Source of the DNA: Prochlorococcus marinus str. MIT 0917
GTDB taxonomy: Bacteria; Cyanobacteriota; Cyanobacteriia; PCC-6307; Cyanobiaceae
Direction: 5' to 3'
Assembly: GCF_027359575.1 (NCBI RefSeq)
Contig: NZ_CP114784.1
Location: forward strand, 620,001 to 684,000
DNA length: 64,000 nt
Under the pieces are notes generated by a model, which made no database searches, had not been told where the DNA came from, and saw only the letters and a program-made list of their open reading frames with translations. Each line of letters begins with the position of its first letter. Position 1 is the first letter of the stretch. Below are positions 1 through 64,000 of this stretch, piece after piece. Position numbers and translations under genes: made by a program.

Positions 1-366
1 AGAGCTTTCGGTTTGATCTGTTTTTTCGCATATTTCTACTTCCGCTTTTCTTTTTAATTTCAGTCGAAGCAAACGATGAATTGTAGAGGGATACAGTGTG
101 GGTTGAATAGATTCATTTCTTAATCCCTGCCTTAATACACCTACAGCTTTATGAGTTGGAGCAACTACGGTCCAACTCAAATCTAACTCATCGACCTTTT
201 TTAATAATTTCATCGATAAATATGTTTTTCCGCTACCTGCAAAGCCTTCAACTAAGAAGGGTTTAAAGGAATATGGGGCCTTTAGCCATTCACAGAATAA
301 TTCAAGAGATTTTTTTTGATCCTTAGTTAAAACGACACAATCTTCTTTTGACTTTAGTTCTTTCAC
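1..366 (-). CDS. SF1 DNA helicase, RecD/Dda-like (N-terminal part only)
   Basis: This reading frame starts at GTG 366 and runs off the left edge, so 122 residues are visible. It opens with a Q-motif-like stretch (LTKDQKKSLE) followed by a Walker A motif, GFAGSGKT, near residues 41-48, and then motif Ia-like VVAPTHKAVGVL. This order is typical of superfamily 1B helicases of the RecD/Dda type. The GTG overlaps the TGA stop of the upstream gene by four bases, which implies translational coupling in the folD-crtE-PAP2 operon. The helicase class is clear. The exact role (exonuclease V subunit or stand-alone Dda-like enzyme) cannot be decided from the fragment. Confidence 0.75.
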   Translation of the reverse strand, partial: MKELKSKEDCVVLTKDQKKSLELFCEWLKAPYSFKPFLVEGFAGSGKTYLSMKLLKKVDELDLSWTVVAPTHKAVGVLRQGLRNESIQPTLYPSTIHRLLRLKLKRKAEVEICEKTDQTESS

Positions 367-878
367 AAAGAAACTAATCCAATCATTTGCAAAATATGCA
401 AAGGGGAACCAATAAAGAAAATACCTGGTAAAGACACAATTGGGCCAAGTAGACTTCCTACCAACACCTCGGCTTTTGTGTGACCCAAAGATTCTTTTAA
501 AGTGGTTTCTAAAGATAATTCATTGGAATTATCTTTAGAAATTTGATTGACTTTTGCTGCTGTTAAGCCTGCCGATCTTCTTATGCCAGAAGCGTCATAC
601 ATCACAATAAAAGCAATTGTTGAAGCCAAAGCAAATAAGGGATCATTAAAACCAAGCTGAAGTCCAACTCCTGCAGCGGTTCCTGTTACCAAAGCCGAAT
701 GACTTGAAGGCATACCTCCTGTTTCTATAAGTACTGACGGTCTCCACCTTTGCCTAAAAATTAATTCAAATAATAATTTAGAAAATTGAGCAAGTCCACA
801 TGCTGCTAGCCCCCAGGCCAATACAGCATTATCAAGAAAATCAATAAATGGTAATGCGAAATCTGGATTAAGATTCAT
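363..878 (-). CDS. Divergent PAP2 (YuiD-like) membrane protein
   Basis: This 171-residue protein matches the divergent PAP2 / acid phosphatase-vanadium haloperoxidase-related family (YuiD of Bacillus). The signature [13 protein letters not shown] lies near residues 54-66 and [13 protein letters not shown] follows near 93-105. There are four or five hydrophobic segments, and the C-terminal [15 protein letters not shown] is also typical. Its substrate is unknown; lipid phosphate hydrolysis is only suggested by the fold. The start overlaps the crtE stop by four bases (ATGA), so it is co-translated with crtE. Co-occurrence with an isoprenoid synthase would fit a role with prenyl phosphates, but that is inference. 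Confidence 0.8.
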
Positions 879-1774
879 CTATCTCTACTTGTAATGTAAT
901 CAGCCAAGGCAAGAAGAGGTTTTGACTTTACCGGCCAAGGATCTAGAGCATTTTTTGCTTTAGCGACTAAAAGATCTGCTCTCCTTCTTGATTCATCAAG
1001 ACCAAGTAATTTTGGATAAGTAGTCTTATCAGCAATTAAATCCTTTCCTGCTGTTTTGCCCAATACTTCACTACTTGCTGTTACATCAAGAATGTCATCA
1101 ATTATTTGAAATGCCAATCCAATACCTCTGGCATAAACACTTAATGCTTCCAGAAGATTTTCATCAGCTCCTCCAATCAATGCTCCGCAAGTCACACATG
1201 CCTTAAGCAGGGCTCCTGTTTTATGGAGGTGAATGTACTCCAAGGTTTCTAAATCAACTTCTTTCCCTTCACAATCGAGATCAACCACTTGTCCTCCAAC
1301 TAGTCCAGGAGCTCCTGCAACTAAAGAAAGCTCACCAACTATTTTCAATAGTCTCTCTGACGGTATACCCTCTGTTCGAATTGACACCATCTCAAAAGCT
1401 CGAGTCAAAAGAGCGTCTCCAGCAAGAATGGCCACAGCATCTCCGTAGACTTTGTGATTGGTTGGACGCCCTCGACGAAGATCGTCATTATCCATTGAAG
1501 GTAGATCGTCATGGATAAGAGACATTGTATGAATCATTTCAAGAGCAACTGCTGTAGGCAATGCTTTTTCAACTTCGCCTCCTGCAAGTTCGCAGGCAGC
1601 TAGACATAGTATTGGTCTTAATCTCTTCCCTCCAGCCAAAAGGGAATAGCGCATAGATTCTCTTAATTTTTCTGGCTTTTCAGGGCCCAGAGACGCATCA
1701 AGCGCATCTTCAACGCGAGTTCTAGCTTTCTCTAGATACTCAGCGAAGTCAAAAGAAGCGATTGCTTCCTGCAT
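875..1774 (-). CDS. crtE: Geranylgeranyl diphosphate synthase
   Basis: This 299-residue polyprenyl synthetase condenses IPP with allylic diphosphates to give GGPP, the C20 precursor of carotenoids and of the chlorophyll phytyl tail. The first aspartate-rich motif is [10 protein letters not shown] (about residue 91-100) and the second is DDILDVT (about 227-233). The GGKRLRP substrate motif is near residue 48. Length is normal for bacterial GGPP synthases. It lies 42 bp after folD on the same strand and overlaps the PAP2 gene. The short chain-length region fits a C20 product, though I cannot exclude a C15 product from sequence alone. Confidence 0.93.
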
Positions 1775-1816
1775 GCAAAAAATCGATTCTTACCAATTCT
1801 CTCAGGACATTGTGAT

Positions 1817-2728
1817 TCATGGAAGTAAATGACTAATAGTTAAAGGTAATCCACAATGTTTCTGCCACCTATCAACCGTATTTGCTAGAAGCATTGTTAC
1901 TGTCATAGGCCCTACACCACCAGGTACAGGAGAATAAGCAGCTACTTTATCTTCAATTTCAAATATCTTTACATCTCCACAAAGTTTAGTCTTTTTGAGC
2001 TCTTGAATATTTTCTTGATCAGGCGGAAGTCTGTGAATTCCTACATCAATAACTACGCAATTCTCGCTGACATGATTTTCCCCAATCAAATATGGCTTGC
2101 CAGCAGCTACTACGAGTAAATCAGCATCCTTAGTCAAAGAAGGTAAATCTTTAGTTCTAGAATGAGCAACCGTGACAGTAGCATTTGCAGCTTCAAGCAT
2201 TAAAGCCATTGGCTTGCCAACAAGAATGCTACGTCCAATAACTACTGCTCTTTTACCTTCAATTTTGATTTGATTTCGCTCAAGCAGAGACATAACACCA
2301 GCAGGAGTACATGATCGTGGGCCTTTCTCTCCCTTCATCAATCTTCCAAGGTTCAAAGGATGTAGACCATCAGCATCCTTATCAGGATCAATACTCCTCA
2401 GCAAGGAAGCCTCATCAAGGTGCGCAGGTAATGGAAGTTGCAATAAAATTCCATCAACATTCTCTTCTTCATTCAAACTTTTAATGATTTCTTTAAGTTC
2501 CTTCAATGAAATATCTTCTTTTAAATGCCTTGCAAAACTTCTGACACCTATTCGATCGCATGCTTTTTCCTTGTAATTGACATAAACTCCACTCGCAGGA
2601 TCATTACCAACCCTAAGTACAGCAAGACCAGGAGGACGTTTCACAACTTCCAAACCAGATTCGATAGCCTGTTGAAGGATGAGTTCAATCTCCAGAGCAA
2701 GTTTTTTCCCATCTAAAATTTTTGGCAT
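1817..2728 (-). CDS. folD: Bifunctional methylenetetrahydrofolate dehydrogenase/cyclohydrolase
   Basis: FolD interconverts 5,10-methylene-THF and 10-formyl-THF using NADP, supplying one-carbon units for purines and formyl-Met-tRNA. The 303-residue length is normal. Visible signatures are the catalytic Tyr/Lys region YVNYKEKAC (residues 49-57), [20 protein letters not shown] in the nucleotide-binding half and the C-terminal [13 protein letters not shown]. It is the first gene of the folD-crtE-PAP2-helicase run. It diverges from the HD phosphohydrolase gene across only 56 bp, which must hold both promoters. Confidence 0.95.
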
Positions 2729-2784
2729 AAGTAAAATGAATGCAATTTCAATTAATCAACGCATAAAACCTAGCGTCAGGGTAG

Positions 2785-4884
2785 GTGAGAAAGTCTTTGG
2801 CTAAATTACCCAGTCCAAAAAAAATTTGGAGAATATGGTTAGGGAGTCAATCTCCCAGGCGGCCAATACTCCGCTGGTCAACCACTGACAAATTAGGTCT
2901 ACTAATGGTATGCCTATTAGTAGCAATATTTTCAAGCTATAAGTTACTTGCTGTTCCCGATCTCAAACCAGGTGATATTTCTCAAGTAAATGTAATAGCA
3001 CCTAGAGATGCAAAAGTAATAGACACTAAGGATTTAAAAGAAAAGAAACAAGGCTTAAAAGAAAGTTTTGTTCAAGTAGTAGACAAGAATCAATCAAACA
3101 ATTTAGAAAATACTGTTTTTAAGAAAATAAATCTACTTAGCAACTTAAAGGATAATAATTTTGAGGAGGATTTAAAAGAAATTAATTTAACAAATTCAGA
3201 GAAAATTTGGCTAGTTAATATTTCTGATAATGAATGGGAGGAATGGAAAGAAGAGATAAAAAATGTTTCAAGAAAAATGCTTTCTCAAGGAATTATTAAT
3301 ACACTTGCACTTGATCAACTTAATGAAGCTTCTTCAATTCAATTAATAGATCTAGGTGAAAAAGATTCTCCAAATAGATCGTTAGGTGCAAAAATATTAT
3401 CAAACAGTTTTTATCAAAAAAGTAATTTAAAAGTTGATAAATTCAAAACTAATCTATTACTTGAAAATTTGATTAATAAAGATTCTATAAAGACAATAAA
3501 TGTTAAAGAAGGCAGTATAATAACAAAAAAAGGAGAGCCAATAAGTTCACAAGAGTTTGATATTCTAGAACATTTTAATAAAGTAAGCCGAAGTCCTAGG
3601 CCTTTAAAATGGTTAATGACTTTCTCCGAAGCCATGGGTAGTTGCGGATTACTTCTTATGATTATGAGAAGAGAAAAGCCCAGGCTTAAGGCTAGACATG
3701 GATTACTTTCCTTAACTTTATTATTTGTAGTTCAATTGACAAAAGATTGGCTTGGTCCGCTAGCAAGTCCTATGCAATTAATATTACCTCCCACACTACT
3801 TCTATCGCAAGGAATAGGTACAACAACATCATTAGCTTGGATGGCCACTGCTAGTCTAATGTGGCCATCATCTATTAATGAATTAAGTGAAGCTAGGCTA
3901 ATAATTGCTTGTGTCGCTGGATCTTTTGTTGCATTTTTAGGTAGAAGGATGAGAAGCCGTGCACAAGTTCTTCAAATAGCTGTATTTATACCTTTTGGTG
4001 CATTATTAGGACAATGGTTTATTTTTAATCAACTAATTAAAGAGAAAAATATAGAATTAAATAATCTAACATTTAATCCTAATTCTATTTTCAATGAGAC
4101 ACTTATAATAAGTGCAATACTAATGGTAACTATATTAATTATTCCAATATTAGAAAATACATTTGGATTACTTACCAGAGCAAGATTAATGGAACTTGCT
4201 GATCAAGAACGTCCTTTACTTCGCCGTTTATCTAGAGAAGCACCAGGGACATTTGAGCATACTTTAACAATTTCAAGCCTCGCAGAGGAAGGAGCAAGAG
4301 TTATTGGAGCTGATGTTGACCTAATAAGAACCGGAGCTCTCTATCATGATATAGGGAAATTACATGCTCCCAATTGGTTTATTGAAAATCAGAAAGATGG
4401 AGTAAACCCACATGAAGAAATAAAAAACCCATATAAAAGTGCCGATATTCTTCAAGCACATGTAGATGAAGGACTGAAGCTTGCGAGGAGATATCGACTT
4501 CCATCTCCTATCGCTGATTTCATCCCAGAACATCAAGGAACATTAAAAATGGGATATTTTCTCCATAAAGCTCGAGAAAGTGATCCCTCTGCTTCTGAAA
4601 AACGTTTCAGATATAAAGGACCTATACCCCATTCAAAAGAGACTGGGATACTTATGCTTGCAGATGGTTGTGAAGCAGCTTTAAGGGCTCTTGACGCATC
4701 TTCCTCAGATAACGAAGCATGCAAAACTGTTAGAAAAATAATTCAATCTCGTCAGATAGACGGTCAATTAAAAGAAAGTAGTTTAACTAGAGCGGAAATA
4801 GAAATAATACTTAGGGCTTTTGTTTCTGTATGGAGGAGGATGCGACATAGAAGATTAAAATATCCAACCTATAATTCAAGGTAA
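2785..4884 (+). CDS. 7TM-HD family membrane phosphohydrolase (PgpH-like)
   Basis: This 699-residue protein has the order of the 7TMR-HD family. There is one N-terminal membrane helix (about residues 38-56), an extracytoplasmic 7TMR-HDED region to about residue 275, seven hydrophobic segments between about 280 and 460, and a cytoplasmic HD domain. The metal-binding HD is in YHDIGKLHAP (about residue 516-525), with EHTLTISSLAEE upstream and EHQG downstream. In Listeria the PgpH homologue degrades cyclic di-AMP. By homology that is the best guess here, but the substrate is not shown by the sequence. The start is GTG. Confidence 0.85.
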   Translation: MRKSLAKLPSPKKIWRIWLGSQSPRRPILRWSTTDKLGLLMVCLLVAIFSSYKLLAVPDLKPGDISQVNVIAPRDAKVIDTKDLKEKKQGLKESFVQVVDKNQSNNLENTVFKKINLLSNLKDNNFEEDLKEINLTNSEKIWLVNISDNEWEEWKEEIKNVSRKMLSQGIINTLALDQLNEASSIQLIDLGEKDSPNRSLGAKILSNSFYQKSNLKVDKFKTNLLLENLINKDSIKTINVKEGSIITKKGEPISSQEFDILEHFNKVSRSPRPLKWLMTFSEAMGSCGLLLMIMRREKPRLKARHGLLSLTLLFVVQLTKDWLGPLASPMQLILPPTLLLSQGIGTTTSLAWMATASLMWPSSINELSEARLIIACVAGSFVAFLGRRMRSRAQVLQIAVFIPFGALLGQWFIFNQLIKEKNIELNNLTFNPNSIFNETLIISAILMVTILIIPILENTFGLLTRARLMELADQERPLLRRLSREAPGTFEHTLTISSLAEEGARVIGADVDLIRTGALYHDIGKLHAPNWFIENQKDGVNPHEEIKNPYKSADILQAHVDEGLKLARRYRLPSPIADFIPEHQGTLKMGYFLHKARESDPSASEKRFRYKGPIPHSKETGILMLADGCEAALRALDASSSDNEACKTVRKIIQSRQIDGQLKESSLTRAEIEIILRAFVSVWRRMRHRRLKYPTYNSR

Positions 4885-4918
4885 AAGTTAAATGAAATTT
4901 GGGAAGATTCAAAATTAT

Positions 4919-5308
4919 TTAAAGCCTTATTCGTCTATGACCTCTTCTACACCAATACAGTAAAGCTAATAAATTAAGCAAAGCTATCAGCAATGATAAA
5001 CCACTTATCCCAAAAAGATCATTTACTTTAATTAATCTGATTATTCCATAAGGCAAAGTTCCAGAAAGAGACATAGATAAAGCAACTATTGATAAAATAA
5101 CACCCCATACTCTCTGAGCAAATAGCCCTGCTGAAGCAACAATTCCAGTTACTGCCGCTGGCCATGCAAGACTTATTGCGAGAGTAATATTTGCAGTTTG
5201 AAGGGGCGGTCCTGATCCAACAACATAAGCAATAAAAGGAATCGCAAGTGTATTTGAGATCAAACCAAACCATGTAAGGGTCCAATAGCCGCGCATCCCT
5301 GAACCCAT
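4919..5308 (-). CDS. Conserved small membrane protein, function unknown
   Basis: The 129-residue product is mostly hydrophobic, with four likely membrane segments and a short basic tail (CRRGHRRIRL). I do not recognise a family motif. It converges on the HD phosphohydrolase gene (34 bp between stops) and lies 55 bp downstream of the small gene at 5364-5603 on the same strand. It reads as a genuine gene because the hydrophobic periodicity is regular and it starts with ATG, but no function can be proposed. Confidence 0.6.
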   Translation of the reverse strand: MGSGMRGYWTLTWFGLISNTLAIPFIAYVVGSGPPLQTANITLAISLAWPAAVTGIVASAGLFAQRVWGVILSIVALSMSLSGTLPYGIIRLIKVNDLFGISGLSLLIALLNLLALLYWCRRGHRRIRL

Positions 5309-5363
5309 TTTTAAAAAATTATTCTCTTAAATAGAATCATATAAATGATATTAATAAATTATT

Positions 5364-5603
5364 TTATGCAAGAGAAGGTTGCAAACAATTAGATGGATAA
5401 CAAACAGTTCTCCAAGTTCCATTCCCTGCAAGCACTTGTACACCAATACCTCTATTTTTAATAGCGCAACTCAACCCTTGACCATCGCACCATGTTTTTG
5501 CTGCTTTCAGAGCTGCATCAATATTTTCATATGGAGCATCTAGAACATGGTGGGGAGATCCATCAAGTCCTGTAAGTCGATAGAGATTTTTTTTTAAAGC
5601 CAT
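5364..5603 (-). CDS. Small picocyanobacterial conserved hypothetical
   Basis: The product is a 79-residue soluble protein with three cysteines (WCDGQGLSC and VCYPSNC, four in total) and a balanced composition unlike spurious AT-rich frames. I do not recognise a named domain. Its ATG lies about 120 bp from the leuA stop on the same strand, so it may be a separate transcription unit or read-through from leuA. Confidence 0.6.
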   Translation of the reverse strand: MALKKNLYRLTGLDGSPHHVLDAPYENIDAALKAAKTWCDGQGLSCAIKNRGIGVQVLAGNGTWRTVCYPSNCLQPSLA

Positions 5604-5723
5604 TTATGTGCGCTTATCGAATCGTCACAACATATATTAATCTTTCATTAAGTGATTTAGTACGATTTTTCAAAAAAAATTTACGGAACGCTTTTAAAGA
5701 AATATTAAAGAAAAAAAATATCA

Positions 5724-7343
5724 TCAAACCCCTTTCTTATCTACCTGAGCCAAATCATGTTGTGGATGAATCGATTTCCTTCCTTGAGCATCTACTAATC
5801 TATTAAGCGCATTTATATATGCTTGCGCCGCTGCAACAACAACATCGGTATCAGCAGAATGACCAGAGAAAAGGTTTCCATCTCTTCTTATTCGAATAGT
5901 AACTTCTCCTAAAGCATCTATTCCCTCTGTAACTGACTTTACAGAGAATTCAACCAATTCATTTGGTTCTTCAGTTAAAGAATCCAAAGCTCGAACAACT
6001 GCATCAACAGGACCGGTCCCAAGAGAGACTGCTGTTTTTTCCTCTCCCTCTTCCCCAACAACAGTTACTGTTGCAGTAGGCATCAGAGATGTTCCACAAC
6101 TTACTTGTACCAATTTCAATTGGAACAAAGCTTCTGGCAGTTGGACTTGCTCACTAACAATTGCCTCTAGATCTCGATCTGTTATCTCTTTTTTCCTATC
6201 GGCTAAGTCTTTAAATCTAGCGAAAGCATCATTAAGATCTTCTCTATTCAAATCATATCCTAGGTCCTCTAACCTAGCTCTAACAGCACTCCTACCACTA
6301 AGTTTTCCTAAAGTAATTTTATTGTCTGACAACCCAACTGTTTTTGCATCGATAATTTCATACGTAAGCCTATTCTTCAATACTCCATCTTGATGTATTC
6401 CAGATTCATGGGCAAAAGCGTTTGCTCCAACAATTGCTTTGTTAGGCTGTACAACCATCCCAGTCAAATTGGAAACCAAACGAGAGGACTTGGTTATCTC
6501 CTCTGTTCTAACTGCTGTTAGAGGAGTAGGAGATTCAGGAGCCCTGCCGAAAAACGGATTAAAATATGATCTTCTTACATGAAGAGCCATAATCAATTCT
6601 TCTAAAGCAGCATTACCTGCTCTCTCTCCTATTCCGTTAATAGTGCATTCAAGTTGTCTAGCTCCATTCTTGACAGCCTCAAGGAAGTTTGCGACAGCAA
6701 GTCCTAAATCATTGTGACCATGAACGGAGAGAACTGCTTCATTGATATTTGGAACATTTTTATTAATATTTAATATTAAATCTCCAAATTCAGATGGAGT
6801 TGTATAACCAACTGTATCTGGAATATTTATAGTATTAGCACCTGAAGATATGGCTAATTCGATTACTTCATACAGAAAATCTAAATCACTTCTTGCAGCA
6901 TCTTCACAAGAAAATTCAACATCATCAACAAAACTTTTAGCATATCCAACCATATCTGGAACGATATCAAGAACTTCTTTTCTAGATTTCCTTAATTTAT
7001 GTTCAAGATGAATATCACTGGTTGCAATGAAAGTATGAATCCTTTTTCTTGGAGCTGGAGCAATAGCATCAGCACAAGCTTTTATATCAGGTTTTGAGGC
7101 TCTTGATAGTCCGCAAATTATAGGTCCTTCCTCTCCTCCTACATTCTCAGCTATTTTCTGAACTGCAGCGAAATCACCAGGGCTAGCGAAAGGGAATCCT
7201 GCCTCAATAACATCAACGCCTAATCTTGCTAATTGTTGTGCTATGGCTAACTTTTCCTCTAAATTAAGACTCGCCCCAGGGGATTGCTCTCCATCCCTTA
7301 AAGTGGTATCGAAAATTAAAACTCGGCCCGGATCTTTGGCCAT
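5724..7343 (-). CDS. leuA: 2-isopropylmalate synthase
   Basis: LeuA condenses acetyl-CoA with 2-oxoisovalerate, the first committed step of leucine synthesis. The 539-residue length includes the C-terminal allosteric domain. The N-terminus has [12 protein letters not shown] (metal and substrate binding), then [13 protein letters not shown] with the metal-binding histidines at about residue 210, and [15 protein letters not shown]. The C-terminal part, from about residue 390, has the LeuA dimer domain, so leucine feedback is expected. It stands alone on the minus strand, divergent from the GH57 gene. Confidence 0.95.
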
Positions 7344-7666
7344 AACATGGATTATATAAAAATAAATAGACCTTTAAGATCTAAATGAATCTATTTAATT
7401 GTAGTATGTTTCTAATAAATTACTAGAAAAAATATTAAGTTTCTAGTAATTTAATTTATCTTTTTATATATTTCTTTCTCTAAAATAGTAAAAATTTAAG
7501 GTTTAATATCAAATTCAAATAAAAAAGCTCTAATTAATAAGTAAAAATTAATTATTTTTTAGTATCTATTTTGACTAGATTTATATTAGAACTTAAAGTT
7601 TATCTTTTCTAGAGCAGCTAAAGAGTATAAGTGTCGAAGGTCTATTCAAAAAATCTGGGAGTTTTA
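7344..7666. other. AT-rich divergent intergenic region
   Basis: This stretch separates the divergent leuA and GH57 genes and must hold both promoters. It is extremely A+T rich, with several TATAAT-like hexamers that cannot be ranked by eye. I see no RNA gene, repeat or strong hairpin in it. A GTG codon at 7631 is in frame with the GH57 gene but lacks a good ribosome binding site. Confidence 0.5.
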
Positions 7667-9232
7667 ATGACTAAAGGCAATCTCGCCATAGTCCTGCATG
7701 CCCATCTGCCTTACGTGAGATCAGAAGAACCCGGCTCCTTAGAGGAGGATTGGTTCTTTCAAGCTCTAGTGGAATGTTATTTGCCACTTTTAGAAACACT
7801 TGAGGAGGCCTCTACTGCAAAAGATCAAACACCTAAAATCACAATAGGTTTATCTCCTACTTTGCTTTCGCTTTTGGAGGATCAAGTATTAAAAAATCGC
7901 TTTGAAGAATGGGTATCAATAAGATTAGAACTTCTAAATAAATTAGAGACAAACTGCACAGCAGCAGCCCTAGATCTTAAAGGTCACTTAAAACGTCAAT
8001 TAAAAAGCTGGAAGAGCTGCAAAGGTGATCTAATAGGAAGATTTAAAAAGCTACAAACATTAGAAATAATTGATATTCTTACATGTGCAGCTACTCATGG
8101 ATATCTGCCTCTTTTGAGAGAAAACCCTGAGGCAGTAAGAGCTCAATTGAAAACTGCAGTAAGAGAGCACCAGCGCCTTTTTACAAACGCCCCATTGGGT
8201 ATTTGGTTGCCTGAATGTGCCTATTACGAGGGCTTAGATGATTTAATGTCTGAATCAGGACTTAGGTATGCCGTCCTAGATGGACATGGCTTATTAAATG
8301 CAGATCCAAGACCAAGATATGGTTTATATGCTCCTATATGCACAAGAAGAGGAGTAGCTTTTTTTGGTAGAGATAGTGAATCAACTCTTCCAGTTTGGTC
8401 AGCAAGGGATGGATATCCAGGGAATCCAAACTACAGAGAATTTCATAGAGACCTAGGCTGGGATTTATCAATAGAAAACCTAAAAAAGATAGGGATTAAG
8501 GAAAAAAGGCCATTAGGAATAAAATTATTTAAGATTTCATCTCAAAATACATCTTTAGAAGACAAACAAGAATATGACCCACAAGCAGCAAAAGAAAGTG
8601 TTGAAAAAGATGCAGAGAGTTATTTAAAGGACAGAAAAAAACAACTTATAAAACTTGAAAAATCAATGAAAATAGAACCATTGTTAATAGCACCTTTTGA
8701 TGCAGAACTTTTTGGTCATTGGTGGTTTGAAGGTCCTAAATTTCTATCACATTTATTTATCAAAGCTAAAAGGGAAGGTGTTAAATTAATCACTTTAAAA
8801 GATGCTCTTCAATTAACGCCCCAAATCCAATTATGCAATCCTTCTCCATCTAGTTGGGGACAAGGTGGTTTTCATAATTATTGGTTAGACAAATCAAATG
8901 CTTGGATTGTTCATGAATGGAGTAAAGCCGGAAGAGAAATGGTCAGTATTTGTTCAGGAGGTTTAATAGAAGAATCAAATATAAAGATAATCAAACAAGC
9001 TGGAAGAGAACTTTTACTGTCTCAATCTTCAGATTGGAGTTTCATTTTAAAAGCCGAAACGACTACGGAGCTTGCAAGAGAAAGAATAAACTTGCATCTA
9101 AAAAGATTTTGGATATTGATAAATGCAATTAAAGACAATAAAAATATAACTGAAAAAATTATAGATGAAATTGAAAAAGAGGATTGTATATTTCCTCTGA
9201 TCTCTCCCATAGATTGGAAAAAGAAAATCTAA
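7667..9232 (+). CDS. GH57 family 1,4-alpha-glucan branching enzyme-like protein
   Basis: The N-terminus LHAHLPYVRSEEPGS is the hallmark of family 57 glycoside hydrolases of the branching-enzyme (DUF1957) group. The nucleophile motif WLPECAYY lies near residue 190 and the acid motif APFDAELFGHWWFEG near residue 345, followed by a helical C-terminal domain. It probably introduces alpha-1,6 branches in glycogen. The frame is open from GTG 7631, but I prefer ATG 7667. A GGGAG Shine-Dalgarno lies five bases upstream of it, and the conserved block begins six residues later. Confidence 0.88.
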   Translation: MTKGNLAIVLHAHLPYVRSEEPGSLEEDWFFQALVECYLPLLETLEEASTAKDQTPKITIGLSPTLLSLLEDQVLKNRFEEWVSIRLELLNKLETNCTAAALDLKGHLKRQLKSWKSCKGDLIGRFKKLQTLEIIDILTCAATHGYLPLLRENPEAVRAQLKTAVREHQRLFTNAPLGIWLPECAYYEGLDDLMSESGLRYAVLDGHGLLNADPRPRYGLYAPICTRRGVAFFGRDSESTLPVWSARDGYPGNPNYREFHRDLGWDLSIENLKKIGIKEKRPLGIKLFKISSQNTSLEDKQEYDPQAAKESVEKDAESYLKDRKKQLIKLEKSMKIEPLLIAPFDAELFGHWWFEGPKFLSHLFIKAKREGVKLITLKDALQLTPQIQLCNPSPSSWGQGGFHNYWLDKSNAWIVHEWSKAGREMVSICSGGLIEESNIKIIKQAGRELLLSQSSDWSFILKAETTTELARERINLHLKRFWILINAIKDNKNITEKIIDEIEKEDCIFPLISPIDWKKKI

Positions 9233-9240
9233 TTTTTTTC

Positions 9241-10473
9241 TTACTTTTTTATTAAAAAACCAATCATTCCGAATCTAACTTTCAATGGAGCAATAGAAAA
9301 TAACTTGAGCATAACAATAAAAAGCCTCGGCAAAGGAAGAGTGTTAGTTAAATATCCATACCAATCTTTTTTGGGTAATTTAAAAAAAGTATCAAAAAAA
9401 GATCTTAACAGGGATTCCTCAAACGTCATTAGTCTTTGAAGACCAAACTGATAAAGACGATGTCTTTGAATCAATTCAGTTGGCCAAAGGGTTTTCCATC
9501 CTATTCTTGCTATTTTAGAAGTAGGCATGAGGGGATCTTTTTTCATTATTTTTGCTATCTCCTTTGCTAATGAGGGGGCTCTCCTTAAAAGGCTGCCAAC
9601 CATGTATCCAGATGCAGGGTGAACCATGCTTGCAGACCCTCCAAAGGCCAAAAGAGGTTGATCTCTATAAGGCAATGGCAAATTCATTGGGAAAAGGCAA
9701 TGTTCTTCGTGCATAACTTCCTCAATTTGAATACCTTTGTTAGTTAGTCGTGAATTTAATCTTGCTTTTAATGATTCAAATGAAACTGGCGGTGCACATG
9801 CCAAAGATGTTTCTTCTACAAAATAACTACCGTCTCCCAGGTCCATAGCGTAAAGAAAAGAAGGTGGCTCTTCCAGTTCATTGGCATTTAAATGGTCTGG
9901 TCTAAAATCCATTAAAACGAAGCGATCCTTATCCACAGGAGCAGAACTAAATTTCCCAACCACCCCATAGGCTGCCTGCTTAGCTATTTGATCATGCTTA
10001 GGCCTTTTAACAAAAGAGGTTTTGTGACCGCTTGCATCAATAACGAGCCTAGCGAAATATTTTTTCCCGGAGGTGCAAATAACAACCGTTTCTCTCTCAC
10101 TAAAATCAATATTTTTGACAGTTTCTACCTGCCAAGCGAGTCCATTACATCTCTCAAGAAGAGCCTCCTGAAAATTAATTGAATTAAAGAGACCGTAATC
10201 AAGATAATGATTTGTACAACTGTTACCCTTATTACTTAATCCATCTCCAAAGAAACTAACAGTATCTTTCCATCTATATTTTAATAATTCATCCATATTT
10301 AAAGACTCAAGTTCAGATGCCCAGATTCCATAAGTGTTTGGCCAAGGCTCTAAAGGAGATTTAGAAGCTATTGCCTGAACATTAAGTCCTTGTTCAACCA
10401 ACTCAGCAGTGATGCAAAGAGCAGCTGGTCCTGCTCCCATAACTAATACATCAGCAAAGTTATTCAATTTCAA
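9241..10473 (-). CDS. crtL: Lycopene beta-cyclase (CrtL type)
   Basis: This 410-residue FAD/NAD(P)-dependent cyclase has an N-terminal dinucleotide-binding site, [15 protein letters not shown] (residues 10-24), and the family motifs PNTYGIW, DASGHK and [14 protein letters not shown]. CrtL cyclises the ends of lycopene to beta rings for beta-carotene and zeaxanthin. Prochlorococcus has two related enzymes, a beta and an epsilon cyclase. Position next to gyrA points to the beta form (crtL-b), which is inference from remembered gene order. Its start overlaps the gyrA stop by four bases. Confidence 0.88.
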
Positions 10474-13088
10474 TTTTTTGAAGTTGGATCAGTATTTATT
10501 GATTCCATACTTGTGGACAATTCTTTTTCTTCATCTTCATTAATTTGTTCTGGAGGAACTAAAACGACCTCAGACAACTTATCCCCATTATCAAGTTTCT
10601 GAATTCTTACCCCCGTTGCAGCTCTAGACTGTTGAGAGATCTTATCCGCACTAGTTCTGACAATTACTCCCCTTTCACTAACTAATAATAATTCTTCTCC
10701 TTTGCCTAGAACTCTTAAACCTACAAGTTCATCTCCGTCTTTTCTGAATTTTATTGCTCTTAAGCCCATTCCTGCTCTTTTTTGCAAGCGAAATTGTGTC
10801 ACAGGAACTCTTTTACCTAGACCGCTTCCAGAGGCAACAAGTACCCAAGGCCCTTCAGATTCTGATGATTCATCCTGTAGTTCTTCGTCTTCACTTTTAT
10901 CAACATGATCAGCCAACTCAGTAGATAAAACATCCATACTTACAAGAGAATCACCAGACTTAAGATTCATTGACTTCACCCCTCTTGCTGATCTACCTAA
11001 AGGGCGTAATTCAGAATCATTTAATCTAAAATGAATTGTCATTCCATTCTTGGAACCAATCAAAACACTATCTCCAGACTCAGCCAATCGAACCCAAGTT
11101 AAAGCATCACCATCCTCTAAACCTATTGCAATTAATCCATTTGCTCTAATCTTACTGAAAGCTGAAAGAGGTGTTCTTTTAATATATCCCCCCCTAGTAA
11201 GCATCAATAAATAGTTTTCATCATCAAAAGTACTAACAGAAAGCAATGAAGTTATAGCTTCTTCCCGCGGAATTGGAAGCAATTGAACAATAGGAGTACC
11301 TTTCGCAGTTCTACTGCATTGAGGAACTCTGTAAGCAGGAAGAGCATACGCAACGCCTCTATCACTAAAAAGCAGGAGACTGTCATGGTCATTACAACTA
11401 ATAAATTTTTTCACTTCTTCCTCTCCTTGGCTTCTCGTTCCTGCTTTACCTCTAGTTCCTCGACTTGTTGCTTCAAATTCACTAACAGGCATCCTCTTTA
11501 GGTATCCTGTCTCTGTCAACAAAACGACTGATCTTTCATTAGCAATTAAATCAATATCTTCAAGGCCTCCTCCAAGATCAAGAATTTCTGTTCTTCTTGG
11601 AGTATTATATTTTTCTTTTATTTCATTTAGTTCTATTTTTGTTATTTCAAATACCCTTTCTTTCGTATTTAAAATATCTTTTAAATCTATTATTTTTCTA
11701 ACTAAATCCTCATGTTCAAGTCTTATCTTATCAGCCTCTAAAGCAGTCAGTCTTCTTAACTGCATCTGCAAAATAGCGTCAGATTGAATATCTGTTAAGC
11801 CATGAAGTTCTTGTAATTTACGTTTAGCAGTAGCGGAGTCAGATGCGGACCTGATAAGGCTAATTATGTCATCTAGCTGATCTAAAGCTAATAATAATCC
11901 TAATAATATATGGTCTCTACTCTCTGCCTTCTTTAAGAGATATTTAGTTCTTTTTTCAATGGTTTCTACTCTAAAATCTAAAAATACTTGCAACATTTTT
12001 TTAAGTGACAATATAACAGGCTCACCATTAACTAATGCAAGCATATTTGCACTAAAATTAGTCTGTAAAGGAGTAAGTTTAAATAAATTATTTAAAACAA
12101 CTTGAGGATATGAATCTCTTCTTAATTCAACTACTATTCTCATACCATCTCTATCACTTTCATCTCTTATATCTGCAATACCTTCAAGTTTTTTATCGTT
12201 AACCATATCGGCGATTCGTTCTATTAATCCTGCTTTATTTGTTTGATAAGGAAGTTCAGTGATTATTACAGCATCTCTATCTGGTCTTCCTGGATTTTCA
12301 ATGGTTTCTATTTCAGCAACTCCACGCATTGTTATTGAGCCTCTTCCAGAAAGGTATGTTTCTTTAATTCCACTTCTGCCAAGTATCTGGCCCCCAGTAG
12401 GAAAATCTGGGCCTTTAATTAAATTCATCAATTCTATTTCATCTAACTCAGGATTAGAAATTAACGCCATCAATCCATCAATCAGTTCGACCAAATTATG
12501 GGGAGGTATGTTGGTTGCCATACCTACAGCTATGCCAGACGAACCATTTAGTAGCAATTGAGGAATTCTTGCCGGCAAGACTGTTGGCTCTTGTACTGAT
12601 CCATCAAAATTATCGGCAAAATCAACTGTTTCAGATTCAATATCTTCAAGCAAGCTATCAGTGGTTAAAGATTGCAATCTGGATTCTGTATATCTCATCG
12701 CAGCAGGAGGATCATTATCAACAGATCCAAAATTCCCATGCCCATCAATTAGAGGCATCTGCATAGAGAAATCTTGCGCCATTCTGACCAAAGCGTCATA
12801 AACGGCAGTATCACCATGAGGATGGAATTTGCCTAAAACCTCTCCAACTACACGTGCACATTTTCTGTATGGCCTATCACTAGTTAGACCAAGTTCATAC
12901 ATCGCATAAAGAATCCTACGATGAACGGGCTTAAGTCCATCTCTCGAATCAGGTAAAGCTCTTCCAACAATCACACTCATCGCGTATTCCAAATAGGAAC
13001 GCGACATTTCATTTCTTAAGTCAGTCTGAATGATCCGATCGTCGGATTCCCCGGGACCAGTACTATTAGGTCCCAATGGATCAGCCAT
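10470..13088 (-). CDS. gyrA: DNA gyrase subunit A
   Basis: GyrA cuts and rejoins the DNA gate of gyrase. The winged-helix and tower domains are at the N-terminus, with catalytic Tyr in [10 protein letters not shown] (about residue 128). A long coiled coil and the C-terminal beta-pinwheel of six repeats start around residue 500. The GyrA box is a cyanobacterial variant, SRGTRGKAG, rather than QRRGGKG. The frame extends six codons upstream to a TTG at 13106, but ATG 13088 (MADPLG) is the likelier start. An acidic tail, DEDEEKE-like, ends the protein. It forms an operon with crtL. Confidence 0.95.
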
Positions 13089-13340
13089 ATATAAGGGTTT
13101 TACCAATTATAAGAACATCTCAGCATTAATAAACCTTTTAGAGTGAATAACCATATATCTGAAAGTAAATCACCTCTGACAAAATCAACAATTACAAAAA
13201 CATAGTAAAAATTCTCTCTAAATAATCACAAATCATCGAATTAATAAGAAAAACAAGCAAAATCTTGATTATCTATTCCCAACATTTGCTCAATTTGGCA
13301 CTTCAGTTGGTAGTTTGACGAGAACTTACAAAATTTAGGT

Positions 13341-14504
13341 GTGAATATTCAACTAGGACGCACCAAAACTGTTAGAAGAGCTTACGGGATTGATGAAATT
13401 GCATTAGTTCCCGGAGGAAGAACAGTTGACCCTGAAATCACAAAAACCAATTGGGAAATCGGAGGAATTGAAAGAGATATTCCCATAATCGCAAGTGCGA
13501 TGGATGGCGTTGTAGATGTAAACATGGCTGTCGCCCTGTCAGAATTAGGAGCCCTAGGTGTTTTAAATCTAGAAGGAGTCCAAACCAGATATGAAGATCC
13601 AGAAGAAGTCCTAAGCAAAATCCAATCAATTGGGAAAGAGGAATTTGTTCCTCTTATGCAAGAAATTTATAAGAAACCTATAAAAGAAGAATTAATTTTA
13701 AAAAGAATTCAAGAAATCAAAAAAAGTGGAGGTATTGCGGCTGTAAGTGGAACCCCATTAGCTGCGATTAGATATAGAGATTTAATCAAAGGCTCAGGTG
13801 CAGACTTGTTTTTTCTTCAGGCAACTGTAGTTTCAACAGAACATCTGGGCAAAGAGGGCAGTCAAAATCTTGACCTTTATGATCTTTGCAAAAACATTGG
13901 AATACCAGTTGCTGTGGGTAATTGCGTAACTTATGAAGTTTCTTTAAAACTAATGAGAGCAGGAGCTGCAGCAGTAATGGTTGGTATTGGGCCTGGAGCT
14001 GCATGCACCTCAAGAGGAGTATTAGGTGTTGGCATCCCTCAAGCAACTGCTATCTCTGATTGCGCTGCAGCAAGGGATTATTTTCAAAAAGAAAGTGGGA
14101 AATATGTTCCGATTATTGCTGATGGTGGAATTATCACTGGTGGTGATATTTGCAAATGCATAGCTTGTGGTGCCGACTCAGTTATGATTGGTTCCCCAAT
14201 TGCAAGATCTCAGGAAGCACCTGGTAAAGGTTTTCATTGGGGCATGGCTACTCCAAGTCCTGTTCTTCCTAGAGGGACCAGGATTAAGGTTGGGACAACA
14301 GGTAGTTTAAAAAGTATTCTTTGTGGACCTGCAATTCTTGATGATGGAACACACAATTTACTAGGAGCAATAAAAACCTCAATGGGGACTCTAGGAGCGA
14401 CGAACATAAAGGAAATGCAACAAGTTGAGGTAGTTATCGCACCCTCTTTGTTAACAGAAGGAAAGGTTTACCAAAAAGCACAACAGCTTGGGATGGGAAA
14501 ATAA
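13341..14504 (+). CDS. guaB: IMP dehydrogenase family protein (GuaB3 type)
   Basis: The 387-residue TIM-barrel protein has the IMPDH loop GPGAACTSRGVLGVG (about residue 217-231), in which Cys is the catalytic position, and the phosphate-binding IIADGGIITGGDI. It lacks the two CBS domains of classical IMPDH, which fits the shorter GuaB3 group of actinobacteria and cyanobacteria. The expected reaction is IMP to XMP in GTP synthesis, though GuaB3 activity is less well studied. It starts with GTG and lies just upstream of Yfr1 and trxA, the usual cyanobacterial order. Confidence 0.88.
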   Translation: MNIQLGRTKTVRRAYGIDEIALVPGGRTVDPEITKTNWEIGGIERDIPIIASAMDGVVDVNMAVALSELGALGVLNLEGVQTRYEDPEEVLSKIQSIGKEEFVPLMQEIYKKPIKEELILKRIQEIKKSGGIAAVSGTPLAAIRYRDLIKGSGADLFFLQATVVSTEHLGKEGSQNLDLYDLCKNIGIPVAVGNCVTYEVSLKLMRAGAAAVMVGIGPGAACTSRGVLGVGIPQATAISDCAAARDYFQKESGKYVPIIADGGIITGGDICKCIACGADSVMIGSPIARSQEAPGKGFHWGMATPSPVLPRGTRIKVGTTGSLKSILCGPAILDDGTHNLLGAIKTSMGTLGATNIKEMQQVEVVIAPSLLTEGKVYQKAQQLGMGK

Positions 14505-14552
14505 AAGCTACCGAAAGATTTCATAATTAAATACAATGGTTAGAATTGAGTA

Positions 14553-14612
14553 GTGAGAGCCTTTGCTCTCACACTCCTCACACAAAAAATACCCGACTTG
14601 TTCGGGTTTTTC
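14553..14612 (+). ncRNA. yfr1: Yfr1 small regulatory RNA
   Basis: The element shows the complete Yfr1 plan. A first stem-loop pairs 14553-14560 with 14565-14572 (GTGAGAGC/GCTCTCAC). The unpaired ultraconserved motif ACTCCTCACAC follows at 14573-14583. A second stem-loop, ACCCGA/TCGGGT at 14591-14607, then runs into a T-tract. Yfr1 is a cyanobacterial sRNA known from the guaB-trxA interval, exactly this place. The central motif is known to pair with mRNA leaders. The 5' end is set here by the first stem and may be a base or two upstream. Confidence 0.92.
14591..14612 (+). terminator. Rho-independent terminator of Yfr1
   Basis: The hairpin ACCCGA-CTTG-TTCGGGT is followed by five T residues. 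It forms the 3' stem-loop of Yfr1 and separates it from trxA. Confidence 0.85.
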
Positions 14613-14721
14613 TTATTAAAAAGGACGCAAATCAATATTCAAACTTCGTTTAAAAATGGCAGCAAAAGTTTTTATAGGCAAAATACAATTGTTATGATCT
14701 AGTTCTTAAGACTTCTAAGGT

Positions 14722-15045
14722 ATGTCCACAGCTTCTGCAGTAACTGATTCCTCTTTCGAACAAGAAGTCCTCCAGAGCGATGTTCCTGTTTTGGTTGATT
14801 TTTGGGCACCTTGGTGCGGACCTTGCCGAATGGTTGCTCCAATTGTTGAAGAAATCTCAAAAGATTTCGAAGGCAAAATAAAAGTTTTCAAATTGAACAC
14901 TGATGAGAACCCTAATGTTGCTAGTCAGTATGGAATTAGAAGCATACCAACTTTGATGATCTTTAAGGGAGGTCAAAAAGTAGATACTGTTGTCGGAGCA
15001 GTTCCTAAAGCCACCCTTTCTGGAACAATCTCTAAACATCTCTAA
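14722..15045 (+). CDS. trxA: Thioredoxin
   Basis: This is a 107-residue m-type thioredoxin with the active site [10 protein letters not shown] (cysteines near residues 33 and 36), the cis-proline region [11 protein letters not shown] and normal length. It reduces disulfides in Calvin-cycle enzymes, peroxiredoxins and ribonucleotide reductase using electrons from thioredoxin reductases. ATG start, with GGT upstream. The gene follows Yfr1 and precedes hisH by 59 bp. Confidence 0.95.
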
Positions 15046-15104
15046 TATCGATTAAAGAACTTAGTCTTTTAGGTCCTTATATAAATGATTCAAAGGTAAA
15101 TCTA

Positions 15105-15734
15105 TTGGCAAAAATTGGATTAATAGATTATGGAATGGGTAATCTTTTTTCCGTTCAACAAGCATTTAAAAGGTTGAATCAACCTTTAGATATTATTCGT
15201 GATATCAAAGCACTCAACTCTTGTGATGCTTTAATTCTTCCTGGGGTTGGTGCTTTTGATCCAGCAATGAAGAATTTAAAAAAGACTGAACTAGTACCTT
15301 TAATAATTGAGTGGGTAAATAATGGTAAACCGCTAATTGGAATTTGTTTAGGATTACAGCTATTATTCGAGACTAGTGATGAGGGTTCCTCAGAGGGCTT
15401 AGGAATTTTCAAAGGTCATATTCGGAGATTACCTCAAGAAAAAAATGAGAGGATTCCGCACATTGGTTGGTCTCCGATAAACAAAATAAATGATTGTCCT
15501 ATTATAGAAAATCATCCTGATTCAAATTGGATGTATTTCGTCCATTCTTACTCAGCTTGTCCTTTAGAACCAAAACAAACCGTAGCCACAACAAAATTTG
15601 GTAAAACTGATTTCTCATCTATGGTCTGGCATAAAAACACTGGTGCATGTCAGTTTCATCCCGAAAAATCAGGAGTTGCAGGACAAAAACTTATTTTTAA
15701 TTGGATTAATTGGTTGAAAAAAAATAAATTTTAG
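15105..15734 (+). CDS. hisH: Imidazole glycerol phosphate synthase, glutamine amidotransferase subunit
   Basis: HisH hydrolyses glutamine and passes ammonia to HisF in histidine biosynthesis. The class I amidotransferase triad is visible: Cys in GICLGLQLLFE (about residue 80) and His and Glu in QFHPEKSG (about residues 184-186). The N-terminal DYGMGNLFSV is typical. Start is TTG 15105. The stop is one base before the TTG of the downstream methyltransferase gene, so the two are probably co-translated. Confidence 0.94.
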   Translation: MAKIGLIDYGMGNLFSVQQAFKRLNQPLDIIRDIKALNSCDALILPGVGAFDPAMKNLKKTELVPLIIEWVNNGKPLIGICLGLQLLFETSDEGSSEGLGIFKGHIRRLPQEKNERIPHIGWSPINKINDCPIIENHPDSNWMYFVHSYSACPLEPKQTVATTKFGKTDFSSMVWHKNTGACQFHPEKSGVAGQKLIFNWINWLKKNKF

Positions 15735-15735
15735 T

Positions 15736-16371
15736 TTGAAAGGGAAACTTAAACTAATTTCTGGGAAAAGGATAGAAAGTCCTTCATCCCAAAAGACAAG
15801 GCCAACCTCCTCAAGAGTAAGAGAGGCACTAATAAATATTCTTGGGAACAAACTTATAGGCACAAGTTGGCTAGATCTTTGCAGTGGAAGTGGAGTAATG
15901 GCATGTGAGGTTCTTCAACAAGGAGTAAAAAGAGTTCTTGCGATTGAAAAGCAGAGGGAAACGGCAAAAATATGCAAAAAAAACCTTATTGATGTATCAA
16001 ATACTATTAACAGCTCAATCCATATTGAAGTCATATGCACTGAATTGATCTCATTCCTCAAAAAGGGTCCAAAAAACAAGAAAATTGATTTTGTTAAAGA
16101 TTGCCTAATTCCTGAACAAAAATTTGATTATGTTTTTCTTGACCCTCCTTACGAATCTGGATTATATGAACTTTCTCAAGAACTTTTATTGTCTAAACAA
16201 TGGATTAAGGAATCAACTACTTTGATATGTGAATGCTCGTCAAAAACTATGCCAAGAATACATAATGGGTGGAAATTAAATAAAGAGAAATTTTATGGAA
16301 ACACCTCTCTTCTTTTTCTTATTCCCAATCAGGCATTGAACTGCTTCGACGATACTGATTCCATGCACTAA
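15736..16371 (+). CDS. rsmD: 16S rRNA (guanine-N2)-methyltransferase, RsmD type
   Basis: This 211-residue SAM methyltransferase has motif [13 protein letters not shown] (about residue 43-54) and the N6/N2-type catalytic motif DPPY in [10 protein letters not shown] (about residue 134-143). The N-terminal [13 protein letters not shown] is diagnostic of RsmD, which methylates G966 of 16S rRNA. It starts with TTG one base after hisH. Its last 53 bases are also the 3' part of petG on the opposite strand. Confidence 0.88.
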
Positions 16372-16438
16372 CAAAAAGGCCTAATAATGTTATGGGAACT
16401 AGTCCAAGAACAATCCCACATAGCAGAGGCTCAATCAT
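16319..16438 (-). CDS. petG: Cytochrome b6f complex subunit PetG
   Basis: The 39-residue product starts [20 protein letters not shown] and continues through [10 protein letters not shown], a near-perfect PetG. It is a single-helix subunit needed for assembly and stability of the cytochrome b6f complex in the thylakoid membrane. The gene is easily missed because it is short and because its 3' half overlaps the end of rsmD on the other strand. Divergent cytM begins 57 bp away, so the two share a small promoter region. Confidence 0.95.
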
Positions 16439-16494
16439 TGGCTCGCATACTTCATGATTACTAGTAACAATTCTTTCATGTCAAAGAGGTTTTA

Positions 16495-16887
16495 GTGAAT
16501 ACTCCGTCATCAAAAGCATTAATTAATCAGGAGCAAAAGATTAGCTCTTGGCGAATATTTTTATTATCGATAGTCACTATTGCCTTCCTTATTCTTTTCT
16601 GGAGAATTGGTGACTTTAAAGAAGATCCTTTCATAAATGAAACATTATCTATTCAAGGTGAAGCTTTATCAGGAAGCAAATTATTCAAAATCAATTGTGT
16701 CGGTTGCCATGGGATATCAGCTCAAGGTTTTGTAGGACCCGATCTCCATGAAGTGACTCAAGAAATGAGTGATAAAAAGATTATTAATCAAGTTATTCGA
16801 GGATTGACTCCACCAATGCCAAGTTTTGAAATCGAACCTCAATCAATGGCAGATCTATTGGCGTATATGCATTCACTCAATAAATAG
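16495..16887 (+). CDS. cytM: Cytochrome cM
   Basis: This 130-residue c-type cytochrome has an uncleaved N-terminal membrane anchor (about residues 21-38) and a haem site, CVGCH (about residue 69-73). The likely axial Met is in TPPMPSF (about residue 106). CytM is conserved in cyanobacteria and is linked to restraint of respiration and electron transfer under stress; the exact partner is debated. Starts with GTG and overlaps the next gene by one base. Confidence 0.88.
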   Translation: MNTPSSKALINQEQKISSWRIFLLSIVTIAFLILFWRIGDFKEDPFINETLSIQGEALSGSKLFKINCVGCHGISAQGFVGPDLHEVTQEMSDKKIINQVIRGLTPPMPSFEIEPQSMADLLAYMHSLNK

Positions 16888-17624
16888 TGGCTATAAAAAA
16901 AGATCTCAAAGTAGTACTTGTTGAACCCGCAGGACCAATCAATGTTGGGAGTGTGGCAAGACTCTGCGAAAACTTTAGTGTTCATGAATTAAGACTAGTT
17001 TCTCCTAAATGTGATTATTTAGCTAAAGAATCGAAAAAGATGTCTGTCAAAGGATTGAAGATATTAGAAACAGCAAAAGTCTATAAGGATCTAAATTCAG
17101 CGCTTTCAGATTGCTCAAGAATTATTGCCACTTGCGGAAGAAAAGAACATGGAGAAATACCACTTAATTCAAATAAAGATGCCTTGAGCTGGGCTCTTAA
17201 ATCAGAAAGAGAAGAGACAATAGCTTTTGTATTCGGAAGAGAAGACCGGGGTTTATCTAACGAAGAGCTTCTAAAAGCAAATAAAGTAATTAGCCTTAGT
17301 ACAAGTGAGGATTATCCGTCATTAAATCTTTCACATGCAGTAGCAATTGTTCTCCATCAATTCAATCAACTTAATAAGCTTGATTTATTAGGGCCCCATA
17401 CAAAAACAAGTTGTCCTGCGAATTTAATAAAATTAGAAGATTGTATTAATGATGCAGGTAGCTTTTTACTTGATATTGGTTTCTTGATGAAACATACATA
17501 TAAAGCCAAAATGACGAAAATCAAGCAATTACTTTTAAGAGGTGAGATAAAAGATGATGAAGTTGCACTAATTAGAGGAATAATTAGCCAAGCAAGATGG
17601 AAAATTAAAAATAAAAATGATTAA
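16887..17624 (+). CDS. tRNA/rRNA 2'-O-methyltransferase, SpoU/TrmJ-like
   Basis: The three SPOUT motifs of the TrmH family group 1 (TrmJ) are in order: EPAGPINVGSVAR (motif 1, residues 13-25), FGREDRGLSNEEL (motif 2, about 109-121) and PSLNLSHAVAIV (motif 3, about 138-149). Such enzymes form a knotted SAM-binding dimer and methylate ribose at tRNA position 32, or in some cases rRNA. A C-terminal helical extension of about 80 residues fits TrmJ. The GTG start shares a base with the cytM stop. Confidence 0.87.
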   Translation: MAIKKDLKVVLVEPAGPINVGSVARLCENFSVHELRLVSPKCDYLAKESKKMSVKGLKILETAKVYKDLNSALSDCSRIIATCGRKEHGEIPLNSNKDALSWALKSEREETIAFVFGREDRGLSNEELLKANKVISLSTSEDYPSLNLSHAVAIVLHQFNQLNKLDLLGPHTKTSCPANLIKLEDCINDAGSFLLDIGFLMKHTYKAKMTKIKQLLLRGEIKDDEVALIRGIISQARWKIKNKND

Positions 17625-17670
17625 TTAAAATAAAAAGCTAGAATAAATAGCAAAGGTTTATATTCTTTCA

Positions 17671-18750
17671 TTGAAAGTGAAAAGTTACCTCAAAGTAATA
17701 ACGAACATATTTTTATCAAGCATAGGCTTATCAGTTTTAATTGGTAGTTTGCTAAGAATTGTTGGTCCAATTAATCAACACCATACAATAAATAGAAAAA
17801 TTAATATATCTGCTAAATCACGAAGGTTAGCTAAAAAAGAATTTAAAGCTAGGAAAACAAACTTTATATCATTTTACAATAAAAAATTAGAAAAGTTTGA
17901 AAGACTTGAAAAATTAATTAATAAATGGGAAAATCTTATAAATAAAAATCCAGATCTAAATGTTAGTGCTTTTTTCTTATCATTAGATGAGCAAGTCTAT
18001 GCAGAAATAAAATCTGAAATAAAGCTATCTGCAGCAAGCAGTATCAAGGTTCCTATTCTAATTATTTTACTTACAATGCTAGATAGAGAGGAGATATTTT
18101 GGAATGAAAAGTTAATACTTTCAAAAGATACAATCGGTAGCGGTTCTGGCTGGATGTCATACCAAGAGATTGGTGACCGTTTCCCTATTTACGAAGTGGC
18201 CACGGAAATGATTAGAGTGAGTGATAACACAGCAACTAATTTACTAATAAAACGAATAGGTGGAATCAATATAGTTAATCAAAAATTCAAAGAAATTGGA
18301 TTAAACAACACACAAATAAATAACTATCTTCCTGATCTAGATGGAACAAATCTAACGTCAACTAAGGATCTATCTTTAGCCATGTCACTTGTAGATAATG
18401 GATCTCTACTTAATGTTAGTTCTAGGGATATTTTCAGAGACATAATGAGCAAATCAAAAACAAATACATTAATACCCTCGGGAATTTTAAGAGGTCTTGG
18501 TAAAGAATCTAAAGATACAGACTATCGCCTTTCATTAAAAGGTTATTTAGTTCACAACAAAACTGGTGATATTGGAATCTCATACTCAGATACTGCTTTA
18601 ATTCAAACTCCCCATAACTCAAAGGCATTTGCAAGTTTTATAGTGAAAGGTCCATTTAACGATCCAAGATCACCTGAGTTGATAAGAAATTTATCGGCAG
18701 AATTGGTTCCTTTTCTAGTACCAGATCAAAAATCAAGTAAACAAAATTAG
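17671..18750 (+). CDS. Class A beta-lactamase-like serine hydrolase
   Basis: The product has 359 residues with a hydrophobic N-terminal segment (about 8-30) acting as signal or anchor. The penicillin-recognising fold is marked by SxxK in ASSIKVP (about residue 116-122), SDN in RVSDNTATN (about 183-191) and KTG in HNKTGDIG (about 292-299). A typical beta-lactamase Glu166 loop is not obvious. It may therefore be a cell-wall hydrolase or DD-peptidase-like enzyme rather than a resistance enzyme. TTG start. Stands between trmJ and chlI. Confidence 0.75.
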   Translation: MKVKSYLKVITNIFLSSIGLSVLIGSLLRIVGPINQHHTINRKINISAKSRRLAKKEFKARKTNFISFYNKKLEKFERLEKLINKWENLINKNPDLNVSAFFLSLDEQVYAEIKSEIKLSAASSIKVPILIILLTMLDREEIFWNEKLILSKDTIGSGSGWMSYQEIGDRFPIYEVATEMIRVSDNTATNLLIKRIGGINIVNQKFKEIGLNNTQINNYLPDLDGTNLTSTKDLSLAMSLVDNGSLLNVSSRDIFRDIMSKSKTNTLIPSGILRGLGKESKDTDYRLSLKGYLVHNKTGDIGISYSDTALIQTPHNSKAFASFIVKGPFNDPRSPELIRNLSAELVPFLVPDQKSSKQN

Positions 18751-18860
18751 ATTTTTTTCTGGTTTAAATAAACTTTTGCTTTTCATTATCATTTTTTTTT
18801 GACCTTAATCAATTTAAAGTGGCCTGCTTATGAAACAATCTAGTTACCAGTACTAAGAAA

Positions 18861-19949
18861 GTGAGTTCAACTAGAAAACGCAGAGTTTTTCCATTCACTT
18901 CAGTGATTGGACAAGAAGAAATGAAGCTAGCGCTTCTTTTAAACGTTATTGACCCGAGAATTGGCGGTGTAATGATAATGGGTGATAGAGGCACAGGGAA
19001 GTCCACGACCATAAGAGCACTTGCAGATCTCTTACCTGCTATTGAAGTCGTTGAAGGAGATCCCTATAACAGCTCCCTTGATGATCCAGACCTTCAAAGC
19101 AATGATGTAAGGGAGAGGATTGACAGTGGTAGTGACCTAAAAAAAGGCGAGAAACAAGTTCCTATGATTGATTTACCATTAGGAGCCACTGAAGACAGAC
19201 TTTGTGGAACAATTGATATCGAAAAAGCTCTTAGCGAAGGTGTTAGAGCTTTTGAACCAGGACTGCTGGCCAAAGCAAACAGAGGATTGCTTTATGTTGA
19301 CGAAGTCAACTTGCTAGATGATCATCTTGTTGACGTACTTCTAGACTCTGCCGCCTCAGGCTGGAATACAGTTGAACGTGAAGGTATTTCGGTTCGACAT
19401 CCTGCGAGGTTTGTACTTATTGGTTCAGGGAACCCTGAGGAAGGAGAATTGAGGCCACAGTTACTTGATCGTTTTGGAATGAGTGTAGAAGTAAGAACCG
19501 TAAGGGAAGCAAAACTTCGCGTTCAAGTTGTTGATCAACGCACAGCCTTTGACAATGACCCTGAATCTTTTACTAATTCGGTTCAGGAGAATCAAGACTC
19601 GCTTCAACAAAAGGTGGTTGACGCTCAAAATTTACTTAACGAAGTTTCTATCGATGAAGATCTCAGATTGAGGATTTCAGCAGTTTGTGGTGAGCTTGAT
19701 GTTGATGGACTTAGAGGCGATATTGTAACAAATAGAGCAGCTAGAGCCCTTGCAGCCTTTGAAGGAAGAAAAGAGGTTACTGAAGAAGATATTGCACGTG
19801 TCGTTTCGACCGCTTTAAGGCACAGACTGAGAAAAGATCCTCTTGAACAAGTTGATTCTGGAGATAGAGTAATAAAAGCTTTTTGCAAAGTTTTTGAAAG
19901 GAATGAAAGTAATGATGTATCTGAATTTGAACTAGCCACAACAAACTAA
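18861..19949 (+). CDS. chlI: Magnesium chelatase subunit I
   Basis: ChlI is the AAA+ motor of Mg-chelatase, which inserts Mg into protoporphyrin IX, the first step unique to chlorophyll synthesis. Walker A is GDRGTGKST (about residue 41-49) and Walker B is LLYVDEVNLLDD (about 147-158). The arginine-finger region ERDxL-like and the C-terminal helical lid follow; the length of 362 is normal. GTG start. It abuts ruvC with no spacer. ChlD and ChlH are not in this window. Confidence 0.95.
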   Translation: MSSTRKRRVFPFTSVIGQEEMKLALLLNVIDPRIGGVMIMGDRGTGKSTTIRALADLLPAIEVVEGDPYNSSLDDPDLQSNDVRERIDSGSDLKKGEKQVPMIDLPLGATEDRLCGTIDIEKALSEGVRAFEPGLLAKANRGLLYVDEVNLLDDHLVDVLLDSAASGWNTVEREGISVRHPARFVLIGSGNPEEGELRPQLLDRFGMSVEVRTVREAKLRVQVVDQRTAFDNDPESFTNSVQENQDSLQQKVVDAQNLLNEVSIDEDLRLRISAVCGELDVDGLRGDIVTNRAARALAAFEGRKEVTEEDIARVVSTALRHRLRKDPLEQVDSGDRVIKAFCKVFERNESNDVSEFELATTN

Positions 19950-20414
19950 GTGAGAATAATAGGAATAGATCCAGGCTTGGCCAGAGTGGGGTACGGAATT
20001 ATTGATGAAATAGAGGGAAAGAAAATAATGCTGGATTGCGGAATCATAGAAACTAAATCAACACAAAAAGAGGAAAAAAGACTTGTAGAAATTTCAAGTG
20101 ATTTAAGTTCAATATTAAATAAATGGAATCCAAATTTTGCAGCGGTAGAAAAGTTCTTTTTCTACCGCTCTAGTACGACAATTAGTGTTGTTCAAGCTCG
20201 GGGAGTGATAATGATGACTTTAGGGAAACACAATCTTCCGATTCAAGAATTTCCACCAATGCAAATCAAACTTACTGTGACTGGTTATGGCCATTCAGAT
20301 AAAAATGAAGTTTTAAAATCTGTCATGAATGAACTCGGTATCACTTCACCACCAAAGCCTGACGATGCTGCAGATGCATTAGCAATCGCACTTACTGGTA
20401 TCTATCTTAAATAA
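19950..20414 (+). CDS. ruvC: Holliday junction endonuclease RuvC
   Basis: RuvC cuts Holliday junctions after branch migration by RuvAB. The 154-residue product has the acidic catalytic set: Asp in [12 protein letters not shown] (residues 5-16), Glu in AAVEKFFF (about 65-72) and the Asp pair in [13 protein letters not shown] (about 137-149). It starts with GTG directly after the chlI stop codon, so translation is probably coupled to chlI. Confidence 0.94.
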
Positions 20415-20443
20415 CCAAATCTATAATAAAAATATGTTATTTC

Positions 20444-21040
20444 ATGGCAAGTATGTATGGCGATATTAAATCAAAAAAAGAAATCAAAAGAAAGGAATAT
20501 AATTTAATCCGTAATTCAAACTCATCATTAATACATGAGAAAATAAAATTCAACGTCAAATCAAAACTAAATATACTTTTAAATAAATATCATGTGGAGG
20601 GACAATTTATAGGTATTTATTGGCCATTAAAAGGGGAGATAGATATAAGGTTTATTAAAGAAATTAATAATCAAAAAGTTGTTCTGCCTTCAAGTTCTAA
20701 AACCAAAGGTATAAGCTATCATCATTGGTCAAACAATCAATTAGAAATAGACGCAAATAGTATCCCTGCACCATCAAGAGAAAACCCTATTAACCCTAAT
20801 GATATTTCTATTCTATTTGTCCCCGCACTAGCTATCGATCAAGAAGGATACAGATTAGGCTACGGGGGAGGATATTTTGATCGACTTCGACAAAGAGATT
20901 TATGGTTTTCAATACCATCATTTGTAGTTATCAGTAATAATTGCATTTCTAGAGAACCATTACCTAGAGACAAATGGGACGTTCCTTTTAATGGCTGGAT
21001 TAGCGAAAAAGGTCTACATGAAATTGAAGCAGCTAAATAA
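20444..21040 (+). CDS. 5-formyltetrahydrofolate cyclo-ligase
   Basis: This 198-residue enzyme converts 5-formyl-THF to 5,10-methenyl-THF with ATP, returning stored folate to the one-carbon pool. The C-terminal signature RLGYGGGYFDR (about residue 147-157) is diagnostic, and FVPALAIDQEG precedes it. The N-terminal KKEIKRKEYN is the ATP-binding basic helix. Thirty bases separate it from ruvC. A second in-frame Met four codons in is an alternative start. Confidence 0.9.
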   Translation: MASMYGDIKSKKEIKRKEYNLIRNSNSSLIHEKIKFNVKSKLNILLNKYHVEGQFIGIYWPLKGEIDIRFIKEINNQKVVLPSSSKTKGISYHHWSNNQLEIDANSIPAPSRENPINPNDISILFVPALAIDQEGYRLGYGGGYFDRLRQRDLWFSIPSFVVISNNCISREPLPRDKWDVPFNGWISEKGLHEIEAAK

Positions 21041-21082
21041 TTAGTTAGGCTTTAATATATACAAAATGCTTAAAGTCAAGGG

Positions 21083-21547
21083 GTGAGTGAAATCAAAGAA
21101 AAATCTTCCATCAATACTTATGGGAGTGATTCATTAGATAATCTTATAAAGCGTCTACAATCAACTTCAGATCCCAAAAGGCGCTATGAATATATTTTAT
21201 GGCTAGCTAAAAGTTTGCCATTGCTGACTGAAGATCTTCACTTGGAAACCACAAAAGTAAAAGGATGCATTTCAGAAGTATATGTTCTTGGAATTCTTTA
21301 TAATGGAAAAATTCAATGGAAAGGATATTCAGATGCACTCATAACAAAAGGATTACTAGCTTTTCTAATAAAAGGTTTGAATGATCTAACACCTTTTGAA
21401 GTACTCTCTATAAATGAAAATTTTATAGAGATGACAGGACTAAACAAAAGCTTGACTCCATCGAGAGCAAATGGTTTTCTCAACATATTCCTAAAAATGA
21501 AAGCTCAAGCCAAAAATCTCTCACTACCTATTTCTGATAATGAATAA
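21083..21547 (+). CDS. sufE: Cysteine desulfurase activator SufE
   Basis: SufE accepts persulfide sulfur from SufS and passes it to the SufBCD scaffold for Fe-S cluster assembly. The acceptor cysteine is in KVKGCISEVYV (about residue 48-58), and GLLAFLIKGLN and the C-terminal TPSRANGFLNIF are family motifs. The 154-residue length is normal. Start is GTG. Confidence 0.9.
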   Translation: MSEIKEKSSINTYGSDSLDNLIKRLQSTSDPKRRYEYILWLAKSLPLLTEDLHLETTKVKGCISEVYVLGILYNGKIQWKGYSDALITKGLLAFLIKGLNDLTPFEVLSINENFIEMTGLNKSLTPSRANGFLNIFLKMKAQAKNLSLPISDNE

Positions 21548-21583
21548 AAAAAAATTCAAAAAAAAATTATCTCCTTATAAAAA

Positions 21584-22900
21584 ATGAAAAAAGTTGGTAT
21601 TGGTTTACTTGGCCTAGGCACTGTTGGGCAGGGTGTTGCAAATATAATTAACAACCCAAATGATAGACATCCATTGGTTGGAGAACTTGAAATCATGGGT
21701 ATTGCAGTAAGGAATCTCCAAAAGAAAAGAGATGTATCTTTTCCCGATTCAATACTTACAACAAACCCAATTGAAATAGTAAATAATTCTAATATTCAAA
21801 TAGTTGTTGAAGTAATGGGGGGAATAGAGCCCGCAAAATCATTAATTATCCAAGCGATAAGAGCAGGTAAATCTGTTGTAACTGCCAACAAAGCCGTAAT
21901 TGCAAGACATGGTGAAGAGATTTCAAATGAAGCGAAAGCCGCTGGGGTTTATGTCCTTATAGAAGCGGCAGTAGGAGGCGGGATACCAATAATTGAGCCT
22001 CTAAAGCAATCTTTAGGTGGAAATCAGATAACTAAAGTAAGCGGAATAATAAATGGAACAACTAATTACATACTCTCCAGAATGGATAAAGAAGGAGTTA
22101 ATTATGCTGATGTTTTAAAAGATGCACAAGCACTGGGATATGCAGAAAGTGACCCAGCAGCTGATGTCGAAGGATCTGACGCCGCTGACAAAATTGCAAT
22201 TCTAAGTGGCCTTGCTTTTGGTGGAGCAATTAATCGAGCTGACATCCCAACGACTGGGATAAATCTTCTAGAGGGTATCGATGTCAATTATGCAAGAAAG
22301 TTGGGTTATGGAATTAAACTTTTAGCTATATCTGAGAAAGGAGAAACTCAATCAAAAAGCGAAAACAGTCAACCACTATCTGTCTGGGTTGAGCCAACAT
22401 TGGTACCTGAAGATAATCCATTAGAAGGGGTAAATGGAGTGAACAATGCAATCCTTGTGGAAGGTAATCCCATTGGAGAAGTAATGTTTTTCGGACCAGG
22501 TGCAGGATCAGGTCCAACTGCATCAGCTGTTGTTGCAGACATACTTAATATTGCAGGTATTCAGTCTATGAGTGGAGACAAAATCTTTAACTTAGATCCG
22601 CTTCTATCAGCAAAAGGTTGGAGAAGTTGTCATGTAGCAGAAAAGAAAAAAATAACTAAAAAGAATTACATACGGCTTATCGCAGAAGATAGTCCAGGAG
22701 TAATTGGAGAAATCGGAACTATCTTTGGAAAGAAAAAAATATCTATTGAATCAATTGTGCAATTCGATGCAACGGATAAAGAAGCAGAAATAGTAGTTAT
22801 TACTCATAAGATTAATCAAGGTCAGCTTGAAGAGGCTCTTTTAGATATAGAACACTTGTCACAAGTTAAGAGAATTGCAACAACGATGGGTTGCCTTTAG
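21584..22900 (+). CDS. hom: Homoserine dehydrogenase
   Basis: This enzyme reduces aspartate semialdehyde to homoserine for threonine and methionine synthesis. The N-terminal NAD(P) site is GIGLLGLGTVGQGV (residues 5-18). SVVTANKAVIARHG (about 95-108) and ALGYAESDPAADVEG (about 184-198) mark the catalytic domain. A C-terminal ACT domain from about residue 360 (APGVIGEI-like SPGVIGEIG) suggests feedback by threonine. Length of 438 is normal for the monofunctional enzyme. Confidence 0.95.
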   Translation: MKKVGIGLLGLGTVGQGVANIINNPNDRHPLVGELEIMGIAVRNLQKKRDVSFPDSILTTNPIEIVNNSNIQIVVEVMGGIEPAKSLIIQAIRAGKSVVTANKAVIARHGEEISNEAKAAGVYVLIEAAVGGGIPIIEPLKQSLGGNQITKVSGIINGTTNYILSRMDKEGVNYADVLKDAQALGYAESDPAADVEGSDAADKIAILSGLAFGGAINRADIPTTGINLLEGIDVNYARKLGYGIKLLAISEKGETQSKSENSQPLSVWVEPTLVPEDNPLEGVNGVNNAILVEGNPIGEVMFFGPGAGSGPTASAVVADILNIAGIQSMSGDKIFNLDPLLSAKGWRSCHVAEKKKITKKNYIRLIAEDSPGVIGEIGTIFGKKKISIESIVQFDATDKEAEIVVITHKINQGQLEEALLDIEHLSQVKRIATTMGCL

Positions 22901-22992
22901 CTAACGAAAACTAGTCAAATCGGAATTAAGTTGCTACTTATATAAATAGAACAAAGGAAATTATATCTTAAATTTCTTTTCGTAACTAAACC

Positions 22993-23211
22993 ATGAAAAC
23001 ATCCAAAAGCGTAGTTGAGGAAGCCAGACAAGAAACAGAAAAAAATATTAATCAAGGAGATTGTGTTTATCTAAAGAATCAAGAAGAACTTTTTCAAGTA
23101 TTAGGTATAGATAATGCTTATGAAAAATGTTGGGTTAGACAATGGCCACTTAATCCTAACGGATCTCCTGTTTTTGAGATCTCAATTAAACAAGTATCAC
23201 CTAATCAATAA
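22993..23211 (+). CDS. Small conserved hypothetical
   Basis: The 72-residue soluble protein has an acidic helical N-terminus and a core with tryptophans (CWVRQWPLNPNGSP) that looks like a compact beta domain. I do not recognise a named family. ATG start with AT-rich upstream region; it lies between hom and the ABC substrate-binding gene. Coding character is convincing but function is unknown. Confidence 0.6.
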   Translation: MKTSKSVVEEARQETEKNINQGDCVYLKNQEELFQVLGIDNAYEKCWVRQWPLNPNGSPVFEISIKQVSPNQ

Positions 23212-23248
23212 ATAGTTTTAGGCAGAAATTTTTATAGAATAATAATAA

Positions 23249-24826
23249 ATGTTAAAACTGAATTATATAAAAAATATTTTAAAATTCTCAAGTATTTTAC
23301 TAATACTCTTCCAATTATCTTGTGTACAAAATAAGAAAAGAGAAAATATTATTGTTGCAAGTGCAGGTAAAATTGAATCCCTTGATCCTGCTCAAGCAAA
23401 TACTCTTAGGACACTACAAATATTAAGCGCTCTTGGAGATACTTTATATAAAATAAATAAGGAAGGAAATCTTTCCCCAATCTTAGCTAAAGAGTTACCA
23501 AGAGTTAGTAAGAATGGTTTGCTAATAGATATTATATTAAAAGAGAATATTTCTTTTCATGACGGAAGTATTTTCAATGCAGAAGCGATGGCATTTAGTC
23601 TTAATCGCTTTATGAAGATAGGAACTTTAAATTACCTGTTAAATGACAAAATAGAAAATATTGAAGTCAAAGATGAATTCGTTATAAGAATCAAATTAAA
23701 AAAGCCATCCAGTTCTTTAAAAAGTCTTTTAACTTCAGTAAATTTAACTCCAGTATCACCTAATTCATATTCAAATCATATAGATAGTTTCAAAAATAAA
23801 AGTTTCATAGGAACTGGGCCTTACCTCTTAGAAAGCTTCAACTCAAGTCAACAAATAATCAAGCCATTTAACAACTATTGGGGAGTCAAACCTCAAAATA
23901 AAGGAATTGACTTTATAAATTATAGTAATTCTAGTACTCTTTTCGGGGCTATAAAAACGAAAGAAGTTGACGTCCTGATTTCAAATTCGATCGATGATAT
24001 GCAGCGATTAACATTAAATAACATGGTTAATAAAGATTTGCTTAAATCAGGAGAAGGTAATCCAATAGAGATAGGGTACATTACATTTAGAAGTAACAAA
24101 TTACCTTTAAAAAATAAAACAATTAGAGAAGCTCTTACTTACACAATTGATAGAGAACTAATTAGTAAGCAAGTAAGTTTTGGGACTAGAGAACCATTAA
24201 GATCAATAGTTCCTCCTCAATTACACAAAAACAAACTTACGCCATGGCCTAAATACAATCCCCATATTGCAAGATCTTTATTAAAAAAAGAAGGCTATTG
24301 TGGAACAAATGTTCTTTCTATTCCATTAACATTTAGATCTAATGTACCTGCTGATAAACTACTTGCCCTTACATGGAAAGATCAAATCAAAAGAGATTTA
24401 TCTGATTGTATAGAAATAACTTTAAATGGAATTGAATCAACCACAGTTTACAAACAACTTTCCGAAGGAGCTTTTGATGCAGTTATATTAGATTGGACTG
24501 GAGCATATCCTGACCCAGAAGCATACTTAACTCCCTTATTAAGTTGTAATGAAATAAATAATAATACTTGTATTAAAGGGGAAGCTGTGTTTAGTGGGAG
24601 TTTTTGGGGTGATAATAAATTACAAGAATTATTGGAGAAAAGTGAAGAATCAGAAGGAGAAAGTAGATTAAAAAATTTAATAAAAGTTGAACAACTTGCA
24701 GCACAAGGAAGTGCTTATTTACCAATTTGGCTAGTTAATCCTAAAGCTTGGTCTTTAAAAGATATAAGTCAACCAGAATTCTCAAGCGATGGATTAATTA
24801 TTCTAAAGAACTTAAAAAGAGAATAG
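23249..24826 (+). CDS. ABC transporter substrate-binding lipoprotein, family 5 (peptide/nickel type)
   Basis: The 525-residue protein has a lipoprotein signal peptide ending in the lipobox FQLSC (Cys at about residue 25). It then has the SBP family 5 fold with the landmarks SLDPAQANTLRTL and FHDGSIFNAEA. The ligand could be oligopeptide, nickel or another small solute and cannot be read from the sequence. A permease gene follows after two bases. No ATPase or second permease is present nearby. Confidence 0.85.
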   Translation: MLKLNYIKNILKFSSILLILFQLSCVQNKKRENIIVASAGKIESLDPAQANTLRTLQILSALGDTLYKINKEGNLSPILAKELPRVSKNGLLIDIILKENISFHDGSIFNAEAMAFSLNRFMKIGTLNYLLNDKIENIEVKDEFVIRIKLKKPSSSLKSLLTSVNLTPVSPNSYSNHIDSFKNKSFIGTGPYLLESFNSSQQIIKPFNNYWGVKPQNKGIDFINYSNSSTLFGAIKTKEVDVLISNSIDDMQRLTLNNMVNKDLLKSGEGNPIEIGYITFRSNKLPLKNKTIREALTYTIDRELISKQVSFGTREPLRSIVPPQLHKNKLTPWPKYNPHIARSLLKKEGYCGTNVLSIPLTFRSNVPADKLLALTWKDQIKRDLSDCIEITLNGIESTTVYKQLSEGAFDAVILDWTGAYPDPEAYLTPLLSCNEINNNTCIKGEAVFSGSFWGDNKLQELLEKSEESEGESRLKNLIKVEQLAAQGSAYLPIWLVNPKAWSLKDISQPEFSSDGLIILKNLKRE

Positions 24827-24828
24827 TT

Positions 24829-25851
24829 TTGTCATCTAAAAAGGAACTTTTCAAATATACACTCTCGAGATTAGCTCTATTGCCAATTATGCTTTGGATC
24901 ATTTCGAGTTTAGTTTTTATATTATTGAGAATCGCACCTGGCGACCCTGTAGATGCAATTCTAGGCACTCGAGCCAATGAATTTGCAAGGGAAAGTCTAA
25001 GAATTAAACTTGGCTTAGATAAACCTTTAATTAATCAATACATTGAATATTTAAATCAGTTAATGCATGGAAATTTAGGAATCTCATTAAACACACAAGA
25101 ACCTGTTAAAATAATTATTTCAAAAGCTCTTCCAGCAAGTTTGGAATTAGCAATATTTTCAGTATTAATAGCATCAATAGTTGGTTATTTAATTGGTTTT
25201 TTAGGAGCAGTAAAACCAGAAGGCAGATTAGATTTTTGGGGAAGGATTTTCGGCATTGGGACCTATGCTTTGCCTCCTTTTTGGGCCGCTATGTTAATTC
25301 AAATTATTTTTGCTGTATTGCTTGGTTGGCTACCAATTGGTGGCAGATTACCTCCCGGGGCTATTCCTCCACCCCAAATTACTGGCTTCTTACTTTTAGA
25401 TGGAATTTTAAACAAAAATATGGAAATAATTTTTAGCTCTTTTAAACATTTAATATTGCCTTCATTCACTCTAGGAATATTATTAAGCGGAATATTCAGT
25501 AGGGCATTAAGATTAAATCTAGAGGAAGTTTTAAAAAAAGATTATATTGAGGCCGCCAAAAGTAGAGGTATAAATGATTCTAGAATATTAATTAAGCATG
25601 CTTTACCAAATACACTTCTCCCAATATTGACAATTACTGGTTTAACAGTTTCTTCTTTAATTGGTGGAGCACTTTTAATTGAAATAACATTCTCATGGCC
25701 AGGTATTGCTCTTGGACTTCAAGAGGCTATTAACCAAAGAGATTATCCTGTTGTGCAAGGAATAGTTGTTATAATATCAAGCCTTGTTGTCATGATTAGT
25801 GTTGGAATAGATATCGTTATTGCATATCTTGATCCAAGAGTTAGCTATTGA
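24829..25851 (+). CDS. ABC transporter permease (DppB/OppB type)
   Basis: The product is about 340 residues with six membrane segments, the N-terminal LLRIAPGDPVDAILG and the ATPase-contacting EAA loop YIEAAKSRGINDSRIL (about residue 238-253). The frame is open from ATG 24748, but that start would overlap the SBP gene by 79 bases. TTG 24829, two bases after the SBP stop, gives an N-terminus that aligns with DppB proteins. Its last seven bases overlap the end of the opposite-strand hydrolase gene. Partner DppC, DppD and DppF genes are absent here. Confidence 0.85.
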   Translation: MSSKKELFKYTLSRLALLPIMLWIISSLVFILLRIAPGDPVDAILGTRANEFARESLRIKLGLDKPLINQYIEYLNQLMHGNLGISLNTQEPVKIIISKALPASLELAIFSVLIASIVGYLIGFLGAVKPEGRLDFWGRIFGIGTYALPPFWAAMLIQIIFAVLLGWLPIGGRLPPGAIPPPQITGFLLLDGILNKNMEIIFSSFKHLILPSFTLGILLSGIFSRALRLNLEEVLKKDYIEAAKSRGINDSRILIKHALPNTLLPILTITGLTVSSLIGGALLIEITFSWPGIALGLQEAINQRDYPVVQGIVVIISSLVVMISVGIDIVIAYLDPRVSY

Positions 25852-27440
25852 ATCTTGATAAGTTTTTCAATTACATTCCTATCTAAAATATGAAACTTAA
25901 GCTCGCCTTTAGTTAAATTCGTATTCGAAGGAATTGATTTTTTCTCTTCTAATTTTTCTAAGAACCTTATTATCTCAAAAGATAATAAGCTCTGTACAGA
26001 AAGTGGGTGGTAGCCCACAATTGATTCTCCCAGATTAAACAAGTCCTTTCCTTCAGACTGCTTCATCTGCCCCTCTACTCTAATAGGTGAAAAATGACTT
26101 GCCCCCTCAATTAATAGTACTCTGCTCAATGGACTTGAACTCAAAGCAATCGATAATCCGAGTTGCTCACTAACAGATGGTGTAACCAAGTCAAAAGTTC
26201 CTCCAGTAAGAAAAAGAGGAATATTTATCTTATTTTCTAAATCCTTTTGCCACAAAAAACTCCCAAAACTATTCATACCAACGATCGCTGAAAGATTTTC
26301 CATATTTCCTCTGTCTAATAAAGTAATATCTACTAACTGACATTGTAAAAGTGAAGATAAATTAGTAAGAGAAAGGTTATCAAGCACCCTCTGACATCTA
26401 TTCTCAAGCTGATCATCTATTTTTACCCCTGAAGCTAAAATAGCGGTAAGAGCTCCTAAAGAATGCCCCATAAGGACAACATTTTCTACTGAAATATCAA
26501 TCTTGCCTGATTTTTTAGCATTAAAAACACTATCTAAATCATTCAATCGATCAGGGATAACTTCAGCACCAGGCAGAGGCAGTTTCCCTTTCAACAAGTC
26601 TTCTAATGCTAATGAATCACTACCTGGATGATCTAGAACAACAACAGGCCAACCATTGTGACTAAGACTTCTTGCAAGCCAATTAAAATGATTACGATCT
26701 CCTCCTAAACCAGGCATTAACAAAATCCAATTTTTTTTAGTTTTCTCTCTAAAGGAAGGATTCCATACCTCCAAATTTAAAGGTTCATTTCGATGGGTAA
26801 CATTTAAGGAAATCAATTTATATTCAGATTCTTTAATCTCAAAAGGCAAAAGATTAATTTTTTCTCTCTTTACTGATTTTTCATTAATAGAAACCAAATC
26901 AGAGATTAGTTTTTGTTGTTTATTTAATTCACTTCTCCAATTATTGGCTACTTCAATCCAACCGTCCAAATCAATATGAATTGCTTTAACAGAAAGTGAA
27001 TTTAGAAGATCAAGAGTTGTCACCTCATCCTTTTTATTTAAAAGAGTTTCCAAAGTATCTAGAACGCTTTCACCAGTGTTGTCTTCATCCATAAGGATGA
27101 GATCACTTACTTCATCAAGTAATTTTCGTCCAGACCAACTTCGCAAAATTTGTCTAGCCATACTTTTATCTCTAACCAAAGGTGTGCTTAAAAACTTTGC
27201 TAAACCTTTCCTTTCTTTAAATCCAAGTAAATTTAGCCAGCTGGCTAGTTCTGAATTTGTTGACTCTTCTCCATTACTCCAATCAATCAATTCTTTTATT
27301 GAAATTGGAATAGACATTCCATCAAAATGAATTTCAAATCTCTCTGCTGCTTGAAATTTTGGATAAAAACAATAAGGAGCTACTAAACTTCCAACAGTTC
27401 CAAGAACAACTAATTTTTTAATGAATGAATTTGTTCTCAA
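25845..27440 (-). CDS. Exported alpha/beta hydrolase with cyanobacterial DUF1400-like N-terminus
   Basis: The 531-residue product has a signal-like hydrophobic N-terminus ending near FQAAERF. An N-terminal domain follows that resembles the DUF1400 region found before cyanobacterial alpha/beta hydrolases. The hydrolase part has the nucleophile elbow GHSLGALTAI (about residue 325-334), LMPGLGGDR as the oxyanion-side strand, and a late GASHF for the catalytic His. Substrate (lipid or ester) is unknown. The start is TTG 27440, inside the first codons of the divergent MFS gene. Confidence 0.75.
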   Translation of the reverse strand: MRTNSFIKKLVVLGTVGSLVAPYCFYPKFQAAERFEIHFDGMSIPISIKELIDWSNGEESTNSELASWLNLLGFKERKGLAKFLSTPLVRDKSMARQILRSWSGRKLLDEVSDLILMDEDNTGESVLDTLETLLNKKDEVTTLDLLNSLSVKAIHIDLDGWIEVANNWRSELNKQQKLISDLVSINEKSVKREKINLLPFEIKESEYKLISLNVTHRNEPLNLEVWNPSFREKTKKNWILLMPGLGGDRNHFNWLARSLSHNGWPVVVLDHPGSDSLALEDLLKGKLPLPGAEVIPDRLNDLDSVFNAKKSGKIDISVENVVLMGHSLGALTAILASGVKIDDQLENRCQRVLDNLSLTNLSSLLQCQLVDITLLDRGNMENLSAIVGMNSFGSFLWQKDLENKINIPLFLTGGTFDLVTPSVSEQLGLSIALSSSPLSRVLLIEGASHFSPIRVEGQMKQSEGKDLFNLGESIVGYHPLSVQSLLSFEIIRFLEKLEEKKSIPSNTNLTKGELKFHILDRNVIEKLIKIQ

Positions 27441-28663
27441 AGTCTATTTATAGCAATTATTGGAAGAGATTCCCTGTATCCCTAAAATTAATCATAAAGG
27501 CTCGTTTATGGACAGCAATAGGAGCAGGAGGGGTATTGTATTTAAGTCCAATAATTTTTAATAGTTTAGGTTTCTCAGCAGAGCAAATTGGTAGCGGCAT
27601 AACTATAGCTGCATTTGCTGGAATAACGACAAGATTTGGAACAGGATATTTACTTGACAAAAAATTTAACTATGGATATTCAATTAAAATCGCATGTTTA
27701 ATTGCAATATTATCGGATATTATACTTTTTTTTTCACAAAGCCATTTAGCATACCTCTATGGTCAATTTTTTTTAGGAGCTGCCGCTGGAATTTATTGGC
27801 CTTCCGCAGAATTAGCAGTTCCCTTAAATTGCTATAGCAAAATCAAATCAAGTGAAGGTTATTCTCTTGCAAGAAGTGCTGACGCTATTGGAGTCACATT
27901 AGGGGTCCTGCTAGGCACAATTGGAACGTATTTTGAATTCGAACGAATAATATATTTAATAGATATTTTATGCATGTTATACATATTCAATATTCTATTA
28001 AATAATCTAGGAATATTTACAATCAAAAAGGAATTCGAAACAAAAGCTGATATAGAATTCAATTATAATAATACAGAGAAAAAATCTAATCTAAAATGGG
28101 TTATAAAGTTATTTCCTTTATTTTTAGTAACTCTATTTGTAACAGGTGTAATGAGTCTATTGCAAAGCATTCTTCCATTAGATTTAGCGAACGGTGGTAT
28201 AATAAGGCCGCCATTCATAGAGCAAAGAGTAGCTACATTAGTAACACTTAAACTTGTTTTACTTGCAATTTTTCAATGGCCAGTAGGTTATATTTTAAGG
28301 AATAAAAATTCATCTTTTAAATTCAAATTATGCTTAATATCGCTACTAATAGGTTTTATTTTCTTATCACTTTCTAATTTATTGATTAACGGATATCTAT
28401 TAATACTTTTAGCTTTCATACCTCTAACAATTTCTCTATGTATATTTCTACCATCAGCTTCAGATTCAATAATAAAATCAACTCCAATTAAATATAAAGG
28501 TACGGCAATTGCTTTATATTCTCAGTGCTTTGGCATTAGTTCTTTAACTATCCCTTGGATGGCTGGTAAGTTAATAGATAATTTCAATACAGCATTTCAT
28601 TTATGGTTAATTGTTAGTCTTATCTGTTTAGCTTTAGTACCAATATCTAAACATATTAAATAA
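27425..28663 (+). CDS. Major facilitator superfamily transporter
   Basis: This 412-residue integral membrane protein has about 12 hydrophobic segments and the MFS loop 2-3 signature GRxxDR-like TRFGTGYLLDKKF (about residue 58-70). The substrate is not evident. Its start overlaps the start of the opposite-strand alpha/beta hydrolase gene by 16 bp, and no later in-frame start of normal type is near. Each gene's promoter must therefore lie within the other's coding sequence. Confidence 0.82.
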   Translation: MNLFSKSIYSNYWKRFPVSLKLIIKARLWTAIGAGGVLYLSPIIFNSLGFSAEQIGSGITIAAFAGITTRFGTGYLLDKKFNYGYSIKIACLIAILSDIILFFSQSHLAYLYGQFFLGAAAGIYWPSAELAVPLNCYSKIKSSEGYSLARSADAIGVTLGVLLGTIGTYFEFERIIYLIDILCMLYIFNILLNNLGIFTIKKEFETKADIEFNYNNTEKKSNLKWVIKLFPLFLVTLFVTGVMSLLQSILPLDLANGGIIRPPFIEQRVATLVTLKLVLLAIFQWPVGYILRNKNSSFKFKLCLISLLIGFIFLSLSNLLINGYLLILLAFIPLTISLCIFLPSASDSIIKSTPIKYKGTAIALYSQCFGISSLTIPWMAGKLIDNFNTAFHLWLIVSLICLALVPISKHIK

Positions 28664-28679
28664 GAATATCTAATTCTTT

Positions 28680-29039
28680 TTAAATAGTTTGATTCCTATT
28701 CATTTCTTCAATTCTTAATTCCCTTAAATATAAAAAAAGAGGTGCTGAGAAGGCAAATGCAATTGTAAATGTGGTTAATATTACAATCCAAAGGTTTTTC
28801 ATCTCTAGTCTCTTCGATTCTGAAATTATCCAAACAAATACTGCTGTTGAACCTATAAAAAGATCTCTAGATAAAGACTGTGAAGCTGGATTATTATTAG
28901 CCAATTCTAAAAATAATTGAATATCAAAAGCAGGTCCATAGCTTTTTGCGAATTCAATATTTGCGAGTGTAGGTAAAATGGCTCCTAATATTACCAATAA
29001 TAAATAAACCCATTTCAACCATTTAATCTGCCTTATCAT
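28680..29039 (-). CDS. DUF2834 family membrane protein
   Basis: The 119-residue protein has three hydrophobic segments and the DUF2834 pattern: an N-terminal helix, a loop with FxxxL..NNPASQSLSRDL, then FIGSTAVFVWIISESKR. The function of DUF2834 is unknown. It converges on the MFS gene (16 bp between stops). Confidence 0.75.
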   Translation of the reverse strand: MIRQIKWLKWVYLLLVILGAILPTLANIEFAKSYGPAFDIQLFLELANNNPASQSLSRDLFIGSTAVFVWIISESKRLEMKNLWIVILTTFTIAFAFSAPLFLYLRELRIEEMNRNQTI

Positions 29040-29172
29040 AAGAAAAATTTTATTTAATACAATTTAATATATCAGAAGTATTATAAAGATTATCTATTTT
29101 ATGAAAAAAAAATATCATAGTTTTACCTATGAACTTAACTAACTATATTAGAAATAATATAGTTATTCAAGA

Positions 29173-30015
29173 ATGAGAATTATTGCACCTAAAGAAATAT
29201 TTAGGCTCCCTAAACTTAAATTAGCTGTAATTGGTCATGTTGAATGGGTCTCATTCTTAAAGGTTGACCAGCTTCCGTTAGCGGGAGAAATTTCACATGC
29301 GAAAGATAGCTTTGAGGAAGCAGCAGGAGGTGCGGCAGTAGCAGCGGTTCAAATGGCAAGATTGATAAATGGACCTGTTGACTTAATTACATCATTAGGT
29401 AATGACAATTATGGTGAAAAATGCTACGAAAGACTTACTAAAATCGGTTTAAATTTAAAAGTGGCTTGGCGTGAAAAACCAACAAGAAAAGGTATTAGCT
29501 TGATTAGTAAAGATGGAGAAAGAGCAATTACGGTTATTGGAGAGAGATTACAACCAATTGCTTCTGACAATCTACCATGGGGTGATATGCAAAATTACGA
29601 TGGTATTTTTGTTACGGCGACAGATGAAGAAGGAATAAGACTTGCCAGAGAAGCTAAATTCCTCTCTGCCACTCCCCGAACAGGTGAACAAACCTTAAAG
29701 AATTCCAAAGTAAAAATAAACGCTTTAATTGGTAGCGCTCTTGATCCTGGTGAAAAAATAAATCTTGAAGAACTTGAACCGAAACCAGACATATACATTT
29801 CAACAAAAGGTAAATTAGGTGGAACAATTTTTCCTGAAAATATTAAATATAAATCCATTAAGCCTAGTTCAAAAGAGATCGACACCTATGGATGTGGTGA
29901 CTGCTTCGCAGGAGCTGTCACGGCAGCTCTCTCAGCAAAACTAAATTTAGAGCAAGCAATTAATATAGGTGCATATTGCGGCGCTGAATGCTCAACCCAT
30001 TTCGGACCTTACTAA
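29173..30015 (+). CDS. PfkB family carbohydrate kinase
   Basis: This is a 280-residue ribokinase-fold kinase. The N-terminal substrate region includes GGAAVAAVQMARL (about residue 52-64), and the catalytic anion-hole motif near the C-terminus reads DTYGCGDCFAGAVTAAL (about 237-253), with Asp as the base. A Cys replaces the usual Ala in DTxGAGD, a tolerated variant. The sugar or nucleoside substrate cannot be assigned. ATG start after a 130-bp intergenic region. Confidence 0.85.
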   Translation: MRIIAPKEIFRLPKLKLAVIGHVEWVSFLKVDQLPLAGEISHAKDSFEEAAGGAAVAAVQMARLINGPVDLITSLGNDNYGEKCYERLTKIGLNLKVAWREKPTRKGISLISKDGERAITVIGERLQPIASDNLPWGDMQNYDGIFVTATDEEGIRLAREAKFLSATPRTGEQTLKNSKVKINALIGSALDPGEKINLEELEPKPDIYISTKGKLGGTIFPENIKYKSIKPSSKEIDTYGCGDCFAGAVTAALSAKLNLEQAINIGAYCGAECSTHFGPY

Positions 30016-30016
30016 A

Positions 30017-30223
30017 ATGAAAAGCCAACAAAATAAAAATCCACAACCAAACAAAAAAAATTCTATTACTAATAATTTTATTATACTAATATTTTCTATT
30101 ATTTCTCTTTTTTTTGAATCAATACTAATAATTATCAGTTTATTTAAAAAAGGTATTGTAAAGAAAGAAATACTTTCAAAAAAAACAGATCTAGGCTTCG
30201 ACTTGACAATCAAAAGAAAATAA
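30017..30223 (+). CDS. Small single-helix membrane protein, unknown
   Basis: The 68-residue frame begins at ATG 30017, one base after the kinase stop. It encodes a polar Asn/Lys-rich N-terminus, one long Ile/Phe/Leu helix (about residues 19-42) and a basic tail. The immediate spacing suggests co-transcription with the PfkB kinase. It has no recognisable family, and low-complexity AT-rich composition lowers confidence. Confidence 0.45.
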   Translation: MKSQQNKNPQPNKKNSITNNFIILIFSIISLFFESILIIISLFKKGIVKKEILSKKTDLGFDLTIKRK

Positions 30224-30319
30224 AGTGATAAAATCAAAATAAATAAATTAAATAATTTACAATCAACTGGCTTTATTTCTAGAAGTTGCTTTAATTAGAA
30301 AAAGTTATAATTATCTATA

Positions 30320-30682
30320 ATGCAATTAATTCCAATATTTTTAATAATATTTTTTTTATATATGTTCTTAATTTTAAATAAGAGAAAAAATTTTTCTAAT
30401 AAAAAGAGTTTGATGGAGAGATTTAAGAATAGGTTCAAAAGTATAAATGTTCGTCGAAAAAGGATATCTGAGGAATTTACAAACTCTCTTTTACTTGACC
30501 CTTGTAAAAACATCCCAATAGGTACATGGTATTCAGAGGATGAGCTTAGGGAGAAAGCAGATATTCATCGATCTAGATTAAGTAAATTTGGTAAATCAAA
30601 AATTAATGGCGAAATGCTATTTGTCGGACCAAAAGGAGGGATTTACAAAATAAGTGATGATGGAAAGAAAAAATATGTGTAA
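30320..30682 (+). CDS. Membrane-anchored small protein with C-terminal GPKGGxY motif
   Basis: The 120-residue product has an N-terminal membrane helix (residues 3-20), a strongly basic middle and a compact C-terminal part ending MLFVGPKGGIYKISDDGKKK. That ending resembles the small PBCV-type basic adaptor motif (GPKGGxYxxxxGKKxY), known from viral and bacterial proteins. The resemblance is by eye and the role is unknown. ATG start. Confidence 0.55.
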   Translation: MQLIPIFLIIFFLYMFLILNKRKNFSNKKSLMERFKNRFKSINVRRKRISEEFTNSLLLDPCKNIPIGTWYSEDELREKADIHRSRLSKFGKSKINGEMLFVGPKGGIYKISDDGKKKYV

Positions 30683-30763
30683 ATCTTAAAAGACAAAAAG
30701 TAAACATTATAAAAAAACTAATTATTGCTAAAATCAAATCAATAATTCTTCACTCAATTAAAA

Positions 30764-30928
30764 TTGAATTTATACCTAACGGTCTCATTTGGAGAGCTAG
30801 AGCTATCTAACCTAACTTTTTGGGGCCTTGTTGGTATTACATTGCTATTTGTCGTATCTTTTGTTTTATCAACAATTCCTCTTACTAAAAATATACAAGA
30901 TACAAAAAATATTTCTTCAAAAAAGTAA
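30764..30928 (+). CDS. Possible 54-residue single-helix membrane protein
   Basis: A frame opening at TTG 30764 encodes a short N-terminal segment, one clean hydrophobic helix (FWGLVGITLLFVVSFVLS, about residues 20-37) and a polar Lys-rich tail. The layout is like that of small thylakoid subunits, but I cannot match it to any Psb, Psa or Pet protein. No good ribosome binding site precedes the TTG. Treat as tentative. Confidence 0.35.
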   Translation: MNLYLTVSFGELELSNLTFWGLVGITLLFVVSFVLSTIPLTKNIQDTKNISSKK

Positions 30929-30931
30929 CAT

Positions 30932-31171
30932 TCAAGCAGCCTCCTTGTATTCTGAAAAATCTCTATTCGCCCAATGTATTCTTTTGATAGATAGATTTAC
31001 CGACGAGATATTCTTACTTTCTTCTTTCATAGAGATTACATTCCTATCATCTACAAGTTTATTTGATATTTGATTAGAAGAAACTCTTGATATCTTTAAA
31101 CGATATTTACGCGCAAGATTTTGAATTGAGAACCCTTCTGCCTTTGATCGATGTGGCCAAAAATTCTTCAC
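30932..31171 (-). CDS. Small basic hypothetical protein
   Basis: A 79-residue, Lys/Arg/Ser-rich frame starting at ATG 31171. The N-terminal part has a helical pattern (SIQNLARKYRLKISRVSSNQ) that could be a DNA-binding helix, but no family is recognised. It converges on the small frame that ends at 30928. Coding status is uncertain. Confidence 0.4.
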   Translation of the reverse strand: MKNFWPHRSKAEGFSIQNLARKYRLKISRVSSNQISNKLVDDRNVISMKEESKNISSVNLSIKRIHWANRDFSEYKEAA

Positions 31172-31269
31172 GATAAATTAAATCTCTTTTTTAAGGAAAA
31201 CCAATAAAAAGAAAATTGCAACTAATTCTATTTTTTTATAACAAATCTTTCATGTACTATTCCTAGAAA

Positions 31270-31836
31270 TTAAGCAGCTGGCATGGCTGGTTTATATGAT
31301 TCTTTATCTCCTACACATTCAAGACTTTCCCTAGTAGAAACACCTGTAGTTGGATTTACACCATCAGCTATTTTACAAAGATTTCTCTGATCTTCACTAT
31401 CAAGAATTGCAAATGTAAAATCAGCTCCCTCAATCTGAGCACCAGCAAAGCTGCTACCCGAGGCGATCATGTTTATCAATACAGCATTTCTAAGATCGGT
31501 TTTCTGAAAATTAACCCTGTCTGAGAGGGTATCAGTAAGGTCTATCCCATTAAGATTTGAACCTTTTAAATCAGATAAAGTTAATGTTGTTCCGTGAAGA
31601 TCAACATCACTAAAATCAGCATCTCTTGCCATGGCCCCAGCTATTGAAGAAAGATGTAAGTCTTCTCCATGAAAATTAAAACCAGTGATATCAGATCGAA
31701 CGTAGCTTGGTACTTCGTCCCCTTCTCCCTTAACGGCCACGTTTGCACCCGCAAATACTGGGTTAACTCCAAAAAATATGATTACAAAGCTCAGTACATA
31801 TTTAATTATTTTTGAAAAAAGAAGATCAAAATTCAT
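31270..31836 (-). CDS. Pentapeptide-repeat protein, probably lumenal
   Basis: The preferred start, ATG 31836, gives 188 residues with a signal peptide (basic [13 protein letters not shown], hydrophobic core, cleavage near VFAGA). Consecutive A(D/N)LXX repeats follow, as in [18 protein letters not shown] and further blocks to about residue 150, forming a right-handed beta-helix. An upstream in-frame ATG at 31869 adds 11 residues and would bury the signal. The C-terminus has a Cys pair (NLC and LEC). It is likely in the thylakoid lumen or periplasm, and function is unknown. Confidence 0.75.
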
Positions 31837-31943
31837 GAGTAAAGATGATAATCCACCTGAATAATGCAATTATCTCTCCTATTAAAGAATTTTATATACA
31901 TTGATAAGACAAATTAATGTAAGAAGAAATATCTAAATGATTA

Positions 31944-32123
31944 TCACAAAAGAGGCCTTCCGGAGATAAATTCATGCATTACCGGATTCATCCAATATAA
32001 GCCTACAAATAACATGACAAACACATTAAAAAATATTAAAGCTCCACTTAGTAAAAAAGTCTGATAATTCGAAGAATTATCTTCTGTAGTTTCTTGAACA
32101 ATAGCTTGAAAATTCTGGTTCAT
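31944..32123 (-). CDS. Small membrane protein, unknown
   Basis: Starting at ATG 32123 the product is 59 residues: a polar N-terminus, one hydrophobic helix (about 25-47) and a short tail ending ISGRPLL. An in-frame start five codons upstream is possible. I do not recognise it; single-helix photosynthetic subunits look similar in outline, but no motif supports such a call. Confidence 0.5.
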   Translation of the reverse strand: MNQNFQAIVQETTEDNSSNYQTFLLSGALIFFNVFVMLFVGLYWMNPVMHEFISGRPLL

Positions 32124-32329
32124 TTTGCGTAATAACACCTGACCAAGTTACTAGAAAAACAAAATTTTTGAGGCCCTAACAGGAGAATTAACAGGATCTT
32201 TCTATTTTTTTAAGATTTGAATAATATTTTTTACTGAGAGATCTTAATGAGGGCTGCTTAGATGTTTCTAGATTTATAAAAATCAATATCTCACTCAAGT
32301 ATTAGTATCTGATAAAGACTGATTCACTC

Positions 32330-32671
32330 ATGCCATTCATACAAATCAACACATCCTCCAAAAGTAATGTCGAAAATGTTGATTTGCTCCAAAAAGATAT
32401 TTCAAAAATGGTTGCAGATCTAACCGGCAAACCTGAAAATTATGTAATGACGATGATCCAAAGAGATAACAAGATGACATTCGGTGGATCCGATGAACCA
32501 TGCTGTTTTATTAATGTTAAATCAATTGGCTCTCTAACCCCCTCCTCGATGAGCAAGTCTTTATGCGAGTTAATTGCATCTAAAACGAATATAAATAAGA
32601 ATAGGATTTATATTGAATTTATCGACGTTAAAGCCTCACACTGGGGATTTAATAGTTCAACATTTGGATAG
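32330..32671 (+). CDS. MIF/phenylpyruvate tautomerase family protein
   Basis: The 113-residue protein begins MPFIQINTS, with the catalytic N-terminal Pro of the tautomerase superfamily. It keeps the MIF landmarks NYVMTMIQ (about residue 37-44), MTFGGSDEPC (about 49-58) and YIEFIDVKASHWGFN near the end. It is the usual length for MIF homologues, which form trimers and are found widely in marine cyanobacteria. The natural substrate is unknown. Confidence 0.85.
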   Translation: MPFIQINTSSKSNVENVDLLQKDISKMVADLTGKPENYVMTMIQRDNKMTFGGSDEPCCFINVKSIGSLTPSSMSKSLCELIASKTNINKNRIYIEFIDVKASHWGFNSSTFG

Positions 32672-32736
32672 TAAATTTATTATCTTGTTTAATTAAAGCT
32701 GAAATTTATTATTAAATAAATTAACCATTCATATAA

Positions 32737-33139
32737 TCAGGAAAGGTCACAACCTCTTTCAGAACATAGCTTTTCGATAGAAGGGCGAAAAGTTATTTTC
32801 AATCTATATTTAGCCCACAATCCATAAATAAACTCAATACATTTATCTAAAATGGGCAATTTTGTTGGTGTATAAATCCACCCTAAACCAATCAAGCTAT
32901 AAGCCTCTTGAAAAACCTTAATATCCTTGTTTACTGAACCATCACTTTTGAAAGCATGGATTCTCTCCATCGCTTGTTTATAAAAAATTCCGTATTTAAT
33001 ATCTAAAGAAAAATCAGAACTGTTTATATCAATAAAGCTTAGGTATCCCTTTTAATTTCTTGATTGCAAGAAATTAACCTCTTTTTTACATAAGGGGCAC
33101 CCTCCATCAAAAAAAAATAGTAAGTTTGATTAGATTCAT
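32737..33139 (-). pseudogene. Decayed DCC-family (DUF393) thiol-disulfide oxidoreductase
   Basis: The remnant starts at ATG 33139 (MNLIKLTIFF). A run of nine A on the plus strand (33109-33117) puts the frame into an immediate stop. With one base fewer, translation continues as DGGCPLCKKEVNFLQSRN, the DCC/DUF393 redox motif. A TAA at 33052-33054 then interrupts the frame, and KGYLSFIDINSSDF continues the family alignment. The last 77 residues, from ATG 32970, remain open and match the C-terminal half, including LGWIYTPTKLP and YRLKITFRP. Two independent lesions argue for a pseudogene, unless the sequence has errors. Confidence 0.78.
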
Positions 33140-33268
33140 AAAAAATTTAGATACTCATAAAAGCTTAAATTTAAAAATGGAAGGCTATATTCGTTGTTCA
33201 ATGTAAATAAACACTTGATAGCATAACAATAACGAGCGATCTTAATGATATCTAACTGTTAAAAAAAA

Positions 33269-33898
33269 ATGAGTGCACTATTTATTTTCATATTAATTTC
33301 AGTATTAGTGGTTTCCGCTTTGCTTTTCTTTAACAAAGGGGAAAAAGCTCAAGAGATCAAAAGCATTCTCAAAGATATATATGAAAATTTCAAAGAACTT
33401 TTCTCAAATTTTAAAAAGCTTTTTCTGATAGTTAAAGAGGTCATTCAATCAAAATTAGATCAAGAGCCAACTCAACTGAAAGATGAATCAACCATTTCAG
33501 AATCTGAAGCGCCCTCTGAACCTGATATAACTAATGAGCCTGAAGCTAATGCTGAAACTGATCTAACTACTGAGCCTGGAGCTATTGCTGAACCTGAGGT
33601 AACTGCTGAACCTGAAGCTAATGCTGAACCTGAGGTAACTGCTGAACCTGAGGGAACTGCTGAACCTGAGGTAACTGCTGAACCTGAAGCTAATGCTGAA
33701 CCTGAGGTAAATGCTGAACCTGAGGTAACTGCTGAACCTGAGGGAACTGCTGAACCTGAGGTAACTGCTGAACCTGAGGGAACTTCTGAACCTGAGGTAA
33801 ATGCTGAACCTGAAATTCGACTAACTAGCGAATTAGAAAAACCTTCTGATGATTCAATTAATGATGAAAATATTGATACAAAAACAAGCAATTTTTAA
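33269..33898 (+). CDS. Membrane-anchored Glu/Pro-rich repeat protein
   Basis: The 209-residue product has an N-terminal membrane helix (residues 2-19) and a helical basic region to about residue 65. After that come about 20 degenerate hexapeptides of the type AEPEVT/AEPEAN/AEPEGT (about residues 80-185). The repeat zone is very acidic and probably extended, so a spacer or periplasm-spanning role is plausible but not shown. No enzyme domain is present. A bidirectional terminator follows and separates it from the pcb array. Confidence 0.65.
   Translation: MSALFIFILISVLVVSALLFFNKGEKAQEIKSILKDIYENFKELFSNFKKLFLIVKEVIQSKLDQEPTQLKDESTISESEAPSEPDITNEPEANAETDLTTEPGAIAEPEVTAEPEANAEPEVTAEPEGTAEPEVTAEPEANAEPEVNAEPEVTAEPEGTAEPEVTAEPEGTSEPEVNAEPEIRLTSELEKPSDDSINDENIDTKTSNF
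33580..33810 (+). repeat. Tandem 18-bp coding repeat
   Basis: Units of 18 bp built on GCTGAACCTGAGGTAACT recur almost without interruption, with variants for AEPEAN and AEPEGT. Near-identity at DNA level points to recent slippage or unequal crossing-over, so copy number probably varies between strains. Confidence 0.85.
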
Positions 33899-33918
33899 TT
33901 AAATATTTTTTCCAATAA

Positions 33919-33947
33919 AAAGCCTCATCAAATTTGATGAGGCTTTT
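33919..33947. terminator. Bidirectional terminator
   Basis: AAAAAGCCTCATCAAA and the complementary TTTGATGAGGCTTTTT form a strong stem with A- and T-tracts on the two sides. It can serve both the repeat-protein gene and the convergent pcb gene. Confidence 0.85.
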
Positions 33948-33972
33948 TGATTGAAATTTGCGTTTGAATCTA

Positions 33973-35028
33973 CTAACTCTCAGTTGATGCTAGAGAAGCT
34001 ACTGATCCAACAACACGACGGAAATCAAAGCCCATTGCTCTTAGAGCATGCCAGATATGACCTTGAATAAAGAAAAATCCAAAGTAATAGTGAACATTGG
34101 ACAATGCAGCTCTAGTAGTATGGCCTAAAAACGCAGTGCTATCTGAGACATCTCCTGTGTCTACCCAATAAGGAGAAATTCCAAATTTCAAAGCTAAAGG
34201 CTCTCCGTACCAATCAATTGGATAAACAGTTGTATTTTGTGCACACCAGAATGCAGCAACAATTGCCATCCAACCAATACCTGCAAGAGACCATGAAAGG
34301 ACAGCTTCTGCTGAAAGCAATCCTTTACCTTTGAATTCAGTGTATTCGCCTAGTTGTTTTGTAGCTATGTGCCATGCACCACCACTTATTTGAACGAATG
34401 CTAAGAATGCATGTCCGCTCATTACTTCTTCAAGGCTGTCAATGGTTAAAAAGTCGAACTGATGCCCGTAAACCATTCCAAAATCACCATATCCAGGGAA
34501 GATTGTTCTGATTTCGCCTATAGCTGGGTCGTAAATCCCATGCCATCTTGCCCACTCAACGAACCAAATATTTGCAACCCCAAAGAAAATCAAATGATGA
34601 CCAAGAATGAATGTCAAATTATCTGGATTGTCCCATTCTAGTTTGAATTTCTTAGTGGTAGGGATTGGACCATCTTTCAAGTCCGGGTCAAATAAAAGTG
34701 AATGAGCTAATCCAGCAGTTCCATATACGGCTGAAAAAATCAAATGGAAAATAGCAATTGTTGCTACACCAGCACCAGTCCATACTCCCGCTTCATCAAA
34801 GCCAATTCCAAGAGAGGCTAAATGAGCAAGGAATATGGAACTTTGATGTCCCATTGGTATTTCTGGGTTGTAGCGAGCAAGCTCCCAAAGGGTGCTTCCA
34901 CCTGCTGCGAAGCAAATAAGACCTGTGTGGCCTATGTGTGACCCTATGAATCGACCTGCGCGATTGGTCACCACAGAATTACCAACCCACCACCCGTAGG
35001 TGACGTCCGGATTTCCGTAGGTCTGCAT
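33973..35028 (-). CDS. pcb: Divinyl-chlorophyll a/b-binding antenna protein Pcb (copy 1)
   Basis: Pcb proteins are six-helix relatives of CP43/IsiA that bind divinyl chlorophylls a and b and feed photosystem II or I. The 351-residue product starts MQTYGNPDVTYGWW and has helix-flanking histidines in SHIGHTGLI, GHHLIFFG and YYFGFFFIQGH. It lacks the large lumenal loop of CP43. The frame is open 13 codons further upstream, but all paralogues start at the MQ(T/S)YGNPD Met, so I use 35028. It has its own upstream element and terminator. Confidence 0.94.
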   Translation of the reverse strand: MQTYGNPDVTYGWWVGNSVVTNRAGRFIGSHIGHTGLICFAAGGSTLWELARYNPEIPMGHQSSIFLAHLASLGIGFDEAGVWTGAGVATIAIFHLIFSAVYGTAGLAHSLLFDPDLKDGPIPTTKKFKLEWDNPDNLTFILGHHLIFFGVANIWFVEWARWHGIYDPAIGEIRTIFPGYGDFGMVYGHQFDFLTIDSLEEVMSGHAFLAFVQISGGAWHIATKQLGEYTEFKGKGLLSAEAVLSWSLAGIGWMAIVAAFWCAQNTTVYPIDWYGEPLALKFGISPYWVDTGDVSDSTAFLGHTTRAALSNVHYYFGFFFIQGHIWHALRAMGFDFRRVVGSVASLASTES

Positions 35029-35093
35029 AATTAAGGAATTAAAGTCGAAATTTTGGCTACCATACACTTATTGCAATTGTTTTTACCAGAATA

Positions 35094-35110
35094 GTTAGAG
35101 GTCTTTATAG
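35094..35110 (-). promoter_or_regulatory. Shared pcb upstream element
   Basis: On the minus strand this reads CCTATAAAGACCTCTAA. It lies 66-82 bp upstream of the pcb start at 35028 and matches the elements at 36390, 37821 and 39693. Likely part of the promoter or a leader signal; assignment is by comparison of paralogues only. Confidence 0.5.
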
Positions 35111-35156
35111 GTATCTGTCTTTTTTTACCAAAAAAACACTTTTTACTGAAAAAAAA

Positions 35157-35198
35157 CAAAAAAAATACCCCCACGAATGGAGGCATTTTTTATTTTTA
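35157..35198 (-). terminator. Terminator of pcb copy 2
   Basis: Read on the minus strand, ATGCCTCC pairs with GGGGGTAT (two G-U pairs) around a six-base loop, followed by a run of T. It lies just below the stop of the pcb gene ending at 35207. Confidence 0.75.
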
Positions 35199-35206
35199 AA
35201 TTGAAT

Positions 35207-36319
35207 TTATCTTGGTGCTCTGCCGTTAAAACCTGCACCATCAACTCGAACTGTTGCGCCTTGACTGTTACCAATGGCATCAGCAACTTTCTTAAAGTCA
35301 AATCCTAAAGCACGAAGAGCATGCCAAAAATGACCTTGTAAGAAGAAGAAACCAAAGTAATAGTGAACATTCACCAAAGCGGCTCTGGTTGAATGACCAA
35401 AGAAAGCGGTGGAATCAGAAAGGTCTCCAGTATCAACCCAATAAGGGGCAACGGAGAACTGTAATTTCAAAGGTTCCCCAAACCACTCTGTTGGATATAC
35501 GGTTGTATTAGTTGCAGCCCAGAAAGCAGCCACAATTGCCATCCAACCAATACCAGCAAGTGACCATGAAAGCACAGCTTCTGCTGAGAGCAATTCAGCT
35601 CCCTTAAATTTACTCCATTCTCCAAGCCTCTTATTTTCCCATTGAGTTGAACCAGCAACCATATGAATAGTTGCTCCTGTCAATTCAGCAAAAGCCAAGA
35701 ATGCATGTCCACCCATAACATCTTCAAGACTATCAATTTCAATGAAATCGAACTGTCTATCCCAAATCATTGTCAAGTCAAGGTTGTAATTAACCTGACG
35801 AACAGCTCCTATCGCTGGATCGTATATGCCATGTATCCTTGCCCATTCAACAAACCATATACAAGCGACACCAAAGAAAAACAAATGGTGACCAAGAATA
35901 AAAGTTTGATTATCGGGATTTTCCCATTCAAGTTTGAATTTTCTAGCTCGAGGCACTTCGCTTTCTTCAACATCAGCCTCAAAATAGACTGCATGCAAGA
36001 GAGCTCCTCCTCCATAAACCATTGACAAGACTAAATGGACAATAGCTATTGCAGCTACTCCTACACCTGTCCATGCTCCTGCCTCATTGAAACCAATTCC
36101 AATTGAAGCCAAATGAGCCAAGAAAAGTGAGCTCTGATGCCCCATTGGAATATCAGGGTTGTAGCGGGCAAGCTCCCAAAGGGTGCTTCCACCAGCCGCA
36201 AATGCGATTAAGCCTGTATGCCCTATATGGGAGGCTATAAATCGGCCTGAGCGGTTGGTGACCACAGAATTACCAGCCCACCAATCATAGGTAACATCTG
36301 GATTTCCATAGCTCTGCAT
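35207..36319 (-). CDS. pcb: Divinyl-chlorophyll a/b-binding antenna protein Pcb (copy 2)
   Basis: The 370-residue product starts MQSYGNPDVTYDWW and keeps all six helices and the conserved SHIGHTGL and GHHLFFFGVACIWF histidines. It differs from its neighbours by a GSTQWENKRLGEWSKF segment where the others have ATKQVGEYTKF, and by a longer C-terminal tail ending GFNGRAPR. These differences suggest a specialised antenna. Which photosystem it serves cannot be read here. Confidence 0.93.
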   Translation of the reverse strand: MQSYGNPDVTYDWWAGNSVVTNRSGRFIASHIGHTGLIAFAAGGSTLWELARYNPDIPMGHQSSLFLAHLASIGIGFNEAGAWTGVGVAAIAIVHLVLSMVYGGGALLHAVYFEADVEESEVPRARKFKLEWENPDNQTFILGHHLFFFGVACIWFVEWARIHGIYDPAIGAVRQVNYNLDLTMIWDRQFDFIEIDSLEDVMGGHAFLAFAELTGATIHMVAGSTQWENKRLGEWSKFKGAELLSAEAVLSWSLAGIGWMAIVAAFWAATNTTVYPTEWFGEPLKLQFSVAPYWVDTGDLSDSTAFFGHSTRAALVNVHYYFGFFFLQGHFWHALRALGFDFKKVADAIGNSQGATVRVDGAGFNGRAPR

Positions 36320-36389
36320 AATTTTTTAAGCGATACAGGCGAAATATGCGTGCAGATTACACGCTGCTGAAATGATATGTGCAAAATAG

Positions 36390-36407
36390 TTAGAGGTCGT
36401 TATTTAG
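36390..36407 (-). promoter_or_regulatory. Shared pcb upstream element
   Basis: On the minus strand this reads CTAAATAACGACCTCTAA, 71-88 bp upstream of the pcb start at 36319. It matches the other pcb elements in sequence and distance. Confidence 0.5.
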
Positions 36408-36653
36408 TTTGACTATTTTTGCCCATTTCAATAATAAAAACGATTTTATGGATGCTGAGATATTATCTCGATGAAATAGTAAAAATCTTCCAAAGTCTAA
36501 TTATAGCTTGATTTAAATAAGTGAATTCCTAGAGTAATCATTAAAAAAAGCTCAATCCAGAAGATCTAACAATATTTGATAGAAAAATTTCAACGTTGAA
36601 AAAACAATAAATTTTTTTAAATAGATCGAAATTAAAAGATAAAAATTTGCAAA

Positions 36654-36681
36654 AAAAAAGAGGAGAGAAATCTCCTCTTTA
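36654..36681 (-). terminator. Terminator of pcb copy 3
   Basis: AAAGAGGAGA and TCTCCTCTTT form a 10-bp stem around GAAA. On the minus strand it is followed by a run of T. It lies directly after the pcb gene that ends at 36705. Confidence 0.85.
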
Positions 36682-36704
36682 GGAACATTTTGTTTTTTAA
36701 CTAA

Positions 36705-37751
36705 TCAATAAAGCTGAGCTGGAAGAGGTTCTTTAAGAACTTTCTTAAAGTCAAATCCCATAGCTCTTAAAGCATGCCACAGATGACCTTGAAGGAAGAA
36801 AAATCCAAAGTAATAATGAACATTTGCTAGAGCAGCCCTAGTTGTATGGCCAAAGAAAGCAGGACCTCCTGAAAGATCAACACTATCAATCCAATATGGA
36901 GCAATGCCAAACTTCAAGATCAAAGCTTCTCCATACCAAGCTTCAGGGTAAACTGTTGTGTTCTGAGCACACCAGAAAGCTGCAACTACAGCCATCCAAC
37001 CAATACCTGCACAAGAGAATGAAAGAATTGATTCTGCTGAAAGAAGACCAGCTCCTTTGAATTTGGTGTATTCACCAACTTGTTTGGTTGCGATATGAAA
37101 AGCTCCACCTGTTATTTCTATGAAAGCCAAGAAAGCATGTCCACCTAGGACATCTTCAAGACTATCGATAGCTAGGAAGTCAAACTGATGGTTCCAAATA
37201 TTAGTCAAATTAAGGTTGTACTCAACTTGTCTAACAGCTCCTAAAGCAGGATCATAAATTCCATGAATTCGTGCCCATTCAACGAACCATATACATGCGA
37301 CACCAAAGAAAAGCAAATGATGTCCAAGAATAAATGTCTGATTATCTGGGTTGTCCCACTCAAGCTTGAACTTTCTAGCTTGAGGAACCTCTGAATCTTG
37401 CATATCGCCAACGAATAGCACTGAATGCAATAAACCACCGGCTCCATAAACCATGGAAAGAACCAAATGTACGATGGCAATCGAAGCGACTCCTGCCCCT
37501 GTCCAAGCACCAGCCTCGTCAAAGCCAATACCAATTGAAGCTAAGTGAGCAAGAAAGATAGAACTCTGATGTCCCATTGGGATCTCAGGGTTATATCTTG
37601 CTAGTTCCCAAAGAGTACTTCCACCTGCTGCAAAGGCTATTAGCCCAGTATGCGCAATGTGAGCAGCAATGAATTTACCAGATTTGTTAGTAACCCCAGC
37701 GTTTCCAGCCCACCAACCATAGGTGACATCCGGGTTTCCGTAGGTCTGCAT
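36705..37751 (-). CDS. pcb: Divinyl-chlorophyll a/b-binding antenna protein Pcb (copy 3)
   Basis: This 348-residue member is the shortest of the five. It begins MQTYGNPDVTYGWWAGN, has six hydrophobic helices with paired histidines, and ends LKEPLPAQLY without the 10-15 extra residues of the others. The central block around RQVEYNLNLTNIWNHQFDF is almost the same as in copies 4 and 5. Downstream lies its own terminator. Confidence 0.94.
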   Translation of the reverse strand: MQTYGNPDVTYGWWAGNAGVTNKSGKFIAAHIAHTGLIAFAAGGSTLWELARYNPEIPMGHQSSIFLAHLASIGIGFDEAGAWTGAGVASIAIVHLVLSMVYGAGGLLHSVLFVGDMQDSEVPQARKFKLEWDNPDNQTFILGHHLLFFGVACIWFVEWARIHGIYDPALGAVRQVEYNLNLTNIWNHQFDFLAIDSLEDVLGGHAFLAFIEITGGAFHIATKQVGEYTKFKGAGLLSAESILSFSCAGIGWMAVVAAFWCAQNTTVYPEAWYGEALILKFGIAPYWIDSVDLSGGPAFFGHTTRAALANVHYYFGFFFLQGHLWHALRAMGFDFKKVLKEPLPAQLY

Positions 37752-37820
37752 GATTTAAGATTTTTGGCGTAATACGGTGAGCACACCTTACAGGCAGCTC
37801 AATTCAAAAACTACTATTAG

Positions 37821-37838
37821 TAATAAGGTCTTATTCAG
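37821..37838 (-). promoter_or_regulatory. Shared pcb upstream element
   Basis: On the minus strand this reads CTGAATAAGACCTTATTA, 70-87 bp upstream of the pcb start at 37751. It is the most diverged of the four but keeps AATAAGACCT. Confidence 0.45.
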
Positions 37839-37930
37839 AAGTAGTAAAGTTTTTTTTCTTCAAATTGGCTTAACCCGCAACCAAACTAGGTTTTCATGGA
37901 AATACTCAAGAAAAAATTTAAATATCAAAA

Positions 37931-38125
37931 ATGAAATCTGCTTTACAACTTGAACTGCAAGATCTTCATGGACTTCCTTATATAGCAACAATAATTTGGT
38001 TTGTTCTACTTGGAGTTTGTCTTTTAGCAGTGATTTTTTATCTCTTTCAAAAAAATTACAGCCCCAAAACTAAAATTGCTGATGATCTTCCTCTTGAGAA
38101 AAAATCACGCCCAAAAGGATTTTAA
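37931..38125 (+). CDS. Small single-helix membrane protein in pcb array
   Basis: The 64-residue product has a short amphipathic N-terminus, one membrane helix (about 19-40) and a basic soluble tail ending KKSRPKGF. No family is recognised. It is transcribed opposite to the pcb genes and starts 180 bp from the divergent pcb copy 3. Regular ATG start and clean hydrophobic segment support coding. Confidence 0.55.
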   Translation: MKSALQLELQDLHGLPYIATIIWFVLLGVCLLAVIFYLFQKNYSPKTKIADDLPLEKKSRPKGF

Positions 38126-38240
38126 ATGACTAAGAAAATTTTGTTTTTCAATGATAGTTGACAAATTAATGTAATATCCTCAAACACGGGTTTGGCATAG
38201 TGGCCACCTGGGTTAACAATAAAAAAAAAATTTTTACTCA

Positions 38241-38447
38241 ATGATTGATTTTTCTCACCTTCTTGATTTTGCCACTCAGCTTCCACACCCATCAGATATT
38301 GGTTTAATCAAACCATCCGGTGGATTTAATATAGCTGCAGCTCTATGTGGTCTCGGAGCAGTATTTGGTGCGTCTCAATTCTTCTATTATTCTGATGATT
38401 CAAAAAGGATCGATCCTTGGGCTAAGCCTGACAACTACAAAAACTAA
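38241..38447 (+). CDS. Small membrane protein in pcb array
   Basis: The 68-residue protein has a polar N-terminus with HPSDIGLIKPSGGFN, one Gly/Ala-rich helix (AAALCGLGAVFGASQFF, about residues 33-49) and a soluble tail ending in DPWAKPDNYKN. The layout resembles small photosystem subunits, but I cannot equate it with PsaK, PsaJ or any Psb protein. It precedes a bidirectional terminator shared with convergent pcb copy 4. Confidence 0.55.
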   Translation: MIDFSHLLDFATQLPHPSDIGLIKPSGGFNIAAALCGLGAVFGASQFFYYSDDSKRIDPWAKPDNYKN

Positions 38448-38482
38448 AGAAAGTTAAAAACCTATTTAATTTTTTTCAAAAA

Positions 38483-38516
38483 AAAAGAGTCTCGTCTTTT
38501 GACGAGACTCTTTTTT
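38483..38516. terminator. Bidirectional terminator
   Basis: AAAAGAGTCTCGTC and GACGAGACTCTTTT form a strong stem with A and T tracts on both sides, serving the small plus-strand gene and the convergent pcb copy 4. Confidence 0.88.
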
Positions 38517-38537
38517 AATGCTGAAAAATTCAGATAA

Positions 38538-39626
38538 TCAATCAGTGAGAGTAACTCTTGCTGAATCAAGATTACTAATTGCATCAGTAACCTTTTTGAA
38601 ATCAAAGCCTAAAGCACGTATTGCATGCCATAGGTGACCTTGAATAAAGAAAAATCCAAGGTAGTAATGAACGTTAGCAAGCCAAGCCCTTGAAGTATGA
38701 CCACTAACAACACCAGTCATATCAGCAGTATCAATCCAATAAGGAGAGATCCCAAACTTTAGAGCTAATGTTTCTCCATACCAAGCCTCTGGATAAACAG
38801 TTGTATTTGTTGCACACCAGAAAGCTGCAATAATTGCCATCCAACCGATACCAGCAAGAGACCATGAAAGAACAGCTTCAGCAGAAAGAATATTCTTTCC
38901 TTTGAATTCAGTGTATTCTCCAACCTGCTTAGTAGCGATATGGAATGCGCCACCTGTTATCTCAACAAATGCTAAGAATGCATGACCACCCATCACATCC
39001 TCAAGACTATCGATAGCCAAGAAATCAAACTGATGGTTCCAAATGTTGGTCAAGTTTAAGTTGTACTCGACTTGTCGAACTGCTCCTAATGCAGGATCGT
39101 AAATGCCATGAATTCGAGCCCATTCAACAAACCATATACATGCCACACCAAAGAAAATCAAATGGTGACCAAGGATAAATGTCTGATTATCAGGATTATC
39201 CCATTCAAGCTTGTATCTTGCTGCCTGACGATGTTCAGGACGATCATCAGCAAACAAACCTGAACTATTTTGGGTATCTTCGCTAAAGATCAAAGAGTGC
39301 AATAGACCTGCACCCGCGTAAACCATTGAACAAATCAGATGGAATACGCCGATAAAAGCAATTGATGTTCCATCGAATACCGTTCCAGTTGGATCAAATC
39401 CAATACCAATAGAAGCAAGATGGGGGATACTCACCATTCCTTGGTGTCCCATTGGAATATCTGGGTTGTATCTAGCGAGCTCCCAAAGTGTGTTGGCACC
39501 AGCGGCGAAACAAATCAATCCTGTATGAGCAACATGCGAGCCAATAAATCGGCTTGACTTATTTGTTACGACAGAATTACCAACCCACCACCCGTAAGTG
39601 ACGTCTGGGTTTCCGTAGGACTGCAT
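38538..39626 (-). CDS. pcb: Divinyl-chlorophyll a/b-binding antenna protein Pcb (copy 4)
   Basis: The 362-residue protein starts MQSYGNPDVTYGWWVGN. It carries two departures from the other copies: GMVSIPHLASIGIGFD in place of SSIFLAHLASIGIGFD, and a longer loop with FADDRPEHRQAARYKLEW between helices II and III. It also lacks the acidic SDSTAF stretch, having TADMTGVVSG instead. These changes mark it as the most distinct copy, perhaps of another functional class. Six helices and ligand histidines are intact. Confidence 0.94.
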   Translation of the reverse strand: MQSYGNPDVTYGWWVGNSVVTNKSSRFIGSHVAHTGLICFAAGANTLWELARYNPDIPMGHQGMVSIPHLASIGIGFDPTGTVFDGTSIAFIGVFHLICSMVYAGAGLLHSLIFSEDTQNSSGLFADDRPEHRQAARYKLEWDNPDNQTFILGHHLIFFGVACIWFVEWARIHGIYDPALGAVRQVEYNLNLTNIWNHQFDFLAIDSLEDVMGGHAFLAFVEITGGAFHIATKQVGEYTEFKGKNILSAEAVLSWSLAGIGWMAIIAAFWCATNTTVYPEAWYGETLALKFGISPYWIDTADMTGVVSGHTSRAWLANVHYYLGFFFIQGHLWHAIRALGFDFKKVTDAISNLDSARVTLTD

Positions 39627-39692
39627 AATTGAGGAAATTGAAGTCGAAATTCGACCTACCTTACATTTAGTGCAATAAATTTGCTTGAAATC

Positions 39693-39710
39693 GTAAAAGG
39701 TCTTTATTTA
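39693..39710 (-). promoter_or_regulatory. Shared pcb upstream element
   Basis: On the minus strand this reads TAAATAAAGACCTTTTAC, 67-84 bp upstream of the pcb start at 39626. The bases directly before the ATG (TTTCGACTT...AATTATG) also match copy 1. Confidence 0.5.
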
Positions 39711-39840
39711 ATGCACAAAACTAATCAACAAAAGAGCTATGAATATTCATTGATTTTTCCTACAAAAGCAGTGACAGATGAAAAGTGAGAATTTTTATTA
39801 ATATCAATCAATTTTTAAATAAATCAATAAAAAAATCAAT

Positions 39841-39877
39841 AAAAAACCCCGTCAAAAAAATACGGGGCTTTTTTTTG
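39841..39877. terminator. Terminator of pcb copy 5
   Basis: AAAAAACCCCGT and ACGGGGCTTTTTT form a stem around a short AT-rich loop, with homopolymer tracts on both sides. It follows the stop of the pcb gene at 39899. Confidence 0.88.
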
Positions 39878-39898
39878 ATTATCCAATAATTAAATCAG

Positions 39899-40963
39899 CT
39901 AGCCATTAAGAGTAACTTTTGCGGTATCCAAACTGGAAACAGCATTTGTAACTCTTCTAAAGTCAAAGCCTAATGCGCGAATTGCATGCCATAAGTGACC
40001 TTGTAAAAAGAAGAATCCAAAATAATAATGGACATTAGTTAATGCAGCTCTTGTTGTGTGACCTGCAAATGCATTGCTATCACTCACATCTACCGTATCA
40101 ATCCAATAGGGAGAAATACCAAATTTCAAAGCCAGTGGTTCTCCGTACCAAGCCTCGGGATAAACAGTTGTATTTGTTGCGCACCAGAAAGCTGCGACAA
40201 TAGCCATCCAACCAATACCAGCCAAAGAGAAAGAAAGTACAGCTTCAGCAGAAAGAATGTTCTTTCCTTTGAATTCGGTGTACTCACCTACTTGCTTAGT
40301 AGCGATATGAAATGCTCCGCCTGTAATTTCAACAAATGCTAAGAATGCATGGCCTCCCAAAACGTCTTCAAGATTATCGATAGCCAAGAAATCAAACTGG
40401 TGATTCCAAATATTGGTCAAGTTAAGGTTGTACTCAACTTGTCTAACAGCTCCTATCGCAGGGTCGTAAATTCCGTGAATCCTTGCCCATTCCACAAAAG
40501 CGATACAAGCGACACCGAAGAAAATCAGATGGTGACCAAGAATGAATGTCAAGTTATCAGGATTGTCCCATTCAAGCTTAAATTTTTGTGTAGTAGGTCC
40601 AGGCCCATAAGCTAAATCACCATCAAAAAGAAGAGAGTGAGAAAGAGCTCCTCCTGCGTATACAAGCGAAGCAATAATATGGACGATTGCTACTGAAGCA
40701 ACATTCGCTCCAGTCCAAACCCCTGAATCATCAAATCCAATTCCAATAGAGGCAAGATGAGCAAGAAAGATAGAACTTTGATGCCCCATGGCTATAGAGG
40801 GATCAAACCTCGCTAACTCCCAAAGAGTGCTAGCTCCCGCAGCAAATGAAATCAGGCCAGTATGACCGGCATGAGCTGCAATAAATTTTCCAGCGCGGTT
40901 AGTAACCCTTGAATTACCAGCCCACCACCCGTAGGTGGTATCTGGATTTCCATAGGTTTGCAT
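39899..40963 (-). CDS. pcb: Divinyl-chlorophyll a/b-binding antenna protein Pcb (copy 5)
   Basis: This is the first gene of the array in transcription order, 354 residues, starting MQTYGNPDTTYGWWAGN. Helices and His ligands are conserved (AAHAGHTGLISF, GHHLIFFGVACIAF). It is unusual in ASTLWELARFDPSIAMGHQ, where the other copies have RYNP(D/E)IPMGHQ. Its upstream region does not contain the element shared by the other four copies, so it is probably regulated differently. Confidence 0.94.
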   Translation of the reverse strand: MQTYGNPDTTYGWWAGNSRVTNRAGKFIAAHAGHTGLISFAAGASTLWELARFDPSIAMGHQSSIFLAHLASIGIGFDDSGVWTGANVASVAIVHIIASLVYAGGALSHSLLFDGDLAYGPGPTTQKFKLEWDNPDNLTFILGHHLIFFGVACIAFVEWARIHGIYDPAIGAVRQVEYNLNLTNIWNHQFDFLAIDNLEDVLGGHAFLAFVEITGGAFHIATKQVGEYTEFKGKNILSAEAVLSFSLAGIGWMAIVAAFWCATNTTVYPEAWYGEPLALKFGISPYWIDTVDVSDSNAFAGHTTRAALTNVHYYFGFFFLQGHLWHAIRALGFDFRRVTNAVSSLDTAKVTLNG

Positions 40964-41504
40964 ATGAAATTAGGGGGGAATATATATTTTCCAGACTACA
41001 AGTCAGTAGACTTTTTAACTATCTAAAACCCAAAGAAACAGCTAATGATTAATAATCAGATATCATTATATACTCGCTCATAAGTAAAACTTAACAATGA
41101 TATTAGTAGCCAATTATACAAAGACAGGTCATGATAAGTTGGGTGTCTTAATTCAAGGAATTGCATAAGTTCTACTTAACTATATGTAGAACTTTTGTAG
41201 AATTTGTTTAGTACTGGAAGAGTGCAAGAACTCTTCCAGTGTTGACAGAGAAAAGAACTTCGACTTCAATTCCTATCAACAAGAACTGTCATAACAAAAA
41301 TCAATCCTTAGTGCGAGAACAAATAATTCATTTAATAAAGCCAAAACAAATTAATTAGCAATTGGATTTTTATAGATCAAAGAAAAATTTGAGGGATATA
41401 CGTACTTATGCACTTACAAATTTCCTATAAAATAAGAACTAATTAGATTAAAAAAAATCAAACTTAGAGAACTGAATTCAGCTGAAATTGACCGAGTTGT
41501 CGAA
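40964..41504. other. Intergenic region upstream of pcb copy 5
   Basis: This divergent region holds the pcb copy 5 promoter on the left and two perfect hairpins at 41167-41240. From about 41457 the frame of the following plus-strand gene is already open and conserved. Between 41250 and 41440 I see nothing recognisable. No tRNA-like fold is present. Confidence 0.5.
41167..41240. other. Two adjacent perfect hairpins, candidate small RNA
   Basis: AAGTTCTAC (41167-41175) pairs with GTAGAACTT (41186-41194), and ACTGGAAGAGT (41213-41223) pairs with ACTCTTCCAGT (41230-41240), an 11-bp perfect stem. Neither is followed by a long T-run on the plus strand, so simple termination does not explain both. 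A structured sRNA or a pcb leader element are options; the strand is unknown. Confidence 0.45.
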
Positions 41505-41702
41505 ATGGCTTGGGAGGACAAAACTCCTTTTGAAGCAATTGATTTTCAATTCAAACTCAAAGAGAAAGAAGTCATTCAGTTAATGCGTTCGAATTTAAAA
41601 TCATCTTCTTTTAAAATATGGAGAAAAAGAGTTACTGGAAGAAAATTAAAGCATGGGTTCCCTAATAAAAAGACAAGATTCAAGTCGGCAAACCAAAAGT
41701 GA
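41505..41702 (+). CDS. TIGR03643 family small protein
   Basis: The 65 residues from ATG 41505 contain MAWEDKTPFEAIDFQF and SSFKIWRKRVTGRKLKHG, the pattern of the TIGR03643 family of small proteins often found beside photolyase genes. The in-frame sequence upstream (ELNSAEIDRVVE) also fits the family N-terminus, yet contains no ATG, GTG or TTG. The true start may therefore be CTG 41472 or ATT. Function unknown; possibly a helix-turn-helix regulator, by shape only. Overlaps the next gene by 50 bases. Confidence 0.75.
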   Translation: MAWEDKTPFEAIDFQFKLKEKEVIQLMRSNLKSSSFKIWRKRVTGRKLKHGFPNKKTRFKSANQK

Positions 41703-41841
41703 AATCAATTTGACAAAAAATTGTCCAATTTGTCTTAAAAATTTTCAATGGAGAAAAAAATGGTCTAAAGATTGGGAAAACGTCATTTACTGCTCAGAAA
41801 GATGTAGAAGAGGAAAAAATCAAACTAATAATATTGCTTAA
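41653..41841 (+). CDS. DUF2256 zinc-ribbon-like small protein
   Basis: The core CPICLKNFQWRKKWSKDWEN followed by VIYCSERCRR has four cysteines spaced as a zinc ribbon and matches DUF2256. This family commonly neighbours cryptochrome or photolyase genes. The gene overlaps the TIGR03643 gene, and the upstream ATG at 41653 gives 62 residues; a later start near residue 15 would still include the whole domain. Function unknown. Confidence 0.8.
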   Translation: MGSLIKRQDSSRQTKSEINLTKNCPICLKNFQWRKKWSKDWENVIYCSERCRRGKNQTNNIA

Positions 41842-41930
41842 TTTTTCGCACTTAAAAAAATTCTTAGTTATTTTGATTAAATTAATCTATTAAACATTAT
41901 CTAAAAAGTGTCAAATTATGTGAAAATAAA

Positions 41931-43421
41931 GTGAGAAAAATTTTCCTAATTTTTCCGAATCAATTATTCAAAATAAAAAAACAATTTTCTGATGTAAAGC
42001 ATGTTGCTTTAATCCAAGATAACTTATTTTTTGGTTGTGATTCCCAGTGGAAACAAAAATTTCATTGTCAAAAAATAATTTTTCACATGGCCACGATGGA
42101 CTCTTACGAACAAGAGCTGAAATCTCACGGTTTAAGTGTCATCTATATAAAACATAAAAAAGAAACCAGAACTGAAGATAATCTTAATTATCTATCAGAA
42201 AAAGGTTTTAATTATTTTATTACTTATGAGGCATTTGATTGGTCTTTAGAAAAAAGAGTTAAGGATTTCTCTTTGAAAAATAATTCAAAGTTAGAAATAA
42301 GAAAAAATGATATGTTTTTAACTGGACATGAGATATCTGAAGAATTCCTTAATCATAAAAAAATTCATGGAATGCATAAATTCTATAAGATTCAAAGAAA
42401 AAAACTAAATATTCTTATTGAAAAAGATGGTTCGCCAACAGGTGGTGCATGGAATTTCGACAAACTAAATAGAAAAAAAATACCAAATTCAATTAAAATT
42501 CCAAAAATACCAACTCTAAAAGCAAACAAATTTATAGATAAAGCGAAGAAAGATGTTTCTTTGAAATATAATGAATATTATGGTAAATATGAGGACTTTA
42601 ATTATCCTATATCTCACAAAGATGCAGAAGAATGGTTAGACAATTTTTTAATTGAAAGATTGAATTTATTTGGAGATTACGAAGATGCAATACATTCAAA
42701 CCATAGAACACTTTGGCATAGTGTTATTTCTCCATTAATTAATTCCGGATTACTTACTCCAAGACAAATAATAGAAAAATCTTGGTATTTTTATCAATCG
42801 AATAATATTGGGATTAATTCCTATGAAGGATTTGTTAGACAAATTATTGGCTGGCGTGAATTTATCCTATTGATATATAAACGAAATAGTTTAGAACTCA
42901 GAAATGGAAACTTCTGGGATTTTGAGGATAAACCAATACCTTCAAGTTTTTACACTGGTCAAACGGGAATAAAGCCATTAGATGACACAATACAAAAAAT
43001 TTTAGAAACCGGATATGCTCATCATATAGAAAGACTGATGATAGTTGGAAATTTAATGCTTCTATGCAGATTCCACCCAAATCAAGTATACAAATGGTTT
43101 ATGGAGTTATTTATAGATGCATATGATTGGGTTATGGTTCCAAATGTTTATGGAATGAGTCAATTTGCTGATGGAGGACTATTCACAACTAAGCCATATA
43201 TTTCAAGTTCTAATTATATAAAAAAAATGTCTAACTATAAATCTGAAGATTGGTGCTCAACTTGGGATAGCCTTTTTTGGACATTTATAGATGACTATAA
43301 AAATAAGTTCAAGGACCAATATCGATTGTCTATGATTTTAAGAAATCTAAAAAAAATGGACCCTAATAAAAAAATGAACTACAGGCGTAATGCTAATGAA
43401 TTCATATCTAATCTAACTTAA
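41931..43421 (+). CDS. Photolyase-related protein of the FeS-BCP / prokaryotic (6-4) type
   Basis: The 496-residue flavoprotein has the N-terminal alpha/beta domain of deoxyribodipyrimidine photolyase-related proteins (LIFPNQLF, LIQDNLFFG). It also has the helical FAD domain with YEGFVRQIIGWREF, GYAHHIERLMIVGNLMLL and DAYDWVMVPNVYGMSQFADG. These match bacterial (6-4) photolyases such as PhrB. The C-terminal Fe-S cysteine loop seems shortened: after KKMSNY only one Cys remains (DWCSTW), so the cluster may be lost. GTG start. Probably repairs or senses UV damage. Confidence 0.85.
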   Translation: MRKIFLIFPNQLFKIKKQFSDVKHVALIQDNLFFGCDSQWKQKFHCQKIIFHMATMDSYEQELKSHGLSVIYIKHKKETRTEDNLNYLSEKGFNYFITYEAFDWSLEKRVKDFSLKNNSKLEIRKNDMFLTGHEISEEFLNHKKIHGMHKFYKIQRKKLNILIEKDGSPTGGAWNFDKLNRKKIPNSIKIPKIPTLKANKFIDKAKKDVSLKYNEYYGKYEDFNYPISHKDAEEWLDNFLIERLNLFGDYEDAIHSNHRTLWHSVISPLINSGLLTPRQIIEKSWYFYQSNNIGINSYEGFVRQIIGWREFILLIYKRNSLELRNGNFWDFEDKPIPSSFYTGQTGIKPLDDTIQKILETGYAHHIERLMIVGNLMLLCRFHPNQVYKWFMELFIDAYDWVMVPNVYGMSQFADGGLFTTKPYISSSNYIKKMSNYKSEDWCSTWDSLFWTFIDDYKNKFKDQYRLSMILRNLKKMDPNKKMNYRRNANEFISNLT

Positions 43422-43543
43422 TAATATCAACTCAGATATTTAATTATCAATTTCTATTATCTTTGTCTAGGTGCTGTTCTTACGCCAAAAGAGAACTCTC
43501 GAAAAAAAAAGAATTCATTATACTTATAATTTGATTAGATAGA

Positions 43544-43993
43544 GTGACGCTGAAAATTGGTGATCAGATTCCATCGTTTTCTTTGAAAGATCAAAATGGA
43601 AACATCAGGACATCCAATAAAATAAAAAAGCCTCTGGTCTTGTTTTTTTACCCAAAAGACGATACTCCAGGCTGCACTATCGAGGCTTGTGGATTCCGAG
43701 ACAAATATGATCTTTTTAAAATTCTAGGAGCTGAGGTGTGGGGAATAAGTAATGGCAGTATACAAAGTCATCTTGGATTTGCTAATAAAAATAAACTTCA
43801 GTATCCATTACTTTGCGACCAAAATAATATTATTAGAAAAGAATTTGGTGTGCCAAAAAAACTAGGATTAATCGAAGGGAGAGTAACATATATAATAAAT
43901 TGTGAAAGAAGAATAATACACATATTTGAAGACCTTTTAAATGGTCCAGCTCATATAAAAGAAGCTATAAAAGCATTAAAAAAACTTCAATGA
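43544..43993 (+). CDS. Peroxiredoxin Q / BCP
   Basis: This 149-residue thiol peroxidase carries the peroxidatic and resolving cysteines five apart in DDTPGCTIEACGFRD (about residues 39-53), the atypical 2-Cys PrxQ arrangement. It reduces peroxides with electrons from thioredoxin. It starts with GTG between the two photolyase-like genes and is in the same direction, so the run looks like a photo-oxidative stress cluster. Confidence 0.92.
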   Translation: MTLKIGDQIPSFSLKDQNGNIRTSNKIKKPLVLFFYPKDDTPGCTIEACGFRDKYDLFKILGAEVWGISNGSIQSHLGFANKNKLQYPLLCDQNNIIRKEFGVPKKLGLIEGRVTYIINCERRIIHIFEDLLNGPAHIKEAIKALKKLQ

Positions 43994-44021
43994 TAAGTCA
44001 AAAATCACTATTGATACTCAG

Positions 44022-45134
44022 ATGAATATTTTTGAAGAGGCTAATGATGTATTAGATACTTTTATCATCAATCACCTTATTTCATACCATCAGCTAAGAA
44101 ATTACGATTTCGGTATCAAAAAAAGAACTAATGTTTCTCAAATTTCTAAATATACATCTCATAGAATCCTTTACGAATACGCTATAGTTGAAAAATTAAA
44201 AAGAATTGATAAGAAAAAAAAGTATACTGATGAAATTCTCTGGAGGATATACTGGAAGGGTTATCTTGAAAATTACAAATCAATATGGTTTGAATATATA
44301 AATTTTAAAGAATATCCAAATAATTCAAACTTAATTAGTGCAATGGATGGTAAAACAGGTATAGATTGCTTTGATACTTGGATAGAGGAGCTTAGAGAAA
44401 ATAACTATTTACATAATCACTCAAGGATGTGGTTTGCAAGTATATGGATTTTCACTTTAGGACTTCCATGGCAACTAGGTGCAAGATTTTTCATGAAACA
44501 TCTATTTGATGGGGATGCTTCATCAAATACCCTTAGCTGGAGATGGGTAGCGGGCATGCACACAAATAATAAGCCTTACTTAGCATCCAAAGAAAACATC
44601 AATAAATACACAATTAATCGATTCAGGAATACATCGATTAGCAGATCAAACAAAATTAAACCAATAAAAAGTAATAAACATCAATCTAATAAACTTCCAG
44701 TTCAAAGAAGTTTCTCTAACAGTAATATTCTACTAATGTTCGACAATGATATGAATATTTTGAACAGATCTAAGTTATTCAATTCATACTGTAAAGTTTA
44801 TATATTGAGCAATGGAATAACCAATAATAGATTTGGGCTAAGTGAGAAAGTAAGTCAATTCAAATTAGGTTTAATTGATAATATAAATAAATTAATCCCA
44901 AACTCAGAAATATTTGAATCAAGAGACATAGAAAAATTTTTGTGTGATCACAGATGTATTGATGTTATCTACCCAGGAGTTGGTCATAATCTAGATTTGA
45001 TAAATAAATACGCTAATCAAAATCAAATTATTATTAATTATATATATAGAGAAGAAGATCTTAAATATTGGAATTATGCAAATTCAGGATTTTACAGATT
45101 TAAGTCTTCATTTCATAGAATTAATAAAATCTAA
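44022..45134 (+). CDS. Photolyase/cryptochrome FAD-binding domain protein with rearranged domain order
   Basis: The first 210 of 370 residues are a compact photolyase FAD domain: SHRILYEYAIV, DEILWRIYWKGYL, MDGKTGIDCFDTWIEELREN, HNHSRMWFASIW, LGARFFMKHLFDGDASSNTLSWRWVAG. The usual N-terminal antenna domain is missing. Instead, residues from about 235 form a Rossmann-like C-terminal segment (NILLMFDNDMNILNRSKLF, KVYILSNG) that resembles a displaced antenna domain. This suggests circular permutation or a fusion. Catalytic ability is uncertain. It follows prxQ by 28 bp. Confidence 0.75.
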   Translation: MNIFEEANDVLDTFIINHLISYHQLRNYDFGIKKRTNVSQISKYTSHRILYEYAIVEKLKRIDKKKKYTDEILWRIYWKGYLENYKSIWFEYINFKEYPNNSNLISAMDGKTGIDCFDTWIEELRENNYLHNHSRMWFASIWIFTLGLPWQLGARFFMKHLFDGDASSNTLSWRWVAGMHTNNKPYLASKENINKYTINRFRNTSISRSNKIKPIKSNKHQSNKLPVQRSFSNSNILLMFDNDMNILNRSKLFNSYCKVYILSNGITNNRFGLSEKVSQFKLGLIDNINKLIPNSEIFESRDIEKFLCDHRCIDVIYPGVGHNLDLINKYANQNQIIINYIYREEDLKYWNYANSGFYRFKSSFHRINKI

Positions 45135-45234
45135 AATCTTATCAAGTCATGTGAAATCAATTCAAACATAATAAGATCAAACTACCACAATTAAATCAAA
45201 TTATAATTATAGTAAGTATACATTTTAAATAGTT

Positions 45235-46137
45235 ATGGTTAGGTTAAATAAAATTAAGCGGCAAGACGGAAGAATATTCTTAATCACTGGAGCGAATAGT
45301 GGTCTTGGCTATGAGACATCTAAAGCCCTGCTAGAAAAGGGAGCAACAGTGATTATGTGTTGCAGAGATTTACTCAAAGGAGAGAAGGCCAAACAAGAAC
45401 TTTTAAAATTTAATTTCTCTGGCAAGATTGAACTAGTTGAATTAGATTTATCCGATTTAAATAACGTTAAGAAATTTTCTGAATTTATAAAACAAAATTT
45501 CAATTACTTAGATGTTTTAATTAATAATGCTGGAATAATGGCACCTCCAAAGACTTTTAGCAAACAAGGTTTAGAAATACAGTTTGCTGTTAATCATCTT
45601 GCACACATGTTTTTAACTTTGGAATTACTACCTATTCTTGAAGAAAAGAATAATTCTAGGGTTGTTACTGTAACCTCAGGCGTTCAATATTTTGGGGTAA
45701 TCAAATGGGACGATCTACAAGGAAATCTTAAATACGATCGCTGGGCTTCATATGCTCAGAGTAAACTTGCAAACGTAATGTTTGGTTTAGAGCTCAATTC
45801 AAAACTTAAAGAAAGCAATTCAAAAACATCTTCACTACTTGCTCATCCAGGATTTGCTCGTACAAATTTACAGCCAAAGTCTGTTGAGGCGAATCAATCT
45901 TGGCAAGAAGAAATTGCTTATAAATTGATGGATCCTATGTTTCAAAGCGCGAAAATGGGCGCATTACCTCAACTAACAGCCTCTACACTTCCTAGCGCTA
46001 AAGGAGGAGAACAATATGGTCCAAGATTTAATTTCAGAGGGTTCCCAAAAATATGTAGAAATGCTCCAAAAGCATTAAATAAGACTACAAGAAAAAAATT
46101 GTGGGAGATAAGCAAAAAGCTAATAAATATTAATTAA
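45235..46137 (+). CDS. Short-chain dehydrogenase/reductase
   Basis: The 300-residue SDR has the NADP-binding TGANSGLGYETSKAL (residues 19-33), the structural NNAG in LINNAGIMAPP (about 91-101), the catalytic Ser in VTVTSG, and Tyr/Lys in YAQSK (about residue 172-176). It resembles retinol-dehydrogenase and protochlorophyllide-reductase-like SDRs, but it lacks the Cys pattern needed to call it Por. Substrate unknown. It ends eight bases before the convergent RHH gene. Confidence 0.87.
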   Translation: MVRLNKIKRQDGRIFLITGANSGLGYETSKALLEKGATVIMCCRDLLKGEKAKQELLKFNFSGKIELVELDLSDLNNVKKFSEFIKQNFNYLDVLINNAGIMAPPKTFSKQGLEIQFAVNHLAHMFLTLELLPILEEKNNSRVVTVTSGVQYFGVIKWDDLQGNLKYDRWASYAQSKLANVMFGLELNSKLKESNSKTSSLLAHPGFARTNLQPKSVEANQSWQEEIAYKLMDPMFQSAKMGALPQLTASTLPSAKGGEQYGPRFNFRGFPKICRNAPKALNKTTRKKLWEISKKLININ

Positions 46138-46144
46138 TTTCCTA

Positions 46145-46738
46145 TCAAAACATTGAAAGCAACTCTTCTCCTTTATCACATATTTCTTGTTGCGAAGGAC
46201 ATTCTGTTACTCCAGTCCAATTAATTAAGCCTTTTCTAATTGAACAATTACATTTATCCCCAGCAGTAAATTCATTGAGTTCTTTCCCGGTCCAAGGAGT
46301 TGGATTATCGCTAAGCATTATTTCTTTCAATCGATCAGAAAAGGACTTATTTAACTCATCAAAAACTTTCACTGATTGAAAAAAATCATCAAAGGCATCG
46401 AATTTATCATCAAAATTTCTTTTTTCTAATTCTTTATCAAAAACACCTCGCATAAATTTTGTGCAATTAATTGCCTCTGAATTAGTAAATGGTTTTAACT
46501 TTTGACTTATGTATTCCCGATTTCTTACTATTGATTCTAGAGTCAATAATCTTTCTTCCAAATTATTAATCTTTTCAACTGAAGACAAGTGATTATCTTG
46601 AATTTCATTATCTAATAAGGAATTAGAGACTAAATCAGTAATATGTTCCGTTAGGCTTTTCCCCGACATCATTGTCTGACGCTTAACTCTGATCAACAAA
46701 TCTTTTGAGATCTTTATATTAAACTGACTCTTAGTCAT
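46145..46738 (-). CDS. Ribbon-helix-helix protein with coiled coil and conserved C-terminal domain
   Basis: Residues 1-45 (SQFNIKISKDLLIRVKRQTM, then SGKSLTEHITDLV) fit a ribbon-helix-helix DNA-binding fold. A predicted coiled coil follows (about 52-75). The C-terminal 60 residues carry TGKELNEFTAGDKCNCSIRK and GLINWTG. The same three-part architecture, including the C-terminal T-G-x-E-x-x-x-x-x-x-x-x-x-C pattern, is seen in the gene at 55817-56386. It is probably a repressor or plasmid-type regulator. No toxin gene is beside it. Confidence 0.65.
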   Translation of the reverse strand: MTKSQFNIKISKDLLIRVKRQTMMSGKSLTEHITDLVSNSLLDNEIQDNHLSSVEKINNLEERLLTLESIVRNREYISQKLKPFTNSEAINCTKFMRGVFDKELEKRNFDDKFDAFDDFFQSVKVFDELNKSFSDRLKEIMLSDNPTPWTGKELNEFTAGDKCNCSIRKGLINWTGVTECPSQQEICDKGEELLSMF

Positions 46739-47068
46739 TTATTCATAAACATCTTGATAAACTATAATCATTTATTCCACAATAACAAGACCATACAAGA
46801 TAATTAAAATACAGTTAACTCAATAGATAAGTTCACTACTAACTAAACTATTTATACTAGTAAAAATAGATCGAATAGTTTAAATAGTTTAGATAATATT
46901 ATCGAATAAGAAAAAATTATTCTAGCTAATAGATTTACTAATTTCCTTTAATCAGATTTTGGTGAGTTTACCCACCCTATGTATTTCACTTGAAAGCTAA
47001 ATTTCGTATGTCAGATTTTTTCTGACCTTATTCCTTGCCTTTTCGGGCAAACCAAAACGTTCTTATCC
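46739..47068. promoter_or_regulatory. psbA upstream region
   Basis: This 330-bp region contains the psbA promoter and leader. A small hairpin-capable stretch, GGTGAGTTTACCCACC, lies at 46961-46976, and short inverted AT-rich repeats lie around 46840-46915. The composition rises in GC only close to psbA. I cannot place the start site precisely. Confidence 0.45.
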
Positions 47069-48151
47069 ATGACCACCATTCAGCAGCAGCGTTCTTCGTT
47101 GCTCAAAGGTTGGCCACAATTCTGCGAGTGGGTTACTTCCACCAACAATCGTATCTATGTCGGTTGGTTCGGTGTATTGATGATCCCTTGCCTTCTTGCG
47201 GCAACAACTTGTTTCATCGTTGCATTTATCGCTGCTCCTCCAGTTGATATCGACGGTATCCGTGAGCCAGTAGCTGGTTCATTTATGTATGGAAACAACA
47301 TCATTTCTGGTGCTGTTGTTCCTTCAAGTAACGCTATCGGCCTTCACTTCTACCCAATTTGGGAAGCAGCAACTCTTGATGAGTGGCTATATAACGGTGG
47401 CCCTTACCAGCTTGTAATCTTCCACTTCCTTATTGGTATCTCTGCATACATGGGACGTCAGTGGGAGCTTTCATACCGTTTAGGTATGCGCCCATGGATC
47501 TGTGTTGCTTACTCAGCTCCTGTATCAGCAGCTTTCGCTGTATTCCTTGTTTACCCATTCGGTCAGGGTTCATTCTCTGATGGTATGCCTCTAGGAATCT
47601 CTGGAACATTCAACTTCATGTTCGTTTTCCAGGCTGAGCACAACATCTTGATGCACCCATTCCATATGGCTGGTGTAGCAGGTATGTTCGGTGGTGCTTT
47701 GTTCTCTGCAATGCACGGTTCTTTGGTTACTTCATCACTTATCCGTGAGACCACAGGACTTGATTCTCAGAACTACGGTTACAAGTTTGGACAAGAAGAA
47801 GAGACATACAACATCGTTGCAGCTCATGGCTACTTCGGTCGTTTGATCTTCCAATATGCAAGCTTCAACAACAGCCGCAGCCTTCACTTCTTCTTGGCTT
47901 CATGGCCAGTGATCTGTGTTTGGTTGACATCTATGGGCATCTGCACCATGGCGTTCAACTTGAACGGCTTCAACTTCAATCAGTCTGTAGTTGATACTTC
48001 AGGCAAGGTTGTACCAACCTGGGGTGATGTACTTAACCGTGCAAACCTTGGTATGGAAGTAATGCACGAGCGTAATGCTCACAACTTCCCACTTGACCTA
48101 GCAGCTGCTGAGTCTACTTCTGTAGCTCTTGTTGCACCTGCAATTGGTTAA
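47069..48151 (+). CDS. psbA: Photosystem II reaction centre protein D1
   Basis: D1 carries the Mn cluster ligands, P680, pheophytin and QB sites. The 360-residue product matches closely, with five membrane helices, [15 protein letters not shown], and the C-terminal [20 protein letters not shown], which is cleaved after LDLA. The Gln in GRQW is the D1:1-type residue (D1:2 has Glu), affecting pheophytin bonding. Codon use is richer in C-ending codons than in neighbours, as expected for a very highly expressed gene. Confidence 0.98.
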
Positions 48152-48173
48152 GTCTTTAACTTGATTGTTTTAA

Positions 48174-48200
48174 AGCCCTCTTTTAGAGGGCTTTTTTTTT
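48174..48200 (+). terminator. psbA terminator
   Basis: AGCCCTC, a short TTTTA loop and GAGGGCT are followed by nine T. A standard strong terminator 20 bp after the psbA stop. Confidence 0.92.
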
Positions 48201-48342
48201 GCCTTTTGCATAAAACTAACAATTCAGGTCTCAATATTTTTTAGCTTTAAAACAAATTAGCCTAATAAGTACTTAATATTTGTTGCCCATAAATCAAAAA
48301 CCAGCTAAAAAGTAGCAACAATTACATTTCTGGCTTCGACCC

Positions 48343-48480
48343 ATGATCAATGAGAACCTTGTAGAAATCCTTCTTGCTGCAATTCTTGTCTCAAACACCT
48401 ATGACAAGGATCAGTCCGTAATCAAATGGGGTGGAATCGTGATAGCCGTTGCTGGTGTGGCTTCAGCTTTATTTGGTTAA
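48343..48480 (+). CDS. 45-residue single-helix protein downstream of psbA
   Basis: ATG 48343 opens a short frame: MINENLVEILLAAILVSNTY, a polar DKDQSVIKWGG turn and a second Gly/Ala/Val-rich segment ending SALFG. Composition and codon use resemble psbA rather than AT-rich noise, and a strong terminator follows. It could be a small thylakoid protein; I cannot match it to a known subunit. Confidence 0.55.
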   Translation: MINENLVEILLAAILVSNTYDKDQSVIKWGGIVIAVAGVASALFG

Positions 48481-48516
48481 TGATTAAAATTCGTTATTGC
48501 ACTTAATTTCAATACA

Positions 48517-48550
48517 TAAAAAAGCTGCAAGCAAGTTGCAGCTTTTTTAT
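48517..48550 (+). terminator. Terminator after small gene
   Basis: AAAAAAGCTGCAA and TTGCAGCTTTTTT form a perfect stem with flanking A and T runs 37 bp past the stop of the 45-residue gene. This supports that gene being transcribed as its own unit. Confidence 0.88.
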
Positions 48551-48889
48551 GTATTTTTTAAAAACCTATTTACTATAATAATTTAGCTTTAAAATTCAGG
48601 CAATAAATAGATATAGACAGGCTATTTAAAGAAAATCAAATAAATCGAGATGGATTCTTATTATCTAAAAGACATTATGTTTCTAAATTAATTATTACCT
48701 ATCAAAAAGAATAAGAAGAAGGGGTTAAATAATTTATTTTTATACTTTCTAAATTCAAATAATCATTAACTAATAGATGCTTTAACTAAAATTAAATATT
48801 CAATAGAATATTTATAAAATATCTTATACTCTGTTACTAATAGCATATGAAAATGTTTAATATTTTTATAAAATAAAAGTAATCCTCTT
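48551..48889. other. AT-rich intergenic stretch at left edge of island
   Basis: Extremely A+T-rich sequence without a supportable gene, repeat or hairpin. It lies between the psbA unit and the decayed TPR leader and probably includes further unrecognisable remnants of that gene. Confidence 0.5.
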
Positions 48890-48985
48890 AACTTTAATAT
48901 TGATAAAACTTTTTTTGATTCTTGAATATTTCCCTCTCAATGAAACTTAAAAGCTTGACCAATTATTTATTCTTGAGAAGTTTTA
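48890..48985 (-). pseudogene. Remnant of a TPR-family N-terminal module
   Basis: On the minus strand the sequence translates as SQE-stop-IIGQAFKFH-stop-EGNIQESKK. After a one-base shift in an A-run it continues FYQY. This lines up with SQKEIINKAFKFHSQGNILEAAKYYQ of the intact TPR genes in the island. Two stop codons and a frameshift show decay. It is therefore a fifth copy of the shared leader, with its body lost. Confidence 0.72.
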
Positions 48986-49110
48986 TATGATGTATTGCTG
49001 TGGATGACAAGGTTTCCTTAATATTCCACTAAAGCAAATTAACCTAAGAAAGCTATCAGTTCAGATCCTACTTTATTTTGATCTCTTTATCACTAATTCA
49101 CATTTATTGA

Positions 49111-49151
49111 TTTTACAAGTATATATTAATTAGGAATATATACTTGTAAAA
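49111..49151. terminator. 15-bp inverted repeat below TPR gene
   Basis: TTTTACAAGTATATA (49111-49125) pairs perfectly with TATATACTTGTAAAA (49137-49151). It lies 19 bp beyond the stop of the TPR gene ending at 49170 and probably acts as its terminator, though it is AT-rich and lacks a clear T-tract. Confidence 0.55.
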
Positions 49152-49169
49152 AGATTTTAACTTTTAATC

Positions 49170-50858
49170 TCATGATTTTGCATACATTTCTTTTTTGATT
49201 GCCCTTGATACGCTTATCATGACTTTTTTCCAATTATTTCGTTCTTTTTGCCGGAATAATCTCATCGACGGATACCAGAAAGTTCTCTCTTCTTTAAGCC
49301 CCCAAGTCCAAAAAGGTATATCTTTTAAAAGTAACCATACTTTTTTACCCATTCCACCAGCTAAATGAGCAATAGATGTATCACAAGTAATAATCAAATC
49401 ACAGTTCTCTATGATTGCAGCATTTTCATTAAAATCCCACTTTTGATCAATTAAGGGTTGGCATTCAACAAACTTATTTTTAAATGAGCAATCATCTAAT
49501 TGCTCTGAACCAAATCCTTTTTGTAGAGAAAGCAAAGTTATTTTGTTTTGATTAAAAATTTCTGAAAAATTTTCTAAGGGGAATGATCTTCCTCGATAAG
49601 TTTTTTCCATTTCTGGATTTCCTTGCCAATTAATACCCACAATTGGTCTTTCTTCATTAGAAAGAATGTTTTCCCATTTTTTTACTAATTGACCCGATGG
49701 GAAAATATACGGATTAGTAATGATTGGTTTTTTCGGGTTAACTTTTAGATATTTAGGCAAAGATAATAATGGAATCCATTTCCCTTCTGTAATTTGATTT
49801 ACTTGCTCAGGATTTAATGGTTGTTGATCAATACCTGATGATTTTATCAATGTATGTAATTTTTTATGTGCACAAAAAGAAACATCTAAACCCAATGTTC
49901 TTAAATAAGGCACATAGCGCATATATTGCAAGGTATCGCCTAACCCTTGTTCACTAATTAATAAAAGCTTTTCTCCTTTTTTTAACTTCTCATTCTTAAC
50001 TCTTTTAAGTTTTGTAGAACCGTAAATAATAGCAGGTTCTTCTGTATTAAATCTAAATTCATAATTCTCCAGTCCAGATTGATAATCTTCATTTAAGAGT
50101 TGTAAGTAAGCAAGATTAAAATGAGCCTCTGCGAAGTCAGACTTAAGTTCAATAGCTTTGCGAGTACATAATTCCGCTTCTTGTAAGTTACCAAGCTCTC
50201 TTAAAATATCCCCAAGATTGTTATGTGCATCAGCGAAATCAAAATCAAGTTCTAATGCTTTGCGCGTGGATACTTCTGCTGCTTTTAGTTTCCCTAATTC
50301 TTTCAATATGTTTCCAAGATTGGAATATGCTTCAACAAAATCAGGCTTAAGTTCTATAGCTTTACGCATAAACTCTTCTGCTTCTTTTAGCTTCCCTAAT
50401 TTTTTCAATATGTTTCCAAGGTTGGAATAAGCTATTGAATAATCAGGTTTAAGTTCTATCGCTTTACGAATAGATTCTTCTGCTTCTTTTAGTTTACCTA
50501 ATTCTTTCAATATATTTCCAAGATTGGAATAAGCTATTGAATAATCAGGTTTAAGTTCTATCGCTTTACGAATAGATTCTTCTGCTTCTTTTAGTTTACC
50601 TAGACCAATTAATATTGTTCCATAGTTAGAAAAAACTTTGTGATCATTAAAACCTCGACTAATACAGTATTGATAATATTTTGAGGCTTCTTGAATATTT
50701 CCTTCAAGATGAAAATTGACTGCTTTCTCAATGATTTGTTGTTTAGAAATTTTAGAAGGTATATTTGTCACAATATTAATATTTTTTTTATTTACTTCTA
50801 AAGCATATGGAATGGGAAATATTTTTATTTCAGTAATTTTTTTTATTTCCTCGCTCAT
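49170..50858 (-). CDS. TPR protein with C-terminal glycosyltransferase-9-like domain (copy 1)
   Basis: The preferred start, ATG 50858 (MSEEIKKITEIKIFPIP), gives 562 residues; an upstream open stretch belongs to other DNA. Residues 1-75 are the island's shared leader, followed by six to seven 34-residue TPRs (AYSNLGNILKELGKLKEAEE). The C-terminal 290 residues have LLISEQGLGDTLQYMRYVPY, PIVGINWQGNPEMEKTYRG and DTSIAHLAGGMGKKVWLLL, matching GT9/heptosyltransferase-like domains fused to TPRs. Likely transfers a sugar to protein or surface glycan; acceptor unknown. The upstream region differs from that of the paralogues. Confidence 0.85.
   Translation of the reverse strand: MSEEIKKITEIKIFPIPYALEVNKKNINIVTNIPSKISKQQIIEKAVNFHLEGNIQEASKYYQYCISRGFNDHKVFSNYGTILIGLGKLKEAEESIRKAIELKPDYSIAYSNLGNILKELGKLKEAEESIRKAIELKPDYSIAYSNLGNILKKLGKLKEAEEFMRKAIELKPDFVEAYSNLGNILKELGKLKAAEVSTRKALELDFDFADAHNNLGDILRELGNLQEAELCTRKAIELKSDFAEAHFNLAYLQLLNEDYQSGLENYEFRFNTEEPAIIYGSTKLKRVKNEKLKKGEKLLLISEQGLGDTLQYMRYVPYLRTLGLDVSFCAHKKLHTLIKSSGIDQQPLNPEQVNQITEGKWIPLLSLPKYLKVNPKKPIITNPYIFPSGQLVKKWENILSNEERPIVGINWQGNPEMEKTYRGRSFPLENFSEIFNQNKITLLSLQKGFGSEQLDDCSFKNKFVECQPLIDQKWDFNENAAIIENCDLIITCDTSIAHLAGGMGKKVWLLLKDIPFWTWGLKEERTFWYPSMRLFRQKERNNWKKVMISVSRAIKKEMYAKS
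50422..50602 (-). repeat. Near-perfect intragenic tandem duplication of a TPR unit
   Basis: Bases 50422-50500 recur without a mismatch at 50524-50602, an offset of 102 bp, exactly one 34-residue TPR. This implies a very recent unit duplication inside the gene. Confidence 0.9.
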
Positions 50859-50861
50859 TAC

Positions 50862-51012
50862 CAAAAAACAAAAGGACTCCGATGCATATTTTAATCGTGC
50901 CAATGTAAAAAAAGAAATTGGAGATATCAATGGTGCTTGCGAAGACTGGAGAAAAGCATTAGATCTTGGAGATAAAGAAGCAGCCAAGCCAATGCAGGGG
51001 AATTGCGAATGA
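50862..51012 (+). pseudogene. 3' fragment of a small TPR gene
   Basis: The plus strand encodes KKQKDSDAYFNRANVKKEIG and then DINGACEDWRKALDLGDKEA, the typical last repeats of small cyanobacterial TPR proteins. Upstream it runs into antisense of the neighbouring TPR gene, so the 5' part is missing. The frame stays open from an ATG at 50716 only by chance of overlap. It marks a recombination junction around 50860. It could still be translated as a chimera, but I doubt it. Confidence 0.65.
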
Positions 51013-51194
51013 ATCTTTTCCTTGCTGTATTTATCCCAATATCAAGCTTTGAATTCCTCTATCTATTCGTTATTAAGAATAATGGTATTGCTGAATGGAT
51101 GACAAGAGCATCTCGAAATAGTAGTCCTATTTGGACCTATGAAGTTATCACAATCACACTCCTCTCGATTACTAAATTCCTAACAACTAGTTAG
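51009..51194 (+). CDS. Small membrane protein, unknown
   Basis: ATG 51009 overlaps the stop of the TPR fragment (ATGA). The 61-residue product has a hydrophobic N-terminal helix (LFLAVFIPISSFEFLYLFVI) and a second hydrophobic C-terminal segment around a polar middle. The overlap suggests it was translated with the former TPR gene. No family is recognised. Confidence 0.45.
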   Translation: MNLFLAVFIPISSFEFLYLFVIKNNGIAEWMTRASRNSSPIWTYEVITITLLSITKFLTTS

Positions 51195-51525
51195 AGAGAT
51201 AAAATATCATTAGACCTAAGTCAGAAGAGAACTAGAATCATATAACAAGTCAACTAAGTCTTATTTATTGAGGTAGTTGACTTATGCTCTTGCAGGAATT
51301 CCGCCAACTGAAGAAAATCTATTCTAGGGATTTTACTACCACCTGTCCCTCTCAGCGCTACTTAAGGAGGAGAGCTGTCAAGAATATGCATACCCTAGTA
51401 TTGCAAAATTTCTAAGTCTTTTATGTAAATCGTCTCAATTCCTTCGGACAGTTTTGTTACGCGAACCCTAGCCCTCTGGATTTAATGACATCACCAACAA
51501 TGAAATTTATTTATTCGTATTGTCT
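51195..51525. other. Intergenic region with inverted repeat and degenerate island repeat
   Basis: Bases 51210-51240 (TTAGACCTAAGTCAGAAG and on) look like a worn copy of the right end of the island repeat. AAGTCAACTA (51247-51256) pairs perfectly with TAGTTGACTT (51274-51283), ending at an ATG. The rest, 51416-51525, has no feature I can support. Confidence 0.45.
51284..51415 (+). CDS. Possible 43-residue basic protein
   Basis: A short frame from ATG 51284 encodes a basic peptide, MLLQEFRQLKKIYSRDF then Arg-rich RYLRRRAVKN. Composition is less AT-biased than the flanks, and the inverted repeat directly before the ATG could be a leader structure. No homologue is recalled, so coding status is tentative. 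Confidence 0.3.
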   Translation: MLLQEFRQLKKIYSRDFTTTCPSQRYLRRRAVKNMHTLVLQNF

Positions 51526-53178
51526 TTATAAGAATTGTAAGTTTTTATATTTTTCATGCTTTACTAAAATATCAATAGCAGGCTGTAGCATCTCCCGATA
51601 GTTTTTCCACCCTCCTATAGATTTTGAATTAATTGGTGAGCGAACTTGAATGTTACTAGCTGTTAGAACTGATCGTTTATTGAGCTGAGGTGATAAATAA
51701 CAATCTTTCCATTCCCAATCCAACCATTTAATTAAAGATTTAATTTCACCAATAGGATCTTTAACCAAAAGATCATAATTAAGATCATATATTTTTGATC
51801 TATACTTCTTTTTATATTCACCCATAACATGATCATGAAGTAAATAAAGCTTCGCGCAATCAACTAAAGAAGATGAATAATCATTCCCTCTTGCAAAATT
51901 ACTCCTATAAATAGAAAGAATATTATCCAATGGATTTCTATAGCAATGGATAACTCTCGAACTACTTAAATAATTAACAATAATTCCAGTATAAATATAA
52001 TTATGTAAACATTTATTTGTTGTTATAAATCGTGAATTATTAATTTCTAGTATATTTTTATTATATATGTCTTCTAATGAACAATTAATATTATCTTTTT
52101 GTAAATTCATCCATTCAAGATAGGAATCCTCAAAAATATTTATTTCTCCTAAATCGAGAACTTCTTTGTTAATACTTAATATAGATTCCAGCAATGTAGA
52201 ACCACTTCGCGTCATGCCGACAATAAAAATATTAGCCAATAGATTATTAGATTCTAATTTTTGAATTTCATTTTTATTTAATAGCTTATATGAATACTTA
52301 CTTAACTTATCAAATTCATAAGGTCTAATTTTAAATTTAATATTATTCGCTAATTTTAGATATTTTGCACTTTCTCTAAATTTATTTCTACGGTGCAAGA
52401 TATTAGATCTTGCAAAATATATATCAACCAATTCTTCTTGTTTAGTACTATATAGTATTTCATCAGAAAAAATATTTTCTTCAATTTCTTTATTTCCTAT
52501 TGATCCAAATCTACTTAAGACATAATAAGCTTTAATAAAATTTGGTTTAAGCTTAATTGCTTTAATTAAATATTCCTTCGCTTCATAAAACTTTCCAAGG
52601 TGCACCAATACCTCTCCTAAATTATAATAATACTCTGAAACATTAGAGTTTAATTCTATTGATTTTCTCAGACTAGATTCTGCCTGACTAAATTTATAAA
52701 GATCGCTCTGTATTCCACCCAGATTTGAATATGCATCTGCAAATACTGGATTAAATTTAATGGCAATAGTAGTATAGAATTCAGCCTCTCTAAATTTATT
52801 TTGATCTTTCAATATTCCTCCAAGATTATAATTATAATCTGATGATTCAGGCTTTATTAGAAGTGCTTTTCTCATAAAGGCTTCGGCCTCTTCTAATTTC
52901 CCAAGGTCTTTTAAGATAACGCCATAGTTAGAAAAAACTCTGTGATCCTTAAAACCTTGATCTAGAAAGTCTTGATAATATTTGGCTGCTTCTGAAATAT
53001 TTCCTTGAGAATGATACCTAAATGCTTTATTTATGATTTCATTCTGATAATATATAGAAAAATTATCAGTAGTAATAAATAAATTTTCTTTAACTTCTCT
53101 TAATTCATGAGGGACAGTAAATATAGATACCTGCGCGGTATTATGTTTTACTTTCTTTCTTTTATGAAGACTACACAT
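51526..53178 (-). CDS. TPR protein with C-terminal sulfotransferase domain
   Basis: The 550-residue protein begins with the shared leader (VSIFTVPHELREVKEN, then EIINKAFRYHSQGNISEAAK) and about five TPRs to residue 240. The C-terminal domain has the PAPS 5'-phosphosulfate loop IVGMTRSGSTLLESIL (about 317-332). It also has the 3'-phosphate motif IHCYRNPLDNILSIYRSNFA (about 410-430), as in TPR-linked tyrosylprotein-sulfotransferase-like enzymes. It would sulfate a carbohydrate or protein acceptor. The upstream region resembles that of the TPR gene at 60619. Confidence 0.87.
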   Translation of the reverse strand: MCSLHKRKKVKHNTAQVSIFTVPHELREVKENLFITTDNFSIYYQNEIINKAFRYHSQGNISEAAKYYQDFLDQGFKDHRVFSNYGVILKDLGKLEEAEAFMRKALLIKPESSDYNYNLGGILKDQNKFREAEFYTTIAIKFNPVFADAYSNLGGIQSDLYKFSQAESSLRKSIELNSNVSEYYYNLGEVLVHLGKFYEAKEYLIKAIKLKPNFIKAYYVLSRFGSIGNKEIEENIFSDEILYSTKQEELVDIYFARSNILHRRNKFRESAKYLKLANNIKFKIRPYEFDKLSKYSYKLLNKNEIQKLESNNLLANIFIVGMTRSGSTLLESILSINKEVLDLGEINIFEDSYLEWMNLQKDNINCSLEDIYNKNILEINNSRFITTNKCLHNYIYTGIIVNYLSSSRVIHCYRNPLDNILSIYRSNFARGNDYSSSLVDCAKLYLLHDHVMGEYKKKYRSKIYDLNYDLLVKDPIGEIKSLIKWLDWEWKDCYLSPQLNKRSVLTASNIQVRSPINSKSIGGWKNYREMLQPAIDILVKHEKYKNLQFL

Positions 53179-53331
53179 CTTTAATTTTAAAACTTATTAA
53201 GCCATTCAGACAGATTATAAGTACTTTAGAGCATACGCCTTCATTAGATTAAAAAATTAAAGAAATAAGCTTAGATCTAAAAATTCAGATAACTTTAAGA
53301 GATTGTAATAGGATATTTAATTGAGTTCAAG

Positions 53332-53475
53332 AGTTAGAACAGCGCCTCTTACAACCTTTGCGAAAACCTGCAATGAATGGACGCCTATACATTAGATAAA
53401 AGCACATAACATCTATTTATAATATTTAATACGAGAAAGTCGCGGATAGACGGAAGTTAGATCAGCCTCAAAAAA
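53332..53475. repeat. Island repeat, degenerate copy E
   Basis: It begins GAGTTAGAAC, includes AACGCCTATACATTAGATAAA-like sequence matching the centre of better copies, and ends TCGCGGATAGACGGAAGTTA. The centre and right end align with copy A at 60774-60942, although the internal inverted repeat has decayed. It lies upstream of the TPR-sulfotransferase gene, as copy A lies upstream of its TPR gene. Confidence 0.6.
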
Positions 53476-53520
53476 TAATTAATTAAAAACATATTAATTA
53501 TTTAACTACTAAAGATAATT

Positions 53521-55623
53521 CTAATTCAAATTTTGATAATCATTAGAAACCCAAAACTGATACAAACCAGCGAAAGTATCAGCATAAATCTCCTCAAATC
53601 GTGCCCAGTTTTGTAAATTAGTTTGAGTTTTATCTTCTGGAAAATTATTATTATAAATGCTTTTAATAGTATGCGGCAAGACGAAACCAAGAAACTTTAA
53701 TTTATTAGAGCTTATAGTCTCATTTAGTTTTGGGATTGTGAATCTATGTTCTTGTGAATGGAAGCAAAGGTCACGGCAGGAAGAAAGTGTATAAAAATCA
53801 GGACTCTCAATTAAAGAGTTAAGTTCTTTTACTTTTTCTGAAAAGACAATCGATCTAAAATTACGAATGTCATTTATATTGGGTTTAAGTTGTTTTAATT
53901 GAATATAATTTCTTGCTTTTATAATATTTGATCTTGCTAATTCACTATATAAACCTAATTTAAGCAAGCCATTATATTTTAATACTCCTAATAAAGCTTT
54001 TAATCCCTCTAAAGGTTCTTTCATATGATGAAGCACGCCGGTACATATAATAATGTCAAATTTTTTTTGCAATAAGCTAACCTCTAAGATATCCATTTGA
54101 ATGAAATCAACATTATTAATGTTAAGTTCATTTATTCTTCGTTGAGCAAAGCTAAGTGATGCCATACTTAAATCTATTGCTATTATTTCACAACCTTTAT
54201 ATTTTTGTGCATATAAAGTCTGATAGCCTGTGCCACAGCCAGCTATTAAAACTTGAACCTTCTCAGATTTAAATTTAGAATTAATTGAATTTGGTTTTAT
54301 TTCATTATTGACTATTTGAATAGGAAGCAACTTTTGTTCCTTAGAAGGATTACCATACCTCCACCTAGGATATGGATTCTCCTCATATTGTGATTTTACT
54401 TTAATTGAAATTTTATCTTTTATCGAACCTAATTTTAAGATATTTTTAGATATGTCAATCTCTTCTTTAGGTTCTAATAACTGCAACTTGACTAGATTAT
54501 TAAAATTCAAATCAGAAGTTTTGATAAACTTTATTTCAGGAATCTTATCAATAAGTTTATAAAGTGGATAATAACAAGCTAAAATAGCAATATTTACTTC
54601 ATTCAACTCTTTATTTTTGCACATTTTAATAATATTATCTATAGAAATATAATCATAATTATTCAATGAAAAAACATATTCATTTATAAAACATTGCTCC
54701 GCTAGAGAAATAATAAAATTAAATGTTGAATAATCAATTTCTTTCCTTTTTATAGCTATTACTTGAGAAATTTTATTTCTAATAATTGTTAATAGCTTTT
54801 CCCATTTAAAATCTCTTAGAGGAATCTTTTTCATTACATTAATTAATAAATCATCTTCAATTAATTCTTGAAATATTTTTTCATTGTATTCTTCTGATTC
54901 CAGTAATTTAATATAAAATGATAATTTATTTTCATATATTTTTTTGAATGCTTCAAGTAAATCACTATGAAAAATATCATCCCTTTTAATTAAAATTATT
55001 AATATAGATTTTAATTTATTGATATCAAGTTCTGACAGAATTGATTGTTTTATAAAAGTTGTTATTGATGAATATAACTTATGATCTTTTGGATTTAATT
55101 TAATAGCTTTCAAATAAAAATCAAATGCCTCCTTATTTTTACCAAGATCTTTTAATATATTCCCCATACACAAATATGAATCTGAGAAATTAGGATTTAG
55201 TTCAATAAATTTTTGCATAAATATTTCTGCTTCTAAAAGTTTCCCTAGATCCCTCGATATATTTCCAAGAATAAAATAGTTATTGATGAATTCAGGATAA
55301 GTCTCAATAGATTTACGGATCAATTTTTCTGCTTTTGTTAAATCACCTGAAGTAGCAAGTATTATTCCAAAATTAGAAAAAATTATTGGATCCGAAAATC
55401 CTAAGTCTATAAAATTTTGATAATATTTTGCTGCTTCCAGCAAGTTTCCTTGTGAATGCAAAGTTAATGCTTGTTTAATTATTTCTTCTTTAGAAATTTG
55501 CCGTTGGTTTTTAGTCGGAATCGTAATACTCTCTTTAATTTCTCCTAAACTTAATGGAACTGGGAATGTTTTTATTTCAGTGAGTTTTTTGTTCTCCTGT
55601 TCTTGATCACCTATAGTCTCCAT
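53521..55623 (-). CDS. TPR protein with C-terminal SAM-dependent methyltransferase domain
   Basis: This 700-residue protein has the shared leader (EIKTFPVPLSLGEIKESITI, EIIKQALTLHSQGNLLEAAK) and about four TPRs to residue 190. A long AT-rich helical middle follows (about 190-420). The class I methyltransferase has motif I VLIAGCGTGYQTLYA (about 455-469), acidic loop IIAIDLS and FDIIICTGVLHHMKEPLEGL. The domain resembles those that methylate sugars or small metabolites; acceptor unknown. Confidence 0.86.
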   Translation of the reverse strand: METIGDQEQENKKLTEIKTFPVPLSLGEIKESITIPTKNQRQISKEEIIKQALTLHSQGNLLEAAKYYQNFIDLGFSDPIIFSNFGIILATSGDLTKAEKLIRKSIETYPEFINNYFILGNISRDLGKLLEAEIFMQKFIELNPNFSDSYLCMGNILKDLGKNKEAFDFYLKAIKLNPKDHKLYSSITTFIKQSILSELDINKLKSILIILIKRDDIFHSDLLEAFKKIYENKLSFYIKLLESEEYNEKIFQELIEDDLLINVMKKIPLRDFKWEKLLTIIRNKISQVIAIKRKEIDYSTFNFIISLAEQCFINEYVFSLNNYDYISIDNIIKMCKNKELNEVNIAILACYYPLYKLIDKIPEIKFIKTSDLNFNNLVKLQLLEPKEEIDISKNILKLGSIKDKISIKVKSQYEENPYPRWRYGNPSKEQKLLPIQIVNNEIKPNSINSKFKSEKVQVLIAGCGTGYQTLYAQKYKGCEIIAIDLSMASLSFAQRRINELNINNVDFIQMDILEVSLLQKKFDIIICTGVLHHMKEPLEGLKALLGVLKYNGLLKLGLYSELARSNIIKARNYIQLKQLKPNINDIRNFRSIVFSEKVKELNSLIESPDFYTLSSCRDLCFHSQEHRFTIPKLNETISSNKLKFLGFVLPHTIKSIYNNNFPEDKTQTNLQNWARFEEIYADTFAGLYQFWVSNDYQNLN

Positions 55624-55816
55624 ATATAAATAATAAAACTTAATTATATAATGTACTTTGTCAATAAGGCTTTAATACGACTGTGAATAAATGAAAAAAA
55701 CGCCTGAAATCTATTTCCTAAGCTGGATTATAGAATAGATATTTACTGATGGAGTCTAAGAAGTTAGAACAACTTAAGCAGAACAAGGAACTTGCCGCTA
55801 ACCTATCCATCTTTAG

Positions 55817-56386
55817 TCATACAAGATTTCTAACTTCCACAGCATTTAAAAAAGCTTCATTTAATGGCTCTAAAGAGCTTTTAGTCCATTCAGATAGAGC
55901 ACTTCTCATTCCACAAGACCCATTCCTATATGCATCTGTCATTTCTGCACCTGTCAATTCATGATTTCCCGAGAGGATGGCAAAGACTAGTTCAGGTTGA
56001 CTCTCATAATTAGCAAGACAAGTAGTTAATTCTGCGAAAGCATCTTTCAAAGATATTTTCTTTTCTATCCGATATAAATCAAACAATTCTCTAGCAACCT
56101 CACCATATTTCTTTGCTCCACTATTAGAAAAAATAGCATTACTTTGGGTCGAATTTTCTTCTTTATCAGAATGGAAATTATCTTTTAAATTAAGCAGTTC
56201 TTCTATTCTTAAGAGTCTCTGTTCAAGGATATCAATATCACTTGATGCTTGAATAGAACCTTGTTTTAACAGCTCAGTAACAAAAGCTGTTAGTGTTTTT
56301 CCACTCTTTATTGCCTTAGCCTTCAATTCAAGCAGGAGTTGCGGATCAATCTTGATATTCAGCTGAGACTTGTCTTCACTCTTCAT
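55817..56386 (-). CDS. Ribbon-helix-helix protein, paralogue of the 46145 gene
   Basis: Of 189 residues, the first 45 (QLNIKIDPQLLLELKAKAIK, SGKTLTAFVTELL) form a ribbon-helix-helix domain. A coiled coil follows (DILEQRLLRIEELL). The C-terminal domain has LTGAEMTDAYRNGSCGMRSA and LSEWTK, matching the C-terminal pattern of the gene at 46145-46738. An island repeat copy lies about 115 bp upstream of its start. It is likely a DNA-binding regulator; the target is unknown. Confidence 0.65.
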   Translation of the reverse strand: MKSEDKSQLNIKIDPQLLLELKAKAIKSGKTLTAFVTELLKQGSIQASSDIDILEQRLLRIEELLNLKDNFHSDKEENSTQSNAIFSNSGAKKYGEVARELFDLYRIEKKISLKDAFAELTTCLANYESQPELVFAILSGNHELTGAEMTDAYRNGSCGMRSALSEWTKSSLEPLNEAFLNAVEVRNLV

Positions 56387-56997
56387 CTTTTTTTATATAT
56401 TTTCTAGTATATATATTCTCCATAAAAATCAACTACTTCCAGCAAGGATTAAATCATTTTCTATCATTTATCTATTAAGGAATTAGCCAACAAAACGTGC
56501 GTAGAAGTTAGACAAGCCTCTATTGAGAAAGCTGAAAACCATTTGGATTAAAAATCTGCTATGCGTTGAATAAAAATTCCTTAGCGTCCAGTCATCCCAA
56601 CCGATTACAAGCATTTATTAAGGTTAGACGTAAGTTAGGAGCGCAGAACGAAGCTAGGACAGACAAACAACGAGAGAAATCTAGCCAAACGATAAACCCA
56701 ATTAAAATTCGTATACCTATTTGCTTTTCATTCCCAGCACCCAGAAATAGAAACAGAAGCTAATGAATTTAGACATTTATCGATAGCACCTACAGAGATA
56801 AGTGAGTAAATATATGCACTCTCATAAATATCCATCACGAAGAGATTATCAAACACCAAATCTAATGCTCAATACAACATAAAAATGTTGCATATGTTTC
56901 ATCGATAGATGTCATCTTAATACATTGGATAGTGATAATTGCTTTGCAAGTTTTTTCTTTTTTGATTATCAATAATATTATATCTTCGACTTCCTCT
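56387..56997. other. Intergenic region containing repeat copy C
   Basis: Apart from repeat copy C (56503-56665) this region holds the RHH gene promoter side and, near 56880-56930, an AT-rich leader before the small plus-strand genes. Open stretches on the plus strand at 56566-56763 are composed of the repeat itself and are not supported as genes. Confidence 0.5.
56503..56665. repeat. Island repeat, copy C
   Basis: It starts AGAAGTTAGACAAGCC, has the central CTATGCGTTGAATAAAAATT and GCGTCCAGTCATCCCAAC, and ends with GGTTAGACGTAAGTTAGG and AGAACGAAGCTAGGACAG. It aligns with copies A and B over the full length with short indels. Confidence 0.8.
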
Positions 56998-57264
56998 ATG
57001 AATAATCTTAATCAATTCAAAGAAATGATAAAAGATTTAAAAAGTGAAGTTTTATCAGAGATATGCGAGCAATTCTTATTTGATCATGAAGGAGCAATGA
57101 GAGTATTATCAGATTATTGTAATAACTTTGGAATGAATATTGATGATTCAGAAATTAAAGATTATATGTCAGCCATGCATTTATCAGGTGACTTTGATAA
57201 TGTTGTATGTTTCGGAATAGAGCTTTCAGAGAATCAATTATATAAAAAATTTCATCCAAGCTAG
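56998..57264 (+). CDS. Small acidic hypothetical protein
   Basis: From ATG 56998 the product is 88 residues and mostly helical, with MIKDLKSEVLSEICEQFLFD and an acidic SGDFDNVVCFGIEL end. The frame is open from ATG 56932, but that start would add a hydrophobic AT-rich stretch of doubtful value. Two bases separate it from the next gene, so the pair is probably an operon. Not recognised. Confidence 0.45.
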   Translation: MNNLNQFKEMIKDLKSEVLSEICEQFLFDHEGAMRVLSDYCNNFGMNIDDSEIKDYMSAMHLSGDFDNVVCFGIELSENQLYKKFHPS

Positions 57265-57266
57265 TT

Positions 57267-57584
57267 ATGTTTTTACACTCAGAAGAGCTAAAAATATTTT
57301 ATATTAAAATTCAATATTTTAGTACTAACAAGCTGCATGAATTAGAATATTATCTTAGAGATAATAATACATACCCTATATATAATCAGATGCATGAAAT
57401 TGTCGAAATATTACTAATTAATCGAGGTAACTACAATTTCCTACATCAAAGAATTGAAGAAATTAATTACCTTGATAAATGCTTGTCTCTATCAAATCCC
57501 TTTGGTCGATTTAGCGCAAGATTAATAGGTTATATGTGTAAGTTTATAGATAAGAAAAAGATTACTTGCATATGTATTGATTAA
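57267..57584 (+). CDS. Small hypothetical protein, pair with preceding gene
   Basis: The 105-residue product is helical and mixed-charge (NKLHELEYYLRDNNTYPIYN, IEEINYLDKCL), ending in a Cys-containing ITCICID. No family or motif is known to me. It sits two bases after the preceding small gene. The pair lies between two island repeats, so it may be cargo acquired with them. Confidence 0.45.
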   Translation: MFLHSEELKIFYIKIQYFSTNKLHELEYYLRDNNTYPIYNQMHEIVEILLINRGNYNFLHQRIEEINYLDKCLSLSNPFGRFSARLIGYMCKFIDKKKITCICID

Positions 57585-58016
57585 CAGTAAGACTGCACTC
57601 TCTTCATGTCTTAATGTCTCAGAAATCAACTATGAATCCGTTGCCAACTAATGATATTTTATCTAAAAAGTTAGAATAAAGTTAGAATAGTGTATAATCA
57701 AAGAAGCCGAGATCGACTGGCATAACTGAACTTCTAGACGTTAAATAAAAACTCCTATATATCAAGTGATAGCAACGTATTTAAGTGATAATTTTAGGTT
57801 AGGCCAATACAACAAAAAGTTAGACCATTTTTGAGACATGTTGAGTCTCTCATGAAGCTATTACTCTTGAATAATGCAAGAAATCAAAAGTTAAATGGAA
57901 CATCACTAACGACAAGAAGTCTTTGATTAACAGTCACAAGAATTGAGTAATTCACTCCATTCACTTGAAATGGTATCAACCGCTACACTTTTAGTACGTT
58001 CGTTTCCTCTCTGGAA
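57585..58016. other. Intergenic region containing repeat copy D
   Basis: Holds the degenerate repeat copy D (57667-57835) and, after it, about 180 bp without a supportable feature before the basic small protein gene. Confidence 0.5.
57667..57835. repeat. Island repeat, degenerate copy D
   Basis: It starts AAGTTAGAATAAAGTTAGAA and includes AGAAGCCGAGATCGACTGGC, ACTTCTAGACGTTAAATAAA and TTTTAGGTTAGGCCAATAC. The order of blocks is that of copies A-C, but both arms of the inverted repeat have diverged. Confidence 0.6.
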
Positions 58017-58346
58017 ATGCATGTTAGGCAACAAGGTACGGGGTTGTCTTTACTGAGAAACGTTATGAATCACCTTCCTCTGATAAGAAAAAGTCTCTGC
58101 AAAAAGGAATTACTTCATCAAGCAGAATTGGTTTTAGCTTCTAAGCCAAGTCATGCAAATTCATCAGAATTAAATCTACGTTTAGTAGAAGAAAACACCA
58201 AAAAGAAAAGACTGCATCAAGCAGAATTGTATATAGCTTCTAGGTCTGCTCGAAGTACTTCTGCGTTATTAAATAGTCATTTAGCAAGGAAAGCAGCTCA
58301 TGCCAAGAGGGTGCATTTAGCACAAATTTCTTCAATGAAAAAATAA
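58017..58346 (+). CDS. Small basic protein with internal repeats
   Basis: The 109-residue product is rich in Lys, Arg, His, Ser and Ala. A motif of the type K(K/R)xLHQAEL(V/Y)(L/I)AS recurs about every 35-40 residues (LLHQAELVLASKPSH, RLHQAELYIASRSAR, and a weaker VHLAQISS at the end). ATG 58017 is the first start; 58065 (MNHLPLIRK) is an alternative. No family is recognised; nucleic-acid binding is a guess from charge. Confidence 0.45.
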   Translation: MHVRQQGTGLSLLRNVMNHLPLIRKSLCKKELLHQAELVLASKPSHANSSELNLRLVEENTKKKRLHQAELYIASRSARSTSALLNSHLARKAAHAKRVHLAQISSMKK

Positions 58347-58352
58347 ATCATT

Positions 58353-58417
58353 AATCACTACTCTAGGTAGTGATTAGCTAAATATCTTGACATGGGTTAC
58401 TAGATATTTAGCTAATC
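58353..58417. other. Two overlapping, mutually exclusive hairpins
   Basis: AATCACTAC (58353-58361) pairs with GTAGTGATT (58367-58375). GATTAGCTAAATATCT (58372-58387) pairs perfectly with AGATATTTAGCTAATC (58402-58417). The bases 58372-58375 belong to both, so only one fold can form fully. It lies just after the basic small protein gene and could be its terminator or a switch. Confidence 0.6.
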
Positions 58418-58513
58418 TTGAATAACCAAAAAACATCAGAACTAAATTTTTTCGGTTAATACTGAACACTTAAACCAATCTATCTCAAAAAAAACAATTA
58501 TTCGTCTCAAAAG

Positions 58514-58680
58514 GTTAGACAAAATGGGCAGACCAAACCTTGGCCAAACCTCTGAGAACCCTTAGTATGACTAGCTTCTACACGTTGAATAAAACTTCAT
58601 CACGTCCAGTCATGCCAACTAATTACAGCGAAAAACCAGGGTTAGACGTAAGTTAGAACAGTAGAACGAAGTTGGAATAG
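58514..58680. repeat. Island repeat, copy B
   Basis: It starts GGTTAGACAAAATGGGC and contains TGAGAACCCTTAGTATGACT, CACGTTGAATAAAACTTC, CACGTCCAGTCATGCCAAC and GGTTAGACGTAAGTTAGAAC. The last block is AGAACGAAGTTGGAATAG. The inverted-repeat arms (58561-58572 and 58608-58619) show a paired A-T to G-C change relative to copy A. Confidence 0.85.
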
Positions 58681-58822
58681 TTTAACTCTAAGTATTTCAG
58701 AGAGAAATAAACTAAGGAAGAAGCCAATAATTTATTTGCGAATACTACTCTTCTTAAGAGTTTTTCTTTTGGAGATGAGACTAAAAATTTTGACATAATA
58801 TTTCTTGAACATATAATTTTTT

Positions 58823-60619
58823 TCAGACGTCTTCTTTTAGTTGCTTTGATACTCTTACCATGACTTCACTCCAATTATTTCTCTCTTTTTGTCGGAATAG
58901 TCTCATGGAAGGATACCAAAAAGTACTATCACCATCTAAGCCCCAAGTCCAAAAAGGTATATCTTTTAAAAGTAACCACACCTTTTTACCCATTCCACCA
59001 GCCAAATGAGCAATAGATGTATCACAAGTAATAATCAAATCACAGTTGTGAATAATGGCAGCATTATCAAGAAAATCCCAAGTCGAATCAATTTGCGGTT
59101 GGCATTCAACAAACTTATTTTTAAACGAGCAATTATCTAATTGCTCTGTACCAAATCCTTTTTGTAGGGAAAGCAAAGTTATTTTATTTTGATCCAAAAT
59201 TCCTGAGAAATTTTCTAAAGGAAATGATCTTCCTTGGTAAGTTTTTTCCATTTCAGGATTCCCTTGCCAATTAATACCAACAATTGGTCTTTTTTCTTGG
59301 GAAAGAATATTTTTCCATTTCAGGTTCAGTTCATCTTTTGAAAAAATATATGGTTCTGAAATGATTGGATTTTTTGGATTAACGTTGAGATGTCTAGGTA
59401 AGGATAGTAGTGAAATCCATTTCCCTTCTGAAACTTTCGTAGCTTGTTTTGCTGTAAGAGGATTTGGATCAATTCCAGAGGATTTGATCAATCTATGTAA
59501 TTTTTCTTGCGCACAAAAAGAAATATCTATTCCTTTATTTCTTAAATAAGGTATATACCTCATATATTGAATGGTATCGCCTAATCCCTGTTCACTAATA
59601 ACCAAGATTTTTGACCCTTTTTGTAAATTTTCATTATCAACTTTTTTGACTTTCGGAATTGCATAAAGTAATAAAGAATTGTTTAATTTATCTCTAAATT
59701 CATAATGCTTTAAACCTGATTCATAATTTCCAGTTAATAGTTGGATTGATGCAAGATTAATGTGAGCCAATGCATAGTTAGGATCAAATTTAATAGCTTC
59801 TCGAGTAAAAATTTCTGCTTCATTTAATTTACCAAGTGCTTGTAATGTATTTCCAAGATTAGAAAGAGCCATTGAAAAATCGGGTTTTATATCTACAGCT
59901 TTTCGAGTGACTTCCTCAGCTTTTTCCAATTCACCAAGAGTTCTAAATAGACTTCCAAGGTTATTATAAGCTTCTGCAAAATCAGGCTTAAGTTTGATGG
60001 CTTTTCTAAAATATCTTTCAGCCTCATTGAATTTATCAAGATTTTTTAATATATTTCCAAGATTTGAATAGGCTTCTGCATAATCAGATTTTAATTTAAT
60101 AGCTTTCCTTATTGAGATCTCAGCTTCATTATATTTTTCAGATTTTTTTAATACGTTAGCAAGTTGAAAATAAAACTCTGCAAAATTTGGTTTTAATCTA
60201 ATTGCTTCTCTTATAGATTTTTCTGCTTGCCTAAAATTTCCAATAGATTCAAATAATGTTCCAAGATTATTATGACCCTCTGCAAAATCAGGTTTAATAT
60301 TAATAGCTCTATGAAACAAAATTTTCGCTTCAGATAATTCCCCTAAGCTTTTCAGTATGATTCCATAATTAGAAAAAACTCTGTGGTCTTCAAAACCTTT
60401 ATCAAGAAAGCATTGATAATATTTTGCTGCTTCCAAAATATTTCCCTGAGAATGAAATTTAAATGCTTTATTTATTATTTCTTTCTGAGAATCTTGAGAA
60501 GGGAACTCAGTATTAATAGATATATTTTCTTTAACTTCTCTCAAGGCAAGAGGAATAGTAAATGTATGTAAATTAGTGGAATTATGTTTTACCTGCTTTT
60601 TTTTATGAAAACTTTCCAT
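58823..60619 (-). CDS. TPR protein with C-terminal glycosyltransferase-9-like domain (copy 2)
   Basis: The 598-residue protein has the shared leader (LHTFTIPLALREVKENISIN, EIINKAFKFHSQGNILEAAK), then seven TPRs to about residue 310, then a GT9-like domain. That domain has KILVISEQGLGDTIQYMRYI, PIVGINWQGNPEMEKTYQG and DTSIAHLAGGMGKKVWLLL. The last 290 residues are very similar to the gene at 49170-50858, while the TPR part differs more. ATG start. A full repeat copy lies 155 bp upstream. Acceptor and sugar are unknown. Confidence 0.86.
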   Translation of the reverse strand: MESFHKKKQVKHNSTNLHTFTIPLALREVKENISINTEFPSQDSQKEIINKAFKFHSQGNILEAAKYYQCFLDKGFEDHRVFSNYGIILKSLGELSEAKILFHRAINIKPDFAEGHNNLGTLFESIGNFRQAEKSIREAIRLKPNFAEFYFQLANVLKKSEKYNEAEISIRKAIKLKSDYAEAYSNLGNILKNLDKFNEAERYFRKAIKLKPDFAEAYNNLGSLFRTLGELEKAEEVTRKAVDIKPDFSMALSNLGNTLQALGKLNEAEIFTREAIKFDPNYALAHINLASIQLLTGNYESGLKHYEFRDKLNNSLLLYAIPKVKKVDNENLQKGSKILVISEQGLGDTIQYMRYIPYLRNKGIDISFCAQEKLHRLIKSSGIDPNPLTAKQATKVSEGKWISLLSLPRHLNVNPKNPIISEPYIFSKDELNLKWKNILSQEKRPIVGINWQGNPEMEKTYQGRSFPLENFSGILDQNKITLLSLQKGFGTEQLDNCSFKNKFVECQPQIDSTWDFLDNAAIIHNCDLIITCDTSIAHLAGGMGKKVWLLLKDIPFWTWGLDGDSTFWYPSMRLFRQKERNNWSEVMVRVSKQLKEDV

Positions 60620-61028
60620 CTTTAGCTTTAAAACTTATGAAGCCATTAAGAAAAACTTTAATTACATTAAAGCATCTACTCTTATTTAGATTCAACAACT
60701 AAAAAAGTTAGCTTAAAAAAAACTGAAATAGCTTTAAAAAGTTGAAATAGGGTATTTATTTAATTTTGTTCAAAAGTTAGAACGAAGTTAGAATAGAAGC
60801 CTATCGAGAACGCTGAGAACCCTTGGTATAACTAGACTGCTATACGTTGAATAAAACTCCATAACGTCCAGTTATACCAAGCGATTACAGGCGAAAATCG
60901 CGGTTAGACGTAAGTTAGAAGACTAGAACGAAGTTAGAACAGATATAACTATCAAGAAGGAGGCAGAAACGAGAAAGACTGATCGAAGATTTATCAATAA
61001 GTGAGTCCATTCATAATTTCCATACAAT
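60620..61028. other. Intergenic region with TPR promoter region and repeat copy A
   Basis: The first 150 bp resemble the upstream region of the TPR-sulfotransferase gene (53179-53335), for example TTTAAAACTTATGAAGCCATT against TTTAAAACTTATTAAGCCATT. Then follows repeat copy A. The last 85 bp before the transglutaminase stop have no recognisable element. Confidence 0.55.
60774..60942. repeat. Island repeat, copy A (best conserved)
   Basis: The 169-bp element is bounded by near-identical short direct repeats, AGTTAGAACGAAGTTAGAAT on the left and AGAACGAAGTTAGAACAG on the right. In between, CTTGGTATAACT (60822-60833) and AGTTATACCAAG (60870-60881) form a perfect 12-bp inverted repeat enclosing TATACGTTGAATAAAACTCC. 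It ends after GGTTAGACGTAAGTTAGAAG. There is no coding frame. Confidence 0.85.
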
Positions 61029-61877
61029 TCAGATAATTTCAATATTCCACTGTAATTCACTTTTCAAGTCAGGAGCACCAGTAAAACTTCCTCTTACTGG
61101 AGCTACAAGTTCAGACTTAGAAGAAGAGGCTAGGGTTATATATTTACTATTAATCAAACCACAACCGCTTGGATCAAATCCTCTCCATCCAAAACCAGGT
61201 ATAAAAACCTCAGTCCATGCATGAAGTTCATATTTTTCTGGGGGTTGGTCCATAAATTGATACCCGCTAACGAAACGACTAGGTATGCCAACGCATCGAC
61301 AAGTCTCCATTAACAAAATCGCCAAATCCCTGCAAGAACCAACTCTTTCTCTAAGAGTTCTTCCTGCAGTCCATGCCGGTCCAATATGTCTAGGTGTATA
61401 TTTAACTCTATCTTTTATTAGAGCGATTAATTGATATAAAAAGTCCAATACATTATTTTCGATCCCTACCAATGCCTCTTGAGCAATTTGAATAGCTGCC
61501 GGATCATGTTGTCCATTAAGGAACCAACCTTGAATAAATCCATTCAATGAGCTATTTTCTCCTTCTATTTTCATAGGTAAACTTAGATCATTATAATTTT
61601 GTAATTGATATAAATCTGGATGAGTCTGTGTCTCAATTTCACTTTCTGTCTTAATAAGAAGAGAATCAGTAGGTTCTTTAAAAAATACTTTAAAAATATC
61701 ATCTCCATTAGCAGAGATCAAAGGAAATATTGAATGGGGATAGGGATTAATTTCAAGATCAAAATAATTTAACTTCTGGAAGCCGCCAGACCTGGGTTTC
61801 ATACAAATCAAATGCTCGCTAAGAGAGACGGGCTCTTCATAAGAATAAAATAGTTTGTGAATTATTTTCTTTTTCAT
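61029..61877 (-). CDS. Transglutaminase-like family protein
   Basis: The 282-residue protein has an N-terminal beta domain and a transglutaminase-like core with the Cys-His-Asp triad: Cys in RVGSCRDLAILLMET (about 181-195), His in YELHAWTEVFIPGFGW (about 217-232) and Asp in RGFDPSG. It could be a protease, amidase or cross-linker. It is the third gene of an ATP-grasp / alpha-E / transglutaminase operon and overlaps the alpha-E gene by four bases. This set is conserved in many bacteria; its peptide substrate is not established. Confidence 0.87.
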   Translation of the reverse strand: MKKKIIHKLFYSYEEPVSLSEHLICMKPRSGGFQKLNYFDLEINPYPHSIFPLISANGDDIFKVFFKEPTDSLLIKTESEIETQTHPDLYQLQNYNDLSLPMKIEGENSSLNGFIQGWFLNGQHDPAAIQIAQEALVGIENNVLDFLYQLIALIKDRVKYTPRHIGPAWTAGRTLRERVGSCRDLAILLMETCRCVGIPSRFVSGYQFMDQPPEKYELHAWTEVFIPGFGWRGFDPSGCGLINSKYITLASSSKSELVAPVRGSFTGAPDLKSELQWNIEII

Positions 61878-62848
61878 TCTTGTAAAGAATCAAAATCAAA
61901 TCCCTTTTCGTTTATAAAATAAAAGCTATGTATAAGATCATTTAATTTATTTAAATCAATTTGAAGACTATCAATAGCCTCATGCAAACCATTTTTAATT
62001 AAGTGATCTATTCTTACAAAACTCCATTTTGATAGTAATAAACCTATTAAACATTCCAGATCATTTGGCTTCTCAGAAACAGGTGAATTTTGAATCTTAC
62101 CTAAAGATTCTTTAATACCCTCAAGACAAAATCTCACAGATCTTGGGAAAATAGGATCTAATAGTAAAAAACTTGCGATTGCATTAGGAGTTATTGATCC
62201 TTGTTCAGATCTTCTAAACATTTGATAAGCTCCCGCTGAGCGTAATAAAGAAATCCATTGCAGCTCATCTAACGCTCCACCAAGCTCATTTAGATTTGGT
62301 AAAAGCAAAAAATATTTTACATCTAATATTCTAGAAGTTTTATCCGCTCTCTCAATCAACCTTCCTAATTTACTAAAATGCCATGCAATATCATGACTAA
62401 AAGTAGCATCTGTAACTCCATAAAATAACTGGCAACTTCTTCTTATTTCGAATAATTGTTCTTGAGCAGGTTGATGCCAAATGACCTCACCCTCCTGAAT
62501 ACTCCAAAACAAACTATTTATTTGTTCCCACATCTCAGAAGTAATAACATCTCTTATTTGGCGAGCATTTTCTCTTGCCATATAAATACAACTAACAATG
62601 CTATTTGGATTCTCTCTATCTTTAATAAGAAAACTTATTACATCGCTTGAAGTTTTATTCTTATAACTCTTATCGAATTCGTTTCTATCACCACTAGCAT
62701 CTATTAAAGGCAACCATGGTTCAGCACTACCAGGCGGACAATCTAGAGCCATAGACTCACTAACTTCAACAAATCTAGAAATATTCTCTGCACGTTCTAA
62801 ATATCTATTAATCCAATAAAGTGATTCAGCAACTCTACTAAGTAACAT
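61874..62848 (-). CDS. Alpha-E domain protein (DUF403)
   Basis: The 324-residue all-helical protein begins LLSRVAESLYWINRYLERAENISRF, the signature of the alpha-E (DUF403) family. W(Q/E)xL..LLRSAGAYQMFRR and VRFCLEGIKESL follow further on. Alpha-E proteins are known only from association with circularly permuted ATP-grasp and transglutaminase genes and probably form a helical scaffold or cofactor for them. Five bases separate it from the ATP-grasp gene. Confidence 0.9.
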   Translation of the reverse strand: MLLSRVAESLYWINRYLERAENISRFVEVSESMALDCPPGSAEPWLPLIDASGDRNEFDKSYKNKTSSDVISFLIKDRENPNSIVSCIYMARENARQIRDVITSEMWEQINSLFWSIQEGEVIWHQPAQEQLFEIRRSCQLFYGVTDATFSHDIAWHFSKLGRLIERADKTSRILDVKYFLLLPNLNELGGALDELQWISLLRSAGAYQMFRRSEQGSITPNAIASFLLLDPIFPRSVRFCLEGIKESLGKIQNSPVSEKPNDLECLIGLLLSKWSFVRIDHLIKNGLHEAIDSLQIDLNKLNDLIHSFYFINEKGFDFDSLQE

Positions 62849-62853
62849 TTATA

Positions 62854-64000
62854 TTATTGGCTTACCACCCAAGTGTCTTTACACCCTCCACCTTGAGAAG
62901 AATTAACAATCAAAGAATCTCGTTTTAAAGCAACCCTTGTGAGACCTCCAGGACTTACCCAAGTATTCTTTCCCCTAAGAACATATGGTCTTAAATCAAC
63001 ATGACATGGGTATACTTCACCATCACTAAGTGATGGGACCGTAGACAAATCTAGAGTTGGTTGAGCTATATAATTTCTTGGATTAGCTTTGATTTTTGCT
63101 GAAAATTTATCAATATCTATTTGAGAAGAATGTGGACCTATTAACATTCCATAGCCACCAGCTTCAGAAACACTTTTAACAACTAAGTAATTGAGGTTCT
63201 CAAGTACATAATTAAGATCTTTTTCCTTTGCGCATACATATGTTTTAACATTATTTATTATAGGTTCCTCTTTTAAATAATATCTAATCATATCTGGCAC
63301 AAAAGTATAAATTAATTTATCATCTGCTAATCCTGTGCCAGGAGCATTTGCAACAGCAACTCTACCCTTACTCATCACATCAAGAAGACCTGGGACTCCA
63401 AGCATTGAATCTTTTCTAAAGAATTTAGGATCTAAAAAATCATCATCTATTCGACGATAAATAACATCAATTTTTTTTATCCCTGAGGTGGTTCTCAAAT
63501 AAACATTATCATTCTGACAAACTAAATCACTTCCTTCAACTAATTGAACTCCCATCTGTTGAGCTAAATAACTATGTTCAAAATATGCGCTATTAAAAAC
63601 TCCAGGAGTCAATAAAACAACTTTTGGATTGTCAGTCCAAACTGCCAATTCCTGAAGTGATTTCAATAAATATGATGGGTAATCATCAATAGGTCTAACA
63701 ATCCTGCCAGCAAAAAGGCTAGGGAAAATTCTTTTCATAACTAATCTATTCTCCAAGAAATATGCAACTCCTGAAGGGCACCGAAGATTGTCCTCAAGAA
63801 CGAGCCAGTCTCCTTTTCCATCCCTAATTAAATCCAATCCAGACACATGGCACCATTTACCTAATGGCAACACAAATCCCTGCATTTGTGGCCGCCAACC
63901 ATCAGAACTCTCTATAAATTCTCTTGGGATAATCCGATCTTTTATTATTTGCTGTTTACCATAAACATCAGATAAAAATAAATCTATTGCTTCAAGTCTC
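62854..64000 (-). CDS. Circularly permuted ATP-grasp family protein (5' end outside window)
   Basis: The frame continues without a stop through the right edge; upstream of an internal Met at 63885 the residues are DRIIPREFIESSDGWRPQ, typical of this family. In-window motifs include LIRDGKGDWLVLEDNLRCPSGV-type ATP-grasp metal loops and VVKSVSEAGGYGM (nucleotide-binding strand). Related members pair with alpha-E proteins and are proposed peptide ligases. About 380 residues are visible and the N-terminus is missing. Confidence 0.88.
   Translation of the reverse strand, partial: RLEAIDLFLSDVYGKQQIIKDRIIPREFIESSDGWRPQMQGFVLPLGKWCHVSGLDLIRDGKGDWLVLEDNLRCPSGVAYFLENRLVMKRIFPSLFAGRIVRPIDDYPSYLLKSLQELAVWTDNPKVVLLTPGVFNSAYFEHSYLAQQMGVQLVEGSDLVCQNDNVYLRTTSGIKKIDVIYRRIDDDFLDPKFFRKDSMLGVPGLLDVMSKGRVAVANAPGTGLADDKLIYTFVPDMIRYYLKEEPIINNVKTYVCAKEKDLNYVLENLNYLVVKSVSEAGGYGMLIGPHSSQIDIDKFSAKIKANPRNYIAQPTLDLSTVPSLSDGEVYPCHVDLRPYVLRGKNTWVSPGGLTRVALKRDSLIVNSSQGGGCKDTWVVSQ

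Follow-up and report, generated by a model that had tools for sequence, protein, structure and literature searches.

A phr7-type (NewPHL) photolyase gene with reversed domain order in Prochlorococcus marinus MIT 0917

The window, that is the whole stretch of 64,000 nucleotides analysed here (positions 620,001 to 684,000 of contig NZ_CP114784.1), belongs to a genome of Prochlorococcus marinus str. MIT 0917 that consists of one contig of 1.92 Mb with an estimated completeness of 100%. On the plus strand, at 44022..45134 (stop codon included), lies an open reading frame with an ATG start and 370 codons for amino acids, identified as a phr7-type (NewPHL) photolyase gene from its PF03441 match, its full-length relatives and its place in a phylogenetic tree. 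On the same strand, a PhrB-type photolyase-related protein, by resemblance of the Phr2/PromaPL kind, is encoded at 41931..43421 (PF04244, E 1e-50; PF03441, E 3.3e-6). This gene ends 600 bases upstream of the phr7-type gene, and the one small gene between them, an open reading frame for 149 residues at 43544..43993 (plus strand), has a product that we take to be a peroxiredoxin. Other neighbours in the window presumably are psbA and pcb.

The encoded protein has three parts. Residues 1-200 (44022..44621, plus strand) form the FAD-binding catalytic domain, here placed first; residues 201-233 (44622..44720, plus strand) are a basic linker with eight lysines or arginines, no aspartate or glutamate, and lower confidence in the AlphaFold model; residues 234-370 (44721..45131, plus strand), with predicted strands and helices, form a Rossmann-like alpha/beta domain, named 'Z-domain' in PMC9426592. 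The original prediction had placed the FAD motifs at residues 60-190 and the alpha/beta segment at 235-370, and this is where they were found: WRIYW at 74-78, TGIDCFDTWIEEL at 112-124, HNHSRMW at 131-137 and DGDASSNTLSWRW at 163-175, followed by NILLMFDNDMNILNRSKLF at 235-253. In a Pfam scan residues 71-187 matched PF03441 above the family cut-off (E 2.3e-19), residues 235-370 given alone matched no family, and neither PF00875 nor PF04244 was matched anywhere in the protein.

The AlphaFold model, calculated with 48 sequences as input, reached a pLDDT of 89.4 and a pTM of 0.89, and shows no strands, only helices, as far as residue 196; starting at residue 236 it has five strands with helices between them. 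By structural alignment, residues 1-216 fit the C-terminal catalytic domains of photolyases with known structures, with Z scores of 13-16 among the 50 matches listed (1iqr: Z 16.2, rmsd 2.5, 205 aligned residues). The structural alignment starts at residue 1-3, and the N-terminal antenna domain by which a canonical photolyase or cryptochrome is recognised is thus absent from this end of the protein. Since PF03441 lies at 71-187, the structural alignment is to catalytic domains, and strands occur only from 236 on, the order of FAD domain followed by alpha/beta domain is real. The reversed order noticed in the original prediction is thereby confirmed by Pfam, AlphaFold and structural alignment, and it has already been published, as PMC9426592 and PMC13274461 describe.

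The survey of homologues that had been proposed as a check showed the reversed order to be common to Prochlorococcus-type genomes, SAR11, SAR86 and alphaproteobacteria. Among 300 genomes of the family, 233 had some match, and the majority of the matches listed span the FAD part only; 47 matchless genomes are unlisted, so the denominators for single groups are incomplete. Of the 24 same-genus genomes that were hit at all, 15 had a match that began no later than residue 11 and reached at least residue 368; 14 of these matches are free of stops and one contains an in-frame TAA. All 23 'g18' genomes that were hit had such a match as well. Because near-full-length matches recur in both sets, a frameshift or an assembly artefact is ruled out. 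Besides the window's own copy, the 13 open full-length same-genus copies are 60-83% identical to it. Three same-genus copies (G224, G248, G255) contain in-frame stops, which could mark pseudogenes or reflect draft-assembly errors; the match to G248 is broken into three pieces, and that to G255 starts only at residue 227.

A scan of contigs gave 71 loci, with titles naming Prochlorococcus, Pelagibacteraceae or Candidatus Pelagibacter (SAR11), SAR86, one Paracoccaceae MAG and one gammaproteobacterial MAG. A C-domain profile matched 10 of 190 genomes from the class to which the Paracoccaceae MAG belongs. Protein matches spanning the query numbered 96 over 104 loci, some genes being counted twice owing to two retrieval routes. 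Matches were also found in 148 plasmid records, seven of which were looked at in detail, and five alphaproteobacterial plasmid proteins (Niveispirillum, Asticcacaulis, Ruegeria, Peteryoungia, Novosphingobium) have the same layout. The other two, from plasmids of Deinococcus psychrotolerans (L178) and Persicobacter (L179), are also FAD-first and extend the layout beyond cyanobacteria and proteobacteria; the Deinococcus protein has CxxC-type cysteines and a C-domain that touches PF00875 with E 0.001, below the cut-off. In other genera of the family, 8 of 20 stretches (L105-L124) carry an Fe-S reversed-order photolyase like phr6 in one long open frame, and in the remaining 12 the matched frame contains the FAD half alone. 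Twelve stretches from viral contigs matched a pattern and none of them encodes a relative, while 10 of 50,697 phage records were hit, always within residues 5-187, at less than 60% identity and over less than 80% of the query.

The relationships among these proteins were assessed in an unrooted tree of FAD domains with 43 rows, from which PhrB-type and class II enzymes were left out. A branch with support 100/100 divides 34 rows from nine ordinary photolyases, two of which (L160, L179) sit on long branches. The 34 rows comprise 12 Phr7-like, 12 alphaproteobacterial FAD-first and 10 Phr4/6-type sequences, the last assigned by resemblance to the description in PMC9426592 and including three FAD halves without a second domain in frame (L107, L120, L121). 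The 12 Phr7-like rows, with the window's protein among them, form one group (98/90), and together with the alphaproteobacterial FAD-first rows they make up a group of 24 (100/99).

This position agrees with published descriptions. According to PMC9426592, Phr7 occurs in all LLI strains of Prochlorococcus and in the majority of HL strains, has its FAD domain N-terminal and its Z-domain C-terminal, and lacks Fe-S cysteines; the same paper states that this kind is a CPD photolyase for single-stranded DNA (ssDNA), as shown in Dinoroseobacter shibae and Methylobacterium mesophilicum. The window's protein shares with Phr7 the organism group, the FAD-first order, the short C-terminal domain and the lack of Fe-S cysteines, and no difference was found from Phr7 as known here by its description. 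In PMC9426592 the word NewPHL is not used, and the link of Phr7 to NewPHL is through shared species and a shared reference. NewPHLs or SPLs are described as repairing CPDs in ssDNA with an 'inverted domain topology', and the D. shibae and M. mesophilicum NewPHLs are named (PMC13274461); compared by description, these two share the inverted order with the window's protein and are assigned to the same kind by Haney et al. The Synechococcus Phr4/5 and Cyanobium Phr6, which also have inverted domains (PMC9426592), likewise place the FAD domain before the alpha/beta domain and, with rows assigned by resemblance, are grouped with the window's protein by the 100/100 branch. They differ, however, in their Fe-S cysteines (PMC9426592), seen as a CxxC motif, and in having a C-domain more like the antenna domain of ordinary photolyases. 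SPL (Xu et al. 2021), described as being without an N-terminal alpha/beta domain (PMC9649867, PMC9498864), shares this absence with the window's protein, which differs in having an alpha/beta domain at the other end (234-370). The ordinary CPD photolyase of the same genome (C1:1680088) has the same FAD domain and active-site residues, but differs by its N-terminal PF00875 antenna domain.

Taken together, the gene at 44022..45134 is with high confidence an ordinary member of the NewPHL class, the phr7 of Haney et al., and is predicted to encode a flavin-dependent CPD photolyase that probably acts on ssDNA; membership in NewPHL is drawn from its relatives and from the statement of Haney et al., the sequences of the two characterised enzymes lying outside the comparison. 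Both the gene family and its reversed order have been published, also for this genus, and the present locus adds one more genome to a known family.

The original prediction further proposed a circular permutation or a replacement of the antenna domain of ordinary photolyases. In a literature search on circular permutation and photolyase, neither term appeared in the titles or abstracts returned. Pfam scans of the C-domains of 48 relatives matched no family in more than three of them (best E 0.0057), and a sequence profile search of the PDB with the C-domain gave no matches at E up to 10. We compared C-domain profiles in a stepwise manner. The C-domains of the 48 relatives matched those of 12 alphaproteobacterial FAD-first proteins, themselves uncharacterised, with E 7.7e-14 and an hhalign probability of 98.1. 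The alphaproteobacterial C-domains (12 rows) in turn matched the N-domains of ordinary photolyases (16 rows) with E 9.3e-5, an hhalign probability of 59% and 121 colinear columns, and the Phr6-type C-domains (10 rows) with E 1e-4, and the latter matched the ordinary N-domains with E 9e-11. Among six fused Phr6-type proteins, four (L111, L116, L122, L178) touched PF00875 with E 0.001-0.013, below the cut-off, and two (L123, L179) did not match it. As controls for the alphaproteobacterial profile, 27 other families yielded no E value below 0.053, and 100 column shuffles none below 0.0067 with the ordinary N-domains or below 0.034 with the Phr6-type C-domains; the control set comprised 28 families, one of them the Phr7 family itself and the other 27 including PhrB-type photolyases, and was made up of neighbouring genes without selection by fold.

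A plain fusion, in which an unrelated Rossmann-like domain without kinship to the antenna domain was joined to a short photolyase, would fit several other results. Compared directly, the C-domain profile of the 48 Prochlorococcus, SAR11 and SAR86 members matched neither the ordinary N-domains (E 0.86) nor the Phr6-type C-domains (E 0.18). When 10 Phr7-type rows were added to the alphaproteobacterial profile together with L161 and L164, it matched ordinary N-domains less well (E 0.0086, probability 4.7%). Nine profile comparisons were made in all, and the favoured value for NewPHL-type C-domains against ordinary N-domains is the best of three (0.86, 0.0086 and 9.3e-5); the same three profiles gave 0.18, 3.5e-4 and 1e-4 against Phr6-type C-domains. 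With the PhrB-type family the alphaproteobacterial profile had no match (E 0.056 over 35 columns).

The C-domain modeled in isolation had a pLDDT of 78.6. In structure searches with this domain alone, phosphopantetheine adenylyltransferase came out on top by E value (4.5e-4), and Can2 came first by Z score (7.7), with universal stress proteins and a photolyase N-domain both at 6.5. The search therefore did not separate photolyases from nucleotidyltransferases, Can2 and universal stress proteins, which a plain fusion would also accommodate. On the other hand, 137 of 157 residues could be aligned to the photolyase chain 3fy4_C (rmsd 4.4), and this alignment, the profile chain and the weaker scores of the controls speak against a plain fusion, which we regard as the less probable but still serious explanation. 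The permutation proposal thus stood in part: the alternating strands and helices and the alphaproteobacterial profile favour it, while the direct profile comparison and the non-discriminating structure search do not. Judged from these profiles, the C-domain may be related to the ordinary antenna domain, though diverged from it, and because the stepwise chain through the alphaproteobacterial proteins holds, we lean slightly towards permutation, as a possibility with a chance of one half or a little better. The more specific reading, that the C-domains of NewPHL/Phr7 and of the Fe-S-containing Phr4/5/6 are the ordinary antenna domain, relocated to the opposite end by a single shared inversion, we consider to have an even chance.

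In a pairwise alignment, E71, W74, N132, M136, W150, N169, W173 and W175 correspond to E274, W277, N341, M345, W359, N378, W382 and W384 of the E. coli photolyase, and all eight are invariant in the 48 aligned relatives. H133 stands in place of R342, again in 48 of 48. For the E. coli residues we assume the roles commonly given to them, with W306 as the outer electron-transfer tryptophan. The W306 position is occupied by F95 in the pairwise alignment and by D, F, E or another residue, never W, among the 48 relatives. This is in line with a tryptophan dyad as read from the pairwise alignment, although the column is badly aligned across families, with E, P, T or R in the nine ordinary photolyases; 'a mere Trp dyad' is also described for the D. 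shibae NewPHL (PMC8948257). The protein lacks an Fe-S cysteine set: it has only four cysteines, at 116, 257, 308 and 312, and none of them falls in the region behind the FAD motif that contains CxxC in Phr4/6-type proteins.

The enzyme would reverse UV-made cyclobutane pyrimidine dimers (CPDs) under blue or UV-A light, probably in ssDNA. From the family and the papers on it, FAD would be photoreduced through a relay of two tryptophans, W173 and W150, and the resulting FADH- would pass an electron to the dimer that W74, W175, E71 and N132 would hold. In the abstract of the founding study on NewPHL, the C-terminal domain reportedly seals the FAD site, and here it may likewise cover the FAD face instead of carrying an antenna dye.

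Some photolyase relatives are sensors, and the C-terminal domain of the window's protein is large, which might suit a light sensor of the cryptochrome type that has lost repair, as the original prediction offered. We consider this very unlikely, given that the CPD-site residues and the two electron-transfer tryptophans are invariant in 48 of 48 relatives and that relatives repair CPDs according to PMC9426592 and PMC13274461; judged from the alignment, the conserved residues are the equipment of a CPD-repair enzyme and not of a sensor without repair. Still more improbable is a broken or decaying photolyase that survives by chance, to which one same-genus copy with an in-frame TAA and two more in pieces with stops would point, against 14 same-genus copies that are open over their full length, full-length copies in every matched 'g18' genome and the invariant catalytic residues.

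The neighbouring PhrB-type gene is a possible functional partner. A PhrB-type relative was present in the flank (up to 5 kb, less at contig ends) of 63 of the 71 phr7-type loci (L034-L104), in both Prochlorococcus and SAR11. None was seen in the flanks of three SAR86 loci (L046, L048, L096) or of L041 and L099, nor in L040, L097 and L098, which lie on contigs that are short or break off close to the gene, and it was absent from all three 'g18' stretches examined. The intervening 149-residue gene had a relative in nine of the 71 loci, all nine titled Prochlorococcus. Because the pairing recurs, we infer that the two genes may belong to a shared UV-repair module. As argued by Haney et al., Phr2 without an Fe-S cluster may act on CPDs (PMC9426592), and PromaPL of P. 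marinus is counted among the 6-4 photolyases (PMC9178010).

Three photolyase-family genes were found in this genome, versus four in all LLI strains according to PMC9426592, a comparison that applies if the strain is LLI. No phr1 was seen here, whereas PMC9426592 reports phr1 in all LLI strains, a contrast to which the same proviso applies. The only gene with an N-terminal PF00875 domain is G000:C1:1680088-1681539, and two other same-genus genomes likewise have one; a 'g18' phr1-like protein, assigned by resemblance, matched only this gene in the present genome.

The evolutionary point touched by these results is whether photolyases of reversed order are permuted two-domain enzymes or short forms of ancestral type, the view argued in PMC9649867 after Xu et al. 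and reported in PMC9498864. If there was one shared inversion, SPL and NewPHL would be rearranged photolyases and not primitive forms that never had the domain, and this would bear on the claim that SPL/NewPHL lie at the root of the photolyase family.
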